This document shows positions 1 to 64,000 of a DNA stretch of 64,000 nt, piece after piece; the stretch's first letter is position 1; each line of letters begins with the position of its first letter. The stretch is from NCBI GenBank assembly GCA_015689775.1, contig WVSR01000001.1, positions 1 through 64,000 on the forward strand, in the 5' to 3' direction. A program made the position numbers and the translations under genes. The notes under the pieces are model-generated. The model did not search any database, was not told the origin of the DNA, and saw nothing but the letters and a program-made list of their open reading frames with translations. This DNA is from Rhodobacterales bacterium LSUCC0387 (GTDB taxonomy: Bacteria; Pseudomonadota; Alphaproteobacteria; Rhodobacterales; Rhodobacteraceae).

Positions 1-1174
1 AAGCGATGATCTTGGAGACCACGCCTGCGCCGACTGTACGGCCACCTTCACGGATCGCGAAGCGCAGACCGTCTTCCATCGCGATAGGGGCGATCAGCTC
101 GACTTCAAACTTCAGGTTGTCGCCGGGCATAACCATTTCCGTGCCAGATGGCAGGGTCACAGTGCCGGTAACGTCCGTGGTGCGGAAGTAGAACTGAGGA
201 CGATAGTTCGCGAAGAAGGGGGTGTGGCGACCACCCTCTTCTTTGGTGAGGATATAGGCCTCAGCTTCGAACTTCGTGTGTGGCTTCACAGAACCTGGCT
301 TGCAGAGAACCTGACCACGCTCAACGCCCTCACGGTCAACACCACGCAGAAGCGCGCCGATGTTGTCGCCTGCTTCACCACGGTCAAGCAGCTTGCGGAA
401 CATCTCAACGCCTGTGCAGGTCGTCTTGGAGGTGTCACGGATACCAACGATCTCAATCTCATCACCCACATTGATCACACCACGCTCAATGCGGCCCGTC
501 ACAACTGTGCCGCGGCTAGAAATCGAGAACACGTCTTCGATTGGCATCAAGAAAGGCTGGTCAACAGCGCGTGCAGGGGTTGGGATGTAGCTGTCAACAG
601 CTTCCATCAACGCACGGATCGAGTTCTCACCGATCTCTGCGTCACGGCCTTCCATCGCCGCCAAAGCAGACCCTTTAACAACAGGAATGTCATCGCCAGG
701 GAAGTCGTAAGAAGACAGAAGCTCACGGATTTCCATCTCAACAAGTTCCAACAGCTCTTCGTCATCAACCTGATCGACTTTGTTCATGTAAACAACCATC
801 GCAGGAATACCAACCTGACGACCAAGCAGGATGTGCTCGCGCGTCTGGGGCATAGGGCCGTCCGCCGCGTTCACAACCAAGATCGCGCCGTCCATCTGAG
901 CCGCACCCGTGATCATGTTCTTCACATAGTCAGCGTGACCGGGGCAGTCGACATGTGCGTAGTGACGCGCATCTGTCTCATACTCAACGTGCGCAGTCGA
1001 AATCGTGATCCCACGCGCCTTCTCTTCAGGTGCGCCGTCAATCTGATCATATGCCTTGAAATCACCAAAATACTTGGTGATCGCCGCTGTCAGTGTCGTC
1101 TTGCCGTGGTCAACGTGACCAATCGTGCCGATGTTCACGTGCGGCTTATTACGTTCAAACTTTTCCTTTGCCAT
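1..1174 (-). CDS. tuf: Elongation factor Tu, copy 1 (stop codon cut by window edge)
   Basis: Delivers aminoacyl-tRNA to the ribosome as a GTP complex. All 391 codons are present; only one base of the stop codon lies in the window. The start at 1174 is chosen over the adjacent in-frame ATG at 1177 because AAGGAGG sits 5 bases before it, and copy 2 starts at the same residue. The P-loop GHVDHGKT (residues 19-26), DCPGH and NKVD motifs are seen. It is the last visible gene of the rpsL-rpsG-fusA-tuf run. On reading both through it matches copy 2 (18993-20168) except at base 517 (T here, C at 19511). That changes codon 220 from Gly (GGC) to Ser (AGC) in the conserved SISGRG motif at the start of domain 2. 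Confidence 0.97.
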
Positions 1175-1200
1175 CATGGCCTCCTTGACTTGTTCAGAGC

Positions 1201-1253
1201 GGCGGGAAACTGCCCGCCCTACGGTTGGTGGGTAGGGCGGGGTTCACCCCGCC
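1201..1253. repeat. Overlapping GC-rich palindromes in the fusA-tuf spacer (REP-like)
   Basis: Three inverted repeats share arms within 53 bases. GGCGGG (1201-1206) pairs with CCCGCC (1213-1218). CCCGCCCTAC (1213-1222) pairs perfectly with GTAGGGCGGG (1232-1241). GGCGGGG (1236-1242) pairs with CCCCGCC (1247-1253) around a TTCA loop. The first and third hairpins exclude the second. The element fills most of the 87-base gap between fusA and tuf copy 1. There is no following T-run, so it is not a standard terminator. It resembles dispersed GC-rich intergenic palindromes, but no second copy was seen in this window. Confidence 0.6.
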
Positions 1254-1261
1254 ACCCTGGT

Positions 1262-3385
<2,124 letters not shown>

Positions 3386-3412
3386 CTGGTGGTCCTCAGG
3401 CTAAAATTAAAA

Positions 3413-3895
<483 letters not shown>

Positions 3896-4267
3896 TTACT
3901 TCGGACGCTTCGCGCCATATTTCGAACGACGCTGACGGCGATCTTTAACGCCCTGCGTATCAAGCACACCGCGCAGAATGTGATAACGCACACCTGGAAG
4001 GTCTTTCACACGACCGCCACGGATCAGAACAACAGAGTGCTCTTGGAGGTTGTGCTTCTCACCCGGAATGTAGCTGATGACCTCAAAACCATTCGTCAGG
4101 CGCACTTTGGCAACCTTACGCATAGCCGAGTTCGGCTTCTTTGGCGTCGTGGTGTAGACGCGTGTGCATACGCCGCGCTTCTGCGGGCAGGATTCCAAGT
4201 GCTGCGACTTGGAGCGTTTTACTTTGGGCTGCCGTGGTTTACGGATCAGCTGTTGAATCGTAGGCAT
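3896..4267 (-). CDS. rpsL: 30S ribosomal protein S12
   Basis: Decoding-centre protein, 123 aa from the start at 4267 ([12 protein letters not shown]), which matches the family. A longer frame reaches 4324, but its extra 19 residues have no family counterpart. A GGGGA stretch lies just upstream of the chosen start. The lysines that give streptomycin sensitivity are in wild-type context (TTPKKPNSA and [12 protein letters not shown]). It is the first gene of rpsL-rpsG-fusA-tuf, behind a strong promoter and a leader of roughly 190 bases. Confidence 0.98.
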
Positions 4268-4465
4268 TCGGTTCCCCGTCTTGCTCATGTCAAAAGGCAC
4301 TTTGCGTATGCAAAACACCAACACCGCAAGCGCCCTTTCCCAACCTGGAGGCCGCCGCGGTGGAATTCTCAGAGGATCGAGGCATCAAATCGCCTGGATC
4401 ATGACCACTCAGTTCTGTATCTCGGGCAAGCTCGCGCAAGGCGCAAAGTGCCTCTTATGACGCGG

Positions 4466-4494
4466 CGTATAGGGGGAATCGTATAGGGTGTCAA
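4466..4494 (-). promoter_or_regulatory. Sigma-70-type promoter of the rpsL-rpsG-fusA-tuf operon
   Basis: On the minus strand a perfect -35 TTGACA (4489-4494) is followed after exactly 17 bases by TATACG (4466-4471). It faces rpsL and lies 199 bases upstream of the rpsL start, giving a long 5' leader. It is the only strong candidate in the 244-base gap between the DMT permease and rpsL. The rest of the gap shows no gene. Confidence 0.75.
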
Positions 4495-4511
4495 CAGCGG
4501 CAGGATCTGCG

Positions 4512-5459
4512 CTATTCTTGCTGCATTTCAGACGGGCCAGATATTGGGGCATCTGCCACTGCGGTTGCCGTCAGCGAGGCAGCCATCCGTTCAGCACGGC
4601 GCGCCACACGATGTTCACGCAGTAGCGTGAAAATGCCCGAGGCCACAACAATCGAAGCCCCGATTAAGGTCAAAAGATCGGGCCAATCCCCAAAGACGAA
4701 GAACCCCAAAATCAGCGCCCAAATAAGGGCTGTGTAGCGAAATGGCGCGACCACGCCAATTTCACCCACGCGCATCGTCATAATAGAAAATAGATAGCCC
4801 CCAATAATGCAGATTGCAGCGCCAATGATATAGACCGCCTCAATCATGTTGATCTGTTGCCAGTCTTCACTGATCGACAAAACCCCACCCGATAGGCCGA
4901 CTGCAATGGCCGTGACAAAAGCCACACCCATCGAGGGAGCGTCGGGTGACAAGCGGCGCGTCAAAAGATCACGAATGGTCACAAAGCCCACAGTCATCAG
5001 CGCATAGATGGAGTAGATGGTGAACCCCTCCCCCCCGGGTTTTACGATCAACATTACACCCGCAAAACCAACGGTAATGGCCATCATCCGCCGCCACCCC
5101 ACAGGTTCGTGGAACACGAGAAACGCAACCAACGTCACACTAAGCGGCAGGACCGCAAGAATTGCGGCGATATTGGCCAAGGGCATATGGATCAATGCAA
5201 TCATAAACGTGATCATTGCGGCTATTTCGGCCAATATGCGGCCAATCACCTTGCCGCGATCCACAGTCGGAATGTTAAAGTGCAACTGCCCCATCCACCA
5301 AAGCAGGGCCACCATCATAATGACTGTCAGAACACCCCGCAAAAAGATCATCTGAAACAGTGGCATCGTCTGAGTGACCAATTTCACCAATGTATCATTG
5401 AGCGTAAAGGCGGCCATGGCGCCTGACATCAGCGATGCGCCCTTGATATTGGGTGTCAA
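4512..5459 (-). CDS. DMT-superfamily (EamA) permease
   Basis: Inner-membrane transporter of the drug/metabolite family, 315 aa with about ten hydrophobic segments in two EamA repeats. The first starts near residue 10 (SGAMAAFTLNDTLVK) and the second near 155. The substrate cannot be told. The start is TTG at 5459 with AAGGAG nine bases upstream; the next in-frame ATG (5429) would fall inside the first helix. The C-terminal tail is polar (residues about 285-315). It lies between rpoC and rpsL on the same strand, inside an otherwise translational block, and rpoC ends in a terminator upstream of it, so it probably has its own promoter. Confidence 0.88.
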   Translation of the reverse strand: MTPNIKGASLMSGAMAAFTLNDTLVKLVTQTMPLFQMIFLRGVLTVIMMVALLWWMGQLHFNIPTVDRGKVIGRILAEIAAMITFMIALIHMPLANIAAILAVLPLSVTLVAFLVFHEPVGWRRMMAITVGFAGVMLIVKPGGEGFTIYSIYALMTVGFVTIRDLLTRRLSPDAPSMGVAFVTAIAVGLSGGVLSISEDWQQINMIEAVYIIGAAICIIGGYLFSIMTMRVGEIGVVAPFRYTALIWALILGFFVFGDWPDLLTLIGASIVVASGIFTLLREHRVARRAERMAASLTATAVADAPISGPSEMQQE

Positions 5460-5602
5460 AAACCGCGCTCCTTGGTGGTCTGAGTGGAAATCTAGGCTCA
5501 GTCATCGTCACTATTAGGTTCACTTTCGCGCAATCCCGCAAGCGCAGCAAGGGTCTTGATCGGTTGCAAGGCGAAGCGGTCGTGCATCAGGAAAGAGGCG
5601 GT

Positions 5603-5647
5603 ATGAAAAAGAAAGCGCCCCATTACGAGATCGCAACGGGGCGCTTC
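5603..5647 (-). terminator. Rho-independent terminator after rpoC
   Basis: On the minus strand a 9-bp stem, AAGCGCCCC paired with GGGGCGCTT (5613-5646), is followed by TCTTTTTC. It begins about 30 bases after the rpoC stop and closes the secE-to-rpoC transcription unit. Confidence 0.88.
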
Positions 5648-5678
5648 AATAGCTTACTGGGCAAAGCGCAAGGTGGTT

Positions 5679-9944
<4,266 letters not shown>

Positions 9945-9978
9945 TCAGGCAGCGGCGGGGACGGGGCCCGCCAACCAC

Positions 9979-12900
9979 TTACTCTTCATCCTCCGCATCC
10001 AGGAGTTCCATGTTGAGGCCGAGGCCACGCACTTCCTTGACGAGAACGTTAAACGATTCAGGCACACCTGCTTCGAAATTGTCCTCGCCTTTGACGATCG
10101 ATTCATAGACCTTTGTGCGGCCTGCAACGTCATCCGACTTAACAGTGAGCATTTCCTGCAAGGTGTATGCAGCGCCATAAGCCTCCAAGGCCCAGACCTC
10201 CATCTCACCAAAGCGCTGCCCACCGAATTGCGCCTTACCGCCGAGCGGCTGTTGGGTGACCAGGCTGTATGGCCCTGTCGAGCGCGCGTGGATTTTGTCA
10301 TCCACAAGGTGATGTAGTTTCAGCAGGTATTTCACACCCACAGTCACAGGGCGGGCGAATTGCTCGCCTGAGCGGCCATCGTAAAGAACCGATTGGCCCG
10401 ATGTATCAAAGCCCGCGCGGGTCAGCGCATCATTTACATCGGCCTCTTTTGCACCATCAAATACTGGCGTTGCAATCGGAACACCGCGGGTCACGGTTGA
10501 AGCGGAGTCAACCAATGCGGTGTCGTCCAGATCGGCAAAGGCATCATCAAACACCTCATCACCATAAGCGATTTTGAGGGCATCGCGTACAGGCGTCATG
10601 TCGCCAGAGCGGCGATATTCGTCCAATGCTTCGTCAATCTTCAGACCCAAACCGCGTGCGGCCCAACCCATATGGGTTTCCAAAATCTGACCCACGTTCA
10701 TACGCGAAGGCACACCGAGGGGGTTCAGAACGAAATCGACAGGGGTGCCATCCGCAAGGAAAGGCATGTCCTCCATCGGAACCACTTTCGAGATCACACC
10801 CTTGTTGCCGTGACGGCCCGCCATCTTATCACCTGGCTGAAGCTTGCGCTTCACCGCGATAAAGACTTTGACCATTTTCATCACGCCTGGGGGCAGGTCA
10901 TCGCCGCGGCGAACTTTCTCGACCTTATCTTCGAAACGGTGATCCAAGGTGCGCTTCTGTGCGTCAAACTGTTGGTTCAGCGCCTCTACTTCAGCGGCGT
11001 CTTTCTCATCACCAAGGGCAAGCTGCCACCACTGGCCGTGGCTTAGAGTTTCAAGCAACTCTTCTGTGATCTCAGAGCCTGCTTTGACGCCTTTCGGCCC
11101 TTTCACCGCAGTTTTGCCAAGCAGCATAGATTTGAGACGCGCATAAATGTTTCGCTCAAGGATTGCCAACTCGTCATCACGGTCACGTGCCAGACGCTCA
11201 ACAATCTCGCGCTCGATTTGAAGCGCGCGCTCGTCCTTGTTGACACCATGGCGGTTGAAGACGCGCACTTCCACGACTGTCCCGAAATCGCCAGGTGGTA
11301 GCCGCAAAGATGTGTCACGCACATCAGAGGCTTTTTCACCAAAAATCGCGCGCAGAAGTTTTTCTTCTGGGGTCATTGGGCTTTCGCCCTTTGGCGTGAT
11401 CTTACCAACAAGAATGTCACCCGGCCCAACTTCGGCGCCGATATAGACAATGCCCGCCTCATCGAGGTTGCGCAGGGCTTCTTCGCCTACGTTTGGAATG
11501 TCGCGGGTAATTTCCTCAGGCCCAAGCTTGGTATCACGGGCAGCAACTTCGAATTCCTCGATATGAATCGAGGTGAAAACGTCATCACGCACGATACGCT
11601 CGGAAATCAGGATCGAGTCTTCGTAGTTGTAGCCATTCCATGGCATAAACGCCACGACCACGTTCTTGCCCAAAGCCAATTCGCCCATATCGGTAGAGGG
11701 GCCATCGGCAATCACTTCACCTTTTCCAACACGATCGCCCACTTTTACCAAGGGGCGCTGGTTGATGCAGGTGTTCTGGTTTGAACGCTGGAATTTGCGA
11801 AGGCGGTAGATATCCACGCCGGCATCGCCCAGTGCCAAATCTTCGGTGGCGCGCACAACGATACGTTCTGCGTCCACTTGGTCGATTATCCCGCCCCGCT
11901 TGGCCATGATCGCCGCACCAGAATCGCGTGCAACAACGCTTTCGATGCCAGTGCCCACGAAAGGCGCATCAGCTTGCAACAGCGGAACCGCCTGACGTTG
12001 CATGTTTGAGCCCATCAAGGCGCGGTTTGCGTCATCGTTTTCCAAGAATGGAATGAGCGAGGCTGCAACCGAAACCAACTGCTTGGGCGATACGTCAATC
12101 AGGTCAACCTGATCGCGCGGCGCAAGCGTGTATTCGCCAGATTGGCGGGTGTTCACCAGATCATTGATGAACTTGCCGCTTGCGTCCAAAGTCGCGTTGG
12201 CCTGCGCAACCGTGTGGCGCATTTCTTCCGTCGCGGACATATAGACGACCTCATCGGTCACTTTCGTGTCCACAACGCGGCGATATGGTGTTTCGATGAA
12301 GCCATATTTGTTCACGCGTGCGAAAGTCGCAAGCGAGTTGATCAGACCAATATTTGGCCCTTCTGGCGTTTCAATCGGGCACATACGGCCGTAATGGGTT
12401 GGGTGAACGTCACGAACCTCGAACCCTGCGCGCTCACGTGTCAGACCGCCAGGCCCAAGAGCCGACAAGCGGCGCTTATGGGTGACTTCAGACAGCGGGT
12501 TGGTCTGATCCATGAACTGCGACAACTGGCTTGAGCCAAAGAATTCGCGAACGGCCGCAGCAGCGGGTTTCGCGTTGATCAAATCCTGTGGCATCACAGT
12601 GTCGATTTCGACCGAGGACATACGTTCCTTTATCGCGCGCTCCATACGAAGCAGGCCCACGCGATACTGATTCTCCATCAATTCACCCACCGAACGCACG
12701 CGGCGGTTGCCCAAATGGTCAATATCGTCAATGTCGCCCTTGCCATCGCGCAGTTCGACCAAGGCCTTGATGCAGGCAACGATATCTTCGCGGCGCAGAA
12801 TGCGGGTTGTGTCAGGCGCATCGAGATCGAGGCGCATATTCATCTTCACGCGACCAACTGCAGACAGATCATAGCGCTCGCCGTCGAAGAACAGCGTATC

Positions 12901-14115
12901 AAAGAGCGCGCTTGCCGCTTCCACGGTTGGTGGCTCACCGGGGCGCATGACCCGATAGATATCCATTAAAGCGCCTTCGCGGTTCATGTTCTTATCAACC
13001 GCTATGGTGTTGCGGATATAGGCGCCAACATTAATGTTATCAATGTCGAGAACTGGGATGTCGGTGATACCCGCATCAATCAGATCCTTCAGCGTACCGC
13101 CCGTGACATTGCCATCCTTGTCGGTTTCCCATGTCAACTCGTCCCCGGCTTCGACATAAATCGCGCCAGTTTCTTCGTTGATGATATCCTTCGCGACAAA
13201 GCGGCCCACGATGTGGTCGAAAGGCACCAACAGCTCGGCGACTTTACCCTCGTCAATCAGTTGCTTCACGGCGCGTGGAGTGATCTTCTTGCCTGCCTCA
13301 GCAATGACTTTACCAGTGGCTGCATCTACAAGATCAAATGTGGGACGGGTACCGCGCACGCGCTCAGGGAAGAACTTGGTTGCCCAACCTTTATTCTTAA
13401 AAGAGCGGAACATCACAGTGTCATAATAGGCATCCATGATGCCTTCTTGATCCAAACCAAGCGCATAAAGCAGCGTGGTCACTGGCAATTTGCGGCGGCG
13501 GTCAATGCGCGCAAATACGATATCCTTAGCGTCAAACTCAAAATCCAACCAAGAGCCGCGATAGGGGATGATGCGGCAGGCGAACAAAAGCTTGCCCGAA
13601 GAATGGGTTTTGCCTTTGTCATGGTCAAAGAACACACCAGGGGAACGGTGCATTTGGCTGACGATCACGCGCTCAGTGCCGTTCACGATGAACGTACCAT
13701 TTGGCGTCATCAAAGGCATATCGCCCATGAACACATCTTGCTCTTTGATGTCTTTGACGGATTTTGAGCCTGTATCCTCGTCAACATCAAATACAATCAA
13801 ACGCAAGGTTACCTTGAGCGGTGCAGCATAGGTCAAATCGCGGCTTTGGCATTCCTCGACATCAAACTTTGGTGATTCCAATTCGTATTTCACGAATTCC
13901 AAAACCGAATTTTCGTTGAAATCTTTGATCGGGAAAACCGACTGGAAAACACCCTTGATACCTTCACCATCCAAAGGCGTCTCTTGGTCGCCTGATTTCA
14001 GGAAAAGGTCATAGGAATATTTCTGAACCTCGATGAGGTTCGGCATTTCCAATACTTCACGGATTTTGCCATAGAATTTGCGAATGCGCTTCTGGCCTGC
14101 GTAGGTCTGAGCCAT
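9979..14115 (-). CDS. rpoB: RNA polymerase beta subunit
   Basis: 1378 aa from the start at 14115 ([16 protein letters not shown]). The frame stays open to 14205, but those 30 residues run into the structured rplL-rpoB spacer and have no family support. An AAGGTG lies nine bases before the chosen start. The rifampicin-pocket region near residues 525-555 ([18 protein letters not shown], then [13 protein letters not shown]) keeps the drug-contacting Asp, His and Ser; the second residue after MDQ differs in kind from the E. coli MDQNN. It ends in an acidic DAEDEE tail. Confidence 0.98.
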
Positions 14116-14247
14116 GCTCTGATACACCTTTCGTTTCTTTCGCTCCACGCGCACCGTCGGGGCCACGGCACGGAGGGCTTTGAAACAAGCGGATGGAGAA
14201 TCCATTCATGCCTGCCGTCCCACCGGCAAGCTCCCGATCCTGCACCA

Positions 14248-14323
14248 CACCTAGAAGAAGGTCTTGGCCACCAAGGCCCTCATCTAGGTGAGGATGGCTG
14301 GACAGGAAAAAACCCGCCCAGCC
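14248..14323 (-). promoter_or_regulatory. rplL-rpoB intergenic RNA hairpins (processing/attenuation candidate)
   Basis: The 251-base spacer between rplL and rpoB holds two strong hairpins in the transcript. The first met (14296-14323) has an 11-bp stem with G-U pairs closing a six-U loop. The second (14248-14290) is long: by hand folding, 20 pairs with two mismatches and a three-base loop, including a perfect 8-bp CACCTAGA/TCTAGGTG base. In E. coli this spacer carries an attenuator and an RNase III site; the long near-perfect helix here suggests an RNase III substrate. The rest of the spacer, up to the rpoB Shine-Dalgarno, shows no gene. Confidence 0.65.
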
Positions 14324-14366
14324 ACATCGCAATATGGGGAATGCGCCGCGCGCACTCTTTCCATGA

Positions 14367-14750
14367 TTACTTGAGTTCGACTTCTGCGCCAGCTGCTTCG
14401 AGCTTGGCTTTGATGTCGTCTGCTTCTGCTTTTGCAACGCCTTCTTTGACGGCCTTGCCACCTGCTTCAACGAGGTTCTTCGCTTCAACTAGGCCAAGAC
14501 CTGTGATGCCACGAACTTCTTTGATGACAGCAATTTTGTTGCCGCCAGCAGATTTCAAGATTACGTCAAATTCGGTTTTCTCTTCAGCAGCTGCGCCAGC
14601 GTCACCACCAGCAGCAGGGCCTGCCATCATGACAGCGCCGCCTGCAGCAGGCTCGATGCCATATTCGTCTTTGAGGTAGTTCTTCAGTTCTTGTGCTTCG
14701 AGAAGGGTTAAGCCCACGATCTCTTCGGCAAGTTTTTTGATATCAGCCAT
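14367..14750 (-). CDS. rplL: 50S ribosomal protein L7/L12
   Basis: Stalk protein that recruits translation GTPases, 127 aa from [14 protein letters not shown] at 14750. A longer frame to 14789 is not supported. The dimerisation domain (1-35), Ala/Gly hinge (about 40-58) and C-terminal factor-binding domain with [12 protein letters not shown] are all seen. It lies 75 bases after rplJ and precedes the structured spacer that leads to rpoB. Confidence 0.97.
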
Positions 14751-14825
14751 TTTTCGGTTTCCGTATCTAAATTTGTGATCCAACGTCATGCGGCATAGCC
14801 AAACATAACGGGTCTCAAGGTTGCG

Positions 14826-15344
14826 TTATGCGGCTTCGGCCTTCTCTTCGATGGTCGAAAGGATGCTCGCAATGTTCGAAGCAGGTGCGCCAATTGCGCC
14901 AGCGATGTTGGAAGCAGGTGCCCCAATACAACCCACGATCGAAGCGATAAGCTCCTCACGGGATGGCATGGACGCAACAGCTTTAACGCCAGCTTGATCA
15001 AGCACAGTGCCGCCCATAGCACCGCCAATAATGACGAATTTTGCATTCGCCTTGGCGTAGTCCTCGGCAACCTTGGCCGCAGCCACAGGATCCTCGGAAT
15101 AGGACAACACAGTCATACCCGTCATCAGGTCGGCAATGCCTTCGGCAGGCGTTCCTTGAAGGGCGATCTTGGCGAGCCTGTTCTTGGCGACGCGTACAGA
15201 CCCACCAGCTTCGCGCATTTTCGCGCGCAGGTCTTGCATCTCAGCAACCGTGAGGCCCGCGTAGTGAGACACCACGACAACGCCAGAGCTTTCAAAGATT
15301 TGGCCGAGTTCCTCGACCACTCTCTCTTTCTGGGCTCTATCCAC
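14826..15344 (-). CDS. rplJ: 50S ribosomal protein L10
   Basis: Anchors the L7/L12 stalk to 23S rRNA, 172 aa. It starts with GTG at 15344, with GGAG seven bases upstream. The N-terminal rRNA-binding domain is normal. Near the C-terminus the residues IGAPASNIA occur twice in tandem (about 140-160), a small duplication inside the helix that binds L7/L12 dimers. A 355-base leader precedes it. Confidence 0.97.
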
Positions 15345-15699
15345 AGTTCTACTCCAATTAGGGGGTCACCCCCCGGCTCAAGTTTGGCAGGTTTCCCTAC
15401 CTCTTCGGGTCCAAGTGAGGGGCCCGAGCCAGAGCGCCCGAAGGCGCGTTAGCCTTGCGGAAATCCTAAACTCGTTTCCCATCTCAGGAAGGATTTACGG
15501 GCGTGCGCCCACCCTCCGTCTCGGACAGGTGACAGCGCCCACGAGCGAATCGCAGACACTGGTCGAAACGGGGCCATACGACAGAACGCAAAGAAACCCA
15601 AGAGTGAACACCACTTTGTGACCAAAGTCGTCCCACCCGAGTTCTTGCGGTCAAACCCCGCGGCTTTCGGCCCCCTCATGCAGAGAGGGCCAAAACTAT
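15345..15699 (-). promoter_or_regulatory. rplJ leader (candidate L10 autoregulatory RNA)
   Basis: The 355 bases between rplA and rplJ have no convincing reading frame. They hold several hairpins, including a GCGCC/GGCGC stem closed by a UUCG tetraloop (15434-15447) and GGGGG/CCCCC just upstream of the rplJ Shine-Dalgarno (15361-15373). In other bacteria L10 or L10-L12 binds the rplJ leader and represses translation. The position and structure fit that role. The L10 kink-turn itself was not confirmed by eye. Confidence 0.6.
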
Positions 15700-16398
15700 T
15701 TACGCGTTGGTCGCGCTTTCAACGCTGACCGACACGCCAGGCCCCATGGTGGAGCTAAGCGTAATACGCTTCAAATAAGTGCCTTTAGCGCCTGCTGGCT
15801 TGGACTTCGACACAGCATCAACAAAGGCACGGATGTTTTCCGCCAGTTTCGCTGCATCAAAGCTGGCTTTGCCAACCGCACAATGTACGATGCCCGCCTT
15901 CTCGACCTTGAACTGAACCTGACCGCCTTTGGCCGCTTCTACGGCCTCTTTAACGTCCATGGTCACAGTGCCGATTTTTGGGTTTGGCATCAGGTTGCGT
16001 GGCCCAAGAACCTTACCCAAACGACCCACGATTGGCATCATGTCAGGGGTTGCGATGCAGCGATCAAACTCGATCTTGCCGCCCTGAACGATTTCCATCA
16101 GGTCTTCTGCTCCAACGATATCCGCGCCTGCTGCCTTAGCTTCGTCTGCCTTAGGGCCGCGTGCGAAAACCGCAACGCGCACAGATTTGCCTGTGCCATT
16201 TGGCAAGGTCACAGTGCCGCGCACCATTTGGTCAGCGTGGCGAGGGTCAACACCCAAGTTCATCGAGATATCTACCGATTCATCGAATTTTGCCGAAGCA
16301 TTTGCTTTGATCAGCTCAACGGCTTCTTCGATTGTGATGTCTTCTTTTCCAGCGAATGCGGCACGGGCTGCCGTTACGCGCTTACCAATCTTGCCCAT
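15700..16398 (-). CDS. rplA: 50S ribosomal protein L1
   Basis: rRNA-binding protein of the L1 stalk, 232 aa, the standard length. It begins [12 protein letters not shown] and includes the conserved [21 protein letters not shown] region. It starts three bases after the rplK stop (TAA GTT ATG), so the two are translationally coupled. In E. coli L1 represses its own operon by binding the rplK leader; a structured leader is present here at 16855-17004. Confidence 0.98.
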
Positions 16399-16401
16399 AA
16401 C

Positions 16402-16854
16402 TTACCCTTTCACCTCGATACCCATCGACTTTGCAGAGCCGAGGATAATTTTCATTGCCGCTTCTACATCGTTCGCGCTGAGGTCTTTCATCTTGGCTTC
16501 AGCAATTTCACGAACCTGAGCAACAGTCACAGTTGCGATGGTCTCACGACCAGGATTTTCAGCACCGCGTGGGCGGTTGCGCTTGCCAACAGATTTCAAA
16601 CCTGCGGCCTTTTTCAGGTAATAGGACGCAGGCGGCGTCTTGATTTCCATCGCAAAGGATTTGTCCTGATAATAGGTGATCAAGGTCGGGCAAGGTGCAC
16701 CTTGCTCCATATCTGCGGTCTTGGCGTTGAACGCCTTGCAGAATTCCATGATGTTAATCCCGCGCTGACCCAATGCAGGGCCAACAGGTGGGGATGGGTT
16801 AGCTTGACCTGCAGGGATCTGCAGCTTCATCGTTCCAGCAAGTTTCTTGGCCAT
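16402..16854 (-). CDS. rplK: 50S ribosomal protein L11
   Basis: GTPase-centre protein, 150 aa from [30 protein letters not shown]-type start at 16854, with AAGGAG eight bases before it. The frame continues to 16950, but those 32 residues overlap the hairpin-rich leader. The N-terminal proline-rich thiopeptide-binding domain and the C-terminal RNA-binding domain are complete. It is a few residues longer than the E. coli protein. Confidence 0.97.
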
Positions 16855-17004
16855 CTGGCCTCTCCTTTTTTCATCGGCGCAGCTTGGCTGCACCCTGTAA
16901 GGATTGGGACGCGTCCCTTTCCCAGTCACTAGCGTGGTTCGGCACATCATGCGCGCATGATCCTGCCTCCCACGAATGAGCGGCGTCTGCGCGCCGCAGT
17001 CACA
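16855..17004 (-). promoter_or_regulatory. rplK leader with four hairpins
   Basis: The nusG-rplK spacer holds four consecutive inverted repeats: GCGGCG/CGCCGC (16980-16997), a perfect 16-base palindrome ATCATGCG/CGCATGAT (16946-16961), the 12-base palindrome GGGACG/CGTCCC (16906-16917), and GCAGC/GCTGC (16879-16891). The Shine-Dalgarno follows. Position and structure suit L1-mediated autoregulation of rplK-rplA, or processing. The L1 site is inferred, not demonstrated. Confidence 0.55.
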
Positions 17005-17538
17005 TCAGGCGGTTTTTGACACCTGCGTGAATTCCAATTCCACGGGCGTTGCGCGCCCAAATATCGAGACCGTCACCTTGAGGCGCTGGCTCTCATCATC
17101 AACTTCTTCGACCATGCCCTCGAAATCTTCAAACGGCCCGTCATTAACCTTAACCTTTTCACCCACATCAAAGGTGATGGTCGAGCGGGGGCTTGCCCCG
17201 CCCTCTTCGACACGGTTTAAGATCGCGTTCACTTCGTCATCGCGCATCGGCATTGGTCGGCCCTGCGACCCGAGGAACCCTGTGACACGCGGAATTGACG
17301 AGACGGCATGATAAGCGCGGTCGGTCAACTCCATGCGCACTAAAACATAGCCAGGCATAAAGCGGCGTGGGACGGTTACTTTCTTGCCACGGCGAATCTC
17401 AATCACTTCCTCTTCAGGAACGAGAACTTCTTCTATCTCATCCTCGAGGCCCTTTTCGGCCACGGCGTTTCTGATCTGCTCGGCGATGCGCTTCTCAAAA
17501 TTTGACAGCACGCTCACCGAATACCACCGTTTCGCCAT
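17005..17538 (-). CDS. nusG: Transcription termination/antitermination factor NusG
   Basis: Elongation factor that contacts RNA polymerase and Rho or S10, 177 aa. The N-terminal NGN domain ([19 protein letters not shown], then [13 protein letters not shown]) is followed by a linker and a KOW domain ([22 protein letters not shown]). It lies 192 bases after secE, longer than the usual spacing, and ahead of rplK. Nothing coding was seen in that 192-base gap. Confidence 0.97.
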
Positions 17539-17730
17539 CCGCTTCTTCCATCCTCAAAATAAGGCGCGATTGTGCGCCAATTATTTTAGTATCCGACCGC
17601 TTGGCATCATGCCGCACGTGCCGTCCTGAAACAAAAAAATGAGCGTGTATCTCGAATCGATACACGCCGCCAGGAAACATTCTCCGCCCCTCTACCGCCC
17701 AAAATAGAGAAAATCAAGGGTTCAAGGGTC

Positions 17731-17922
17731 TCAGCCTACCGCCGTCAGCATTAATTCCAAGCCTTGGCGGATCAGCCAATCGACCATGAAAAAGAACAAC
17801 GCCGCCAAAACCGCCATCGCGAATACCATCGCGGTAGTGGTCACGAGCTCGCGGCGGGTCGGCCAAACGATCTTGGCAATCTCGGCGCGAGTTTGTTGAA
17901 CAAATTGGATCGGGTTGGCCAT
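17731..17922 (-). CDS. secE: Preprotein translocase subunit SecE
   Basis: Clamp subunit of the SecYEG channel, 63 aa, the short one-helix form usual in alphaproteobacteria. The conserved cytoplasmic helix (EIAKIVWPTRRELVTTT) is followed by one membrane helix (MAVLAALFFFMVDWLI). It follows tRNA-Trp on the same strand and precedes nusG, the classic tRNA-Trp-secE-nusG order. Confidence 0.95.
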   Translation of the reverse strand: MANPIQFVQQTRAEIAKIVWPTRRELVTTTAMVFAMAVLAALFFFMVDWLIRQGLELMLTAVG

Positions 17923-18025
17923 GGTCTTTTACCTTTTTCGCTTGTCGGCTGATATAGGCAAGTACGCCCTGTGATGCAAGCCGCGAAGCACGCTGTGTGC
18001 CATCCAAAGCCCATGAACAGAAAAG

Positions 18026-18101
18026 TGGCAGGGGCAGCAGGATTCGAACCCGCGGCCTACGGATTTGGAATCCGTTGCTCTACCAACTGAGCTATACCCC
18101 T
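18026..18101 (-). tRNA. trnW: tRNA-Trp (anticodon CCA)
   Basis: A full cloverleaf can be read: seven-base acceptor stem AGGGGTA/TGCCCCT including one T-G pair, D-arm with GCTCAGTTGGTAGAGC, an anticodon stem ACGGA/TCCGT with loop TTCCAAA giving CCA, and a T-arm with GTTCGAATC. The discriminator base is G, as expected for tRNA-Trp, and CCA is encoded. It leads the secE transcription unit. Confidence 0.97.
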
Positions 18102-18114
18102 GTGGCCGTGCATG

Positions 18115-18143
18115 CTGATAGCGGGGCTTGGCCCCCAATGCAA
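18115..18143 (-). promoter_or_regulatory. Promoter of tRNA-Trp-secE-nusG
   Basis: On the minus strand TTGCAT (18138-18143) is followed after 17 bases by TATCAG (18115-18120). The -10 ends 14 bases before the tRNA, leaving a leader of about seven bases. It probably drives the tRNA and the downstream secE-nusG-ribosomal genes. Confidence 0.55.
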
Positions 18144-18225
18144 GAGGAAGGCTGCGCAGATTTCCACGCCTTACCTCCCGCTTGATGCTTGCGCGGCGGG
18201 ACAGTTTGCGCGATTGAACCTAGCT

Positions 18226-18936
18226 ATGACCAAAGCCGCCACAGACTTACGCAAAAGGATCGCAAATTCCGCCTTCGCAAATCACGCGGTTGCAGCGGTG
18301 TTTGGGGCTTGGGCACGGTTAGTGCGCGCGACCTCGCGGCGCAAGGAAGAGGGTTGGGCACAGGTTGAGACGGCACTTGCCACCCATGGCGCTGTGATCA
18401 TCGTTTGTTGGCATCAACGGCTGATGATGACGCCCTTTATGTTTGATGTTGCGCGGCATCGTTGTCGCAGCCTAACTTCCGATGCGCGTGCAGGGAGGTT
18501 GGTGGGCCATATCCACCGCCATTTCGGCTATGAAAGCGTGCCGATGCCGCACGGTATCCTTGGTGCCGCAGAAATGCGCCTGATCCTCAAAGGGTTGCGC
18601 GAGGGCATCTCGATAGGTGTCTCGCCAGATGGACCACGCGGGCCGGCGCGAGTCGCAAAATCAACCCCGATCCAATGGGCGCGTTCTGCCCAAGTGCCTG
18701 TGGTCAGTTTTACCTTTTCAGCCAAACATTATCTCAGATGGCCGACATGGGATCGGCTGATCTTCCCGCTGCCCTTTACAAAACTACATCTGCGTTGGCG
18801 GGTTTGGGAGGAGACTGTGCCCTCAAAGCTCTCGGACGCCGAGACCGCCGCATTTGCCCAAAGGCTGCAATCCTTTATGAATGCAGAGGCGCTCGCAGCA
18901 GATCGCATGGTGGGGCACAAAACTACACAGCTTTAA
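18226..18936 (+). CDS. DUF374 lysophospholipid acyltransferase-like protein
   Basis: 236 aa from the ATG at 18226 (MTKAATDLRKRIAN). The frame is open from 18112, but that stretch would overlap the tRNA promoter. The DUF374 signature GVSPDGPRGPA lies near residue 165 and VCWHQRLMM near residue 65, matching the acyltransferase-fold family that may modify lipid A or glycerolipids. The exact substrate is unknown. It is the only plus-strand gene in the first 20 kb. It separates tuf copy 2 from tRNA-Trp, which are adjacent in many bacteria. There is no obvious Shine-Dalgarno. Confidence 0.85.
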   Translation: MTKAATDLRKRIANSAFANHAVAAVFGAWARLVRATSRRKEEGWAQVETALATHGAVIIVCWHQRLMMTPFMFDVARHRCRSLTSDARAGRLVGHIHRHFGYESVPMPHGILGAAEMRLILKGLREGISIGVSPDGPRGPARVAKSTPIQWARSAQVPVVSFTFSAKHYLRWPTWDRLIFPLPFTKLHLRWRVWEETVPSKLSDAETAAFAQRLQSFMNAEALAADRMVGHKTTQL

Positions 18937-18941
18937 TCAAA

Positions 18942-18967
18942 AAAGCCGCACGCAAAGGCGCGGCTTT
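18942..18967. terminator. Bidirectional terminator between DUF374 gene and tuf copy 2
   Basis: AAAGCCGC (18942-18949) pairs with GCGGCTTT (18960-18967). T-rich sequence follows on the plus strand (TTTCTTT) and an A-run (T-run in the other direction) precedes it, so it can end both the acyltransferase and tuf transcripts. Confidence 0.85.
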
Positions 18968-18992
18968 CTTTGGATTTCAAAATAGCGCGCGA

Positions 18993-20168
18993 TCAAGCGA
19001 TGATCTTGGAGACCACGCCTGCGCCGACTGTACGGCCACCTTCACGGATCGCGAAGCGCAGACCGTCTTCCATCGCGATAGGGGCGATCAGCTCGACTTC
19101 AAACTTCAGGTTGTCGCCGGGCATAACCATTTCCGTGCCAGATGGCAGGGTCACAGTGCCGGTAACGTCCGTGGTGCGGAAGTAGAACTGAGGACGATAG
19201 TTCGCGAAGAAGGGGGTGTGGCGACCACCCTCTTCTTTGGTGAGGATATAGGCCTCAGCTTCGAACTTCGTGTGTGGCTTCACAGAACCTGGCTTGCAGA
19301 GAACCTGACCACGCTCAACGCCCTCACGGTCAACACCACGCAGAAGCGCGCCGATGTTGTCGCCTGCTTCACCACGGTCAAGCAGCTTGCGGAACATCTC
19401 AACGCCTGTGCAGGTCGTCTTGGAGGTGTCACGGATACCAACGATCTCAATCTCATCACCCACATTGATCACACCACGCTCAATGCGGCCCGTCACAACT
19501 GTGCCGCGGCCAGAAATCGAGAACACGTCTTCGATTGGCATCAAGAAAGGCTGGTCAACAGCGCGTGCAGGGGTTGGGATGTAGCTGTCAACAGCTTCCA
19601 TCAACGCACGGATCGAGTTCTCACCGATCTCTGCGTCACGGCCTTCCATCGCCGCCAAAGCAGACCCTTTAACAACAGGAATGTCATCGCCAGGGAAGTC
19701 GTAAGAAGACAGAAGCTCACGGATTTCCATCTCAACAAGTTCCAACAGCTCTTCGTCATCAACCTGATCGACTTTGTTCATGTAAACAACCATCGCAGGA
19801 ATACCAACCTGACGACCAAGCAGGATGTGCTCGCGCGTCTGGGGCATAGGGCCGTCCGCCGCGTTCACAACCAAGATCGCGCCGTCCATCTGAGCCGCAC
19901 CCGTGATCATGTTCTTCACATAGTCAGCGTGACCGGGGCAGTCGACATGTGCGTAGTGACGCGCATCTGTCTCATACTCAACGTGCGCAGTCGAAATCGT
20001 GATCCCACGCGCCTTCTCTTCAGGTGCGCCGTCAATCTGATCATATGCCTTGAAATCACCAAAATACTTGGTGATCGCCGCTGTCAGTGTCGTCTTGCCG
20101 TGGTCAACGTGACCAATCGTGCCGATGTTCACGTGCGGCTTATTACGTTCAAACTTTTCCTTTGCCAT
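18993..20168 (-). CDS. tuf: Elongation factor Tu, copy 2
   Basis: 391 aa, full length. It keeps the usual Gly220 in [12 protein letters not shown] at the start of domain 2, unlike copy 1. Identity with copy 1 ends right at the start codon: the flanks differ immediately (ATGATGGCA context there, GGGCTATGGCA here). The Shine-Dalgarno is weak (AGGG). The gene stands alone, downstream of a lipoprotein and parC on the same strand, and ends in the bidirectional terminator. The near-identity of the pair fits ongoing gene conversion. Confidence 0.98.
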
Positions 20169-20294
20169 AGCCCTGGCGCCTCATTTTCTGGGGGCAAAAT
20201 CTGTGCCCGAGTTCAACACGCGCGCTCGTTACGAGGCTTGAGACAAAAAATCAAGACGACATTCAGACCATTCAGCCAATGGTTGGAAACTGGC

Positions 20295-20996
20295 TTAGGG
20301 CGCAGGACGTGGGACGGGCGTGAAAGTTGGCGTGGCACTGGTTTCTGCCACGACCATTTCAAGCGCTTCAAAAGCCGAGAGATCAGCCTCAGCCAAAGGA
20401 TCCGGGGGCACATCAAACCCTTCAAGCGCCGCATTTGCCGCATCGGGATCAATGCCAAACCATTGCGGGTTTTCAAGCATCCACGCCTGCACGCGCTTGG
20501 CCGCGTTGCGGGCCAAAATCTGCATCTGTTCTTCGCGGTCATGGGTGAATCCCGACCCAAATATCGTATCGGGTGAAGCGCCCTCAAAAATGGTGATTTG
20601 GTTAGGCGCATCATGCAATTTCACCCCTGCCGCATCATCCCAAATATTAGCAGAAATCACCAAAACCGATTTTGGGCTAAGAAGGACGGGGATACCAGGA
20701 GGGGCCAGAGAATAGGCATCAACACTCAGCGCAATATGGTAAAGCTTATCCCCCTCATATGCGCCAAAGCGGCGATTAATCTCAGAGGAGATCACCGCAA
20801 TCCACTCTTCGGGTGTGGCATCGCGTGAGGGGGGAACTTGCTGCATCTTGTCAGCAACAACAATATTGAAACCCAAGGCAAAATCCCCCATTGGGATTTG
20901 CGGCTTACCCAAAGGATCGGGAACGGCACAACTAATCAGCAGCAGGGCCATAATCCCCGCCGCAACACTGCGCCTTGAGAATGTTAAAAATCGCAT
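20295..20996 (-). CDS. Predicted lipoprotein, function unknown
   Basis: 233 aa. It starts MRFLTFSRRS, then a hydrophobic segment and a lipobox-like LISC with Cys23, so it is probably a lipoprotein. The mature part has no domain I recognise; the C-terminus is Pro/Thr-rich. Similar unnamed lipoproteins are found in Rhodobacteraceae. It starts 27 bases after the parC stop on the same strand and is probably co-transcribed with it. Confidence 0.7.
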   Translation of the reverse strand: MRFLTFSRRSVAAGIMALLLISCAVPDPLGKPQIPMGDFALGFNIVVADKMQQVPPSRDATPEEWIAVISSEINRRFGAYEGDKLYHIALSVDAYSLAPPGIPVLLSPKSVLVISANIWDDAAGVKLHDAPNQITIFEGASPDTIFGSGFTHDREEQMQILARNAAKRVQAWMLENPQWFGIDPDAANAALEGFDVPPDPLAEADLSAFEALEMVVAETSATPTFTPVPRPAP

Positions 20997-21023
20997 AACA
21001 GACCCTCAATGTTGTCAAAGCAG

Positions 21024-23327
21024 TTATGTAAAGCGATTATCCCTCGGGAAACCGCGCGGTGCCATTCGCCCTGCTGTGGCCCGCTTGCCAATCCAATCGG
21101 CAAGTTCTGTTTCCGTGCGGGTGCGCCCCGCAGGATCAGACCAACTTAGACCATTGGCCAAACGCAAGCCGCGCGCATCGACCAAACCGCCATCTTTGTA
21201 TTTTTGCAGCCGCACACCTTTGCCGCGCCCAAGTTCGGGCATTTCGTCAAGAGGGAAGATCAGAACCTTGCGATTTTCACCCACAACAGCGATGTGATCA
21301 TCCTCTGCCGCCAATCTATGGCAGACAACCGCACGCACACCTTCGCGCAAGTTCAAGACTTGCCGCCCTGTGCGCGTCTGCGCCAAAACCTCATCTTCAG
21401 CAACGAGGAACCCATCACCCGCACTGGACGCCAAAAGTAATTTCTGCCCCTCAAAATAAGGGAAGAACGCTAAAATCTCAGCCTCATTGGGCAAATCCAC
21501 CATCAGGCGCAAAGGCTCGCCCAAACCACGCCCGCCGGGCAGGTTTGATGCTTGAATCGTGTAGAAACGTCCGTTGGAGCCAAAAGCCAGCAACTTATCC
21601 GTTGTTTCCGCATGAAACAGGAAACGGCCCTCGTCGCCATCGCGGAACTTCATCTCAGTGCCAAGATCAACATGGCCTTTGACCGCCCGCACCCATCCCA
21701 TGGCTGAACACACCACCGTAATCGGTTCACGCTCAATCATCGCCTCAAGCGGCAGATCTTCAATCTCGCCCGCTTCGGCAAAGGCGGTGCGGCGTGCGCC
21801 ACCTTCGGAGTTTGCGCCAAATTTCTTGCGGAATTCACGTAATTCATCGGCAATCCGTGCCCATTGCAGGCTTTCGGTTTCCAACAAATCCTCCAGGCCC
21901 ACACGTTCCTCCATCAGCGCGTCACGTTCGCGCTGCAATTCCATCTCCTCCAGTCGGCGCAGACTGCGCAGACGCATGTTGAGGATGGCATCAGTTTGCG
22001 TTTCGGTCAGTTCGCCCTCGCCCTCAGGCGGGGTCTGATAATCCAATTCGGAGGTGGCGCGCACGAATGTGCGCGACCAATCTTCACGCATCAATGCGGC
22101 CTTGGGATCTTGATCATAGCGGATAATATCAATCACGCGATCAAGATTGAGGAAGGCAATCAGAAAGCCCTCGAGAACCTCTAAGCGGTAATCGATTTTT
22201 GCCATGCGATGCTCAGAACGGCGGATCAACACATCGCGGCGATGGTCAAGGAAGGCGCGCAGCACTTCCTTGAGGCTGCACACTTTTGGCACGCGCCCAT
22301 CAATGAGCACATTCATATTAAGTGAAAACCGCGTCTCAAGATCTGAATTTCGGAACAGCATCCCCATCAAAACTTCGGGGTCTAAATTGCGCGAGCGCGG
22401 CTCAAGCACGATGCGAATATCTTCGGTCGATTCATCCCGCAGATCCGCCAAAATCGGCACTTTTTTCGTTTGGATCAGTTCGGCCAGCTTTTCGATCAGC
22501 TTGGATTTTTGAACCTGAAACGGGATCTCTGTAACCACGATCACCCACGATCCGCGGCCTTGATCCTCGACCTCCCATTTTGCACGCAAGCGAAACGCGC
22601 CACGGCCCATGCGATAGGTTTCCGCGATATTATCACGCGGCTCGACAATCACGCCGCCTGTGGGAAAATCAGGGCCTTGGATATAATTCAAAAGTGTTTC
22701 ATCGCGGGCATCTGGGGTTTTGATCAAATGCAAACACGCGGCGATAAGTTCGTCCAAATTGTGCGGCGGAATATTCGTGGCCATGCCCACCGCAATCCCG
22801 CTGGCCCCGTTTGCCAAAAGATTGGGGAAGGCTGCAGGCAAAACCTCAGGTTCCATCAAGGTGCCATCGTAATTTGGGCGGAAATCAACGGCGTTTTCAT
22901 CCAACCCTTCAAGCAGCGCCTCAGCCATCGCGGTCATACGCGCCTCAGTGTATCGGCTTGCAGCGGGGTTATCGCCGTCAATATTTCCAAAATTTCCCTG
23001 ACCATCGACCAATGGATAGCGCAGGTTAAAATCTTGGGCCAAGCGCGCCATTGCGTCATAAATCGCGGCATCGCCATGTGGGTGGTAATTCCCCATCACA
23101 TCACCCGAGATTTTCGCAGATTTACGGAAGCCCCCGTTCGAGGCCAGACGCAACTCGCGCATTGCAAACAGGATGCGGCGATGAACAGGTTTTAGGCCAT
23201 CACGCGCATCAGGTAGGGCGCGATGCATGATGGTGGACAGCGCATATTGCAGGTAGCGCGTGCCAATGGCACGGCTGAGCGGCTCAACTTCCCGCTTCTC
23301 GTCAAAACTGTCATTCTGCTCGCTCAT
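21024..23327 (-). CDS. parC: DNA topoisomerase IV subunit A
   Basis: 767 aa from MSEQNDSFDE at 23327; the frame runs open to 23456 but the extra 43 residues have no family support. The catalytic tyrosine is in AASRYTEARM. The quinolone-region motif reads HPHGDAAIYDA, so alanine stands where E. coli ParC has Ser80 and aspartate where it has Glu84. This is common in alphaproteobacteria. The choice of parC over gyrA rests on NIDGDNPAASRYTEARMT and on the C-terminal domain, which lacks the GyrA box QRRGGKG. Confidence 0.92.
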   Translation of the reverse strand: MSEQNDSFDEKREVEPLSRAIGTRYLQYALSTIMHRALPDARDGLKPVHRRILFAMRELRLASNGGFRKSAKISGDVMGNYHPHGDAAIYDAMARLAQDFNLRYPLVDGQGNFGNIDGDNPAASRYTEARMTAMAEALLEGLDENAVDFRPNYDGTLMEPEVLPAAFPNLLANGASGIAVGMATNIPPHNLDELIAACLHLIKTPDARDETLLNYIQGPDFPTGGVIVEPRDNIAETYRMGRGAFRLRAKWEVEDQGRGSWVIVVTEIPFQVQKSKLIEKLAELIQTKKVPILADLRDESTEDIRIVLEPRSRNLDPEVLMGMLFRNSDLETRFSLNMNVLIDGRVPKVCSLKEVLRAFLDHRRDVLIRRSEHRMAKIDYRLEVLEGFLIAFLNLDRVIDIIRYDQDPKAALMREDWSRTFVRATSELDYQTPPEGEGELTETQTDAILNMRLRSLRRLEEMELQRERDALMEERVGLEDLLETESLQWARIADELREFRKKFGANSEGGARRTAFAEAGEIEDLPLEAMIEREPITVVCSAMGWVRAVKGHVDLGTEMKFRDGDEGRFLFHAETTDKLLAFGSNGRFYTIQASNLPGGRGLGEPLRLMVDLPNEAEILAFFPYFEGQKLLLASSAGDGFLVAEDEVLAQTRTGRQVLNLREGVRAVVCHRLAAEDDHIAVVGENRKVLIFPLDEMPELGRGKGVRLQKYKDGGLVDARGLRLANGLSWSDPAGRTRTETELADWIGKRATAGRMAPRGFPRDNRFT

Positions 23328-23516
23328 TGCACAACCTGATAGGTAGTTTGACCCGACCAAACAAGCGCCCCGTGCGCCCATTGCGATAAATTCTTCCTCG
23401 CCTGCGCAGTTTTTTGCCCCAGATGGCCAGAATAGCAGGCCGCCGCTGTGATCCATGATTGCGCATTTTGTGCATCACACATAGGCAAAGACTGCGACAG
23501 GGCAAAGGCAAAGACC

Positions 23517-24344
23517 ATGACAAAATCCATTCTTGTAACAGGCTGTTCGTCAGGCATCGGAGCGTGCTGCACGCGCGGGTTGCGGGCACGCGGTTGGCGG
23601 GTGATCGCAAGCGCCCGCAAAGCGGCGGATGTTGCAGCGCTGCGCGCTGAGGGGTTCGAGGCCGTGCAATTGGATTACGCCGACCCTTCATCTGTGGAGA
23701 CAGGGCTTGCAAACTGCCTTGAGATAACGGGCGGCACCCTTGACGCGCTCTTCTCAAATGGGGCCTTTGGTATCCCCGGCGCAGTCGAAGATTTGCCACG
23801 AGGCGCTTTGGCCGAGATCTTCGAAACCAATGTGTTTGGCGTTCATGATCTCACGCGCCGCGTGATCCCTGTGATGCGCGCACAGGGGCATGGCCGCATC
23901 GTGCAACATTCGTCTATCTTGGGGCTTGTGGCCTTGAAATGGCGTGCGGCCTACGTGTCGACCAAGTTTGCGCTTGAAGGGCTGACCGATACGCTCCGCC
24001 TTGAGATGCGGGATTCAAATATCAGTATCAGCACATTGAACACGGGGCCCGTCACCTCGAAAATCCGACAGAATTCTATCCCGCTTTTCGAAAAATGGAT
24101 TGATTGGGAAAATTCTGCACGCGCAGATCAATATCGCAATGACTTGCTGAAACGCCTCTACCAGGATCGCGGGCTAGACCCGTTTGAACTGCCACCCAAG
24201 GCGGTTCTAAAGAAGCTTGTTCATGCGCTTGAGGCATCACGCCCCAAGCCGCGCTATTACATCACAACGCCAAGCTACATCATTTCGACCGCAAAGCGGG
24301 TTTTACCGACCCGCGCCCTTGATTGGCTGATCGCAAAAGGGTGA
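23517..24344 (+). CDS. SDR-family oxidoreductase
   Basis: Short-chain dehydrogenase/reductase, 275 aa from the ATG at 23517. The cofactor motif TGCSSGIG is at residues 8-15, and Arg-rich residues after the second strand suggest NADP(H). The catalytic Ser and the YVSTK motif (around residue 155) are present, followed by NTGPV. The extra C-terminal 60 residues and the PKPRYYITTPSY segment are typical of SDRs annotated as retinol or 3-oxoacyl reductases. Substrate unknown. It is divergent from parC. Confidence 0.88.
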   Translation: MTKSILVTGCSSGIGACCTRGLRARGWRVIASARKAADVAALRAEGFEAVQLDYADPSSVETGLANCLEITGGTLDALFSNGAFGIPGAVEDLPRGALAEIFETNVFGVHDLTRRVIPVMRAQGHGRIVQHSSILGLVALKWRAAYVSTKFALEGLTDTLRLEMRDSNISISTLNTGPVTSKIRQNSIPLFEKWIDWENSARADQYRNDLLKRLYQDRGLDPFELPPKAVLKKLVHALEASRPKPRYYITTPSYIISTAKRVLPTRALDWLIAKG

Positions 24345-24449
24345 GATTGCCGCATCCGTCCATTGCCCTCTGGCAAAAATAATTCGCCTCTGTGAAAAAC
24401 GCCCTAGCTGTGGCCTATCACAGACCACCACGACCTAAGGGAAACCCAA

Positions 24450-24647
24450 ATGATCAACGACCCGCTTTTTATTGTTGTCGCCTTGGCCTGTCTGGTCGTT
24501 GTGGCGATCTTGTTTCTTGGCATTAATTCCTTCCGCAAAGGCACCGCTGAAAGCGCGAAGCAATCAAATAAATTCATGCAAGCCCGTATCATCGCACAAT
24601 TTGTGGCGGTGATTTTGATCGTTCTTTTTGTCATTTTGCGCGGCTAG
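24450..24647 (+). CDS. Small twin-transmembrane-helix protein (HIG1-like)
   Basis: 65 aa: a hydrophobic helix (residues 6-25), a polar loop (NSFRKGTAESAKQSNKFMQAR) and a second helix (46-63). The layout matches small twin-helix inner-membrane proteins related to HIG1, which in mitochondria and some alphaproteobacteria associate with cytochrome oxidase. AAGGGA lies seven bases upstream of the ATG. It precedes the adenosyltransferase by 24 bases and is probably in the same transcript. A role in respiration is only inferred. Confidence 0.75.
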   Translation: MINDPLFIVVALACLVVVAILFLGINSFRKGTAESAKQSNKFMQARIIAQFVAVILIVLFVILRG

Positions 24648-24671
24648 GCAGCTAATCAAGGGAGCAGAACC

Positions 24672-25253
24672 ATGGTCGTTTTGAACAAAATTTACACAAA
24701 AACAGGTGATGACGGTGAAACCGCCCTGGGTGATGGCAGCCGAGTGGCGAAACATTCCGTGCGCGTCACCGCATATGGAACCGTGGACGAGTTAAACGCG
24801 ACCTTGGGCATTGCGCGGCTTGAAGCCGGTGACGCGATGGGTGCGCATCTTGCCCGCATCCAAAACGATCTTTTCGACCTAGGGGCCGATCTTTGCACCC
24901 CAAATATCGAGAAGGACGCCGAACGCCCCTATCCCACCCTACGCATCGTTGAGACGCAAGTGACGCGTTTGGAAAAAGAAATCGACAAGATGAACGCCGA
25001 TTTGGAGCCTCTGCGCAGTTTCATTTTGCCAGGAGGCACGGCCTTTTCGGCACATCTGCATATGTGTCGCACCGTCTGCCGCCGCGCCGAGCGGAATTGC
25101 GTGGAATTGGCAACGATGGAATCGGTCAACCCTTTGGCGGTGAAATATCTAAACCGCCTCTCCGATTGGTTCTTCGTTGCGGGTCGCGTGGCCAATGAGG
25201 GTGGCAAAGCTGATATTTTGTGGACACCAGGCGCCAATCGCAAGGCTGAGTAG
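24672..25253 (+). CDS. Cob(I)alamin adenosyltransferase, PduO type
   Basis: 193 aa. Transfers the adenosyl group of ATP to reduced cobalamin to make adenosylcobalamin. The family start IYTKTGDDGETALGDGSRV carries the ATP-binding motif; RRAERNCVELA and NRLSDWFFVAGR near the C-terminus carry the conserved Arg and Asn residues. AAGGGAG lies upstream of the ATG. The product is needed by the mutases of the ethylmalonyl-CoA/propionate routes, which fits mcd and etfBA nearby. Confidence 0.94.
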   Translation: MVVLNKIYTKTGDDGETALGDGSRVAKHSVRVTAYGTVDELNATLGIARLEAGDAMGAHLARIQNDLFDLGADLCTPNIEKDAERPYPTLRIVETQVTRLEKEIDKMNADLEPLRSFILPGGTAFSAHLHMCRTVCRRAERNCVELATMESVNPLAVKYLNRLSDWFFVAGRVANEGGKADILWTPGANRKAE

Positions 25254-25421
25254 GTTACCGCAAACAAGCCTTTAAAATTAGTTTTCCTAAAAGCAGCGCC
25301 GCGTTAGAGCGTCTCAGATGCCGCTTTTGGTCTGTTGCCGCAGAGAATCAGCGATTACAACGGCCTCTGAATAATCGCGCCGCGGCGCGTGATCGAAATG
25401 TTTTAACTGGAGAACGTGCGG

Positions 25422-26183
25422 ATGAAAATTCTGGTGCCGGTCAAGCGCGTGATCGACTATAACGTAAAAGTTCGTGTCAAAGCGGATGGCTCGGGTGTTG
25501 ATCTCGCCAATGTGAAAATGTCGATGAACCCGTTTGACGAGATTGCCGTAGAACAGGCAATCCGCCTGAAAGAGGCGGGCAAGGCTAAGGAAGTGGTGGT
25601 TGTGTCCATCGGCGTCAAACAGGCGCAAGATACATTGCGCACCGCTTTGGCCATGGGTGCAGATCGCGCGATCCTTGTAGAAGCCGCCGATGATGTGCAT
25701 CAGGACATCGAGCCTTTGGCGGTTGCCAAAATCCTGAAGGCTGTGATTGCAGACGAGGGTCCAAGCCTTGTGATTGCAGGCAAGCAGGCCATCGACAATG
25801 ACATGAACGCAACGGGTCAGATGCTTGCCGCCCTTTTGGGATGGAGCCAAGCAACCTTTGCCTCCGCTCTTGAGGTCGAGGGCGATAGCGCCACTGTGAC
25901 CCGCGAGGTTGATGGCGGCCTTCAGACGGTTAAGGTCAAAATGCCCTCAATCGTCACAGTTGATCTGCGATTGAACGAGCCGCGTTACGCTTCACTGCCA
26001 AACATCATGAAGGCGAAGAAAAAGCCCCTCGATGAAAAAACAGCGGCAGATTACGGCGTGGATGTGACCCCGCGTTTAACAGTGATCAAAACGACCGAGC
26101 CAGAAACCCGCAAAGCGGGGATCAAGGTGGCATCGGTTGAAGAGCTTATCTCGAAACTCAAAGACGAAGCGGGGGTAATCTGA
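25422..26183 (+). CDS. etfB: Electron transfer flavoprotein beta subunit
   Basis: 253 aa. With EtfA it carries electrons from acyl-CoA and related dehydrogenases to ETF-ubiquinone oxidoreductase. It begins [23 protein letters not shown] two codons earlier (25416) is only three bases from the Shine-Dalgarno GGAG, while the ATG at 25422 has the normal nine. The family segment around the conserved leucine loop ([21 protein letters not shown]-type) is present. The stop overlaps the etfA start. Confidence 0.96.
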
Positions 26184-27109
26184 TGGCGGTTCTTCTTCTT
26201 GCGGATGTCACCAACGGCCAACTTGCCGTTGATCAGGTGTCCAAGGCCCTGACAGCCGTATCTGGCTTGGGCGATGTTCATATTCTGGTTGCAGGCGACG
26301 GCGGCGATGCTGCTGCCGCAGAGGCCGCGACCCTTGCAGGCGCATCCAAAGTGATCTTTGCGGGCGATCACGGCTTTTGCCACATGTTGGCCGAACCCGT
26401 TGCCGATTTGATCGTGTCGATGGCGGGCGGCTATAGCCACATTGCTGCCGCAGCGACATCGGACGCAAAAAACGTGCTGCCCCGTGTGGCCGCTTTGTTG
26501 GATGTGATGATCATTTCCGAAGTTGTGGGCGTTGTGGATGCCGACACGTTCGAGCGCCCCATTTACGCGGGCAATGCCATCCAAACCGTGAAATCAAACG
26601 ACAGCGTGAAAGTTATGACCATCCGCACTGCAGGGTTCAATGCCGCCACCACTGGCAACTCTGCCCCTGTTGAGGCCCTTGGCACAGCGGCCACAACAGG
26701 CCTGTCCGAATGGATTGAGGATAAGGTGGCTGCCTCGGATCGTCCCGAACTGACTTCTGCAGGTATCGTTGTTTCGGGCGGCCGCGGCGTTGGAAGCCAA
26801 GAACAATTCGCCCTCATTGAAGGACTGGCCGACAAGCTTGGCGCTGCGGTTGGTGCAAGCCGTGCTGCGGTCGATTCCGGCTATGCCCCCAATGATTGGC
26901 AGGTGGGCCAGACGGGCAAGGTTGTCGCGCCGGATCTCTATGTTGCCGTTGGTATCTCAGGTGCCATTCAGCACCTTGCAGGTATGAAAGACAGCAGGGT
27001 GATTGTGGCAATCAACAAAGACGAAGAAGCCCCTATTTTCCAAGTGGCGGATTATGGGCTGGTTGGGGATTTGTTTGATGTCGTGCCTGAATTGACAGGC
27101 AAGCTCTGA
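26183..27109 (+). CDS. etfA: Electron transfer flavoprotein alpha subunit
   Basis: 308 aa, standard length. The C-terminal FAD-binding domain is complete: VVSGGRGVGS, GASRAAVDSG, QVGQTGKVVAPDLY, GISGAIQH and the terminal INKDEEAPIF and DYGLVGD segments. Its ATG overlaps the etfB stop by one base (TGATG), so the two are translationally coupled. A strong terminator follows at 27133. Confidence 0.97.
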   Translation: MAVLLLADVTNGQLAVDQVSKALTAVSGLGDVHILVAGDGGDAAAAEAATLAGASKVIFAGDHGFCHMLAEPVADLIVSMAGGYSHIAAAATSDAKNVLPRVAALLDVMIISEVVGVVDADTFERPIYAGNAIQTVKSNDSVKVMTIRTAGFNAATTGNSAPVEALGTAATTGLSEWIEDKVAASDRPELTSAGIVVSGGRGVGSQEQFALIEGLADKLGAAVGASRAAVDSGYAPNDWQVGQTGKVVAPDLYVAVGISGAIQHLAGMKDSRVIVAINKDEEAPIFQVADYGLVGDLFDVVPELTGKL

Positions 27110-27132
27110 TCCCATCAAACTTGGTTCTAAAG

Positions 27133-27170
27133 ACCCGCGCCCCGAATTGGTGGCGCGGGTTTTCTTTTTT
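27133..27170 (+). terminator. Rho-independent terminator after etfBA
   Basis: ACCCGCGCC (27133-27141) pairs with GGCGCGGGT (27152-27160), followed by TTTCTTTTTT. It separates etfA from the convergent broken DUF6473 gene. Confidence 0.92.
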
Positions 27171-27995
27171 CTACAGCTTGAGGATTTTCTCTGAGAGGTC
27201 ACGCGCCGCGCGGAGATGGATATCAGGCCCAAGCAAAGCCCACGCTACTTTCTCCTCTCCCAACCCAAAGAACATACCCCGCGTTGGTTTTTCTTGTTCC
27301 TCACGCGTTGTCACGCAGATCGTCAATGAGGCCGCTTGCGCAGCAATTTCTTCCAACATTCCTTTGGTTACGAAAAGCGGGTCTGGCCCCAACTCACGAC
27401 AATAGCCCGTTTCCGCAGGCGGGCCGTGTCCGATCCATAGCAACTGAACAGGGCAAATGGCGCGGTTCAAAAGGCTGCGCATACGCGCCATTCAAGCCAT
27501 CTTTAATTCATCCACAACGATCTGAAACCGATCTTCGGAACAGGTGAAAAGATGTTCCAACATATGGCGCGAGAAGTGAAAATCTGTGAAATCAAACTCG
27601 CGATAGATTACTCGCAATATGTCAGAGGGTTGCAGGAACCTATCATTGCGGCGTGGATGCACCTGATAGAAGCGGTTGGTCAGGTGATGCACACCTGTAA
27701 TTTGCAAAACAATCGCCTCGGCCCTGCTCATCACATCTACAATGGCCCCACCGCCAAGCGCCAATTCCAACCCCGCATTCATTGCGGCCATATTTGCCAC
27801 AGGGCGCCCCAACGCCACCAACAAGCGTTCAGGATAGGGCTGCTGCACGAATTTGCCGAATGTCTCAGAGCCGCCCAAACACAGCAAAAACGGCTTGGTT
27901 AGATCAATTTGCGGCCCACGAAACCACATCTGTGACCCCTCATAGGTCACAACTTTATAATCGAGGGGGCCATGCCCCTTGAAGGCAAAGCTCAT
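27171..27995 (-). pseudogene. DUF6473-type gene split by an in-frame TGA
   Basis: Two minus-strand frames, 27492-27995 (167 aa) and 27171-27491 (106 aa), are contiguous and in the same phase. They are separated only by TGA at 27492-27494, directly followed by ATG (TGAATG). Joined, they give 274 residues, about the length of the Rhodobacteraceae DUF6473 family. Family-like segments lie on both sides (GGSETFGKFVQQPYPERL, HPRRNDRFLQPSDILRVIYRE, then LLWIGHGPP). Where family members tend to have Trp, this sequence has TGA, which suggests TGG-to-TGA. It may be dead, or the second half may be made by re-initiation at the overlapping ATG. GGGAG precedes the first start. Function unknown. Confidence 0.72.
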
Positions 27996-28228
27996 TGCCT
28001 GCTCCCACCTTGATTCGTCTCACCCAAGGGAAAGAATGGCCAAAGCCTCTTACAAATTCCCTAACCATAATATTTTAAAAGATTTTTTGTTGATTTTTGA
28101 ATGGTCCCGCAGCTTTACATTCTCAACTGCTGCACCCCTTTCGCGCGGTTACGTCTTGTGTCTTTGGGGCTTCGCCTTTTATGGTGCGGCGTGCAAAGAC
28201 CACGCGTTTTCAAGACAAAGGTTCAGCG

Positions 28229-29104
28229 ATGGAAATCAGCAAAATCGGCATCGTAGGCGCAGGCCAGATGGGCAATGGCATCGCGCATGTCTGCGCCTTG
28301 GCAGGTTATGAGATCTGGCTAAACGATGTCAGCCAAGATCAGTTGGACAAGGGCGTAGCGCTGATTGACCGCAACCTTGAGCGCCAGGTGAGCCGCGAGA
28401 AAATATCGGCCTCAGATAAGGCGAGCGCCTTGGCGCGTATCCACACGACATTGCACCTCTCTGATCTGGGCAAAGCTGATCTCGTCATTGAAGCCGCGAC
28501 CGAACGCGAAACAGTGAAGCAAGCCATCTTCGAAGATCTGCTTCCACATTTGCAGCCGCATACGATTTTGACATCCAACACCTCCTCTATCTCCATCACG
28601 CGCTTGGCCAGTCGCACGGATCGCCCTGAGAAATTTATGGGGTTCCACTTTATGAACCCTGTGCCCGTGATGCAGTTGGTCGAACTGATCCGTGGTATTG
28701 CAACAGATGACGAAACCTTTACCGCCTGTAAGGCAGTCGTGGATCGCCTTGAGAAAACCTCGGCCACAGCTGAAGATTTTCCTGCGTTCATCGTCAATCG
28801 CATCCTGATGCCGATGATCAACGAGGCGGTTTATACTCTCTATGAAGGTGTCGGCAGCGTGCAATCGATTGATGAGTCGATGAAGCTTGGCGCCAATCAT
28901 CCAATGGGGCCACTTGAATTGGCGGATTTCATCGGTTTGGACACCTGCCTTGCGATTATGAATGTTTTACATGATGGATTGGCCGATACGAAATATCGGC
29001 CTTGCCCGCTTTTGACCAAATATGTCGAGGCAGGGTGGCTGGGACGCAAGACCGAGCGTGGCTTTTACGATTATCGGGGCGAAGTGCCCGTGCCCACCCG
29101 CTAG
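28229..29104 (+). CDS. 3-hydroxybutyryl-CoA dehydrogenase
   Basis: Oxidises 3-hydroxyacyl-CoA with NAD(P); 291 aa from MEISKIGIVGAGQMGNGIAH at 28229. The open frame from 28097 adds 44 residues with no family support. The dinucleotide motif GAGQMGNG is at residues 9-16. The catalytic His is in GFHFMNPVPVM, with the paired Glu-Asn region further on. The C-terminal domain ends in GRKTERGFYDY. Proximity to etfBA suggests short-chain acyl-CoA metabolism. The 233-base gap upstream is AT-rich and probably holds divergent promoters. Its stop overlaps the convergent acyltransferase stop. Confidence 0.95.
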   Translation: MEISKIGIVGAGQMGNGIAHVCALAGYEIWLNDVSQDQLDKGVALIDRNLERQVSREKISASDKASALARIHTTLHLSDLGKADLVIEAATERETVKQAIFEDLLPHLQPHTILTSNTSSISITRLASRTDRPEKFMGFHFMNPVPVMQLVELIRGIATDDETFTACKAVVDRLEKTSATAEDFPAFIVNRILMPMINEAVYTLYEGVGSVQSIDESMKLGANHPMGPLELADFIGLDTCLAIMNVLHDGLADTKYRPCPLLTKYVEAGWLGRKTERGFYDYRGEVPVPTR

Positions 29105-30018
29105 AGCCTGGGCATAAATCGCGCGTCAGGGTTGTCTTTCAACGATAAAACATGCTCCCGCAAATCGGCCATAAATTGACGTGGGGAGGCGCTGGCCTCC
29201 TTCCAGTCTTCTGGAAGGATTGGGTGCCCGATTACGGGGGCCTGCGGTTTATCTAACGCATTGGCCACCTCATGCAGCAAAAGACCCTGCCGCAAAACGG
29301 GCGAAATCCGATTGGCAATTTGATACCAACGCGAATTTGATCCGGGGAAATTGAGGGGCAAAATTGTAGCCCCCGATGTGCGGATCATCTTTGCGGTGAA
29401 AACATTCCATTCCGCCTCAACCGCAGGGCCAAAAGCAGTTTTTGCGGCGGCGACCACCCCCGATGGGAAAAGCGCAATCAGCCCGCCCGCCTTGAGGTGT
29501 CTCATCGCTTTATCGCGCATTTCAACCATCTTGCGCTGGGCCTCGGATTCATGAGGAAACGGCACGGGGATCATGTATTGAGCGGCGCTTTCATCAATCC
29601 CTGTCAATAGGGCACGGGTCAAAATGCGGTAATCTGGCCTTTTGCGCACGATCAAATCAGCCAAAATCATGCCATCCACCAAACCATGCGGATGATTAGC
29701 CACCAACACCACGGGCCCTATTGCGGGAATACGGTCAAGCTGTGCCTCTGGGGTCAGCAAGTCAATGCCCATGACCTTCATTGTGGCAGGCCAAAACTCC
29801 GGCCCTTTTGGGGCACCAAGTTTTTCAAATGCACGCACGCGGCGGATAATCGTGATTTTGCCCGTTATCCATTCTAACGCGCGAATAATCGTGCGGGTGA
29901 CGGGGCTGTTGAATGTGTTGGAGTAGGTCAGACTGCGCCGATCATAGACGGGGCCCTGCGGCGCTTCAGCCGTCACGACAGGCGATGCGCCAGATTTTGT
30001 TTCTGCCGTCTCATTCAC
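29101..30018 (-). CDS. Lysophospholipid acyltransferase-family protein
   Basis: 305 aa from a GTG at 30018 with GGAGGGG upstream. The acyltransferase block I reads NHPHGLVDG (His and Asp of HX4D present) and block III reads FPSGVVAAA. This version is typical of a branch related to haemolysin-like/glycerolipid acyltransferases. The substrate is unknown. The stop codons of this gene and of the convergent 3-hydroxybutyryl-CoA dehydrogenase gene share a CTAG palindrome at 29101-29104. Confidence 0.85.
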   Translation of the reverse strand: MNETAETKSGASPVVTAEAPQGPVYDRRSLTYSNTFNSPVTRTIIRALEWITGKITIIRRVRAFEKLGAPKGPEFWPATMKVMGIDLLTPEAQLDRIPAIGPVVLVANHPHGLVDGMILADLIVRKRPDYRILTRALLTGIDESAAQYMIPVPFPHESEAQRKMVEMRDKAMRHLKAGGLIALFPSGVVAAAKTAFGPAVEAEWNVFTAKMIRTSGATILPLNFPGSNSRWYQIANRISPVLRQGLLLHEVANALDKPQAPVIGHPILPEDWKEASASPRQFMADLREHVLSLKDNPDARFMPRL

Positions 30019-30056
30019 GCGATCTGTCCCCTCCAGCCGCCCGTAGCAAACGGGCC

Positions 30057-30335
30057 TTAACGGCCTTCGCCAAATTTATCTGCGACAAGCTCCATCAGCG
30101 CCCCTGCCAAAGATTGCGCTTGAGTGCCGGTTGTTTCAACCTCAATTTCAGTGCCAATCGAAGCTGCAAGCATCAAAAGGCCCATAATCGAGCCGCCCGA
30201 AGCAGAAATGCCATCTTTGCTCACTGTCGCTTCGGCATCGAATTTTTCGACTGTTTCGACAAATTTTGCGGAGGCCCGCGCGTGTAGGCCTTTTTCATTC
30301 ACGATTTTCAAAACGCAGCGCACCGTCTCGGTCAT
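30057..30335 (-). CDS. ptsH: HPr phosphocarrier protein
   Basis: 92 aa. The phosphorylated His18 is in KGLHARAS, and a Ser49 site for HPr kinase lies in GGSIMGLLML. It overlaps the EIIA stop by four bases (ATGA). No sugar-permease PTS genes are near, so this is the regulatory PTS seen in many alphaproteobacteria, and HprK is encoded in the same cluster. Confidence 0.95.
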   Translation of the reverse strand: MTETVRCVLKIVNEKGLHARASAKFVETVEKFDAEATVSKDGISASGGSIMGLLMLAASIGTEIEVETTGTQAQSLAGALMELVADKFGEGR

Positions 30336-30724
30336 TCAGGGGTTCCATCAAAGCTGTTAATATAGCGCCGCCCCGCCTCGGTGGCGCGCGCCACCGCTTG
30401 ATCCAAGGGCAAATGGCGCGATTTGGCCAATTTGATCAGCATCGGCAGATTAACACCGGTCAGAATTTTGCGGTTAGCACTGCTGCACGCTGGCAAAGAT
30501 AAGTTTGAGGGCGAGCCACCATACATATCGGTGACCACAACCACGCCATAGCCTTTATCCACCGCATCTGCGGCAGCAGCAATATCGCGTTGGCAGGTGG
30601 CGCGGTCATCTTCGGGGCCAATGGGGATCGCGCGGGCCGCATGAACAGGCCCGACCACATGTTCAGTGGCGGCCAACAATTCGCGGGCCAATCCACCATG
30701 TGCAACGATAACAATCCCTATCAC
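30332..30724 (-). CDS. PTS EIIA component, mannose family
   Basis: 130 aa starting with GTG at 30724 (MIGIVIVAHGG) with AGGG eight bases upstream; an earlier TTG (30730) lies too close to the ribosome site. The active His9 is in VAHGG. No EIIB or EIIC partners occur nearby, so it is probably a regulatory EIIA that takes phosphate from HPr. It overlaps ptsH and follows rapZ by 20 bases. Confidence 0.93.
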   Translation of the reverse strand: MIGIVIVAHGGLARELLAATEHVVGPVHAARAIPIGPEDDRATCQRDIAAAADAVDKGYGVVVVTDMYGGSPSNLSLPACSSANRKILTGVNLPMLIKLAKSRHLPLDQAVARATEAGRRYINSFDGTPE

Positions 30725-30744
30725 CCGCAAGACCCTATTGTATT

Positions 30745-31674
30745 TCAGGGCGTGGCGATAAGGCCGCGCCGCTCCAATTCTCTATGACGTTTTGACACTT
30801 GCCAGCCCGCTTGTGCAAGGTGGCTTACGATGATTTCTGTCATTGCAACAGAGCGGTGTTGCCCACCCGTGCATCCAAACGCAACTGTCAGATGCGTTTT
30901 TCCTTCGTCAACATAAGCAGGAAGGAGCGTTTCAATCAGTCCCAAGACTTGGTTAGAAAAGGGTGCGAACCGCGGATCTTTGGCAATGAAATCGCGCACG
31001 GCTTGGTCGCGCCCATCACATTGGCGCAGATCATCTTGCCAATATGGATTTTCCAAAAAGCGACAGTCAAACACCATATCAGCGCCAGTCGGCAGACCAC
31101 GCTTATAAGAAAAGCTTTGGATCGTCAGCGCCAAACGATGCGGGGTTGTTGCGCTGAAATGGCGCGCAATCTCCTCACGCAACTCATGCGGGCTAAGGGT
31201 GCTGGTATCGATCAAACTTGTGGCGCGGGCGCGCACAGGGCTAAGCAATTCCTTCTCACGGCGTATGCCCGTCAGTGTATCCTCAGCGGGGGCCATTGGA
31301 TGGCGCCGCCGCGTCTCTGAAAAGCGGCGGACAATAACATCATCGGCGCAGTCGAGATAAACCAATTCGGATAAAACCTGCTCGTGCACCGCCAACCCAT
31401 CGACCGCAGCAATCAATGCCTGTGCAGAAAAATCGCGGTTGCGCGGATCCGTGCCCAGTGCCAGAGGCCGCGTCAAAGGTGGGCCTTCCAATAGGCGGGG
31501 CAAGAGCGACAGTGGCAGGTTGTCAATCGCCTCGTATCCCAAATCCTCTAACGTATGGATAGCGCTGCTGCGGCCCGCACCAGACGGCCCTGTGACAAAG
31601 ACCACCCGTTGCGCCTCGTCATCTCCCGAGGAGCGCGTGTGAGTTGGGTGGCCTGTTTTATCTTCGCGATCCAT
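30745..31674 (-). CDS. rapZ: RNase adapter/nucleotide-binding protein RapZ
   Basis: 309 aa. The Walker A-like motif is GPSGAGRSS (residues about 29-37), with Arg in place of the usual Lys. The C-terminal domain carries the family's GCTGGQHRSVAMTE segment, which in E. coli RapZ binds RNA and controls glmS through small RNAs. Whether that pathway exists here is unknown. It lies between hprK and the EIIA gene. Confidence 0.94.
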   Translation of the reverse strand: MDREDKTGHPTHTRSSGDDEAQRVVFVTGPSGAGRSSAIHTLEDLGYEAIDNLPLSLLPRLLEGPPLTRPLALGTDPRNRDFSAQALIAAVDGLAVHEQVLSELVYLDCADDVIVRRFSETRRRHPMAPAEDTLTGIRREKELLSPVRARATSLIDTSTLSPHELREEIARHFSATTPHRLALTIQSFSYKRGLPTGADMVFDCRFLENPYWQDDLRQCDGRDQAVRDFIAKDPRFAPFSNQVLGLIETLLPAYVDEGKTHLTVAFGCTGGQHRSVAMTEIIVSHLAQAGWQVSKRHRELERRGLIATP

Positions 31675-31752
31675 CGGCTTGGCACTTGTTAAGAACGGGA
31701 GGCATTGGTTCCTGTTTATAACTGTAGCGCAAATGGGCTGCGATCCAAGCGA

Positions 31753-32244
31753 TTACGTGAGCGGGGCGAAGCCATGTCGCAGGGCGTGAACCACCGCGTT
31801 GGCCTGCGGAACGCGCGCATTGACGCTCAAAAGACGCGCAAAATGCCCGCGCCACATCGCCATGCAGGTGGCGGGCAGGCGTGGCTGCCGCGTGTCTTGC
31901 AAATATAAGACAAGCGCAAGGGGCGCGCGATCCACCAATGGCCCTGCATTCAATAGCCCAATCCCCCAAGCCTCAATCATCGGCAAGCGTTCGGGGGGCG
32001 CGCGCAAGGTTAAACCTTCGGCATCTGCCTCAAGCAGGATCGCGTCATCGCAGATCAACTCTGCACCAAAAGCCATCAAATCAAGCGCAAGCGAGGATTT
32101 GCCTGCGCCGGATGACCCCAAGATAAGCACTCCCTGCCCTTCATACGCCACCGCCGTGGCATGCAAACGCAGCGCAGCGCCGAGCATATGGCCAAACTGC
32201 GCCAAATCGAACTCATTGGCGAAATCCCCACGATCCTCAGCCAT
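31753..32244 (-). CDS. hprK: HPr kinase/phosphorylase, short alphaproteobacterial form
   Basis: 163 aa. It has only the catalytic domain and lacks the N-terminal half of the Gram-positive enzyme, as usual in alphaproteobacteria. Walker A GSSGAGKS is at residues 43-50; the following LICDDAILLEA and IEAWGIGLLN segments fit the family. It would phosphorylate HPr on Ser49. It is preceded by the chvG remnant three bases away. Confidence 0.92.
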   Translation of the reverse strand: MAEDRGDFANEFDLAQFGHMLGAALRLHATAVAYEGQGVLILGSSGAGKSSLALDLMAFGAELICDDAILLEADAEGLTLRAPPERLPMIEAWGIGLLNAGPLVDRAPLALVLYLQDTRQPRLPATCMAMWRGHFARLLSVNARVPQANAVVHALRHGFAPLT

Positions 32245-32247
32245 AGA

Positions 32248-33164
32248 TTAAATAGGCAAGCCCGCGATGAACCGCGCACCAAGCGGGTCGGCGGTGACAT
32301 CAGAGTCAGTGGGACGAATATTTTCAGCCCAGATCATCCCACCATGCGCCTCAACAATCTGCTTGGAAAGCGCAAGGCCTAGGCCCGAATGGTTTCCAAA
32401 CTGCGCTTGGGGCCGCTCAGAATAGAAACGGGTGAAAACTTTTGTTAGCGCATCATCAGGGATGTCTGGCCCTGTACCTTCTACCACTACCAAAATGCGA
32501 TCCTCTCTTTTGCGCGCCCAGATGCAGACGGCACTCCCAGCATCGCAGAAAGCCAAGGCATTGGACAAGAGGTTGGCAGACACCTGCCCCAAACGCTCCT
32601 CCAGCCCGGTGATGAGGATGGGCGCATCTGACAAATCCGTGATGAAACTCACATCTTTCGCGCGCGCCTCGTACGCGTGATAGCCGCAGATATTGCGCAA
32701 GGTTCGCAGAATATCGAATTCTTCTTCCTCCTCGTGACCAAATCAGCATCTAAGCGCGAGGCATTCGAAATATCTGGCACAAGCCTGTCCAATAGTTGCA
32801 CATCATGGGTGATCACCTCATAGAGCCTGCTGGGTTGATCATCCGTATTGGCGCGCTGCAAAGTGCTGACCGCTGACCACAAACTGGCCAATGGGTTTTT
32901 GATCTCATGGCTGATATCTGCGGCAAACTGCTGGTTTGAACCAATCCGATCATAGAGCGCGCCCACCATACCACGCAGGGCCGCAGATAGGCGGCCTATT
33001 TCATCGGGCCTCCCCGTCAGATCAGGGATGCGCACACGGGTGGGGCTGAGCTTGCGGGCATTTTTATCGCGGCCCAGTTCGGCTGCATCGGCCAAATTGG
33101 ACAGAGGGTTGGCAGCGGTTGAGGCCAAGACAAGTGACAAAACAATCGAAATATTTCGAATCAC
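32248..33164 (-). pseudogene. Degenerate chvG-type sensor histidine kinase remnant
   Basis: Two overlapping frames make up the cytoplasmic half of a ChvG-like kinase. The upstream frame (32649-33164) holds a hydrophobic segment, HAMP and the H-box FAADISHEIKNPLASL. The downstream frame (32248-32700) holds the N-box NLLSNAL and the ATPase end. They join only through a one-base shift near 32728-32742, in a GA-rich run. The first membrane helix and periplasmic sensor (about 200-250 residues) are absent, and a TAA lies in phase upstream near 33211. The G1 box reads EGTGPDIP instead of a DxGPGIP-type motif. The chvI regulator, normally between chvG and pckA, is missing. The kinase is almost certainly non-functional. 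Confidence 0.85.
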
Positions 33165-33208
33165 GGTTTTTCTGCGGCCAGAATGTGGCTTCGGCGTGTG
33201 GACGAACC

Positions 33209-33275
33209 GTTAGCGCCTCAACAAATCGGGCCAGTTCGACAAAATTTATCCAATCAGGGAAATGGTTGCGCTAAC
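33209..33275. promoter_or_regulatory. Inverted GTTAGCGC/GCGCTAAC boxes upstream of pckA
   Basis: GTTAGCGC (33209-33216) and its exact reverse complement GCGCTAAC (33268-33275) flank a 51-base stretch in the 242-base gap before pckA. LacI-family regulators often bind cores of this type. The pairing could be operator DNA for pckA or chance. No gene was seen in the rest of this gap. Confidence 0.35.
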
Positions 33276-33406
33276 TGTGCGTATGCGTCCTGTTCAGTAA
33301 TAAAACCGTCATGTTATACGGGACTTACGTGGGGTTGAGTGCAGCTCTGTTCCCGCGTTGATTTTCATCACTGCCGTGCAGCATCGGCACAGGAGCACAA
33401 GAGAAC

Positions 33407-35005
33407 ATGAGCACAGGACGCGTGAACCCCGCCCATCGGCTGGAGCATCAAGGCATTTCGGATCTGGGCCAGGTTCACTATAACCTGCTTGAACCTGCAC
33501 TGATCCAAGCCGCTTTGACCCGCAATGAGGGTCGCCTTGGCAACGGCGGCACTCTTTTGGTCAGTACGGGAAAATATACGGGCCGCTCCCCTAAAGATAA
33601 ATTCGTTGTCGCAACCCCTTCGGTCAAGCCGCATGTCTGGTGGGACAACAACGCCCGCATGGAAATAGATGCCTTCGATCGCCTCTATTCCGACATGGTC
33701 GCGCATATGAAGGACGGCGAATATTTCGTGCAAGATCTCTACGCGGGTGCGGATGCGGATCACCGCCTTGATGTGCGCGTAATCTCAGAACTGGCATGGC
33801 ACAACCTGTTCATCCGTCACCTGCTGCGCCGCCCATCGCGCACAGAAGTGGACAGCTTTGTTCCCGAATTCACAATCATCAACTGCCCCAGCTTTAAGGC
33901 CGATCCTGCAAAACATGGCTGCTGCACGGATACCGTGATCGCCCTGAATTTTGACAAAAAACTGATTTTGATCGGCGGCACCGAATATGCGGGCGAAAAT
34001 AAGAAGTCTGTTTTCACCTTGCTGAACTATTTCTTACCTGAGAAAGGCGTCATGCCGATGCATTGCTCGGCAAATCACGCCACTGGCAACCCTGATGATA
34101 GCGCGGTGTTCTTTGGTCTTTCTGGCACAGGGAAAACCACACTATCCGCTGATCCTGCCCGCGTGTTGATTGGTGATGATGAGCATGGATGGTCGGAAAA
34201 TGGAATCTTCAATTTTGAGGGTGGCTGTTACGCCAAGACCATCAACCTACGCAAAGAAGCCGAACCAGAAATCTACGCCACGACCCACACTTTCGGCACT
34301 GTGATCGAAAATATGGTCTATGACGAAGAAACGCTTAAGCTTGATTTTGACGATGCAAGCCTGACGGCGAATACCCGTTGCGCATATCCGTTGCAGCAGA
34401 TCTCAAACGCATCCAACACAGGGCTTGGAGGGCATCCGAAAAATATAATCATGCTGACCTGTGATGCTTTTGGTGTTTTGCCTCCGATTGCGCGCCTGAC
34501 CCCTGCGCAGGCGATGTATCATTTCTTGTCAGGTTTCACCTCTAAGGTTGCAGGCACAGAGCGCGGCGTGACCGAGCCAGAGCCAACCTTTTCAACCTGT
34601 TTTGGCGCCCCCTTCATGCCGCGCCGGCCTGAGGTCTATGGTAACCTTCTGCGCGAAAAAATCGCCACTTACGGGTCGACCTGCTGGCTTGTGAACACTG
34701 GCTGGACGGGCGGAGCCTATGGCACAGGGTCGCGCATGCCCATCAAAGCAACCCGCGTCCTTTTGACCGCGGCACTGGATGGGTCACTCGATCAAGGCCA
34801 ATTCCGCAAAGATCGTAATTTCGGGTTTGAAGTGCCTGTCAGCCTTAAAGGGGTGGATGACGCCCTGCTTGATCCACGCAGCACATGGTCAGATGGCGCA
34901 GCCTATGATGCACAGGCCGCAAAATTGGTTGGAATGTTCGCCAATAACTTCGCGCAATATGTGCCCTATATAGACGAAGACGTAAAAGCAGCCGCGATCA
35001 GCTAA
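33407..35005 (+). CDS. pckA: Phosphoenolpyruvate carboxykinase (ATP)
   Basis: 532 aa. Converts oxaloacetate and ATP to phosphoenolpyruvate, the first step of gluconeogenesis. It carries the P-loop [11 protein letters not shown], the adjacent kinase-2 metal site (IGDDEHGW) and the substrate loop TGRSPKDKF. The Arg-rich RMPIKATR segment is near residue 445. AGGAG lies upstream of the ATG at 33407. In related genomes the opposite-strand neighbour is chvI; here the neighbour is the chvG remnant. A terminator follows at 35031. Confidence 0.97.
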
Positions 35006-35030
35006 ACCTCATCGCGAAAGCTTGTCTTTG

Positions 35031-35063
35031 AAAACCGCTCCCAACACAGGGGCGGTTTTTTTT
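35031..35063 (+). terminator. Terminator after pckA
   Basis: AAAACCG (35031-35037) and TCCC pair with GGGG and CGGTTTT (to 35059), followed by T-run to 35063. The end of the T-run is the first base of the convergent TauE gene's stop codon. Confidence 0.85.
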
Positions 35064-35833
35064 CAGCCCATCAGACCGCGGCGCACCAAATTGGCCCCTG
35101 CCACAAGCAACAGGATCAATGTGATCTTACGAAATTTTACGGGATCAAGCCGATCAGACAGCTTGAACCCCACCTGCATCCCAAGAAAAGCAGGGATGAG
35201 CAGCGCCACCGAAAACGGTGCCGTGGTAAGGTTCATCACCCCCGAGGAAAGATGCCCCGTCAATAGGCTGATCGACCCCAGACCATAGACCACACCCTGC
35301 ACCAACATCTGGCTGGACTTTGGGGTATTAAGCGCAATGAGATAAAGAACCGTGAGCGGCCCCCATGTGCCTGTCAGCCCCCCCAAAGCCCCCGCCAAAG
35401 TGCCAACACCCCATTCCGCCTTGCGGCGGTGTTGCGGTGGAATGTAAAACTTGATGCCCATCAGCTGGATCAGGGTTAACACCACCACAGGCAGACCAAG
35501 GATCAGATACATTTTTTGGATTGGTATGACGGTCACAAATTGCGCCAGGATAACGATCATCACACAGACGATCAGGATATACCGCCAATATTCCTCAAAC
35601 GCCGTTTTTGCCTCAGCCCAGCCATAACGGGCAACTTGCAATCCGTTGGAAAGGACAATCGGGAAAATGATGCCTGCAATCGCCAATTGCGGCTCTAGAA
35701 ACATCGACAAACCCGAAATCATGATCAGGGGCATGGCAAAGCCAACCGCACCTTTCACGAAACCTGCCGCAAAAGTCACGCCAAGGGCGAGGGCAAAAGC
35801 CCAATATGGCATCAGTTGTAAGAAATCTGTCAT
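35063..35833 (-). CDS. TauE/SafE-family permease
   Basis: 256 aa membrane protein from MTDFLQLMPYW at 35833 with GGGAG six bases upstream; the frame opens 12 codons earlier without support. About eight hydrophobic segments with the family's two-repeat layout, including GFVKGAVGFAMPL and GGLTGTWGPLTVLYL. Family members export sulfite, sulfoacetate or other small anions. No sulfur genes lie nearby, so the substrate is open. Confidence 0.87.
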   Translation of the reverse strand: MTDFLQLMPYWAFALALGVTFAAGFVKGAVGFAMPLIMISGLSMFLEPQLAIAGIIFPIVLSNGLQVARYGWAEAKTAFEEYWRYILIVCVMIVILAQFVTVIPIQKMYLILGLPVVVLTLIQLMGIKFYIPPQHRRKAEWGVGTLAGALGGLTGTWGPLTVLYLIALNTPKSSQMLVQGVVYGLGSISLLTGHLSSGVMNLTTAPFSVALLIPAFLGMQVGFKLSDRLDPVKFRKITLILLLVAGANLVRRGLMG

Positions 35834-36017
35834 GGCTGCTCCCTGCCTTGGCCAGGGTATTGCGTACATCTAGCCTCAAAACAAGCGCGACATTTTAATT
35901 CTTTTTGTTGCATTTTTTCGAATTAATGTTGCGCTGCAGCTGCAAAGTGATTTAGAAGCAGGTGCAAAATTGAAAGATAAAGCTTGCTCTTGCGGACCCT
36001 CAATTTGGAAAGACGCT

Positions 36018-37700
36018 ATGCCTCGTGACGCCGAAATGACCGCTGCCAATGTGATCTTGGCCAATCTCACCGCTTTAACGGCAGAGGCCCTGCCCTCAGT
36101 TGAAGCGGTTTTGGCCCGCGCCAAGGACGCTGTGCGCGATTTGGTGACAGTTGACGGTAAAATCTCGGGCGCGGTGATAGAGGCAGAACAGACCGCCACA
36201 CATGGTCTGGCATGGCTTGCCACCTATGTTGAGGCACTGCGCCAGATGCAGACATGGGCCGAACTCTTGGGCAGTGAGGGCAAGTTTGGTGATATTGAGC
36301 AATTAATCTTGCAAATTGGTTTTGGCGAATATCTGGCCCAACTTCAGGGCGGGATTGCCATGAACCAAGGCGAGGTTCTTCGCCTTTCTGAACTTGGGCT
36401 TGCGGGCGCAGATGCAAATCTTCTGAAGACAGATGCAATCGCCACATTGATCACACGCGGTAACACCCAAGCTGTCCGTTTGCGCCTTGTTGAGTTGATG
36501 CAGGAACGCGCTGCAGAAATCACTGTTGGGGCCTCAGGCCTTGAAAATGAATTGGAAATGATCCGCGAACAATTCCGCCGCTATGCGTTGGAAAAAGTCG
36601 AGCCTTTCGCACATGACTGGCACCTGAAAGACGAGCTGATCCCACTCTCTGTGATCGAAGAACTGGCAAAGATGGGCGTGTTCGGCCTCACTATTCCAGA
36701 GGAATATGGTGGCTTTGGCCTGTCCAAAGCCGCGATGTGTGTCGTCTCGGAAGAACTTAGCCGCGGATATATTGGCGTGGGTTCTCTTGGAACGCGTTCA
36801 GAAATTGCTGCTGAGTTGATTCTTGCCGGGGGCTCGGATGAGCAGAAGAAAAAATGGCTACCCGCTTTGGCAAGCGCGGAGAAGCTGCCAACAGCCGTGT
36901 TCACCGAACCCAACACTGGCTCAGACTTGGGCAGCCTGCGCACCCGCGCGGTCAAGGATGAGACGGGCAATTACCGCATCACGGGCAATAAGACATGGAT
37001 CACCCACGCGTCACGCACCCATGTCATGACTCTCTTGGCCCGCACTGACCCCACGACCACAGATTACCGTGGTCTGTCGATGTTCTTGGCCGAAAAGACA
37101 CCGGGCAATGACGCAAACCCCTTCCCCACCGCAGGCATGACCGGCGGCGAGATTGAGGTCTTGGGTTATCGCGGCATGAAAGAATACGAACTTGGCTTCG
37201 ACAATTTCGAAGTGAAGGGCGAGAACCTTTTGGGCGGCCAAGAGGGGCAAGGCTTTAAGCAATTGATGCAAACTTTTGAAAGCGCGCGCATCCAGACCGC
37301 CGCCCGCGCCGTCGGCGTGGCGCAATCTGCCTTGGATGTTTCGATGCAATATGCCCAAGATCGCAAACAATTCGGCAAATCCCTGATCGAATTCCCGCGT
37401 GTTGCCTCAAAATTGGCCATGATGGCCGTGGAAATTATGATTGCGCGGCAATTGACCTATTTCTCCGCACGCGAAAAAGACAATGACCGCCGCTGCGACC
37501 TTGAGGCAGGAATGGCCAAATTGCTTGGCGCACGGGTGGCATGGGCCGCCGCCGATAACGGGCTGCAAATTCACGGTGGCAATGGATTTGCGCTTGAGTA
37601 TAAAATCAGCCGTATTTTGTGCGATGCCCGTATCCTCAACATCTTTGAAGGCGCGGCCGAGATCCAAGCACAGGTGATTGCGCGCCGCCTTCTGAGCTAA
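36018..37700 (+). CDS. mcd: (2S)-methylsuccinyl-CoA dehydrogenase
   Basis: 560 aa from the ATG at 36018 (GGAAAG upstream); a TTG at 35970 is another possible start. A standard acyl-CoA dehydrogenase domain starts near residue 180 (LEMIREQFRRYALEKVEPFAHDW) and keeps the flavin motifs TEPNTGSDL, WITHA and GGNG. Ahead of it is an extra N-terminal domain of about 170 residues, a hallmark of Mcd of the ethylmalonyl-CoA pathway. Mcd oxidises methylsuccinyl-CoA to mesaconyl-CoA and passes electrons to ETF, encoded 10 kb away. The segment before the start is AT-rich. No other ethylmalonyl-CoA gene is in the window. Confidence 0.88.
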   Translation: MPRDAEMTAANVILANLTALTAEALPSVEAVLARAKDAVRDLVTVDGKISGAVIEAEQTATHGLAWLATYVEALRQMQTWAELLGSEGKFGDIEQLILQIGFGEYLAQLQGGIAMNQGEVLRLSELGLAGADANLLKTDAIATLITRGNTQAVRLRLVELMQERAAEITVGASGLENELEMIREQFRRYALEKVEPFAHDWHLKDELIPLSVIEELAKMGVFGLTIPEEYGGFGLSKAAMCVVSEELSRGYIGVGSLGTRSEIAAELILAGGSDEQKKKWLPALASAEKLPTAVFTEPNTGSDLGSLRTRAVKDETGNYRITGNKTWITHASRTHVMTLLARTDPTTTDYRGLSMFLAEKTPGNDANPFPTAGMTGGEIEVLGYRGMKEYELGFDNFEVKGENLLGGQEGQGFKQLMQTFESARIQTAARAVGVAQSALDVSMQYAQDRKQFGKSLIEFPRVASKLAMMAVEIMIARQLTYFSAREKDNDRRCDLEAGMAKLLGARVAWAAADNGLQIHGGNGFALEYKISRILCDARILNIFEGAAEIQAQVIARRLLS

Positions 37701-37702
37701 TC

Positions 37703-38064
37703 ATGCGCGCCTTGGGTGTATGTGCCGCCCTTCTGGCACTCGCCGCCTGCAAAGAAAGCAAGCCCATGCCCCCTGTCGGGCCGTGGGTCTTGTAGTCTGA
37801 TCTAAGCATAACCTTGGAGGTGGACGTAGAATTTAACTTTTACTGCCAAGGCCTCTGCAGTCGTTATTTTGGTCGGTTCGAAGTGGTGGAAACAGGCCTC
37901 AGCTCTGACCCCATTGGTGCTACGCTGATGGCCTGCCCCAATCTGGACCAAAAATCGCCGATTTCAGCGCCCTTGAGGCGGCCCGCAGCGCGGCGGTGGA
38001 GGATGGGCAGCTGGTTCTCCGAAGTGCTGAGGGCACAGCCCTCGTTTTCAGCCCTCAACCTTGA
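37703..38064 (+). pseudogene. Broken META/HslJ-like lipoprotein gene
   Basis: A frame opens at 37703 with a short signal sequence and lipobox (LALAACKES), two bases after the mcd stop. It is ended by TAG at 37793-37795. The same frame continues (VEFNFYCQGLCSRYFGRFEV, then GATLMACP), which resembles the META/HslJ domain. Downstream of about 37945 the family-like reading shifts by one base (DFSALEAARSAAVEDGQL to LVFSPQP), ending in TGA at 38062. One stop and one single-base shift therefore break it. The last 10 bases overlap the convergent recO end. Confidence 0.6.
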
Positions 38065-38777
38065 CGGCTGAGGATATCCACCAAGCGCCCCCGCGCGACG
38101 GGAAGCGGGCGATCCCCCAAACTGGAGGCAAGATGGTTGGCCAAGAAATGCCCTGTCAGGCGCAAGCCCGCTTGCCTCTCCGCAGGATCAGCGGGGCCAA
38201 CCCCCTGCAAAAAGCGCGGCAAGGGCAAAAGGCGATCTGCCCATTCACCCGCCGCATCGCGCGCCACAGCGCGCCCTGTGCGCGGCGACACATAGGCCAA
38301 ATCCTGTGACACGCCTGTTCGGGCGCAGTGGCTAAGATCAAGGCCAAAGCCCAACTCAGATAGCAGCGCCAACTCCCATTGCACATAGGCATCAAGCCAA
38401 TGATCCGCACCCAGCCCATCCAACAGCGCAAGGCTATGTGCATAAAGCGCGGGGTAGGCGCTGCGTTCAGGTAGAGCAAAAGACAACAGAGCACAAACCG
38501 CGTTGAGCCCTGCAAGCTGCACAGGGTCGTTCATCGCAGGGGCCGCGCGCGAGACTAAAGGCTCGATTGTAAAGGCGCCCATATGATCCGCGAGGCGCGC
38601 GCGCCATGTCGCTTGAAGCTGCGTTCCAACTTGCAAATGGGCGGCCATTTTACGAGATGCGCCACCCCGCAGAACGCCCACGAAACGGCCCTGCTCTGCG
38701 GTGAAGATTTCAAGGATGGCGGCAGATTCCCCATGGCGCCGCGCCGCGAGCAATATACCTTCTGCGTGCCATTCCAT
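38055..38777 (-). CDS. recO: DNA repair protein RecO
   Basis: 240 aa from the ATG at 38777 ([13 protein letters not shown]). RecO loads RecA with RecR at gaps. The N-terminal OB-fold (residues 1-80) and helical C-terminal domain are present. Only the first of the usual zinc-type cysteines can be picked out, which is frequent in the family. It is the last gene of the rnc-era-DUF1491-recO run, a common alphaproteobacterial grouping. Confidence 0.93.
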
Positions 38778-38799
38778 CAAATCAGATCCTTTGCTGCGG

Positions 38800-39132
38800 C
38801 TACAGTAATCCCTCTTGATCTAGCATATGCCGACCCGCGCGATCTTCCACCTCAATTACCCAAAGATCAGGATCAAATTCGCGCTGTTTGGCGATGGCTG
38901 CATCCACCTCGGCCTCTTGCCCTTGCGTCAGCACATCCCAGACCCGCGCACCAGTGTCTAGATCAAACCCACGATGAAACAAGGAGGCGGTGCCATCCAG
39001 CAAAGACAGCTTAACCAAGACCGCACCCGCATCCCTATCACCCCGCGCCACTACAAAGGCCGGGATCTCGGACAAAGACAGCCGCCGCAGATAGGCCCGC
39101 ACCCAAAACTCTGCGCGTAGACGGGGGGTCAC
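38800..39132 (-). CDS. DUF1491-family protein
   Basis: 110 aa. It begins with GTG at 39132 and overlaps the era stop by four bases (GTGA). The sequence [14 protein letters not shown], then [13 protein letters not shown], and [18 protein letters not shown] near the end are typical of DUF1491, a small alphaproteobacterial family of unknown function. Its conserved place between era and recO suggests a housekeeping role, but none is known. Confidence 0.9.
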
Positions 39133-40040
39133 TTGGTGTTCCCATCCTTAAAATCTAAACCCATTTCTGAATAGCGCTCAGATTCTTCTAGCCAATTCGG
39201 GCGCACTTTAACCTGCAAAAATAGGTGCACCTTGCGGCCAAGAAATTCGGCTAATTCTTCGCGCGCGGCGCGCGAAACGGCCTTAATCGTTTCGCCCCGA
39301 TGGCCTAACAAAATACCCTTATGCCCATCACGGCTGACATAAATCACCTGATCAATGCGCGCGCTGCCATCATCGCGTTCGTACCAACTCTCGGTTTCCA
39401 CCGTCAATTGATACGGCAATTCTTGATGCAAGCGCAGTGTTAGCTTTTCGCGTGTCATTTCCGCGGCGATCACGCGCATTGGCAAATCGGCTATTTGATC
39501 TTTTGGATAAAGCCACGGCCCCTCTGGCATCTCTTGCGCCAACCATTCGCGCAAATCACCGACACCAGAGCCACGCTCCGCCGAGATCATAAAGGTTTTC
39601 ACAAATGGAAACGCAGCATTGGCCTCTTCGGTCAGTTTCAACAACTGAGGCGCCTGAACGCGGTCGATTTTGTTAATCGCCAAAGCGATCTTCCGACCCG
39701 AGGCCTTTTCAAGCAAACCGCTCAAAATTTCCTTGACCCCTTCGGTCAACCCACGATGGGCCTCGATGAGCAGGACAACCACATCCGCATCTGCGGCCCC
39801 ATTCCAAGCGGCCGCGACCATCGCCCGATCCAAACGGCGGCGCGGCCGAAACAGACCAGGCGTGTCGACAAAAACAATCTGGCTTTCGCCCTCAAGCGCC
39901 ACACCACGAATACGCGCGCGAGTGGTCTGCACCTTATGGGTCACAATCGAAACTTTTGCCCCGACCATATGATTAAGCAGGGTAGATTTGCCTGCGTTCG
40001 GCTCACCAATAAGGGCAACAAATCCAGCGCTGCTGGTCAT
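39129..40040 (-). CDS. era: GTPase Era
   Basis: 303 aa. Ribosome-assembly GTPase that binds the 3' end of 16S rRNA. G1 GEPNAGKST (residues 12-20), G3 DTPGL and G4 NKID are intact, followed by a C-terminal KH domain (GHKGILLGHRGETIK). It follows rnc by 63 bases and overlaps the DUF1491 gene. Confidence 0.97.
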   Translation of the reverse strand: MTSSAGFVALIGEPNAGKSTLLNHMVGAKVSIVTHKVQTTRARIRGVALEGESQIVFVDTPGLFRPRRRLDRAMVAAAWNGAADADVVVLLIEAHRGLTEGVKEILSGLLEKASGRKIALAINKIDRVQAPQLLKLTEEANAAFPFVKTFMISAERGSGVGDLREWLAQEMPEGPWLYPKDQIADLPMRVIAAEMTREKLTLRLHQELPYQLTVETESWYERDDGSARIDQVIYVSRDGHKGILLGHRGETIKAVSRAAREELAEFLGRKVHLFLQVKVRPNWLEESERYSEMGLDFKDGNTK

Positions 40041-40103
40041 GGAGAATTCCTTTTTTCAACGATCTTTGGGCATAGCGGTAAATAAGCCCTAGCGCCAGAC
40101 GCA

Positions 40104-40793
40104 TTAAGCGGAACCACCCTCTAGGGCAGCAAGCAATTTTTTTGCGGCTTCTTGTTCGGCGTGACGCTTAGCTTTGGCGCTGGCCTGCGCGGCCTCGCCC
40201 GAACTGAGGGTGACTTCGATGGTGAAGGTGGGCGCATGATCTGGCCCTTCACGGCTAAGCTCGGCATAGCGAGGCAGGCCTTTTCCCTTGGCTTGCGCCC
40301 ATTCCTGCAAGGCGGTTTTCGCATCGCGGGCATCATCAGCCACTGTGTCGGCCTTGCCCGCCCAGAGACGGCGGATCAGCCCGCGCACCGCATCATAGCC
40401 TGAATCCAAATAAACGGCGGCAATCACGGCCTCCATAGCATCACCCAAAAGGGCATCTTTGCGGCGCCCCCCCGTCATCATTTCGGATTTGCCCAGTTTC
40501 AACACCGCGCCCAAATTTACGCTGCGCGCAACTTCTGCGCAGGTTTCCTTGCGCACAAGAGCGTTAAAGCGGGGGGCCAATTGTCCCTCGGGCGCGTATT
40601 GATCCTGTTCGAGTAACAGCTCAGCAATGACCAATCCCAAAATGCGATCCCCCAAGAATTCCAAGCGCTGATTATCCGCACGGGTTGGAGAGGAAAGCGA
40701 AGAATGGGTCAAAGCCCGCAAAATCAATTCGGGGCGGGAAAAGTTATGCCCTAAACGGGCGCAAAACTCGTCAATCTCAAGCGACAATTTCAC
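40104..40793 (-). CDS. rnc: Ribonuclease III
   Basis: 229 aa. Cleaves double-stranded RNA, including rRNA precursors. The catalytic signature [16 protein letters not shown] is near residue 43, and the C-terminal double-stranded RNA-binding domain is complete. It starts with GTG at 40793, overlapping the lepB stop (GTGA). Its presence makes RNase III processing of the rplL-rpoB spacer feasible in this organism. Confidence 0.97.
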
Positions 40794-41578
40794 TTTAATG
40801 CTCTAAAAAAACGATCACTGCGCCATGTCCAGAAATAGACCATGCGATCCCCTGCAGACGAAAAGATCACCCGATCTGCTCGGCCCAACAGATTTTCAAC
40901 GGGCACGAATCCGACCCCGCCAATAGAACGCGGGAAACGGCTATCTTGGGAGTTGTCACGATTGTCGCCCATCACGAACACATGACCTTCGGGGACGGTA
41001 AATTCGGGGGTGTTATCCGCGAAAGAGCGGTCGTCAATATTCAACACCGCATGCGATACCCCATTGGGAAGCGTTTCAATAGCGCGGTCTTTTTCGCAGA
41101 TACCACTCACCCCAACGGGCGCATTGGAACAGCGCGGAAGGTGGCCCAGCGGGCCTTGTGGCTCAAAAGCCTCAGCGAAAGGTTCTGTTGGCTCTTGTGA
41201 GACAGGCGTGCCGTTAATGGTCAACTGGCCATCTTGAACTTGGATCACATCCCCGGGCAGGCCAATAACACGCTTGATGAAATCTGCATCATTGGTGGGA
41301 TGGCGGAAGACAGCGATATCACCACGCTCGGGCAATGTCTCGAAGATGCGGCCCGAGAAGGGACACATCGAGAAAGGGCAGCTGTGACGCGAATAGCCAT
41401 AGGCCATTTTATTCACAAACAGGAAATCACCGATCAGCAACGTATCTTTCATTGACCCTGACGGGATCCAAAATGGCTGAAAGAACAAGGTACGAAAGAC
41501 ACCTGCAATCAGCAGCGCGTAGACAATCGTTTTGATCGTCTCACCAATTCCCTCTTTTTTTGCCTTGTAGCTTGCCAT
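40790..41578 (-). CDS. lepB: Signal peptidase I
   Basis: 262 aa from [12 protein letters not shown] at 41578; the 21 extra codons upstream lack family support. One N-terminal membrane helix (residues 15-35) is followed by the catalytic Ser42 (IPSGSM) and the catalytic Lys in [12 protein letters not shown] cysteine-containing insert ([16 protein letters not shown]) follows the Ser region and is found in related alphaproteobacteria. It is coupled to rnc by a four-base overlap. Confidence 0.96.
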
Positions 41579-41704
41579 GCGTTTTGCCCCATCCACTAAA
41601 AAATCGCGGTGGCCTTCGCCTGTGGCACCCTTGTGTCGCATCGCGGCAGGATTGCCAAAACGTCAACCGACCCATGCCCCTCTTGGGCCGCGCGCGCCCT
41701 GCTG

Positions 41705-42157
41705 TCAAGCAAGCGAACGGTTCGGCGGGGTTGGCATAGCGGGAAGTTGCGCAGATATCCCATCTGGCAGCGCCTCAATGACCACGTATGCCTGCGCCCA
41801 TGGATGATCATCAGTCAATGTCACATGGATAACCGCGTCATAACCTTCAGGGGTCATTTCATTAAGCCGCTCTTGCGCCCATCCTGTGACATGCATCACC
41901 GGCTGACCCGTTTCCAAATTCGTCACCGACATATCGCGCCACGCAATCCCCATGCGCAACCCTGTTCCCATTGCCTTGGAACAGGCCTCTTTAGCCGCCC
42001 ATCTTTTGGCGTAAACCGCAGCGGGTTCTTGCATACGTTCAGCCCGTTTTTGTTCATGTTCTGTGAACACGCGGTTACGGAACCGATCACCAAACCGATC
42101 AAGCGCACGCTGGATGCGTTCGATATTCGCAAGATCCGTTCCGATGCCCAAAATCAC
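41705..42157 (-). CDS. acpS: Holo-[acyl-carrier-protein] synthase
   Basis: 150 aa. Attaches phosphopantetheine to ACP. The metal-binding Asp is in [12 protein letters not shown], and the Glu/Lys motif is [14 protein letters not shown]. Starting with GTG at 42157, it overlaps the pdxJ stop by four bases. The C-terminus is about 20 residues longer than in the shortest homologues and is Pro-rich. The 126 bases between it and lepB hold no gene. Confidence 0.95.
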
Positions 42158-42897
42158 GCGCGGGCCTCCTCCATCAGGCGGCGCATTTCACTGATGGCGG
42201 CAGACAACCCTGTAAACAACGCCTCGCCGATCAGGAAATGACCAATATTCAATTCGCGCACCTCTTTGATGGCCGCAATGGGGGTAACTGTCTCATAATT
42301 CAAACCATGCCCCATATGCACCTCAAGGCCCAGATCAGCCGCCTGTTTTGCACCTTCGATCAAGCGGGAAAGTTCGGCTTTGTGGGCCTCCATCTCACCC
42401 TCGGCGTAGTAATCGCAATAGGCCCCCGTGTGCAGTTCGATGACAGGCGCTCCTATGCCCGCGGCTGCCGCAATTTGCAGCGGGTCTGCGGCAATGAACA
42501 TCGACACGCGGATACCTGCATCGCGCAAAGGCGCAATGAATTCCGCCAAGCGCGCCGCGTCCCCTGCCACATCAAGACCACCTTCGGTGGTGCGTTCTTC
42601 GCGCCGCTCAGGAACGATACAGGCGGCATGAGGGCGATGAGACAGCGCAATTTTTTGCATCTCCGTCGTGGCGGCCATCTCGAAATTGAGCGGGGTTTTA
42701 ATCGCGGCCGTCAGCCCCGCGATATCTTCGTCACGAATGTGACGGCGGTCTTCGCGCAAATGCGCCGTAATGCCATCAGCCCCTGCCGCTTCGGCCAAGA
42801 GGGCAGCCCGCAAAGGATCAGGAAGCGCACCACCGCGCGCGTTTCGCAATGTTGCGACATGGTCAATATTGACCCCCAGCCTAAGATCGCGGGTCAT
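42154..42897 (-). CDS. pdxJ: Pyridoxine 5'-phosphate synthase
   Basis: 247 aa from [23 protein letters not shown] at 42897 with GGGAGG seven bases upstream; six extra codons in the frame are not needed. Condenses aminoacetone phosphate and deoxyxylulose 5-phosphate to make vitamin B6. The second substrate is the product of dxs, also in this window. The TIM-barrel signature segments, such as HLREDRRHI and [11 protein letters not shown], are present. Confidence 0.96.
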
Positions 42898-42933
42898 CTG
42901 GTGCCTCCCACCCATTGTGTAATGAATGTCAAT

Positions 42934-43578
42934 CTAGCGTTTTGAGCTCAAAGTGCCAGCCTGTTCGCGGCATTTCTCAATCTTCGCTCTGCGCTTGGCA
43001 ATACGGCTTTTTTGATAAGCATGGATTAGAGGCACACTGATAAAATATGCCAGGATCGATGACAAAAGCCCTGGAACAATCGCCCCAATCATCCATGGAA
43101 AAAAAACTGTATCATAGAAAATCTTCAGCTCGTACCAATGCGCAGGCGCACCTGAAAAAATCGACCATAGGTGATGCAATAAATCACCCGAAGCCCCCCG
43201 AAAGCGCGCAATCAACCCGGCATTCACATCACTGCGCATGGTTGAGCCAAGCATGAAATGGCCCGTTTCAAGCGAGATGATCGCAATCGGCACATAGGTC
43301 AGCGGGTTGCCGACAAAAGTCGCCAAAAGCGAAGCAATCACATTGCCACGCAAAATCCATGCAAGCAGAGCCGCGATAAAAAAATGGAGCCCAAAAAAGG
43401 GAGTGAAGACAGCAAAGACCCCAGCGGCAACACCGCGCCCAATCGATTCAGCCGATCCAGGCAGGCGGTTCAGACGATGGGTGACATATTGAAAGGCACG
43501 CATCCATCCGCCACGCGGATAGACCCATTCGGCCACAATCCGAAGCAAGGGTCGCTGATCCCTTCGCTTAAATACCAC
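42934..43578 (-). CDS. DUF2062-domain membrane protein
   Basis: 214 aa starting with GTG at 43578, GGAG six bases upstream. The DUF2062 core is clear: PGSAESIGRGVAAGVFAVFTPFFGLHF and NPLTYVPIAI, with about four hydrophobic segments and a basic C-terminal tail. Function unknown. It lies between rel and pdxJ on the same strand. Confidence 0.9.
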   Translation of the reverse strand: MVFKRRDQRPLLRIVAEWVYPRGGWMRAFQYVTHRLNRLPGSAESIGRGVAAGVFAVFTPFFGLHFFIAALLAWILRGNVIASLLATFVGNPLTYVPIAIISLETGHFMLGSTMRSDVNAGLIARFRGASGDLLHHLWSIFSGAPAHWYELKIFYDTVFFPWMIGAIVPGLLSSILAYFISVPLIHAYQKSRIAKRRAKIEKCREQAGTLSSKR

Positions 43579-43628
43579 GGATTGCTCCTCTCCCTTAATT
43601 GCGTAGCTACACCCGCGCCGTGTCGAGT

Positions 43629-45782
43629 CTACGGACGCCTCTCTACATCTCGATCACGCCCAAGCTTGGCGACATCGCTATCTGCCTCCAATGCCATCAT
43701 CACCGCGTGCAGATGTTCGGCATCCCTTACATCAACATCAATTACTAAACGAAAAAAGTCTGGCTTTCGATCGATGAAATGTAAATCTGAGATATTGGCA
43801 TTTTGTTCGCCAATCAATGTGCAGATTCTTCCCAACACACCGTTAAAATTCGAAATAGTCACTTTGATCGTGACGTTATGCACTGCCGCATGCCGACCTT
43901 CCGACCAATGCAGGTCGATCCAACGCTCAGGCGCATTGTCAAATTCAGCCAAAGATTCGCAATCAATGGCATGAACCATCGGCCCACGCCCGCGATAGGT
44001 TATGCCCACAATCCGTTCACCTGGCACAGGCTGGCAACATTGCGCACGCTGCACATCTGACCCCGAAGGCAGACCAATCACAGCCCGCTTTTGATCGACA
44101 TCGACAAAATCACCACTGGTGGCGAGTTCTGGGTAAAGCTTTGTCACAACATCACGTGCGGAAATTTCGGCAGATCCGATCCGCGCCAAAACCTCATCAC
44201 CATCTTCTAAGCCCAGTGCCTTGGCCGCTGTGTCCAAGGCTTTTGGGGTAGATTTCTTATTGGCATGCTCAAAAGCCACCCGTGCCAACTCGCGCCCTAA
44301 TTTAATATAGCGCCCCCGATCCTCTTCGCGGAGGCGACGGCGAATTGCGGCCTTGGCACGGCCTGTGACAACAATATCAATCCATGTGGCTTGCGGGCTT
44401 TGACCTTCGGCGGTAACAACCTCAACCGATTGGCCATTTTTCAGACGTGTCCAAAGCGGCACACGAATGCCATCAACCTTGGCCCCCACACAAGAATGGC
44501 CAATGCGCGTATGTATCGAATAGGCGAAATCCAACGGGGTCGCACCACGCGGTAGCTTCACAACATCCCCTTTGGGAGTGAAACAAAACACTTGGTCGGA
44601 ATACATTTCTAACTTCACGTGTTCGAGGAATTCGTCATGATCCTCGGCCATCTCAAAGCGTTCTGTTAACGTAGACAACCATTTTGCAGGATCAACCGCA
44701 AAAGGATTCGCCGCGCGCACACCGTCTCGATATGACCAATGTGCCGCCACACCCGCCTCAGCAACTTCATGCATCTGCCGCGTGCGAATTTGGATTTCCA
44801 CACGCTTGCCATCCCGCCCTGAAACAGATGTGTGGATCGAACGATAGCCGTTCGATTTGGGTTGGCTGATGTAATCCTTGAATCTTCCAGGAACTGAACG
44901 CCACCTTTGATGCATCGCCCCCAAAACGCGATAGCATTCATCTTCTGTCTCAACGATGACACGGAATCCGTATATGTCAGACAAGCGTGAAAAAGCGAGG
45001 TCTTTTTCCTGCATTTTGCGCCAAATCGAAAAAGGCTTTTTGGCACGGCCATAGACACCGCCCGAGATGCCATGTTTGGCCAAAACCGCTTCAATATCAT
45101 CGGTGATCTTTGGGATCACATCGCCCGATTCTTTTTGCAGGGTCAAAAAGCGGCGCATAATCGAATTGCGCGCCTCGGGATTAACCACACGAAAGGCGAG
45201 GTCTTCCAACTCTTCGCGCATCCATTGCATCCCCATACGACCTGCAAGCGGCGCATAGATATCCATTGTCTCGCGCGATTTTTGCAGCTGCTTTTCGGGG
45301 CGCATATGGCGGATGGTGCGCATATTGTGCAACCGGTCGGCCAGTTTCACAAGGATCACGCGCAGATCCTTGGACATGGCCATGAACAATTTGCGAAAGT
45401 TCTCGGCCTGTTTCGATTCGCGATTGGACAGCTGCAAATTGGTCAGCTTGGTCACGCCATCGACCAATTCCGCGACATCAGTCCCAAAACGACTTTCCAG
45501 TTCGGAATAAGTCCCTTTGGTATCTTCGATTGTGTCGTGCAGCAGCGCCGTTGCAATTGTGGCGTCATCAAGCCGCATCTCGGTCAGGATCGCAGCCACT
45601 GCAACAGGGTGGGTAAAATAGGCTTCGCCTGATTGGCGCATTTGCCCCTGATGCATATCCTGCGCATAGAAATAGGCCCCCCGCAGGAGGGCCTCACTAC
45701 ATTTTGGATTATAATTGCGGACGAGACTGATCAGATCATCGACATCGAGAAGGCCGCTTCGATCTGATCCATTTCCGTCCAT
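43629..45782 (-). CDS. Bifunctional (p)ppGpp synthetase/hydrolase
   Basis: 717 aa, the only long RSH protein in the window. The N-terminal hydrolase domain keeps the HD motif (HDTIEDT); the synthetase domain keeps GYRSIHT; a TGS domain (CFTPKGDVVKLPRGATPLDFAY) and C-terminal ACT domain follow. The ATG at 45782 is preferred to a TTG one codon earlier. It follows rpoZ by 12 bases, the same arrangement as rpoZ-spoT in enterobacteria. Confidence 0.97.
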   Translation of the reverse strand: MDGNGSDRSGLLDVDDLISLVRNYNPKCSEALLRGAYFYAQDMHQGQMRQSGEAYFTHPVAVAAILTEMRLDDATIATALLHDTIEDTKGTYSELESRFGTDVAELVDGVTKLTNLQLSNRESKQAENFRKLFMAMSKDLRVILVKLADRLHNMRTIRHMRPEKQLQKSRETMDIYAPLAGRMGMQWMREELEDLAFRVVNPEARNSIMRRFLTLQKESGDVIPKITDDIEAVLAKHGISGGVYGRAKKPFSIWRKMQEKDLAFSRLSDIYGFRVIVETEDECYRVLGAMHQRWRSVPGRFKDYISQPKSNGYRSIHTSVSGRDGKRVEIQIRTRQMHEVAEAGVAAHWSYRDGVRAANPFAVDPAKWLSTLTERFEMAEDHDEFLEHVKLEMYSDQVFCFTPKGDVVKLPRGATPLDFAYSIHTRIGHSCVGAKVDGIRVPLWTRLKNGQSVEVVTAEGQSPQATWIDIVVTGRAKAAIRRRLREEDRGRYIKLGRELARVAFEHANKKSTPKALDTAAKALGLEDGDEVLARIGSAEISARDVVTKLYPELATSGDFVDVDQKRAVIGLPSGSDVQRAQCCQPVPGERIVGITYRGRGPMVHAIDCESLAEFDNAPERWIDLHWSEGRHAAVHNVTIKVTISNFNGVLGRICTLIGEQNANISDLHFIDRKPDFFRLVIDVDVRDAEHLHAVMMALEADSDVAKLGRDRDVERRP

Positions 45783-45794
45783 CAATTGCCTGTT

Positions 45795-46148
45795 TTAGTT
45801 CTGCCCCTGCGCTTCTAGCAGGGCACGCAACATCTGTTCTTCGGTCATGTCATCCACTTGTGGACGATCCTGATCGGCGCTGTGCAGCAATGTCATCGTG
45901 TCTTCTTCAGGCTCATCAACCTCAATCTGGGATTGATGCGATTCAATGAAACGTTCGCGCAGGCCATCTGCGGATTGTGTCTCTTCTGCGATCTCACGCA
46001 AAGCAACAACTGCATTCTTGTCATTGTCGCGATCCACAGTAAGAGGCGAGCCAGACGCCATCTCACGGGCGCGATGTGCAGCAAGCATCACCAATTCAAA
46101 GCGGTTGGGAACCTTGTCTACGCAATCTTCTACCGTCACGCGGGCCAT
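45795..46148 (-). CDS. rpoZ: RNA polymerase omega subunit
   Basis: 117 aa from [22 protein letters not shown] at 46148; the frame is open to 46346, but the extra 66 residues have no family support. The conserved omega core occupies residues 1-65. The acidic tail is typical of alphaproteobacterial omega. In E. coli omega binds ppGpp, which makes its pairing with rel noteworthy. Confidence 0.96.
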
Positions 46149-46242
46149 ACTAAACTCTCCAGAGCTGATTAAGGGAGGGGCGCAAGCTTCGTCAATAGTC
46201 AGACCGGCCCCGAAATACAAGTGCAAAAGACCGCGTGTATCC

Positions 46243-46842
46243 TTACAGTGGATGGATCTCAAGGCACGCCTCGGGCGGCAATTTTGCGCGCAGTTCGGCA
46301 ACCGTTTCGCCAAGGGTCGGATGGTACCAATTTGGGGCGACATCACACAGCGGAATTAAAACGAAGCCGCGCTCAGCCATACGGGGATGAGGCAAAATCA
46401 ATTGATCAGGGGCGCGCGATTGTGCCTCTTGTGTCGAGAGATTGGCCCAAACTTGCCACGTATCTGGATCTGGCAAAACCAAATCGCCGAGGCCCAAAAG
46501 ATCCAAATCCAACCCGCGCGCAGCCCAGCGTTGTAAACGGCTGCGGCCAAAATCAGCCTCTATCGCATGCAGCTTTTCCAACAACGGATTTGGACCCAAT
46601 CGCCAGTCAAACGAGATTGCAGCATTTACAAAGTCAGGGCCAGAACCCACAGGAAATGCAGGAGTTTGATAAAACTGGCTCAGCTTGAAATCGCCACCCC
46701 CCTTTGCGGTCACATAGTCATACAACTGTGCAATCGTACGATCCAAAACTACACGCGGCGCCTGCCCATCGACAGGTAGATTTGAGCCAAGCGCAATAAG
46801 TGCTTTTCGCGGCTCTGCATCAGAAAGGAAAACTTGCGCCAA
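46243..46842 (-). CDS. folK: HPPK (6-hydroxymethyl-7,8-dihydropterin pyrophosphokinase)
   Basis: 199 aa. Folate synthesis enzyme. The family signature [15 protein letters not shown] lies near residue 107, and ALIALGSNL near residue 15. The start is assigned to TTG at 46842 since no ATG or GTG occurs before the first conserved motif. The Shine-Dalgarno is weak, so the start is less certain. Confidence 0.93.
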
Positions 46843-46939
46843 ATGATTTATCCACTATTTTGCTTTACATTGCTGATCGTGATATTTCGACACATTGTTC
46901 AAGGCCGCGATTGGTCTGTTTCTTAGAAGGTATTTCATA

Positions 46940-47506
46940 ATGTTTTATCGTGATGAGCGCCTCGCGCTCTTTATTGACGGGTCAAATCTTTATGCAGCAG
47001 CCAAGGCTTTGGGGTTTGATATCGATTATAAACTCTTACGCCAAGAATTCATGCAGCGCGGAAAACTTCTCCGCGCGTTTTATTATACGGCCCTTCTTGA
47101 AAATGACGAATATTCCCCGATTCGTCCTCTGGTGGATTGGCTGAACTACAACGGGTTCACCATGGTGACGAAAGCCGCCAAGGAATTCACAGATGCGCAA
47201 GGGCGGCGCAAGATCAAAGGGAATATGGATATTGACTTGGCAGTCGATGCGATGGAAATCGCCGACCATGTCGATCATATAGTGCTTTTTTCAGGCGATG
47301 GCGATTTTCGTCCGCTTGTGGCTGCCATCCAGCGCAAAGGCGTGCGGGTTTCGGTTGTGTCCACCATCCGCTCTAACCCGCCCATGATTGCCGATGACCT
47401 ACGTCGGCAGGCTGACAATTTCATCGAGTTGGACGAGTTGAAAGACGCAATAGGGCGCCCCCCGCGTGAAAATGGCGGTGAGGATGACTTTGAGGAAGGC
47501 TACTAA
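46940..47506 (+). CDS. NYN-domain (LabA/DUF88-type) protein
   Basis: 188 aa from MFYRDERLALFIDGSNLYAAAKALG at 46940, GAAGG upstream; an in-frame ATG 15 codons earlier is not supported. The acidic residues of the PIN-like NYN nuclease fold are in FIDGSNLY, KGNMDIDLAVDAM and SGDGDFRPL. It is probably a metal-dependent RNase, substrate unknown. The C-terminus is acidic. It is divergent from folK. Confidence 0.9.
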   Translation: MFYRDERLALFIDGSNLYAAAKALGFDIDYKLLRQEFMQRGKLLRAFYYTALLENDEYSPIRPLVDWLNYNGFTMVTKAAKEFTDAQGRRKIKGNMDIDLAVDAMEIADHVDHIVLFSGDGDFRPLVAAIQRKGVRVSVVSTIRSNPPMIADDLRRQADNFIELDELKDAIGRPPRENGGEDDFEEGY

Positions 47507-47604
47507 GTTGGCTTGCTTGAGGCATCTGGACTGGTGGCGCTCAGGCAGAAACGCTAGACGGCGGGGCCACAAAGACTTAACTGTGGGGTGATTGGAGAGA
47601 TACT

Positions 47605-48555
47605 GTGCAAAAACCGCCCCTCACCCTCTATTTGGCCGCGCCGCGCGGGTTTTGCGCAGGTGTAGATCGCGCGATTAAAATCGTGGAAATGGCTCTCGAA
47701 AAATGGGGCGCACCCGTGTTTGTGCGTCATGAAATCGTGCATAATAAATTTGTGGTGGATGCCCTCCACGATAAGGGCGCGGTTTTTGTCGAAGAATTGG
47801 ACGAGTGCCCCAATGATCGGCCCATTATTTTTTCGGCCCATGGGGTGCCAAAATCTGTGCCCGCAACCGCCGAGCGGCGGCAGATGATATATGTTGATGC
47901 AACCTGCCCGCTTGTCTCCAAAGTGCATATTGAAGCGGCGCGCCATCACGAGGCGGGATTGCAGATCGTGATGATCGGCCATGCAGGCCATCCCGAAACC
48001 ATTGGCACAATGGGCCAATTGCCCAAGGGCGAAGTTGTCTTAGTTGAAACGGTAGGGGATGTTGCGACTCTATCGGTGCGCGACCCGCTGAAACTGGCCT
48101 TTGTGACGCAGACCACTCTTTCAATTGACGACACCGCCAATGTTGTCGCAGCGCTCAAAGAACGGTTTCCTGCAATTATCGGCCCACATAAAGAAGACAT
48201 TTGCTACGCGACCACCAACCGCCAAGAGGCTGTCAAGGCGATGGCGGCCAAGGTAAATGCTATGCTTGTTGTGGGCGCGCCAAATTCCTCAAATTCAAAA
48301 CGCTTGGTCGAGGTGGGAGCAAAAATGGGCTGCAACTATGCGCAGCTTGTGCAGCGGGCAACCGATATTGATTGGCGTGCCCTTGAGGGGATCACCAGTC
48401 TTGGTCTGACGGCGGGCGCATCCGCGCCAGAGCTATTGGTCAATGAGGTCATTGATGCCGTATGCGCGCGCTATGATGTGAAAGTCGAACAGGTTGAAAC
48501 TGCCGTAGAAAATGTTGAGTTCAAAGTGCCGCGTATCCTACGTGAGCTTGCCTAA
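47605..48555 (+). CDS. ispH: 4-hydroxy-3-methylbut-2-enyl diphosphate reductase
   Basis: 316 aa from GTG at 47605 with GGAGAG upstream. Last step of the MEP pathway, giving IPP and DMAPP. The three iron-sulfur cysteines are in PRGFCAGV (Cys17), DATCPLV and EDICYATT. The catalytic Glu/His motifs ([15 protein letters not shown]) are intact. dxs and ispA of the same route lie about 5-8 kb away. Confidence 0.97.
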
Positions 48556-48564
48556 TCACCGCCC

Positions 48565-49146
48565 ATGGATCCGCTTTACCCTTTTGTTATTGTGGGGCTG
48601 TTTTCGCCCGGGCCAAATGTTATCCTATTGACCACATCTGGGGCGCTGTTCGGGTTTCGTAGGACCATTCCCCATATTTTCGGTGTCGCTGCAGGGGTGG
48701 GGGTGATTGCCGCAGCCTCAAGCCTTGGTATCAGCGCGGTTTTATTGGCCTATCCGCTGGCTGCATTGGTGATGAAAATAGCGGCGGCAGCTTGGATCCT
48801 TTACATGGCATTCACCTTATGGCGGGCCAAACCCGCCGATCCTAAGGTACGACAGATTGCAAAGCCGTTTACCTTTCTGCAGGCCGTGATGTTTCAATGG
48901 GTCAATCCCAAGGTTTGGGCTGTCAGCCTTGCCGCCGCCGCAGGTTTTGGCGCAGGCGGCACGCTTTTGGTAGAAGCCTTGCGTCTTTCGTCCGCCTTTT
49001 CAGGAATTAACCTTTTAGTCTGCCTTTTTTGGGCGGCGGCAGGCACGGCCTTAGCGCGACTTCTAACCACGCCGAGTGCATGGAATATTTTTCGCAAAAC
49101 CATGGCAAGCGCTCTCGCGCTGACAGCTGCGATGGTCTTTATGTGA
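48565..49146 (+). CDS. LysE-family amino-acid exporter
   Basis: 193 aa, about five to six hydrophobic segments, with the family start FSPGPNVILLTTSGALFGFRR and a WVNPKVWAVSLAA segment in the middle. It lies nine bases after ispH. It is somewhat short for the family (about 205), but both conserved halves are seen. Substrate unknown. Confidence 0.87.
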   Translation: MDPLYPFVIVGLFSPGPNVILLTTSGALFGFRRTIPHIFGVAAGVGVIAAASSLGISAVLLAYPLAALVMKIAAAAWILYMAFTLWRAKPADPKVRQIAKPFTFLQAVMFQWVNPKVWAVSLAAAAGFGAGGTLLVEALRLSSAFSGINLLVCLFWAAAGTALARLLTTPSAWNIFRKTMASALALTAAMVFM

Positions 49147-49210
49147 GGCCCGCCTTATATTGCCCAGCAGGGTCAGGCTGCGACCTAAACAACCAATCAG
49201 GCCCGATGCA

Positions 49211-51055
49211 ATGTTCCGATTTTTCGAAACACTGGTAGATCCCTACACGCCCTATGCCGATGAGGATACGCCTCCCAATCGACTCTGGTCGTTTTTGCGC
49301 GACTATGCACAGCCCTTCAAACGGGTGTTCATTGCAGCCGCTTTTATGTCGATGGTGGTCGCTTCGATTGAATTGGGGTTGATCGTGTATTTGGGACGCG
49401 TGGTTGATTTGCTGTCAGTAAATAGTCCCCCAGAGTTGTTTGCAAATTACGGGCTTGAGCTTGGCTTAGTCGCGCTCTTTGTGGTGATTGTGCGCCCCTT
49501 GATGCAGTTTTTGGATGTAGGCCTTTTGAACAACGCCATCCTGCCAAATTTCGGCACGCTGATCCGCTGGAGGGCACATCGGCATGTTTTGCGCCAATCG
49601 GTCGGATGGTTCGAAAATGATTTTGCGGGCCGTATCGCAGGGCGGATCATGCAAACCCCACCCGCCGCAGGCGATGCGGTGTTTCAGATTTTTGACGCCA
49701 TCACATTTTCTATTGCCTATTTCATTGGCGCGCTGATCTTGCTGACCCAGTCGGACCCAAGGCTTGCGGTGCCCTTGGTGATTTGGTGTGCGCTCTATGG
49801 TCTGTTGGTGCGCTGGACAATCCGAAATGTCACCCCTGCCTCTAAGGCCAGTTCAGATGCCCGATCCATGACAACGGGACGGGTCGTAGACAGCTATACC
49901 AACATCCACTCGGTAAAGCTTTTCGCGCATACGGCGCAGGAACTTGATTATGCCCACGAGGCGATTGAGCATACCCGCCAAACATTTGCCCGCGAGATGC
50001 GGATATTCACGATAATGGACGTCACACTTTTGACTCTGAACGGGCTTTTGATCGTGTCCGTTGTCGGTTGGTCGATCTGGTTGTGGTATACGGGAACGGC
50101 AACTGTGGGTGTTGTGGCGGCGGCAACCGCCCTAACCCTACAGCTCAATGCAATGACGGGATGGATCATGTGGGCGCTCTCGAGCCTGTTTCGGGAATTG
50201 GGGGTGGTGATGGAGGGAATGGAGACCATTGCCCAACCCATCACGTTACGAGATCGCCAGAGCGCACCCGCCCTCAAATTCGAGAAAGGATTGATCGAAT
50301 TTGAATCGGTCAGTCACCATTACGGGCGCGGCGCGGGTGGGTTGGATCGCCTCAGTTTAACCATTCAGCCCAGGGAAAAGGTTGGGCTTGTCGGGCGCTC
50401 CGGCGCCGGAAAATCGACCCTCGTGAAACTTTTGCTGCGTTTTTATGATTGCGAAGGCGGCGTGATCCGCATTGATGACCAAAATATTGCCGATGTGACC
50501 CAAGACAGCCTGCGCGCCACAATGGGCGTTGTGCAGCAAGACAGCAGCCTATTGCACCGCTCCGTGCGCGATAACATTGTCTATGGCCGCCCTGATGCAA
50601 GCGATGCTGACATAGTCCGCGCAGCAGAACGCGCCGAGGCCTTGGGGTTCATTCAAGATCTCGAAGACCCAGAGGGCCGCAACGGTTTTGAGGCTCATGT
50701 GGGCGAACGCGGGGTGAAACTTTCGGGCGGGCAAAGGCAGCGCATCGCACTTGCACGGGTAGTCCTGAAAGATGCGCCCATTCTGATTTTAGACGAGGCC
50801 ACAAGCGCGCTTGATAGCGAGACTGAAGCGAGCATCCAAAGCACGCTGAGCGGCCTGATGGCGGGCAAGACAGTCATTGCGATTGCTCACAGACTGTCGA
50901 CCATTGCGCAGATGAATCGCATCATCGTTTTAGATGAAGGTCATATCATCGAAGATGGCCCGCATGAGGTGCTGTTGGCGAAGGGTGGGCTTTATGCTTC
51001 GCTTTGGCACCGCCAATCGGGCGGCTTTCTTAATCCAGACGGAGGTTCCGCGTGA
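49211..51055 (+). CDS. ABC exporter (membrane and ATPase domains fused)
   Basis: 614 aa from MFRFFETLVDPYTPY at 49211; 17 codons upstream are not supported. Six membrane helices lie in residues 30-330, followed by an ATPase with Walker A GRSGAGKST, signature LSGGQRQRIALARV, Walker B ILILDEATSALD and the His switch AHRLST. It is of the MsbA/multidrug type, and the substrate is not known. Its stop overlaps the next gene's GTG start. Confidence 0.95.
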   Translation: MFRFFETLVDPYTPYADEDTPPNRLWSFLRDYAQPFKRVFIAAAFMSMVVASIELGLIVYLGRVVDLLSVNSPPELFANYGLELGLVALFVVIVRPLMQFLDVGLLNNAILPNFGTLIRWRAHRHVLRQSVGWFENDFAGRIAGRIMQTPPAAGDAVFQIFDAITFSIAYFIGALILLTQSDPRLAVPLVIWCALYGLLVRWTIRNVTPASKASSDARSMTTGRVVDSYTNIHSVKLFAHTAQELDYAHEAIEHTRQTFAREMRIFTIMDVTLLTLNGLLIVSVVGWSIWLWYTGTATVGVVAAATALTLQLNAMTGWIMWALSSLFRELGVVMEGMETIAQPITLRDRQSAPALKFEKGLIEFESVSHHYGRGAGGLDRLSLTIQPREKVGLVGRSGAGKSTLVKLLLRFYDCEGGVIRIDDQNIADVTQDSLRATMGVVQQDSSLLHRSVRDNIVYGRPDASDADIVRAAERAEALGFIQDLEDPEGRNGFEAHVGERGVKLSGGQRQRIALARVVLKDAPILILDEATSALDSETEASIQSTLSGLMAGKTVIAIAHRLSTIAQMNRIIVLDEGHIIEDGPHEVLLAKGGLYASLWHRQSGGFLNPDGGSA

Positions 51056-52293
51056 GCGAAGAAACCCTCACCATCACCCGCCTCGGACATCGCGGCGATG
51101 GCATTGCACAGAAAGCAGATGGAGGTCAAATCGTTGTCCACCTTACCCTACCTGATGAGGTGGTGCGCGGCGTGGTAAACGAAGATCAATTGGACGGGGC
51201 CAAAATTGTGACCCCCTCCTCTTCGCGGGTAAAACCTGTCTGCACGCATTATAAAACCTGTGGCGGATGCAGCCTGCAACATGCCTCGGACACATTTGTC
51301 GGTGCGTGGAAGGCAGGCCAAATTGCAATTGCGCTTGCAGCGCACGGGATCACAACCGATATCCGCGCAACACTAACCTCGCCTGCGCACTCACGCAGAC
51401 GCGCCACCTTTGCCGCGCGGCGCGCGAAATCGGGTGCGATAGTGGGGTTTCATGCCCGCAAATCGGACGTCATTGTGCCGATAGGCGAATGTCACCTTTT
51501 GCCCGATGAGATGGTGGCCACGCTGCCCGTATTGGCCAGGATCGCCCGTTTGGGTGGATCGCGCAGTGCGGTTTTAGGCTTTAGCCTCACTCAGTCCGAC
51601 ATAGGGCTTGACCTCCACGTGACGGGCGGCAAGCCCTTGGATCATGCGCTGCGGGCTGAATTGCCTAAATTCCGCACCGAATTTCTGCGCCTGACATGGG
51701 GGGATGAGGTCATCTTTATGGAAACCCCACCCCATCACCAAATGGGCCGCGCCCGCGTCACCCCACCCGCCGGTGCGTTTTTGCAAGCAACCAAAGCGGG
51801 CGAAGCAGCTCTTTTGGCCGCTGCACGCAGCGCGATTTCAGGGGCCACACGCATCATTGACCTTTTTGCAGGATGTGGAACCTTTACCTTTCCACTGGCC
51901 GAAACAGCGCCCGTGCACGCAGTCGAAGGTAGCGCCGATATGGTCAAGACCTTGCAAGACGCGGCCCGCTATGCGGACGGGCTGAAGCCCATTACCACCG
52001 AAACCCGCGACCTGTTTCGCCGCCCCGTTTTAAGTGACGAATTCGCCAAATATAACGCGGCGGTCATCGACCCGCCCCGTGCAGGCGCACAAGCACAGGT
52101 GCATGAATTGGCGAAAACCGAAATCCCTCAGATTGCATTTCTATCCTGCAACCCGATCAGTTTTGCCCGTGACGCTAAAACCCTCATTGATGCGGGTTAT
52201 TGCCTTGATTGGGTGCAGCCCATCGACCAATTCCGTTGGTCGCCGCATATAGAACTTGCCGCCCGCTTTACCCGACCCCATATGTCCCGGTAA
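51052..52293 (+). CDS. RumA/TrmA-family RNA 5-methyluridine methyltransferase
   Basis: 413 aa from GTG at 51052 (overlap GTGA with the ABC gene). An N-terminal TRAM-like region is followed by an iron-sulfur cluster motif (CTHYKTCGGCSLQH, with a further Cys in GECHLL). SAM-binding LFAGCGTFTFPL and the catalytic Cys in FLSCNP follow. It is probably an rRNA uridine-C5 methylase of the RlmC/RlmD kind, though which one cannot be told. Confidence 0.93.
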   Translation: MSEETLTITRLGHRGDGIAQKADGGQIVVHLTLPDEVVRGVVNEDQLDGAKIVTPSSSRVKPVCTHYKTCGGCSLQHASDTFVGAWKAGQIAIALAAHGITTDIRATLTSPAHSRRRATFAARRAKSGAIVGFHARKSDVIVPIGECHLLPDEMVATLPVLARIARLGGSRSAVLGFSLTQSDIGLDLHVTGGKPLDHALRAELPKFRTEFLRLTWGDEVIFMETPPHHQMGRARVTPPAGAFLQATKAGEAALLAAARSAISGATRIIDLFAGCGTFTFPLAETAPVHAVEGSADMVKTLQDAARYADGLKPITTETRDLFRRPVLSDEFAKYNAAVIDPPRAGAQAQVHELAKTEIPQIAFLSCNPISFARDAKTLIDAGYCLDWVQPIDQFRWSPHIELAARFTRPHMSR

Positions 52294-52313
52294 CGCGCTC
52301 AAGGATGGCTGCT

Positions 52314-53096
52314 ATGACCCGTGATTTTGCGACCACGCGACAGATACTTGCCGATTGGTTAGACCGCCCCCGCATCCGCCAATTCATCATCGGCGTGATC
52401 ATTTTTAACGCCATTCTTCTGGGCCTTGAGACATCGCCCCAGATTATGGGCGTGGCGGGCACCATTATCCTGACATTGGACTGGATTTGCCTTGCGATTT
52501 TCGTGATCGAAATTGCGTTGAAACTGTTGGCCTATGGCGCGCGGTTTTTCCGTTCGGGATGGAACGTTTTTGATTTCTTGATCGTAGGGATCGCGCTGAT
52601 GCCCGCCACCCACGGGCTGTCAGTTCTGCGCGCCTTGCGCATCTTGCGCGTGCTTCGGGTGATTTCAGCCACGCCACGATTGCGCCGCGTGGTCGAGGGG
52701 TTTGTCACTGCCTTGCCAGGAATGGGTAGCGTGTTCTTGCTGATGGGGATCATCTTTTACATCGGCGCCGTGATGGCAACCAAACTGTTCGGGGCGTCTT
52801 TCCCCGAATGGTTCGGCACGCTTGGCGCGTCTTTCTATTCCCTGTTCCAGATCATGACATTGGAAAGTTGGTCTATGGGCATCGTGCGCCCCGTAATGGA
52901 TGTTTATCCTTATGCGTGGTTGTTCTTTGTGCCTTTCATCATGGTCACGACCTTTGCTGTGGTGAACCTGCTGGTCGGCCTGATCGTGAATTCCATGCAA
53001 GACGCGCATGCCGAAGAAAGCAACGCCGCCACAGATGCCTATCGCGATAAGGTGCTAGACCGACTGCGCAAGATTGAGGAGCGGTTGGGGAAGTAG
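52314..53096 (+). CDS. Bacterial voltage-gated sodium channel (BacNav/NaChBac family)
   Basis: 260 aa. Six membrane segments. S4 carries arginines at every third residue (R106, R109, R112, R115) in LRALRILRVLRVIS. The pore helix and selectivity filter read TLESWSMG (residues 182-189), like NavAb and close to NaChBac TLESWAS. S6 (FVPFIMVTTFAVVNLLVGLIV) leads to a charged neck and a C-terminal coiled coil (RDKVLDRLRKIEERLGK). The ATG at 52314 has AGGA upstream; earlier ATGs in the frame overlap the methyltransferase. A homotetrameric sodium channel is expected. Confidence 0.93.
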   Translation: MTRDFATTRQILADWLDRPRIRQFIIGVIIFNAILLGLETSPQIMGVAGTIILTLDWICLAIFVIEIALKLLAYGARFFRSGWNVFDFLIVGIALMPATHGLSVLRALRILRVLRVISATPRLRRVVEGFVTALPGMGSVFLLMGIIFYIGAVMATKLFGASFPEWFGTLGASFYSLFQIMTLESWSMGIVRPVMDVYPYAWLFFVPFIMVTTFAVVNLLVGLIVNSMQDAHAEESNAATDAYRDKVLDRLRKIEERLGK

Positions 53097-53100
53097 GCGT

Positions 53101-55020
53101 TTAAGCCCGCTTTCCCAAAACATCTACACCAAAGGTCACGAGAACCTTAGTCACGATATCCTCGGCATTCATGCCTGCAGCCGCATACATATCGTGCGGG
53201 CTCGCTTGGTCGATGAAAATATCCGGCAGCACCATGGAGCGGTATTTGATCCCCCGATCATACACGCCCGTTTCCGCCAGATGCTGGGCCACATGGCTGC
53301 CAAAGCCGCCAATCGCCCCTTCTTCGATGGTGATCAGCGCCTCGTGATGGCGGGCGAGTTGGTCGATCAAATCTGTATCCAATGGCTTAGCAAAACGCGC
53401 GTCAGCGATAGTGGGCGTGATCCCTTTCTGGGCCAAAATCTCTGCAGCTTCGCGCACTTCTTTCAGGCGGGTGCCAAAGTTCAAAAGAGCCACGCGATTG
53501 CCGTCCGCAATCATCCGCCCCTTGCCGATTTCAAGCGCCTGACCGCGTGCAGGTAACTCAACCCCAACACCCTCGCCGCGCGGAAAGCGAAAGGCAGACG
53601 GGCGATCCCCAATCTCAAGGGCGGTGCGCACCATATGCACCAATTCCGCTTCATCGGCGGCCGCCATCACCACGAAATCTGGCAAGTTTGCCAGATAGGC
53701 GATGTCAAAACTGCCTGCATGGGTAGCGCCATCGGCACCAACAAGACCCGCGCGGTCGATCGCAAAGCGCACAGGCAGACGTTGTATGGCTACGTCATGC
53801 ACGACTTGATCATAGCCGCGTTGCAAAAAAGTCGAATAAAGCGCGCAGAAGGGTTTCAACCCACCCGCCGCCATGCCCGCCGAAAAGGTCACAGCATGCT
53901 GTTCGGCAATCCCCACATCAAAACACCGCTCTGGAAAGCGCTCTGCGAATAAGTTCAGGCCTGTTCCGTCTGGCATCGCAGCCGTGACAGCCGTCACCAA
54001 CAGATCCTCTGCGGCTTCGGAAATCAGCGCATCTGCAAAGACACGCGTGTACGAGGGTGCGTTTGATGGTGCTTTGTGCTGCTTGCCCGTGACCACATCA
54101 AAGCGCGCGGTGGCGTGGCCGCGATCTGGGCGATCTTCAGCATAACCTTTGCCCTTCTTGGTAATCGCATGGATGAGCATCGGGCCATCCGCCCGCGCCT
54201 TGACGGTGCGCAAAACCGCAAGCAGCTGATCCATATCATGCCCATCAATCGGGCCGATGTAATCAAAGCCTAATTCTTCGAACAATGTGCCGCCAACTGT
54301 GGCGGATTTCAGAAGTTCTTTCGCGCGGCGCGCCCCATGTTGGAACGGCTCCGGCAACAGCGATACCGCGCCCTTGGCAGCTGCTTTGAATTCTTGAAAC
54401 GGCGCGCCGGCATACAGGCGGGACAAATAGGCCGACATCGCACCTGTTGGCGGTGCAATCGACATTTCATTGTCATTGAGAATTACAATCAACCGCTTTT
54501 TTAAATGGCCCGCATTGTTAAGGGCCTCATAGGCCATGCCTGCGGAAATCGAACCATCACCGATAATCGCAATCGCATCTCCCAGGCCTGTCTCGCAGAC
54601 ACCGCTTAAATCGCGCGCAACGGCAAAGCCGAGCGCCGCAGAAATAGAGGTAGAGCTATGCGCAGCACCAAATGGGTCATAGGACGACTCACTGCGTTTA
54701 GTGAAACCTGACAGGCCACCCTTTTGGCGCAGACTGCGGATACGATCCCGCCGCCCTGTCAAAATCTTGTGCGGATAACATTGGTGGCTGACATCCCAAA
54801 TGATCTTGTCGCGCGGGGCGTCAAATACGGCGTGAAGTGCCACGGTCAACTCAACCACACCCAAACCAGCACCCAAATGCCCACCCGTCTCAGAGACAGC
54901 CGAAATCATCTCGGCGCGCAATTCATCGGCCAAGCGGGTCAGATCATAAGCAGAAAACCGCTGCAAATCGCGCGGCGTTTCCACTTGATCCAAAAGCGGT
55001 GTTTTCGGTCTATCTGTCAT
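53101..55020 (-). CDS. dxs: 1-deoxy-D-xylulose-5-phosphate synthase
   Basis: 639 aa from [13 protein letters not shown] at 55020 with GGAGGG upstream. First enzyme of the MEP pathway; its product also feeds pyridoxine and thiamin. The thiamin-diphosphate motif [19 protein letters not shown] and the pyrimidine-domain signature [19 protein letters not shown] are intact. It follows ispA on the same strand and ends four bases from the convergent channel gene. Confidence 0.97.
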
Positions 55021-55077
55021 CGGCCCTCCAGTGGTCGCCATATAGCCATGACAGGGGCCAAGGGCAACGGATCACGC

Positions 55078-55956
55078 CTATCTGTCGCGGGCAATGATGA
55101 ATCGGGCAAGGTCCCGCAGGCTCTGCGCCTTATCCCCGAATGGCGCGAGGGCCGTTTCCGACTCAGCGACCAAGCGCCCGGCCTCAGCCTTGGCGCCTTC
55201 TAGCCCCAGAAGCGTGACAAAGGTCGCTTTGCCTGCATCGGCATCTTTGCGCAGGGCCTTGCCTGCTTTGCTGCTGTCGCCTTCCACATCCAAAATGTCA
55301 TCAGCAATCTGAAAAGCGAGGCCAATTGCACGGGCATATGCCCTCAGCGGCGCGGAATCTTGGCCCGCTATGATCGCTGCAGCATGGGCGGGCCATTCCA
55401 ACAGCGCGCCCGTTTTATTGCTTTGCAATTCTATGATTTGTTCAAGGGTCAAGGGGGAGGCGGCGGTTTCTGCAGCAATGTCCTGCGCCTGCCCCAAAAC
55501 CATGCCGCACGCACCTGCGGCCTCAGCCAAGGTCGACACCAATTTGATCCGCACATCCGGATCGCCAAGAGCGGGATCCGCCAAAAGCGCGAATGCAAAA
55601 CTTTGCAGCGCATCCCCTGCGAGAACCGCAATCGCCTCGTTCCATTTCTTGTGAACAGTGGGCTGACCGCGGCGCAGATCGTCATCATCCATGCAAGGCA
55701 GATCATCATGGATCAGGCTATAAGCATGGATCGCCTCAACTGCACCCGCCGCAGGAAGCGCGGATGCCGCAGGAATGCCATAAAGCGCGGATGCCTCAAG
55801 CACCAAAAACCCACGCAAACTCTTGCCACCCTGCAACGCATAACGCATCGCCGCAGCAACATCGTTTGAGCCATATTGCGCAAGCGCCTCACTCAAGAAC
55901 GCAGCAATGTCGCAGGAATGGGTGGTGAGGCGGGTTTGAAAATCAACGGGGGCCAA
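55078..55956 (-). CDS. ispA: Polyprenyl (farnesyl) diphosphate synthase
   Basis: 292 aa. Condenses IPP with allylic diphosphates. The first Asp-rich motif DDLPCMDDD is near residue 83, and the second, DDILDVEGD, near 225. The start is TTG at 55956, seven bases after the xseB stop, with a weak ribosome site, so it may be coupled. It forms xseB-ispA-dxs, a standard proteobacterial order. Chain length cannot be proved from sequence. Confidence 0.94.
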   Translation of the reverse strand: MAPVDFQTRLTTHSCDIAAFLSEALAQYGSNDVAAAMRYALQGGKSLRGFLVLEASALYGIPAASALPAAGAVEAIHAYSLIHDDLPCMDDDDLRRGQPTVHKKWNEAIAVLAGDALQSFAFALLADPALGDPDVRIKLVSTLAEAAGACGMVLGQAQDIAAETAASPLTLEQIIELQSNKTGALLEWPAHAAAIIAGQDSAPLRAYARAIGLAFQIADDILDVEGDSSKAGKALRKDADAGKATFVTLLGLEGAKAEAGRLVAESETALAPFGDKAQSLRDLARFIIARDR

Positions 55957-55962
55957 AGGCGC

Positions 55963-56208
55963 TCAAAGCCCCTCAACTGGAGTGCTGCCCGTTAGCGCGC
56001 CCGTGCCATCTAGGGTAATTTTGGAGACTTTTTCTTCGGCCTCTTTGAGCTTGGCCTCACAGCGCGCGCGCAGCGCAGCCCCCCGTTCATAAAGCGCAAT
56101 GGATTGGTCAAGTGGCACATCCCCGCGCTCAAGCTTTGCTACGACTTCCTCTAGGGCGCGCAAGGCGTCTTCAAAACTCATATGCGCAAGGTCGTTGTCA
56201 TCTGTCAT
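55963..56208 (-). CDS. xseB: Exodeoxyribonuclease VII small subunit
   Basis: 81 aa. The family pattern MSFEDALRALEEVVAKLERGDVPLD, with YERGAALRARCEAKL after it, is complete. It starts with ATG overlapping the hydrolase stop by four bases and precedes ispA. The large subunit xseA is not in the window. Confidence 0.95.
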   Translation of the reverse strand: MTDDNDLAHMSFEDALRALEEVVAKLERGDVPLDQSIALYERGAALRARCEAKLKEAEEKVSKITLDGTGALTGSTPVEGL

Positions 56209-57140
56209 TTCGAAGCTTCCATCAATTCTGTGACATGGGCCGCAACACTGCGCCCCAGTGAGGGCAGATCATAACCGCCCTCTAGCGCCGAGACCACCCG
56301 CCCTGCGCATTGGTTTTCAGCAAATGCGCAAATTTCTCGCGTCAGCCATGCAAAATCCGTTTCATCCCAATTTAAATTGGCCAATGGATCGGCCTGATGC
56401 GCGTCAAAACCTGCGGAAATCAGAATAAGATCAGGCGCAAACTCAGCCAATCGCGGAAACACATCGCGAATACAGGCCTGCCGCATAAAAGCCCCGTCTG
56501 AATTCGGTGGCAGGGGCACATTCAGGATATTATTCGCTACGCCACGCTCGCCACGAGCGCCTGATCCTGGATAAAGCGGCATCTGGTGCGAAGAGATAAA
56601 TAACGTGCGAGTTTCATCCCACAGCAAATCTTGCGTGCCATTGCCGTGATGAACATCAAAATCTATTACGGCCACCCGCGCGGCCCCTGCCCGCTCTAGC
56701 GCATGTTTAGCCCCAAGGGCCACTGACCCAAACAGACAAAAACCCATTGCAGCGGCGGTTTCGGCGTGATGCCCAGGTGGCCGCGTGAGGACAAAAGCGT
56801 TTTTGGCGCGGCCCTCCATCACGGCATCTATTGCTGCGATCACACCCCCTACGCCCGAAAGCGCGGCCTGTAATGAGGCGGACGATAGAAACGTATCGCC
56901 ATCAAGCGCGACTTGCCCTTGCCTGGGCAAAGCGGCTTTGAGTTGATCAATATAGGCTTGGGGGTGACACAACCGCAGATCTTCTTCCGTGGCCAATGGG
57001 GCCGCATGGCGTTGAAGCCCCACAAAATCTACGCCATCCAAATGGGCCTTTATGACCGCAATGCGCTCAACCTGCTCGGGATGGCCCTCCGGCGTCAAAT
57101 GATCTTGCGCAAATGGGTTTTCAAAAAGCCATGTCGCCAT
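56205..57140 (-). CDS. Histone-deacetylase-fold hydrolase
   Basis: 311 aa from the ATG at 57140, which overlaps the petR stop (TGATG). The catalytic His pair is in RPPGHHAE, the zinc-site residues in FDVHHGNGT and SAGFDAH, and the family end GGYDLPSLGRSV. Bacterial members deacetylate acetoin-type, polyamine or protein lysine substrates; which one applies here is unknown. Confidence 0.93.
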   Translation of the reverse strand: MATWLFENPFAQDHLTPEGHPEQVERIAVIKAHLDGVDFVGLQRHAAPLATEEDLRLCHPQAYIDQLKAALPRQGQVALDGDTFLSSASLQAALSGVGGVIAAIDAVMEGRAKNAFVLTRPPGHHAETAAAMGFCLFGSVALGAKHALERAGAARVAVIDFDVHHGNGTQDLLWDETRTLFISSHQMPLYPGSGARGERGVANNILNVPLPPNSDGAFMRQACIRDVFPRLAEFAPDLILISAGFDAHQADPLANLNWDETDFAWLTREICAFAENQCAGRVVSALEGGYDLPSLGRSVAAHVTELMEASK

Positions 57141-57853
57141 CAATCGGGCACCAACATATAGCCCGCACCGCGGACAGTTTGCAGATAACGGGGTTGTTTC
57201 GGGTCAGCTTCAATTTTGCGGCGTAGGCGAGTGATTTGCACATCAATCGCGCGCTCTTGCGCAGGGTCACCGCCTGCTATCTTGCCACGGCCCAATTCTT
57301 CGGCCAACTGCTGACGGGTCACGGAACTGTTCACACGGGTTGCAAAGATCCGCATCAATGCGGCCTCGGTTGCAGTCAGACGCAAAGGTTGATCACCCTG
57401 CCACAGCTCGCCACGATCAATATCAAAGCGCATGGCCCCAAGGTACAGAAATTTGGGTAGGTTTTGGCTAGCTTCGGGTTGCGGCATACGGCGCAGGATG
57501 GCGCCAATGCGCAATAGCAATTCCTTCGGCTCAAAGGGTTTTGGCAGATAATCATCTGCCCCCGCCTCAAAACCCGCAATACGATCTTGCGCCTCGCCCT
57601 TGGCCGTCAAAAGCAGGATTGGGCAATCCATCGTTTTGCGCAAATCTTGTGTCAGGGTGATACCATCCTCACCCGGCATCATGACATCAAGCACAATCAA
57701 ATCGAAATCCAACCCCTGCAACAGGCGGCGAGCTTGTGCGGCATCGCGCGCACCACTGGCCAGAAACCCGTTACGGATCAGAAATTTCTGCAACAGGACG
57801 CGGATGCGTTCATCATCATCCACGATAAGGATATGCGGGTTAGTCTCGGCCAT
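57140..57853 (-). CDS. petR: OmpR-family response regulator PetR
   Basis: 237 aa. The receiver domain has the acidic pair at Asp12-Asp13 and the phosphorylated Asp56 in LIVLDVMMPG. A winged-helix DNA-binding domain follows (from about residue 140, ending YLQTVRGAGYMLVPD). The place beside a MarR gene matches petPR of Rhodobacter capsulatus, where petR is needed for growth and lies near the cytochrome bc1 genes. No sensor kinase gene is adjacent. Confidence 0.9.
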   Translation of the reverse strand: MAETNPHILIVDDDERIRVLLQKFLIRNGFLASGARDAAQARRLLQGLDFDLIVLDVMMPGEDGITLTQDLRKTMDCPILLLTAKGEAQDRIAGFEAGADDYLPKPFEPKELLLRIGAILRRMPQPEASQNLPKFLYLGAMRFDIDRGELWQGDQPLRLTATEAALMRIFATRVNSSVTRQQLAEELGRGKIAGGDPAQERAIDVQITRLRRKIEADPKQPRYLQTVRGAGYMLVPD

Positions 57854-57854
57854 T

Positions 57855-58364
57855 TTAGGTATCCATACCAGCTTGAAAATGGCGCAGCATCTCAGGATCC
57901 ATCATCTGCTCAAGGACAGCACGGAACCCTGCCACGGCCTCTGGCCCCGCATTACGATAGGCCGCGCGCATGCGGTTGCGCTGCGCCTCTGACAATTCGC
58001 GTTCAAGCTTGGCGCCCGTTTCGGTGAGATAAAGATGCCGTTCGCGTTTATCCTGTACCCCCACGCGGCTTTCAACCAAACCATCGGCGATCAGACTGCG
58101 CAAAACGCGATTGAGGGACTGCTTGGTCACGCCCAGAATGCTCAGCAGATTATTGACTGTCGTTCCTGGGGTGCGGTTGATGAAGTGGATGGCACGATGA
58201 TGGGCACGGCCATATTCGTAATTTTGCAAAATCCGATCAGGATCAGCTGTAAATCCCCTGTAAGCGAAAAACATCGCCTCAATCCCACGGCGCAACTGCT
58301 CATCCGTCAAAAAGAGCAAACTTTCGCCCGTGCCGATAGGGTTGTTGACTGCGCGCTCTGCCAT
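57855..58364 (-). CDS. petP: MarR-family regulator PetP
   Basis: 169 aa from MAERAVNNPIGTGESL at 58364, with AGGAGG five bases upstream. The winged helix-turn-helix reads TTVNNLLSILGVTKQSLNRVLRSL, with the wing RVGVQDKRERHLYLTE. It is one base upstream of petR and surely co-transcribed. In R. capsulatus petP is the partner of petR. Confidence 0.92.
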   Translation of the reverse strand: MAERAVNNPIGTGESLLFLTDEQLRRGIEAMFFAYRGFTADPDRILQNYEYGRAHHRAIHFINRTPGTTVNNLLSILGVTKQSLNRVLRSLIADGLVESRVGVQDKRERHLYLTETGAKLERELSEAQRNRMRAAYRNAGPEAVAGFRAVLEQMMDPEMLRHFQAGMDT

Positions 58365-58419
58365 CTTCACCTCCTGCATCGTTTTGGGTCTTTGGCATAG
58401 GAACCAAGGCGCAGTTCAC

Positions 58420-58448
58420 AGTTTATGTCAGTCTTGTTGACTTTCCAA
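58420..58448 (-). promoter_or_regulatory. Candidate promoter of petP-petR
   Basis: On the minus strand TTGGAA (58443-58448) is followed after 17 bases by TAAACT (58420-58425), about 55 bases before the petP start. It matches four of six consensus bases at each element. The 204-base petP-ilvE gap is AT-rich and must serve both divergent genes; no gene was seen in it. Confidence 0.35.
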
Positions 58449-58568
58449 GAATCAATTGTTACCGAATTACCAGTTTTGCGAAATATTATGTCCGAAACGG
58501 CCATATTTTGCACAACATTTGCAAACCGGCGCAGATATGCGCCCTGAAGGAAAGATGGGATTGGAAAG

Positions 58569-59438
58569 ATGAGCGGCACCTATGATAACCGCGATGGGAA
58601 AATCTGGCTGGATGGGGCCTTGGTCGATTGGCGCGAGGCCAATGTGCATATTCTGACCCATGCGATGCATTATGCATCCTCCGTCTTTGAAGGCGAACGC
58701 GCCTACGGAGGCAAGATTTTCCTCAGCCGCGCGCATTCCGAACGGTTGCATTTTTCCGCAGGCCAATTGGACTTCGAAATTCCGTTTACTGTCGATCAAA
58801 TCGAGACAGCTAAGGCCGAGGTTCTCACAGCCAATGGCCTGAGCGATGCCTATGTGCGCGCGGTTGCGTGGCGCGGCGCGGGTGAGGATATGGGTGTCTC
58901 CTCCCGCCGCAACCCCGTTCGTTTGGCCATCGCAGCATGGGGCTGGGGCAATTACTATGGGGATGCAAAAACCAAAGGCGCCAAACTTGATATCGCGCGG
59001 TGGAAACGCCCCTCGCCCGAAACGGCGCCAAGCCATGCCAAGGCCGCAGGCCTATATATGATCTGCACGATGTCCAAACATGAGGCCGAAGCGAAAGGCT
59101 GCTCGGATGCCATGATGTTTGATTATCGCGGCTATGTCGCAGAGGCGACCGGCGCAAATATCTTCTTCGTCAAAGATGGCGAAGTGCATACGCCGAAGCC
59201 AGATTGCTTCCTCAATGGCCTAACCCGCCAGACAGTTATCGGTATGTTGAACGATCGCCAAATCAAGTTGCATGAGCGTCACATCATGCCCGAAGAATTG
59301 GAAAGTTTTGAACAATGCTGGCTGACAGGCACGGCCGCAGAAGTCACCCCAGTGGGTCAGATTGGCAGCTTTAATTTCGATGTTGGCGCCCTGACGCGGG
59401 ACATCTCGGACGCCTACGAAAAACTGGTTCGCGCCTAA
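58569..59438 (+). CDS. ilvE: Branched-chain amino acid aminotransferase
   Basis: 289 aa, fold-type IV PLP enzyme. The N-terminal part carries MHYASSVFEGERAYGG. The PLP lysine lies in the SHAKAAGLYM region near residue 160, and the Glu that contacts the cofactor is in YVAEATGANIFFV. The C-terminal LTGTAAEVTPV motif is complete. Its own promoter and terminator make it a single-gene unit. Confidence 0.95.
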   Translation: MSGTYDNRDGKIWLDGALVDWREANVHILTHAMHYASSVFEGERAYGGKIFLSRAHSERLHFSAGQLDFEIPFTVDQIETAKAEVLTANGLSDAYVRAVAWRGAGEDMGVSSRRNPVRLAIAAWGWGNYYGDAKTKGAKLDIARWKRPSPETAPSHAKAAGLYMICTMSKHEAEAKGCSDAMMFDYRGYVAEATGANIFFVKDGEVHTPKPDCFLNGLTRQTVIGMLNDRQIKLHERHIMPEELESFEQCWLTGTAAEVTPVGQIGSFNFDVGALTRDISDAYEKLVRA

Positions 59439-59456
59439 GCGACACCGCACATCACA

Positions 59457-59490
59457 GCTCGCAAGATCACCTGACCTTGCGGGCCTTTTT
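59457..59490 (+). terminator. Rho-independent terminator after ilvE
   Basis: CGCAAG (59460-59465) pairs with CTTGCG (59476-59481), with a flanking G-T pair, followed by CCTTTTTG. Confidence 0.82.
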
Positions 59491-59534
59491 GTGATCTCCC
59501 TTGCATTTCTTAGAATTCATGCCACCATCAGTCT

Positions 59535-59879
59535 ATGGTGATGCATACTCAATCCTTTGGCGCTTCCCATATTCCTGAAAAGGTCGCCTTTGATCGTGGC
59601 GAGTTATCGGCGATCCTTTCGATTTATGGCCGCATGGTGGCTGTAGGTGAGTGGCGCGATTACGGAATGTCGCTGCTAAGTGATGTTGCGATTTTCTCGG
59701 TTTTTCGCCGCACCGCCGAACACCCAATTTATCGGATTGAAAAGCGCCCCAAATTGGCCGGCAAGCAGGGAATGTATTCCGTGATTGGGATGGACGGGCG
59801 CATTCTCAAGCGCGGGCATGATCTGCGCAATGTGCTGCTCGTGTTAGAGCGCAAATTGATCCGCGCTGTAGACGATTAA
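59535..59879 (+). CDS. DUF2794-family protein
   Basis: 114 aa (112 if the second in-frame ATG at 59541 is used). The sequence VAFDRGELSAILSIYGRMVAVGEWRDY is the family hallmark, followed by IYRIEKRPKL and KRGHDLRNVL. The family is almost restricted to alphaproteobacteria and its function is unknown. It lies alone between ilvE's terminator and the convergent hydrolase gene. Confidence 0.9.
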   Translation: MVMHTQSFGASHIPEKVAFDRGELSAILSIYGRMVAVGEWRDYGMSLLSDVAIFSVFRRTAEHPIYRIEKRPKLAGKQGMYSVIGMDGRILKRGHDLRNVLLVLERKLIRAVDD

Positions 59880-59886
59880 TACCCTG

Positions 59887-60735
59887 TCATTCTATCAAGA
59901 CATGCTTGCGCGCAGTAATCTCGCCACCGCCTGAAGTGCGAATGCGCGCCTGAGCATGGGCGAGCGGCTCATAGGCCACCGCCATGTGATGGGCATTCGC
60001 GTGCAACAGCATCTCTTCATCGGCCATAATCCCGACATGGCCCTTCCAAAACACCAAATCCCCACGGCGCAGCGTTGCATCCTCGGGCAAAAGCGCGCCG
60101 AGCGCTGCCTCTTGTTGGTCACTGTCCCGTGGGCAGTCTTGACCACAGGCGCGCATCGCCAATTGGATCAGGCCAGAGCAATCAATGCCCCATCGGCTGC
60201 TGCCCCCCCAAAGATAGGGGGTTCCAAGGAACAGATCGGCCACGCCGACCGTATCCGAAAACCGCGCCGTTAAGGGGCGCAGGTGGGATTTTGGGACATG
60301 ATGCCCCGTCTGAATACGGTGAAAGCTTTCGCCCTCTTTCGCAGGCTCAACCACATTTACGCGTGCGCCGAAAAAGATCGAGACATCGGGCGGCGATTTT
60401 ACATCAGGGCGCGGATAGAGATGGGTTGCAGGGGCGGTGACCCAATGGGTGACGGGTGTTTCTACCGCAAGGGCCTGCGATAAAATATAACCGACTTGGC
60501 CGTCCCGCTCTGCTTGACCGAAAACTTGCCCATCGCGTGTTTCAAGCGCCGAGAACCGCTCGCCAAACAACAATTGGCTCGCCCGCGTGCCCTTTGGTTC
60601 GGTCATGATATTGGCCAGCGGTTGCTGCACAGTCATCCATATGCCGTCCACGAATTCATCCGCCATAACCTGACCTTGCAACGACCGAAGCGCCACCCGC
60701 CCATTGCTTGCCGTGATCCGTGGATCGCTTGCCAT
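59887..60735 (-). CDS. NlpC/P60 (C40) family peptidase
   Basis: 282 aa. Two SH3-like segments (residues about 15-150) precede an NlpC/P60 domain with the catalytic Cys in IDCSGLIQ, His in GHVGIM and a later His in LLHANAHH. No signal peptide is seen, so it may act in the cytoplasm, perhaps on recycled muropeptides. It starts three bases after the pepA stop, which suggests joint peptide breakdown. Confidence 0.92.
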   Translation of the reverse strand: MASDPRITASNGRVALRSLQGQVMADEFVDGIWMTVQQPLANIMTEPKGTRASQLLFGERFSALETRDGQVFGQAERDGQVGYILSQALAVETPVTHWVTAPATHLYPRPDVKSPPDVSIFFGARVNVVEPAKEGESFHRIQTGHHVPKSHLRPLTARFSDTVGVADLFLGTPYLWGGSSRWGIDCSGLIQLAMRACGQDCPRDSDQQEAALGALLPEDATLRRGDLVFWKGHVGIMADEEMLLHANAHHMAVAYEPLAHAQARIRTSGGGEITARKHVLIE

Positions 60736-60738
60736 GTC

Positions 60739-62148
60739 TTAAAACCCTTCAGACAGCACCGCGTATAACGCACGAATGCCCTGACCCAAACCCCCTTTTG
60801 GGCGCGCAGGTGCATCACTTTGCTGCCAAGCAAAAATATCGAAGTGACAATAGCGCGCGGCGCCTTGGGTAAAGCGGCGCAAAAACAACGCCGCCGTAAT
60901 CGACCCTGCCATGCCCCCAGAGGGCGCGTTATCCAGATCGGCAATGCCCGGTTCAATCATAGCTTCATAAGGGGCGTGAAAGGGCATACGCCAAATAGGG
61001 TCAAACTGTTCGGGGCTTTTGGCACCGAACTGTGCGGCAAGACCCTCATCATCAGTGTAAAATGGCGCAAGGTCTGGCCCCACTGCAACCCGCGCAGCCC
61101 CAGTCAATGTCGCCATAGAAATCATAAGATCAGGGGTGCCTTCGGCCCCAAGCGCCAAGGCGTCAGCCAAGACCAGCCGCCCCTCGGCATCGGTGTTGTT
61201 GATCTCGACCGTCATGCCGTTGCGGGCGGTCAAAATATCACTAGGCCGAAAGGCCGAGCCATCAACGGCATTCTCCACCGCAGGGATCAAGACCCGTAAC
61301 CGCAGTTTGAGACCCGCATCCATGATCATCAGCGCAAGGCCTAAGACATTTGCAGCACCCCCCATATCCTTTTTCATCGTGCCCATGGATGATCCAGGTT
61401 TCAGGTTCAAACCGCCTGTGTCGAAACACACGCCCTTGCCCACCAAGGTGATTTGCGGGCCGTCTTCGCCCCAATTCATATCAATCAAACGAGGCGCGCG
61501 AGGACTGGCCCGCCCGACTGCATGGATCATCGGGAAATTCTGAGCCAATAGATCGTCACCAACGATCACGGAAATCTTGGCGTTATAGCGCGCCGCCAAA
61601 TCGCGGGCGGCCCCCTCCAATTCTTCCGGGCCCATGTCTTGCGCAGGGGTGTTGACCATATCACGCACCATGGCCTCGGCTTGGGCGAGCCGTTCGAAAT
61701 GCGGGGCATCTATGCCCGCAATCGCCACCAAGGCCGCCTCGCGACCCGATTTTTTGTTATAGCGGTCAAACCGATATCCCGCCAATAAGTACCCCAGTGC
61801 AATTTCTTCGCGAAGGTTTTGCGGGTGGCCATCCAATGAGGCTGAGGCCACCTCATAAAGACCTTTTGGCAAATCAGAAATTGCGGCACCTGCAGCGAAC
61901 CGTTTCCTGATCCGATCAGCGGACGTTCCCACCCCCAATAAAACGGCCGCAATTCCACCCGCCTCATTAGGCAAAAGACAGGTTTTGCCCAATGCCCCGC
62001 TAAAGCTATGGGTCATGGCCCATTGCCGTGAGGCAGAGTCCAACTGGGCCAAAGCCGCATCAGCCCCATCGGCGCTGATCACATGAACGGGGATTGCGTC
62101 CGTATCAGGAAATTGATCTGGGCGGGCAAATCGCAGCGCGTGGGACAT
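60739..62148 (-). CDS. Leucyl aminopeptidase family protein
   Basis: 469 aa from MSHALRFARPDQFPD at 62148; the frame is open to 62244 into the gene remnant upstream. M17 family, with the signature NTDAEGRLVLADAL and metal ligands in VGKGVCFDTGGLNLKP and MKKDMGGAA. It cleaves N-terminal residues from peptides. AAGGA lies upstream. It is paired with the NlpC/P60 gene. Confidence 0.94.
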   Translation of the reverse strand: MSHALRFARPDQFPDTDAIPVHVISADGADAALAQLDSASRQWAMTHSFSGALGKTCLLPNEAGGIAAVLLGVGTSADRIRKRFAAGAAISDLPKGLYEVASASLDGHPQNLREEIALGYLLAGYRFDRYNKKSGREAALVAIAGIDAPHFERLAQAEAMVRDMVNTPAQDMGPEELEGAARDLAARYNAKISVIVGDDLLAQNFPMIHAVGRASPRAPRLIDMNWGEDGPQITLVGKGVCFDTGGLNLKPGSSMGTMKKDMGGAANVLGLALMIMDAGLKLRLRVLIPAVENAVDGSAFRPSDILTARNGMTVEINNTDAEGRLVLADALALGAEGTPDLMISMATLTGAARVAVGPDLAPFYTDDEGLAAQFGAKSPEQFDPIWRMPFHAPYEAMIEPGIADLDNAPSGGMAGSITAALFLRRFTQGAARYCHFDIFAWQQSDAPARPKGGLGQGIRALYAVLSEGF

Positions 62149-62354
62149 TCCATCGTTCCTTTGAGGCAGGGCAATATCGCTGCACCGCAAAGTAACAATA
62201 CCATCCCGCGCCGCAAGAGCGATGATAATACGCTCTAGCCCCACAGCGACTTCATATTCTGCGTCTTGCCAATTTCACGACAAAGCCGCTCTAACCTGTC
62301 GGGATCAAACCGCGCGGGTTCCTCAAAACGCAAGACGGTCATCACATCCGTCAT
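62149..62354 (-). pseudogene. Frameshifted gene remnant before the aminopeptidase
   Basis: A 39-codon frame starts at 62354 (MTDVMTVLRFEEPARFDPDR) and stops at 62235. One base away in phase, from about 62273, a second frame reads DAEYEVAVGLERIIIALA and stays open into the aminopeptidase. The start resembles a short Rhodobacteraceae protein of about 110-120 residues as I remember it, in which the two pieces follow one another. If so, a single-base loss plus truncation destroyed it. The family match rests on memory and is uncertain. The rest of the 348-base gap to the carbonic anhydrase shows nothing else. Confidence 0.4.
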
Positions 62355-62496
62355 TTTCCCATACCACCATGCGCTGCATGTGGTCACAGGGTGATATTTG
62401 GAGGTGAAGAAAAGGTTGATTTGAGGTAGGGATGAAAAGACAGTTTATAGAAAAATATCAGCGATTGTCATCAAGTGCTCTGAAGGGACTTTATGG

Positions 62497-63147
62497 ATGC
62501 ACCGCATTAAATCACTGCCAAGTTATTTGCTCGAACGCTATCAGGATTGGAAAGTGAAATCATTTCCTGAGAACCGTGATTGGTTTCGCAAATTGGCAAC
62601 CGAAGGGCAGAATCCAAAGGCCATGGTCATAGCCTGCTGCGACAGCCGCGTTGCTGTAACATCCGTCTTTGGACAACGCACAGGCGAATTATTCATCCAC
62701 CGCAACATCGCCAATCTGGTGCCCCCTTTTATCCCTGACGGGCAGCATCACGGCACCGCCGCCGCGGTCGAATTTGCAATCAAGAATCTCAAAATCGAAC
62801 ATCTCATCATCATGGGCCATTCCAATTGCGGCGGCGTGCGGGGGTGTATTGATATGTGCCAAGGCCGCGCCCCCGATTTGGAAAAGAAAGAAAGCTTTGT
62901 GGGCCGTTGGTTGGATGTTTTGCGGCCAGGATTTGAGAGAGTCAAAGATATCACCCCCCCTGAGGCTCAACAAACCATGCTTGAGAAAGAGGGGATACAA
63001 GTCTCGCTTGAAAACCTGATGAGCTATCCCGTGGTGGCCGAGGCTGTGGGTTCAAAAAACCTGTCTCTGCATGGGATTTGGGCCGATATCGCGGATATGG
63101 ATATCGAAAGCTATGACGGCACATTGCGCCATTTTGTCAAAGTCTAA
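62497..63147 (+). CDS. Beta-class carbonic anhydrase
   Basis: 216 aa. Interconverts CO2 and bicarbonate. Zinc ligands are Cys48 (ACCDSRV), His108 and Cys111 (GHSNCGG), with the Asp-Arg dyad at 49 and 51. An ATG four bases earlier (62493) is out of frame; AAGGGA lies upstream. The SbtA-type transporter gene starts 57 bases downstream, so the two form a bicarbonate unit. Confidence 0.96.
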   Translation: MHRIKSLPSYLLERYQDWKVKSFPENRDWFRKLATEGQNPKAMVIACCDSRVAVTSVFGQRTGELFIHRNIANLVPPFIPDGQHHGTAAAVEFAIKNLKIEHLIIMGHSNCGGVRGCIDMCQGRAPDLEKKESFVGRWLDVLRPGFERVKDITPPEAQQTMLEKEGIQVSLENLMSYPVVAEAVGSKNLSLHGIWADIADMDIESYDGTLRHFVKV

Positions 63148-63204
63148 ACTTTACCACTTGGCTCCGCTTCGTTAGGCAACGCTGAGCAAAATCTGGAGGT
63201 GTTC

Positions 63205-64000
63205 ATGGACTTGATCCTGTCGCTCGCGGCGCAGAACCTGATCTCGCCCATAATCTTGTTTTTCGTCTTAGGATTTGCAGCTGCTTTTGCGCGCTCTGAC
63301 CTTAGCGTGCCCGAGGCCGTAGCGAAAGGGATGTCGCTCTATTTGCTCTTTGCCATTGGCTTCAAAGGCGGGGCCAGCGTGGCCGCGAATGGCATTGACC
63401 AAACGCTGATCTTCTCAATTTTGGCTGGGGTGATTTTGTCATTTGTTTTGCCTTTCATCGCCTTCGTTTTGCTGCGCGTGATGACAGGGCTAACGGCCAT
63501 TGATGCCGCCGCAGTGGCGGCACATTACGGCTCGATCTCAATCGTGACCTTCGTCGCGGCAAGTTCGGTGCTGCAAACCGCAGGTTTGGTGAGCGAAGGC
63601 TATATGGTCGCGGTCGCCGCCGCGATGGAGGCCCCTGCAATCTTGGCCGCCCTATGGCTTGTGGCACGGGCGGATGCAAAGGCGGGTCAAGGTGGCGGTA
63701 TGGATGCAGGGTTGCTGCGGGAAATCCTGCTGAATGGATCCATCGTTCTCTTGATCGGATCCTTCATTATTGGCGGGATTACGGGGCAAGAGGGGTTGGA
63801 AAAAATCGCCTCTTTCATCGTATCCCCATTCCAAGGGGTGCTGTGCCTTTTCCTTTTGGATATGGGCCTTGTGGCGGGGCGCGGCCTGCGAGATGCGCGG
63901 CATTTGCTGAAGCCGGGGCTCTTTGCCTTTGGCGTGCTGATGCCCTTAATCGGCAGTTGTCTCGGCTTTGGTGCGGGTTTACTTTTGGGTTTGTCGACAG
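63205..64000 (+). CDS. SbtA-type sodium-dependent bicarbonate transporter (partial, runs off window)
   Basis: 265 codons visible, start ATG at 63205 with GGAGGT four bases upstream; the C-terminus lies beyond the window. Hydrophobic segments at residues 12-30, 45-60, 70-92 and further on, with the family-like FFVLGFAAAFARSDLSVPE, LFAIGFKGG, AAHYGSISIVTFVAA and MEAPAI segments. SbtA imports bicarbonate with sodium in cyanobacteria; members in heterotrophs are less studied. It is next to beta-carbonic anhydrase. Confidence 0.88.
   Translation, partial: MDLILSLAAQNLISPIILFFVLGFAAAFARSDLSVPEAVAKGMSLYLLFAIGFKGGASVAANGIDQTLIFSILAGVILSFVLPFIAFVLLRVMTGLTAIDAAAVAAHYGSISIVTFVAASSVLQTAGLVSEGYMVAVAAAMEAPAILAALWLVARADAKAGQGGGMDAGLLREILLNGSIVLLIGSFIIGGITGQEGLEKIASFIVSPFQGVLCLFLLDMGLVAGRGLRDARHLLKPGLFAFGVLMPLIGSCLGFGAGLLLGLST

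Follow-up and report, generated by a model that had tools for sequence, protein, structure and literature searches.

The window analyzed here comprises the first 64,000 nucleotides of contig 1 of Rhodobacterales bacterium LSUCC0387, whose 2.51-Mb genome is assembled in 5 contigs, with 99.96% completeness and 0.06% contamination. Its forward strand carries an intact pckA gene for ATP-dependent PEP carboxykinase (33407..35005; 964.9 bits against NF006822, cut-off 806). The reverse strand encodes a set of PTS-related proteins: a short alphaproteobacterial HPr kinase (hprK, 31753..32244; Pfam domain Hpr_kinase_C), RapZ (rapZ, 30745..31674), a mannose-type EIIA (30332..30730; EIIA-man), and HPr (30057..30335; PTS-HPr). 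The earlier note on this DNA had described the HprK-RapZ-EIIA-HPr module as intact, and all four reading frames are indeed open and contain Pfam domains. Between hprK and pckA lies what is left of a chvG gene (32248-33152, reverse strand), a HAMP-HisKA-HATPase sequence whose reading frame is shifted by 1 base and whose G1 box is broken. It is followed by a kept intergenic stretch (33153..33406), the former upstream region of chvI and pckA, which can be aligned to the corresponding DNA of three congeners (G001, G002, and G003).

The chvG remnant falls into two pieces, both on the reverse strand. Piece 1 (32724..33152, frame 1) covers the end of the second transmembrane segment, the HAMP domain, and the HisKA domain with its phospho-acceptor His in the segment SHEIKNPL. 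Piece 2 (32254..32736, frame 2, past the frameshift) covers the HATPase_c domain. They match positions 239-376 (E = 3.7e-36, 124.4 bits) and 373-532 (E = 2.1e-32, 112.4 bits) of the 535 positions of the ChvG model NF058527. Both scores are below the curated full-length cut-off of this model (740 bits); the model was built from Caulobacter, only 1 of 14 control genomes passes that cut-off, and no intact roseobacter ChvG was scored on it. In Pfam, piece 1 is matched by HisKA (E = 8.8e-13), with HAMP below the cut-off, and piece 2 by HATPase_c (E = 1.3e-18).

The loss of the sensor half, the frameshift in a GA-rich run, and the ruined G1 box, all claimed by the earlier note, are borne out by comparison with the congeners. 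The match to NF058527 begins only at position 239, the junction corresponds to codon 274 of the G002 chvG, and the first transmembrane segment and the periplasmic sensor domain are deleted. One base is missing at 32736/32737 relative to the aligned sequences of G001, G002, and G003; the site lies within 32728-32742, the stretch singled out by the earlier note, where the GA run ends and other substitutions adjoin. The G1 box of the ATP-binding domain (approximately 32464..32481) reads EGTGPD, as opposed to EDTGPG in the three congeners. As a result of the frameshift and the altered G1 box, no intact set of ATP-binding boxes shares a reading frame with HisKA. Other motifs are still legible, namely SHEIKNPL, NLLSNAL, and GLGLA, which we take to be the H box, the N box, and G2, respectively. 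The remnant open reading frame begins at a GTG codon (33164) inside the junction. A sensor-less fragment could in principle be translated from that codon, but its reading frame would be lost ahead of the ATP-binding domain.

Compared to G002, the closest relative analyzed, the window lacks 1,603 bp that are flanked by two copies of ATTTCGATTG. In G002, one copy is located upstream of chvI and the other in chvG codons 274-277; in the window, the sole remaining copy of this 10-bp direct repeat marks the deletion site (33143..33152, reverse strand). The missing segment includes all of chvI and the first ~273 codons of chvG, that is, the sensor half, and leaves the pckA upstream region in place. 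Accordingly, no gene with a receiver or winged-helix domain is found between pckA and the chvG remnant, as the earlier note had said.

The match to the ChvG model and the position within a conserved pckA-chvI-chvG-hprK arrangement are what the remnant shares with the known ChvG-ChvI system (also described as ExoS-ChvI and BvrS-BvrR). Among the 47 genomes with a pckA match, 20 loci were fetched, 3 from congeners and 17 from other genera. In all 20, chvI is located between pckA and hprK, the place occupied by the remnant in the window, and chvG is open in 19. Of 35 loci recruited through RapZ, among them L065 and L097 from the genomes of G003 and G001, 34 contain a nearly complete chvG without any stop; the exception, L070, has no chvG. 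All three congeners retain chvI, and the G002 and G003 copies are 98% identical. The chvG gene is open in two of them, but that of G002 is interrupted by an in-frame TAG at codon 182, within the part encoding the sensor. Since the kinase half of the G002 protein remains constrained, either this stop is recent or internal initiation yields the kinase half; in both cases, the stop is probably a lesion separate from the one in the window. In the survey of the family, which scored four ChvG candidates per genome so that its misses are soft, no internal stop was seen among the ChvG matches listed.

A search of the whole genome did not reveal a replacement. It encodes four OmpR-type regulators (PF00486, all 7 candidates scored), none of which is ChvI. 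Of the 12 candidates for a congener ChvI query, all of which were scored, the best shows 37% identity and coincides with the PhoB gene. Eight other histidine kinases are matched by NF058527, and all of them span only its cytoplasmic part, so that none represents a second ChvG; seven share 26 to 32% identity with an intact ChvG in that part, and the match of the eighth (44%) extends over only 54 residues. An intact chvGI pair elsewhere, which according to the earlier note would make this locus a mere leftover copy, was therefore not found in this 99.96%-complete assembly.

Several other envelope-related regulators are retained. One response regulator resembles CenR, with Asp51 and Asp56 placed as in Rhodobacter sphaeroides CenR, going by the part of the description available (PMC9275681); the name rests on the placement of these residues and not on a direct comparison with RSP_0847. 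NtrY, with its NtrY_N domain, and PhoB, which scores over its cut-off, are also kept. The kinase at locus L002 is possibly PhoR. Basal envelope control could rest on the CenR-like regulator, NtrY, and PhoB.

The substitution pattern of the remnant is that of a pseudogene. Counts of nonsynonymous (N) and synonymous (S) changes were assigned to branches by parsimony with one or two outgroups, rather than by a likelihood test. With G003 as the outgroup and the junction codons excluded, the remnant has accumulated 31 N and 13 S changes over 298 codons on its own branch (ratio, 0.78), and a neutral share of N changes is not rejected. The homologous kinase half has 0 N and 8 S changes on the G002 branch with the same outgroup. 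When G001 serves as a second outgroup and the junction codons are counted too, these values become 35/13 for the own branch and 2/7 for that of G002 (Fisher p = 0.006). The remnant also differs from 38 neighboring genes, which together show 317 N and 730 S changes on the own branch (ratio, 0.139; Fisher p = 1.3e-7). On these branch counts, a functional kinase half is rejected. An error in a single run of bases cannot produce such a pattern, which points to an old loss rather than a misread; chvG probably lost constraint early on the own branch. With one genome per species, the extent of the neutral decay suggests that the deletion is fixed in the species.

The 38 neighboring genes themselves evolve under weaker constraint than in the sister lineage. 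Their ratio of 0.139 compares with 0.043 on the G002 branch (89 N, 659 S; Fisher p = 4e-21), so that the dN/dS of the proteins encoded in the window is about 3-fold above that of the sister. This set leaves out the chvG and chvI pieces, apparent antisense or overlapping open reading frames, and genes poorly covered in the three genomes; it includes the DUF6473 gene in spite of an internal stop in the window. The bias of GC-to-AT changes is also stronger on the own branch (651, versus 274 in reverse) than on that of G002 (377 versus 283). Sequence error was considered as a source of the high dN/dS and discarded: random errors should have produced about 9 internal stops in the 38 genes, and 1 is found, in the DUF6473 gene. 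These data point to weaker constraint in this stretch, which may well extend to the entire genome. A high dN/dS fits drift better than the streamlining of a large free-living population.

The PTS genes have been spared. On the own branch, the ratios are 0.06 for rapZ (3 N, 17 S), which is constrained, and 0.18 for the EIIA gene (3 N, 6 S). The hprK gene, which is outside the 38-gene set owing to the low identity (52%) of its G003 ortholog, has a ratio of 0.35 (9 N, 9 S) on the own branch and 0.47 (7 N, 5 S) on the G002 branch; there is no difference between the branches, and the gene evolves fast in both sister lineages.

The description of the chvGI loss as selective, offered by the earlier note on account of the spared PTS module, does not extend to the rest of the genome, where other signaling and surface genes are gone or damaged and where, judging from the 38 genes, purifying selection on proteins is generally weaker. 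The ctrA gene, present in G002 (where it scores over the cut-off), G003, and G014, has been removed by a deletion of ~1.1 kb (G000:C4:94315-94318, loci L141 and L143, as compared to L140:8481-9597, G000 being the genome of the window). Both sides of this segment in G002 carry the 9-bp sequence CCAAAGGCC near the break; a small adjacent difference leaves the exact breakpoint open. The chpT gene (L153, G000:C1 ~1294356, about 1415-2028, reverse strand) is out of frame and has an internal stop over the stretch that holds a His residue in G002, presumably the catalytic one, and it has a second frameshift near its 3' end. The damaged ChpT domain still scores 53.3 bits, above the Pfam cut-off; the gene is open in G002 and G003. 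Also gone is a 748-aa hybrid histidine kinase encoded by G001, G002, and G003; the junction of the ~2.5-kb deletion that removed it is at window positions 47507-47543. The identification of this kinase as CckA is not supported: NCBIfam yields nothing but generic designations of hybrid kinases, all scoring below cut-off, and the closest match in G014 shows 39% identity. No Tad-pilus ATPase scores above the cut-off in this genome (27 candidates scored); strong matches are found in G001, G002, G003, and G014, and the one in G002 lies in a Tad cluster. FlhA is not found in this genome, in G002, or in the 69%-complete G001, and is present in G003 and G014.

Three further observations concern other genes of the window. 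The DUF6473 gene (27174-27995, reverse strand) contains a single internal stop, is open in G002, and has an own-branch N/S ratio of 0.55. At 5578-5591, about 0.8 kb is missing relative to G002, including most of a putative rhamnosyltransferase gene (Rhamno_transf); the repeat at the ends is imprecise. A gene for a 183-aa protein (45798-46346, reverse strand) shows 14 N and 6 S changes on the own branch (ratio, 0.68) and is possibly decaying.

In the family as a whole, a ChvI match with E <= 1e-60 is found in 267 of 295 genomes (294 genera), including 240 of the 260 genomes of good quality, with at most 9 candidates scored per genome. Of the 28 genomes without such a match, 20 are listed, this one and 19 others. 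When these 19 were re-tested with all candidates scored, 18 had nothing above 40% identity. The remaining one, G203, has a chvI fragment with 85% identity over residues 2-101; at its locus (L130), chvI residues 1-100, the receiver part, are joined to chvG from about residue 489, with a further frame break. In G026 and G032, pckA directly adjoins hprK. G033 (L132) and L070 have a ChvI-like regulator (65%) beside hprK and no chvG at the locus, that is, an orphan regulator. Thus, G203, G026, G032, G033, and G002 have each lost one or both chvGI genes at the same locus as the window, with breakpoints that differ from the one described here. What is counted here are distinct types of lesions across genera, rather than independent losses on a tree. 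The 14 listed good-quality genomes without ChvI have a median size of 3.25 Mb, compared to 4.0 Mb in the first 60 of the 240 good-quality genomes that keep it (p = 0.03), a comparison from which eight ChvI-less genomes, six of them of good quality, are absent. Genome size as a driver of ChvI loss is weak, as several ChvI-less genomes are large (4.4-5.6 Mb).

A literature search, judged partly from titles and the beginnings of abstracts, returned no report of chvGI loss in Rhodobacteraceae among the papers listed; nor did it return a paper on genome reduction with relaxed selection in this family. ExoS/ChvI loci are described as conserved into Rhodobacterales, and the Sinorhizobium exoS gene as sharing its operon with PTS genes related to HPr, a gene order that is conserved across Rhizobiales, in the available text of one study (PMC4550343). 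In “Candidatus Liberibacter asiaticus” and “Candidatus Liberibacter solanacearum,” ChvGI is listed as absent along with other two-component systems (PMC3885570, consulted in part). As in Liberibacter, ChvGI has been lost from an alphaproteobacterium with a reduced genome, while a close relative is intact; the difference is that the genome described here is 2.5 Mb in size and that the deletion scar and the remnant can still be read.

What such a loss entails can be gauged from mutants, as far as the consulted parts of two reports go. In Caulobacter crescentus, chvIG mutants show defects in minimal medium and upon osmotic stress. Caulobacter ChvG without residues 1-274 does not support growth in M2G, the same phenotype as that of the deletion of the catalytic part (PMC9731502). 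The loss of ChvGI is therefore likely to be costly, and a kinase lacking the sensor half is unlikely to be of any use. Conversely, Phaeobacter inhibens chvI and chvG insertion mutants were recovered alive and resist phage (PMC7643831), so both genes are dispensable in at least one roseobacter. The loci of resistance to phage MD18 in P. inhibens comprise pilus genes, chvI/chvG, and cell division genes, with chvI/chvG termed the most potent. The view of the earlier note that envelope control must be rewired here is thus too strong: ChvI is without a match at E <= 1e-60 in 28 of 295 family genomes, the P. inhibens mutants are alive, and the CenR-like, NtrY, and PhoB genes remain, so that rewiring is not required.

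Taken together, these data make it very probable that the remnant is a pseudogene left by the loss of ChvG-ChvI through a deletion at a repeat, tolerated in a lineage with weak selection on signaling genes. Comparison with the relatives shows the following course. After the split from G002, the 1,603 bp between the ATTTCGATTG copies were deleted, presumably when replication slipped or illegitimate recombination took place at this short repeat, and chvI was lost along with the sensor half of chvG. What remained of the kinase gathered substitutions at a nearly neutral rate and lost one base and its G1 box. The deletion may have been tolerated because the pckA upstream region was spared, the hprK-rapZ-EIIA-HPr genes were left behind the former chvI upstream region, and selection on signaling genes was weak, a weakness to which the loss of ctrA, of a working chpT, of the hybrid kinase, and of the Tad-pilus ATPase would also belong. 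Effects on hprK, through its promoter or by polarity, are conceivable. In contrast to a working ChvG-ChvI system, the window holds neither chvI nor the sensor half of chvG, and its kinase half is a neutrally evolving pseudogene.

Other explanations of the same locus fare less well. That ChvG-ChvI was shed for an advantage, for instance under phage pressure and along with Tad pili and the CtrA relay, is unlikely, though the likeliest of these alternatives. The mapping of MD18 resistance in P. inhibens to both pilus genes and chvI/chvG (PMC7643831, as far as consulted) agrees with the absence of both ChvGI and the Tad ATPase here, and the separate chvG stop in G002, in a gene that still shows constraint over its kinase half (0 N, 8 S), and the differing chvGI lesions in other genera would fit repeated benefits of inactivation. 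However, the relaxed selection over 38 genes and the decay of other genes explain the losses without any advantage, and G002 keeps both the Tad cluster and CtrA. A scheme that goes further is more doubtful still: a linked program for life on surfaces would have been dismantled, partly by short-repeat deletions, with flagella lost first, since FlhA is not found in G002 either, followed by ChvG-ChvI, the CtrA-ChpT relay, the hybrid kinase, and Tad. ChvGI and Tad would then be two arms of one route of phage entry and attachment, as the P. inhibens resistance loci suggest, which would favor the loss of ChvGI, and chvGI losses in Rhodobacteraceae would be repeated and adaptive. If this were true, the other broken chvGI loci of the family and the stop in the sister would have to be counted among such adaptive losses.

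Improbable to a greater degree is an inactivation older than the split, in which the G002 stop would be ancestral and the deletion in the window a later event. The window lacks the region of codon 182, so its former state cannot be read, and the sensor half of the G002 chvG shows a ratio of 0.19 against 0.09 for its kinase half (relative to G001/G003). Sensor domains are often less constrained, which tempers this difference, and the 0 N / 8 S pattern of the G002 kinase half speaks against neutral evolution, under which the chance of no N change among eight is about 1e-5. An artefact of assembly or sequencing has very little to commend it beyond the fact that the lesion is seen in one genome only, given that no assembly slip produces a 1.6-kb deletion bounded by repeats plus 31 nonsynonymous changes spread across the remnant, and that the assembly, with its 5 contigs and its near-complete, barely contaminated content, has 1 internal stop in 38 neighboring genes. 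Least credible of all is a rewired system in which the kinase half continues to be produced and acts on a different regulator: the legible HAMP and HisKA regions with the His residue, the N box, the G2 motif, and the open reading frame that starts at the junction GTG would allow it, but it is contradicted by the frameshift, the broken G1 box, the neutral substitutions, and the failure to find ChvI in the genome.

The remnant is thus a pseudogene of a known system and a further example of a type of loss already known. Its value lies in a clearly legible scar, in a clock that runs at the neutral rate, and in a sister that carries a lesion of its own. The likely consequence for this organism is the loss of the stress response of the ChvI regulon, with basal envelope control left to the CenR-like regulator and NtrYX. 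The case also carries a warning: the branch-wide rate of decay should be measured before a single missing regulator is read as evidence of rewiring. ChvG-ChvI is usually treated as a conserved envelope stress system of alphaproteobacteria. The readable scar in this genome, the intact congener G003, the lesioned sister G002, and the differently broken loci elsewhere in the family form a natural series, in which one can ask what ChvG-ChvI serves and whether its loss accompanies that of the Tad pilus and CtrA.
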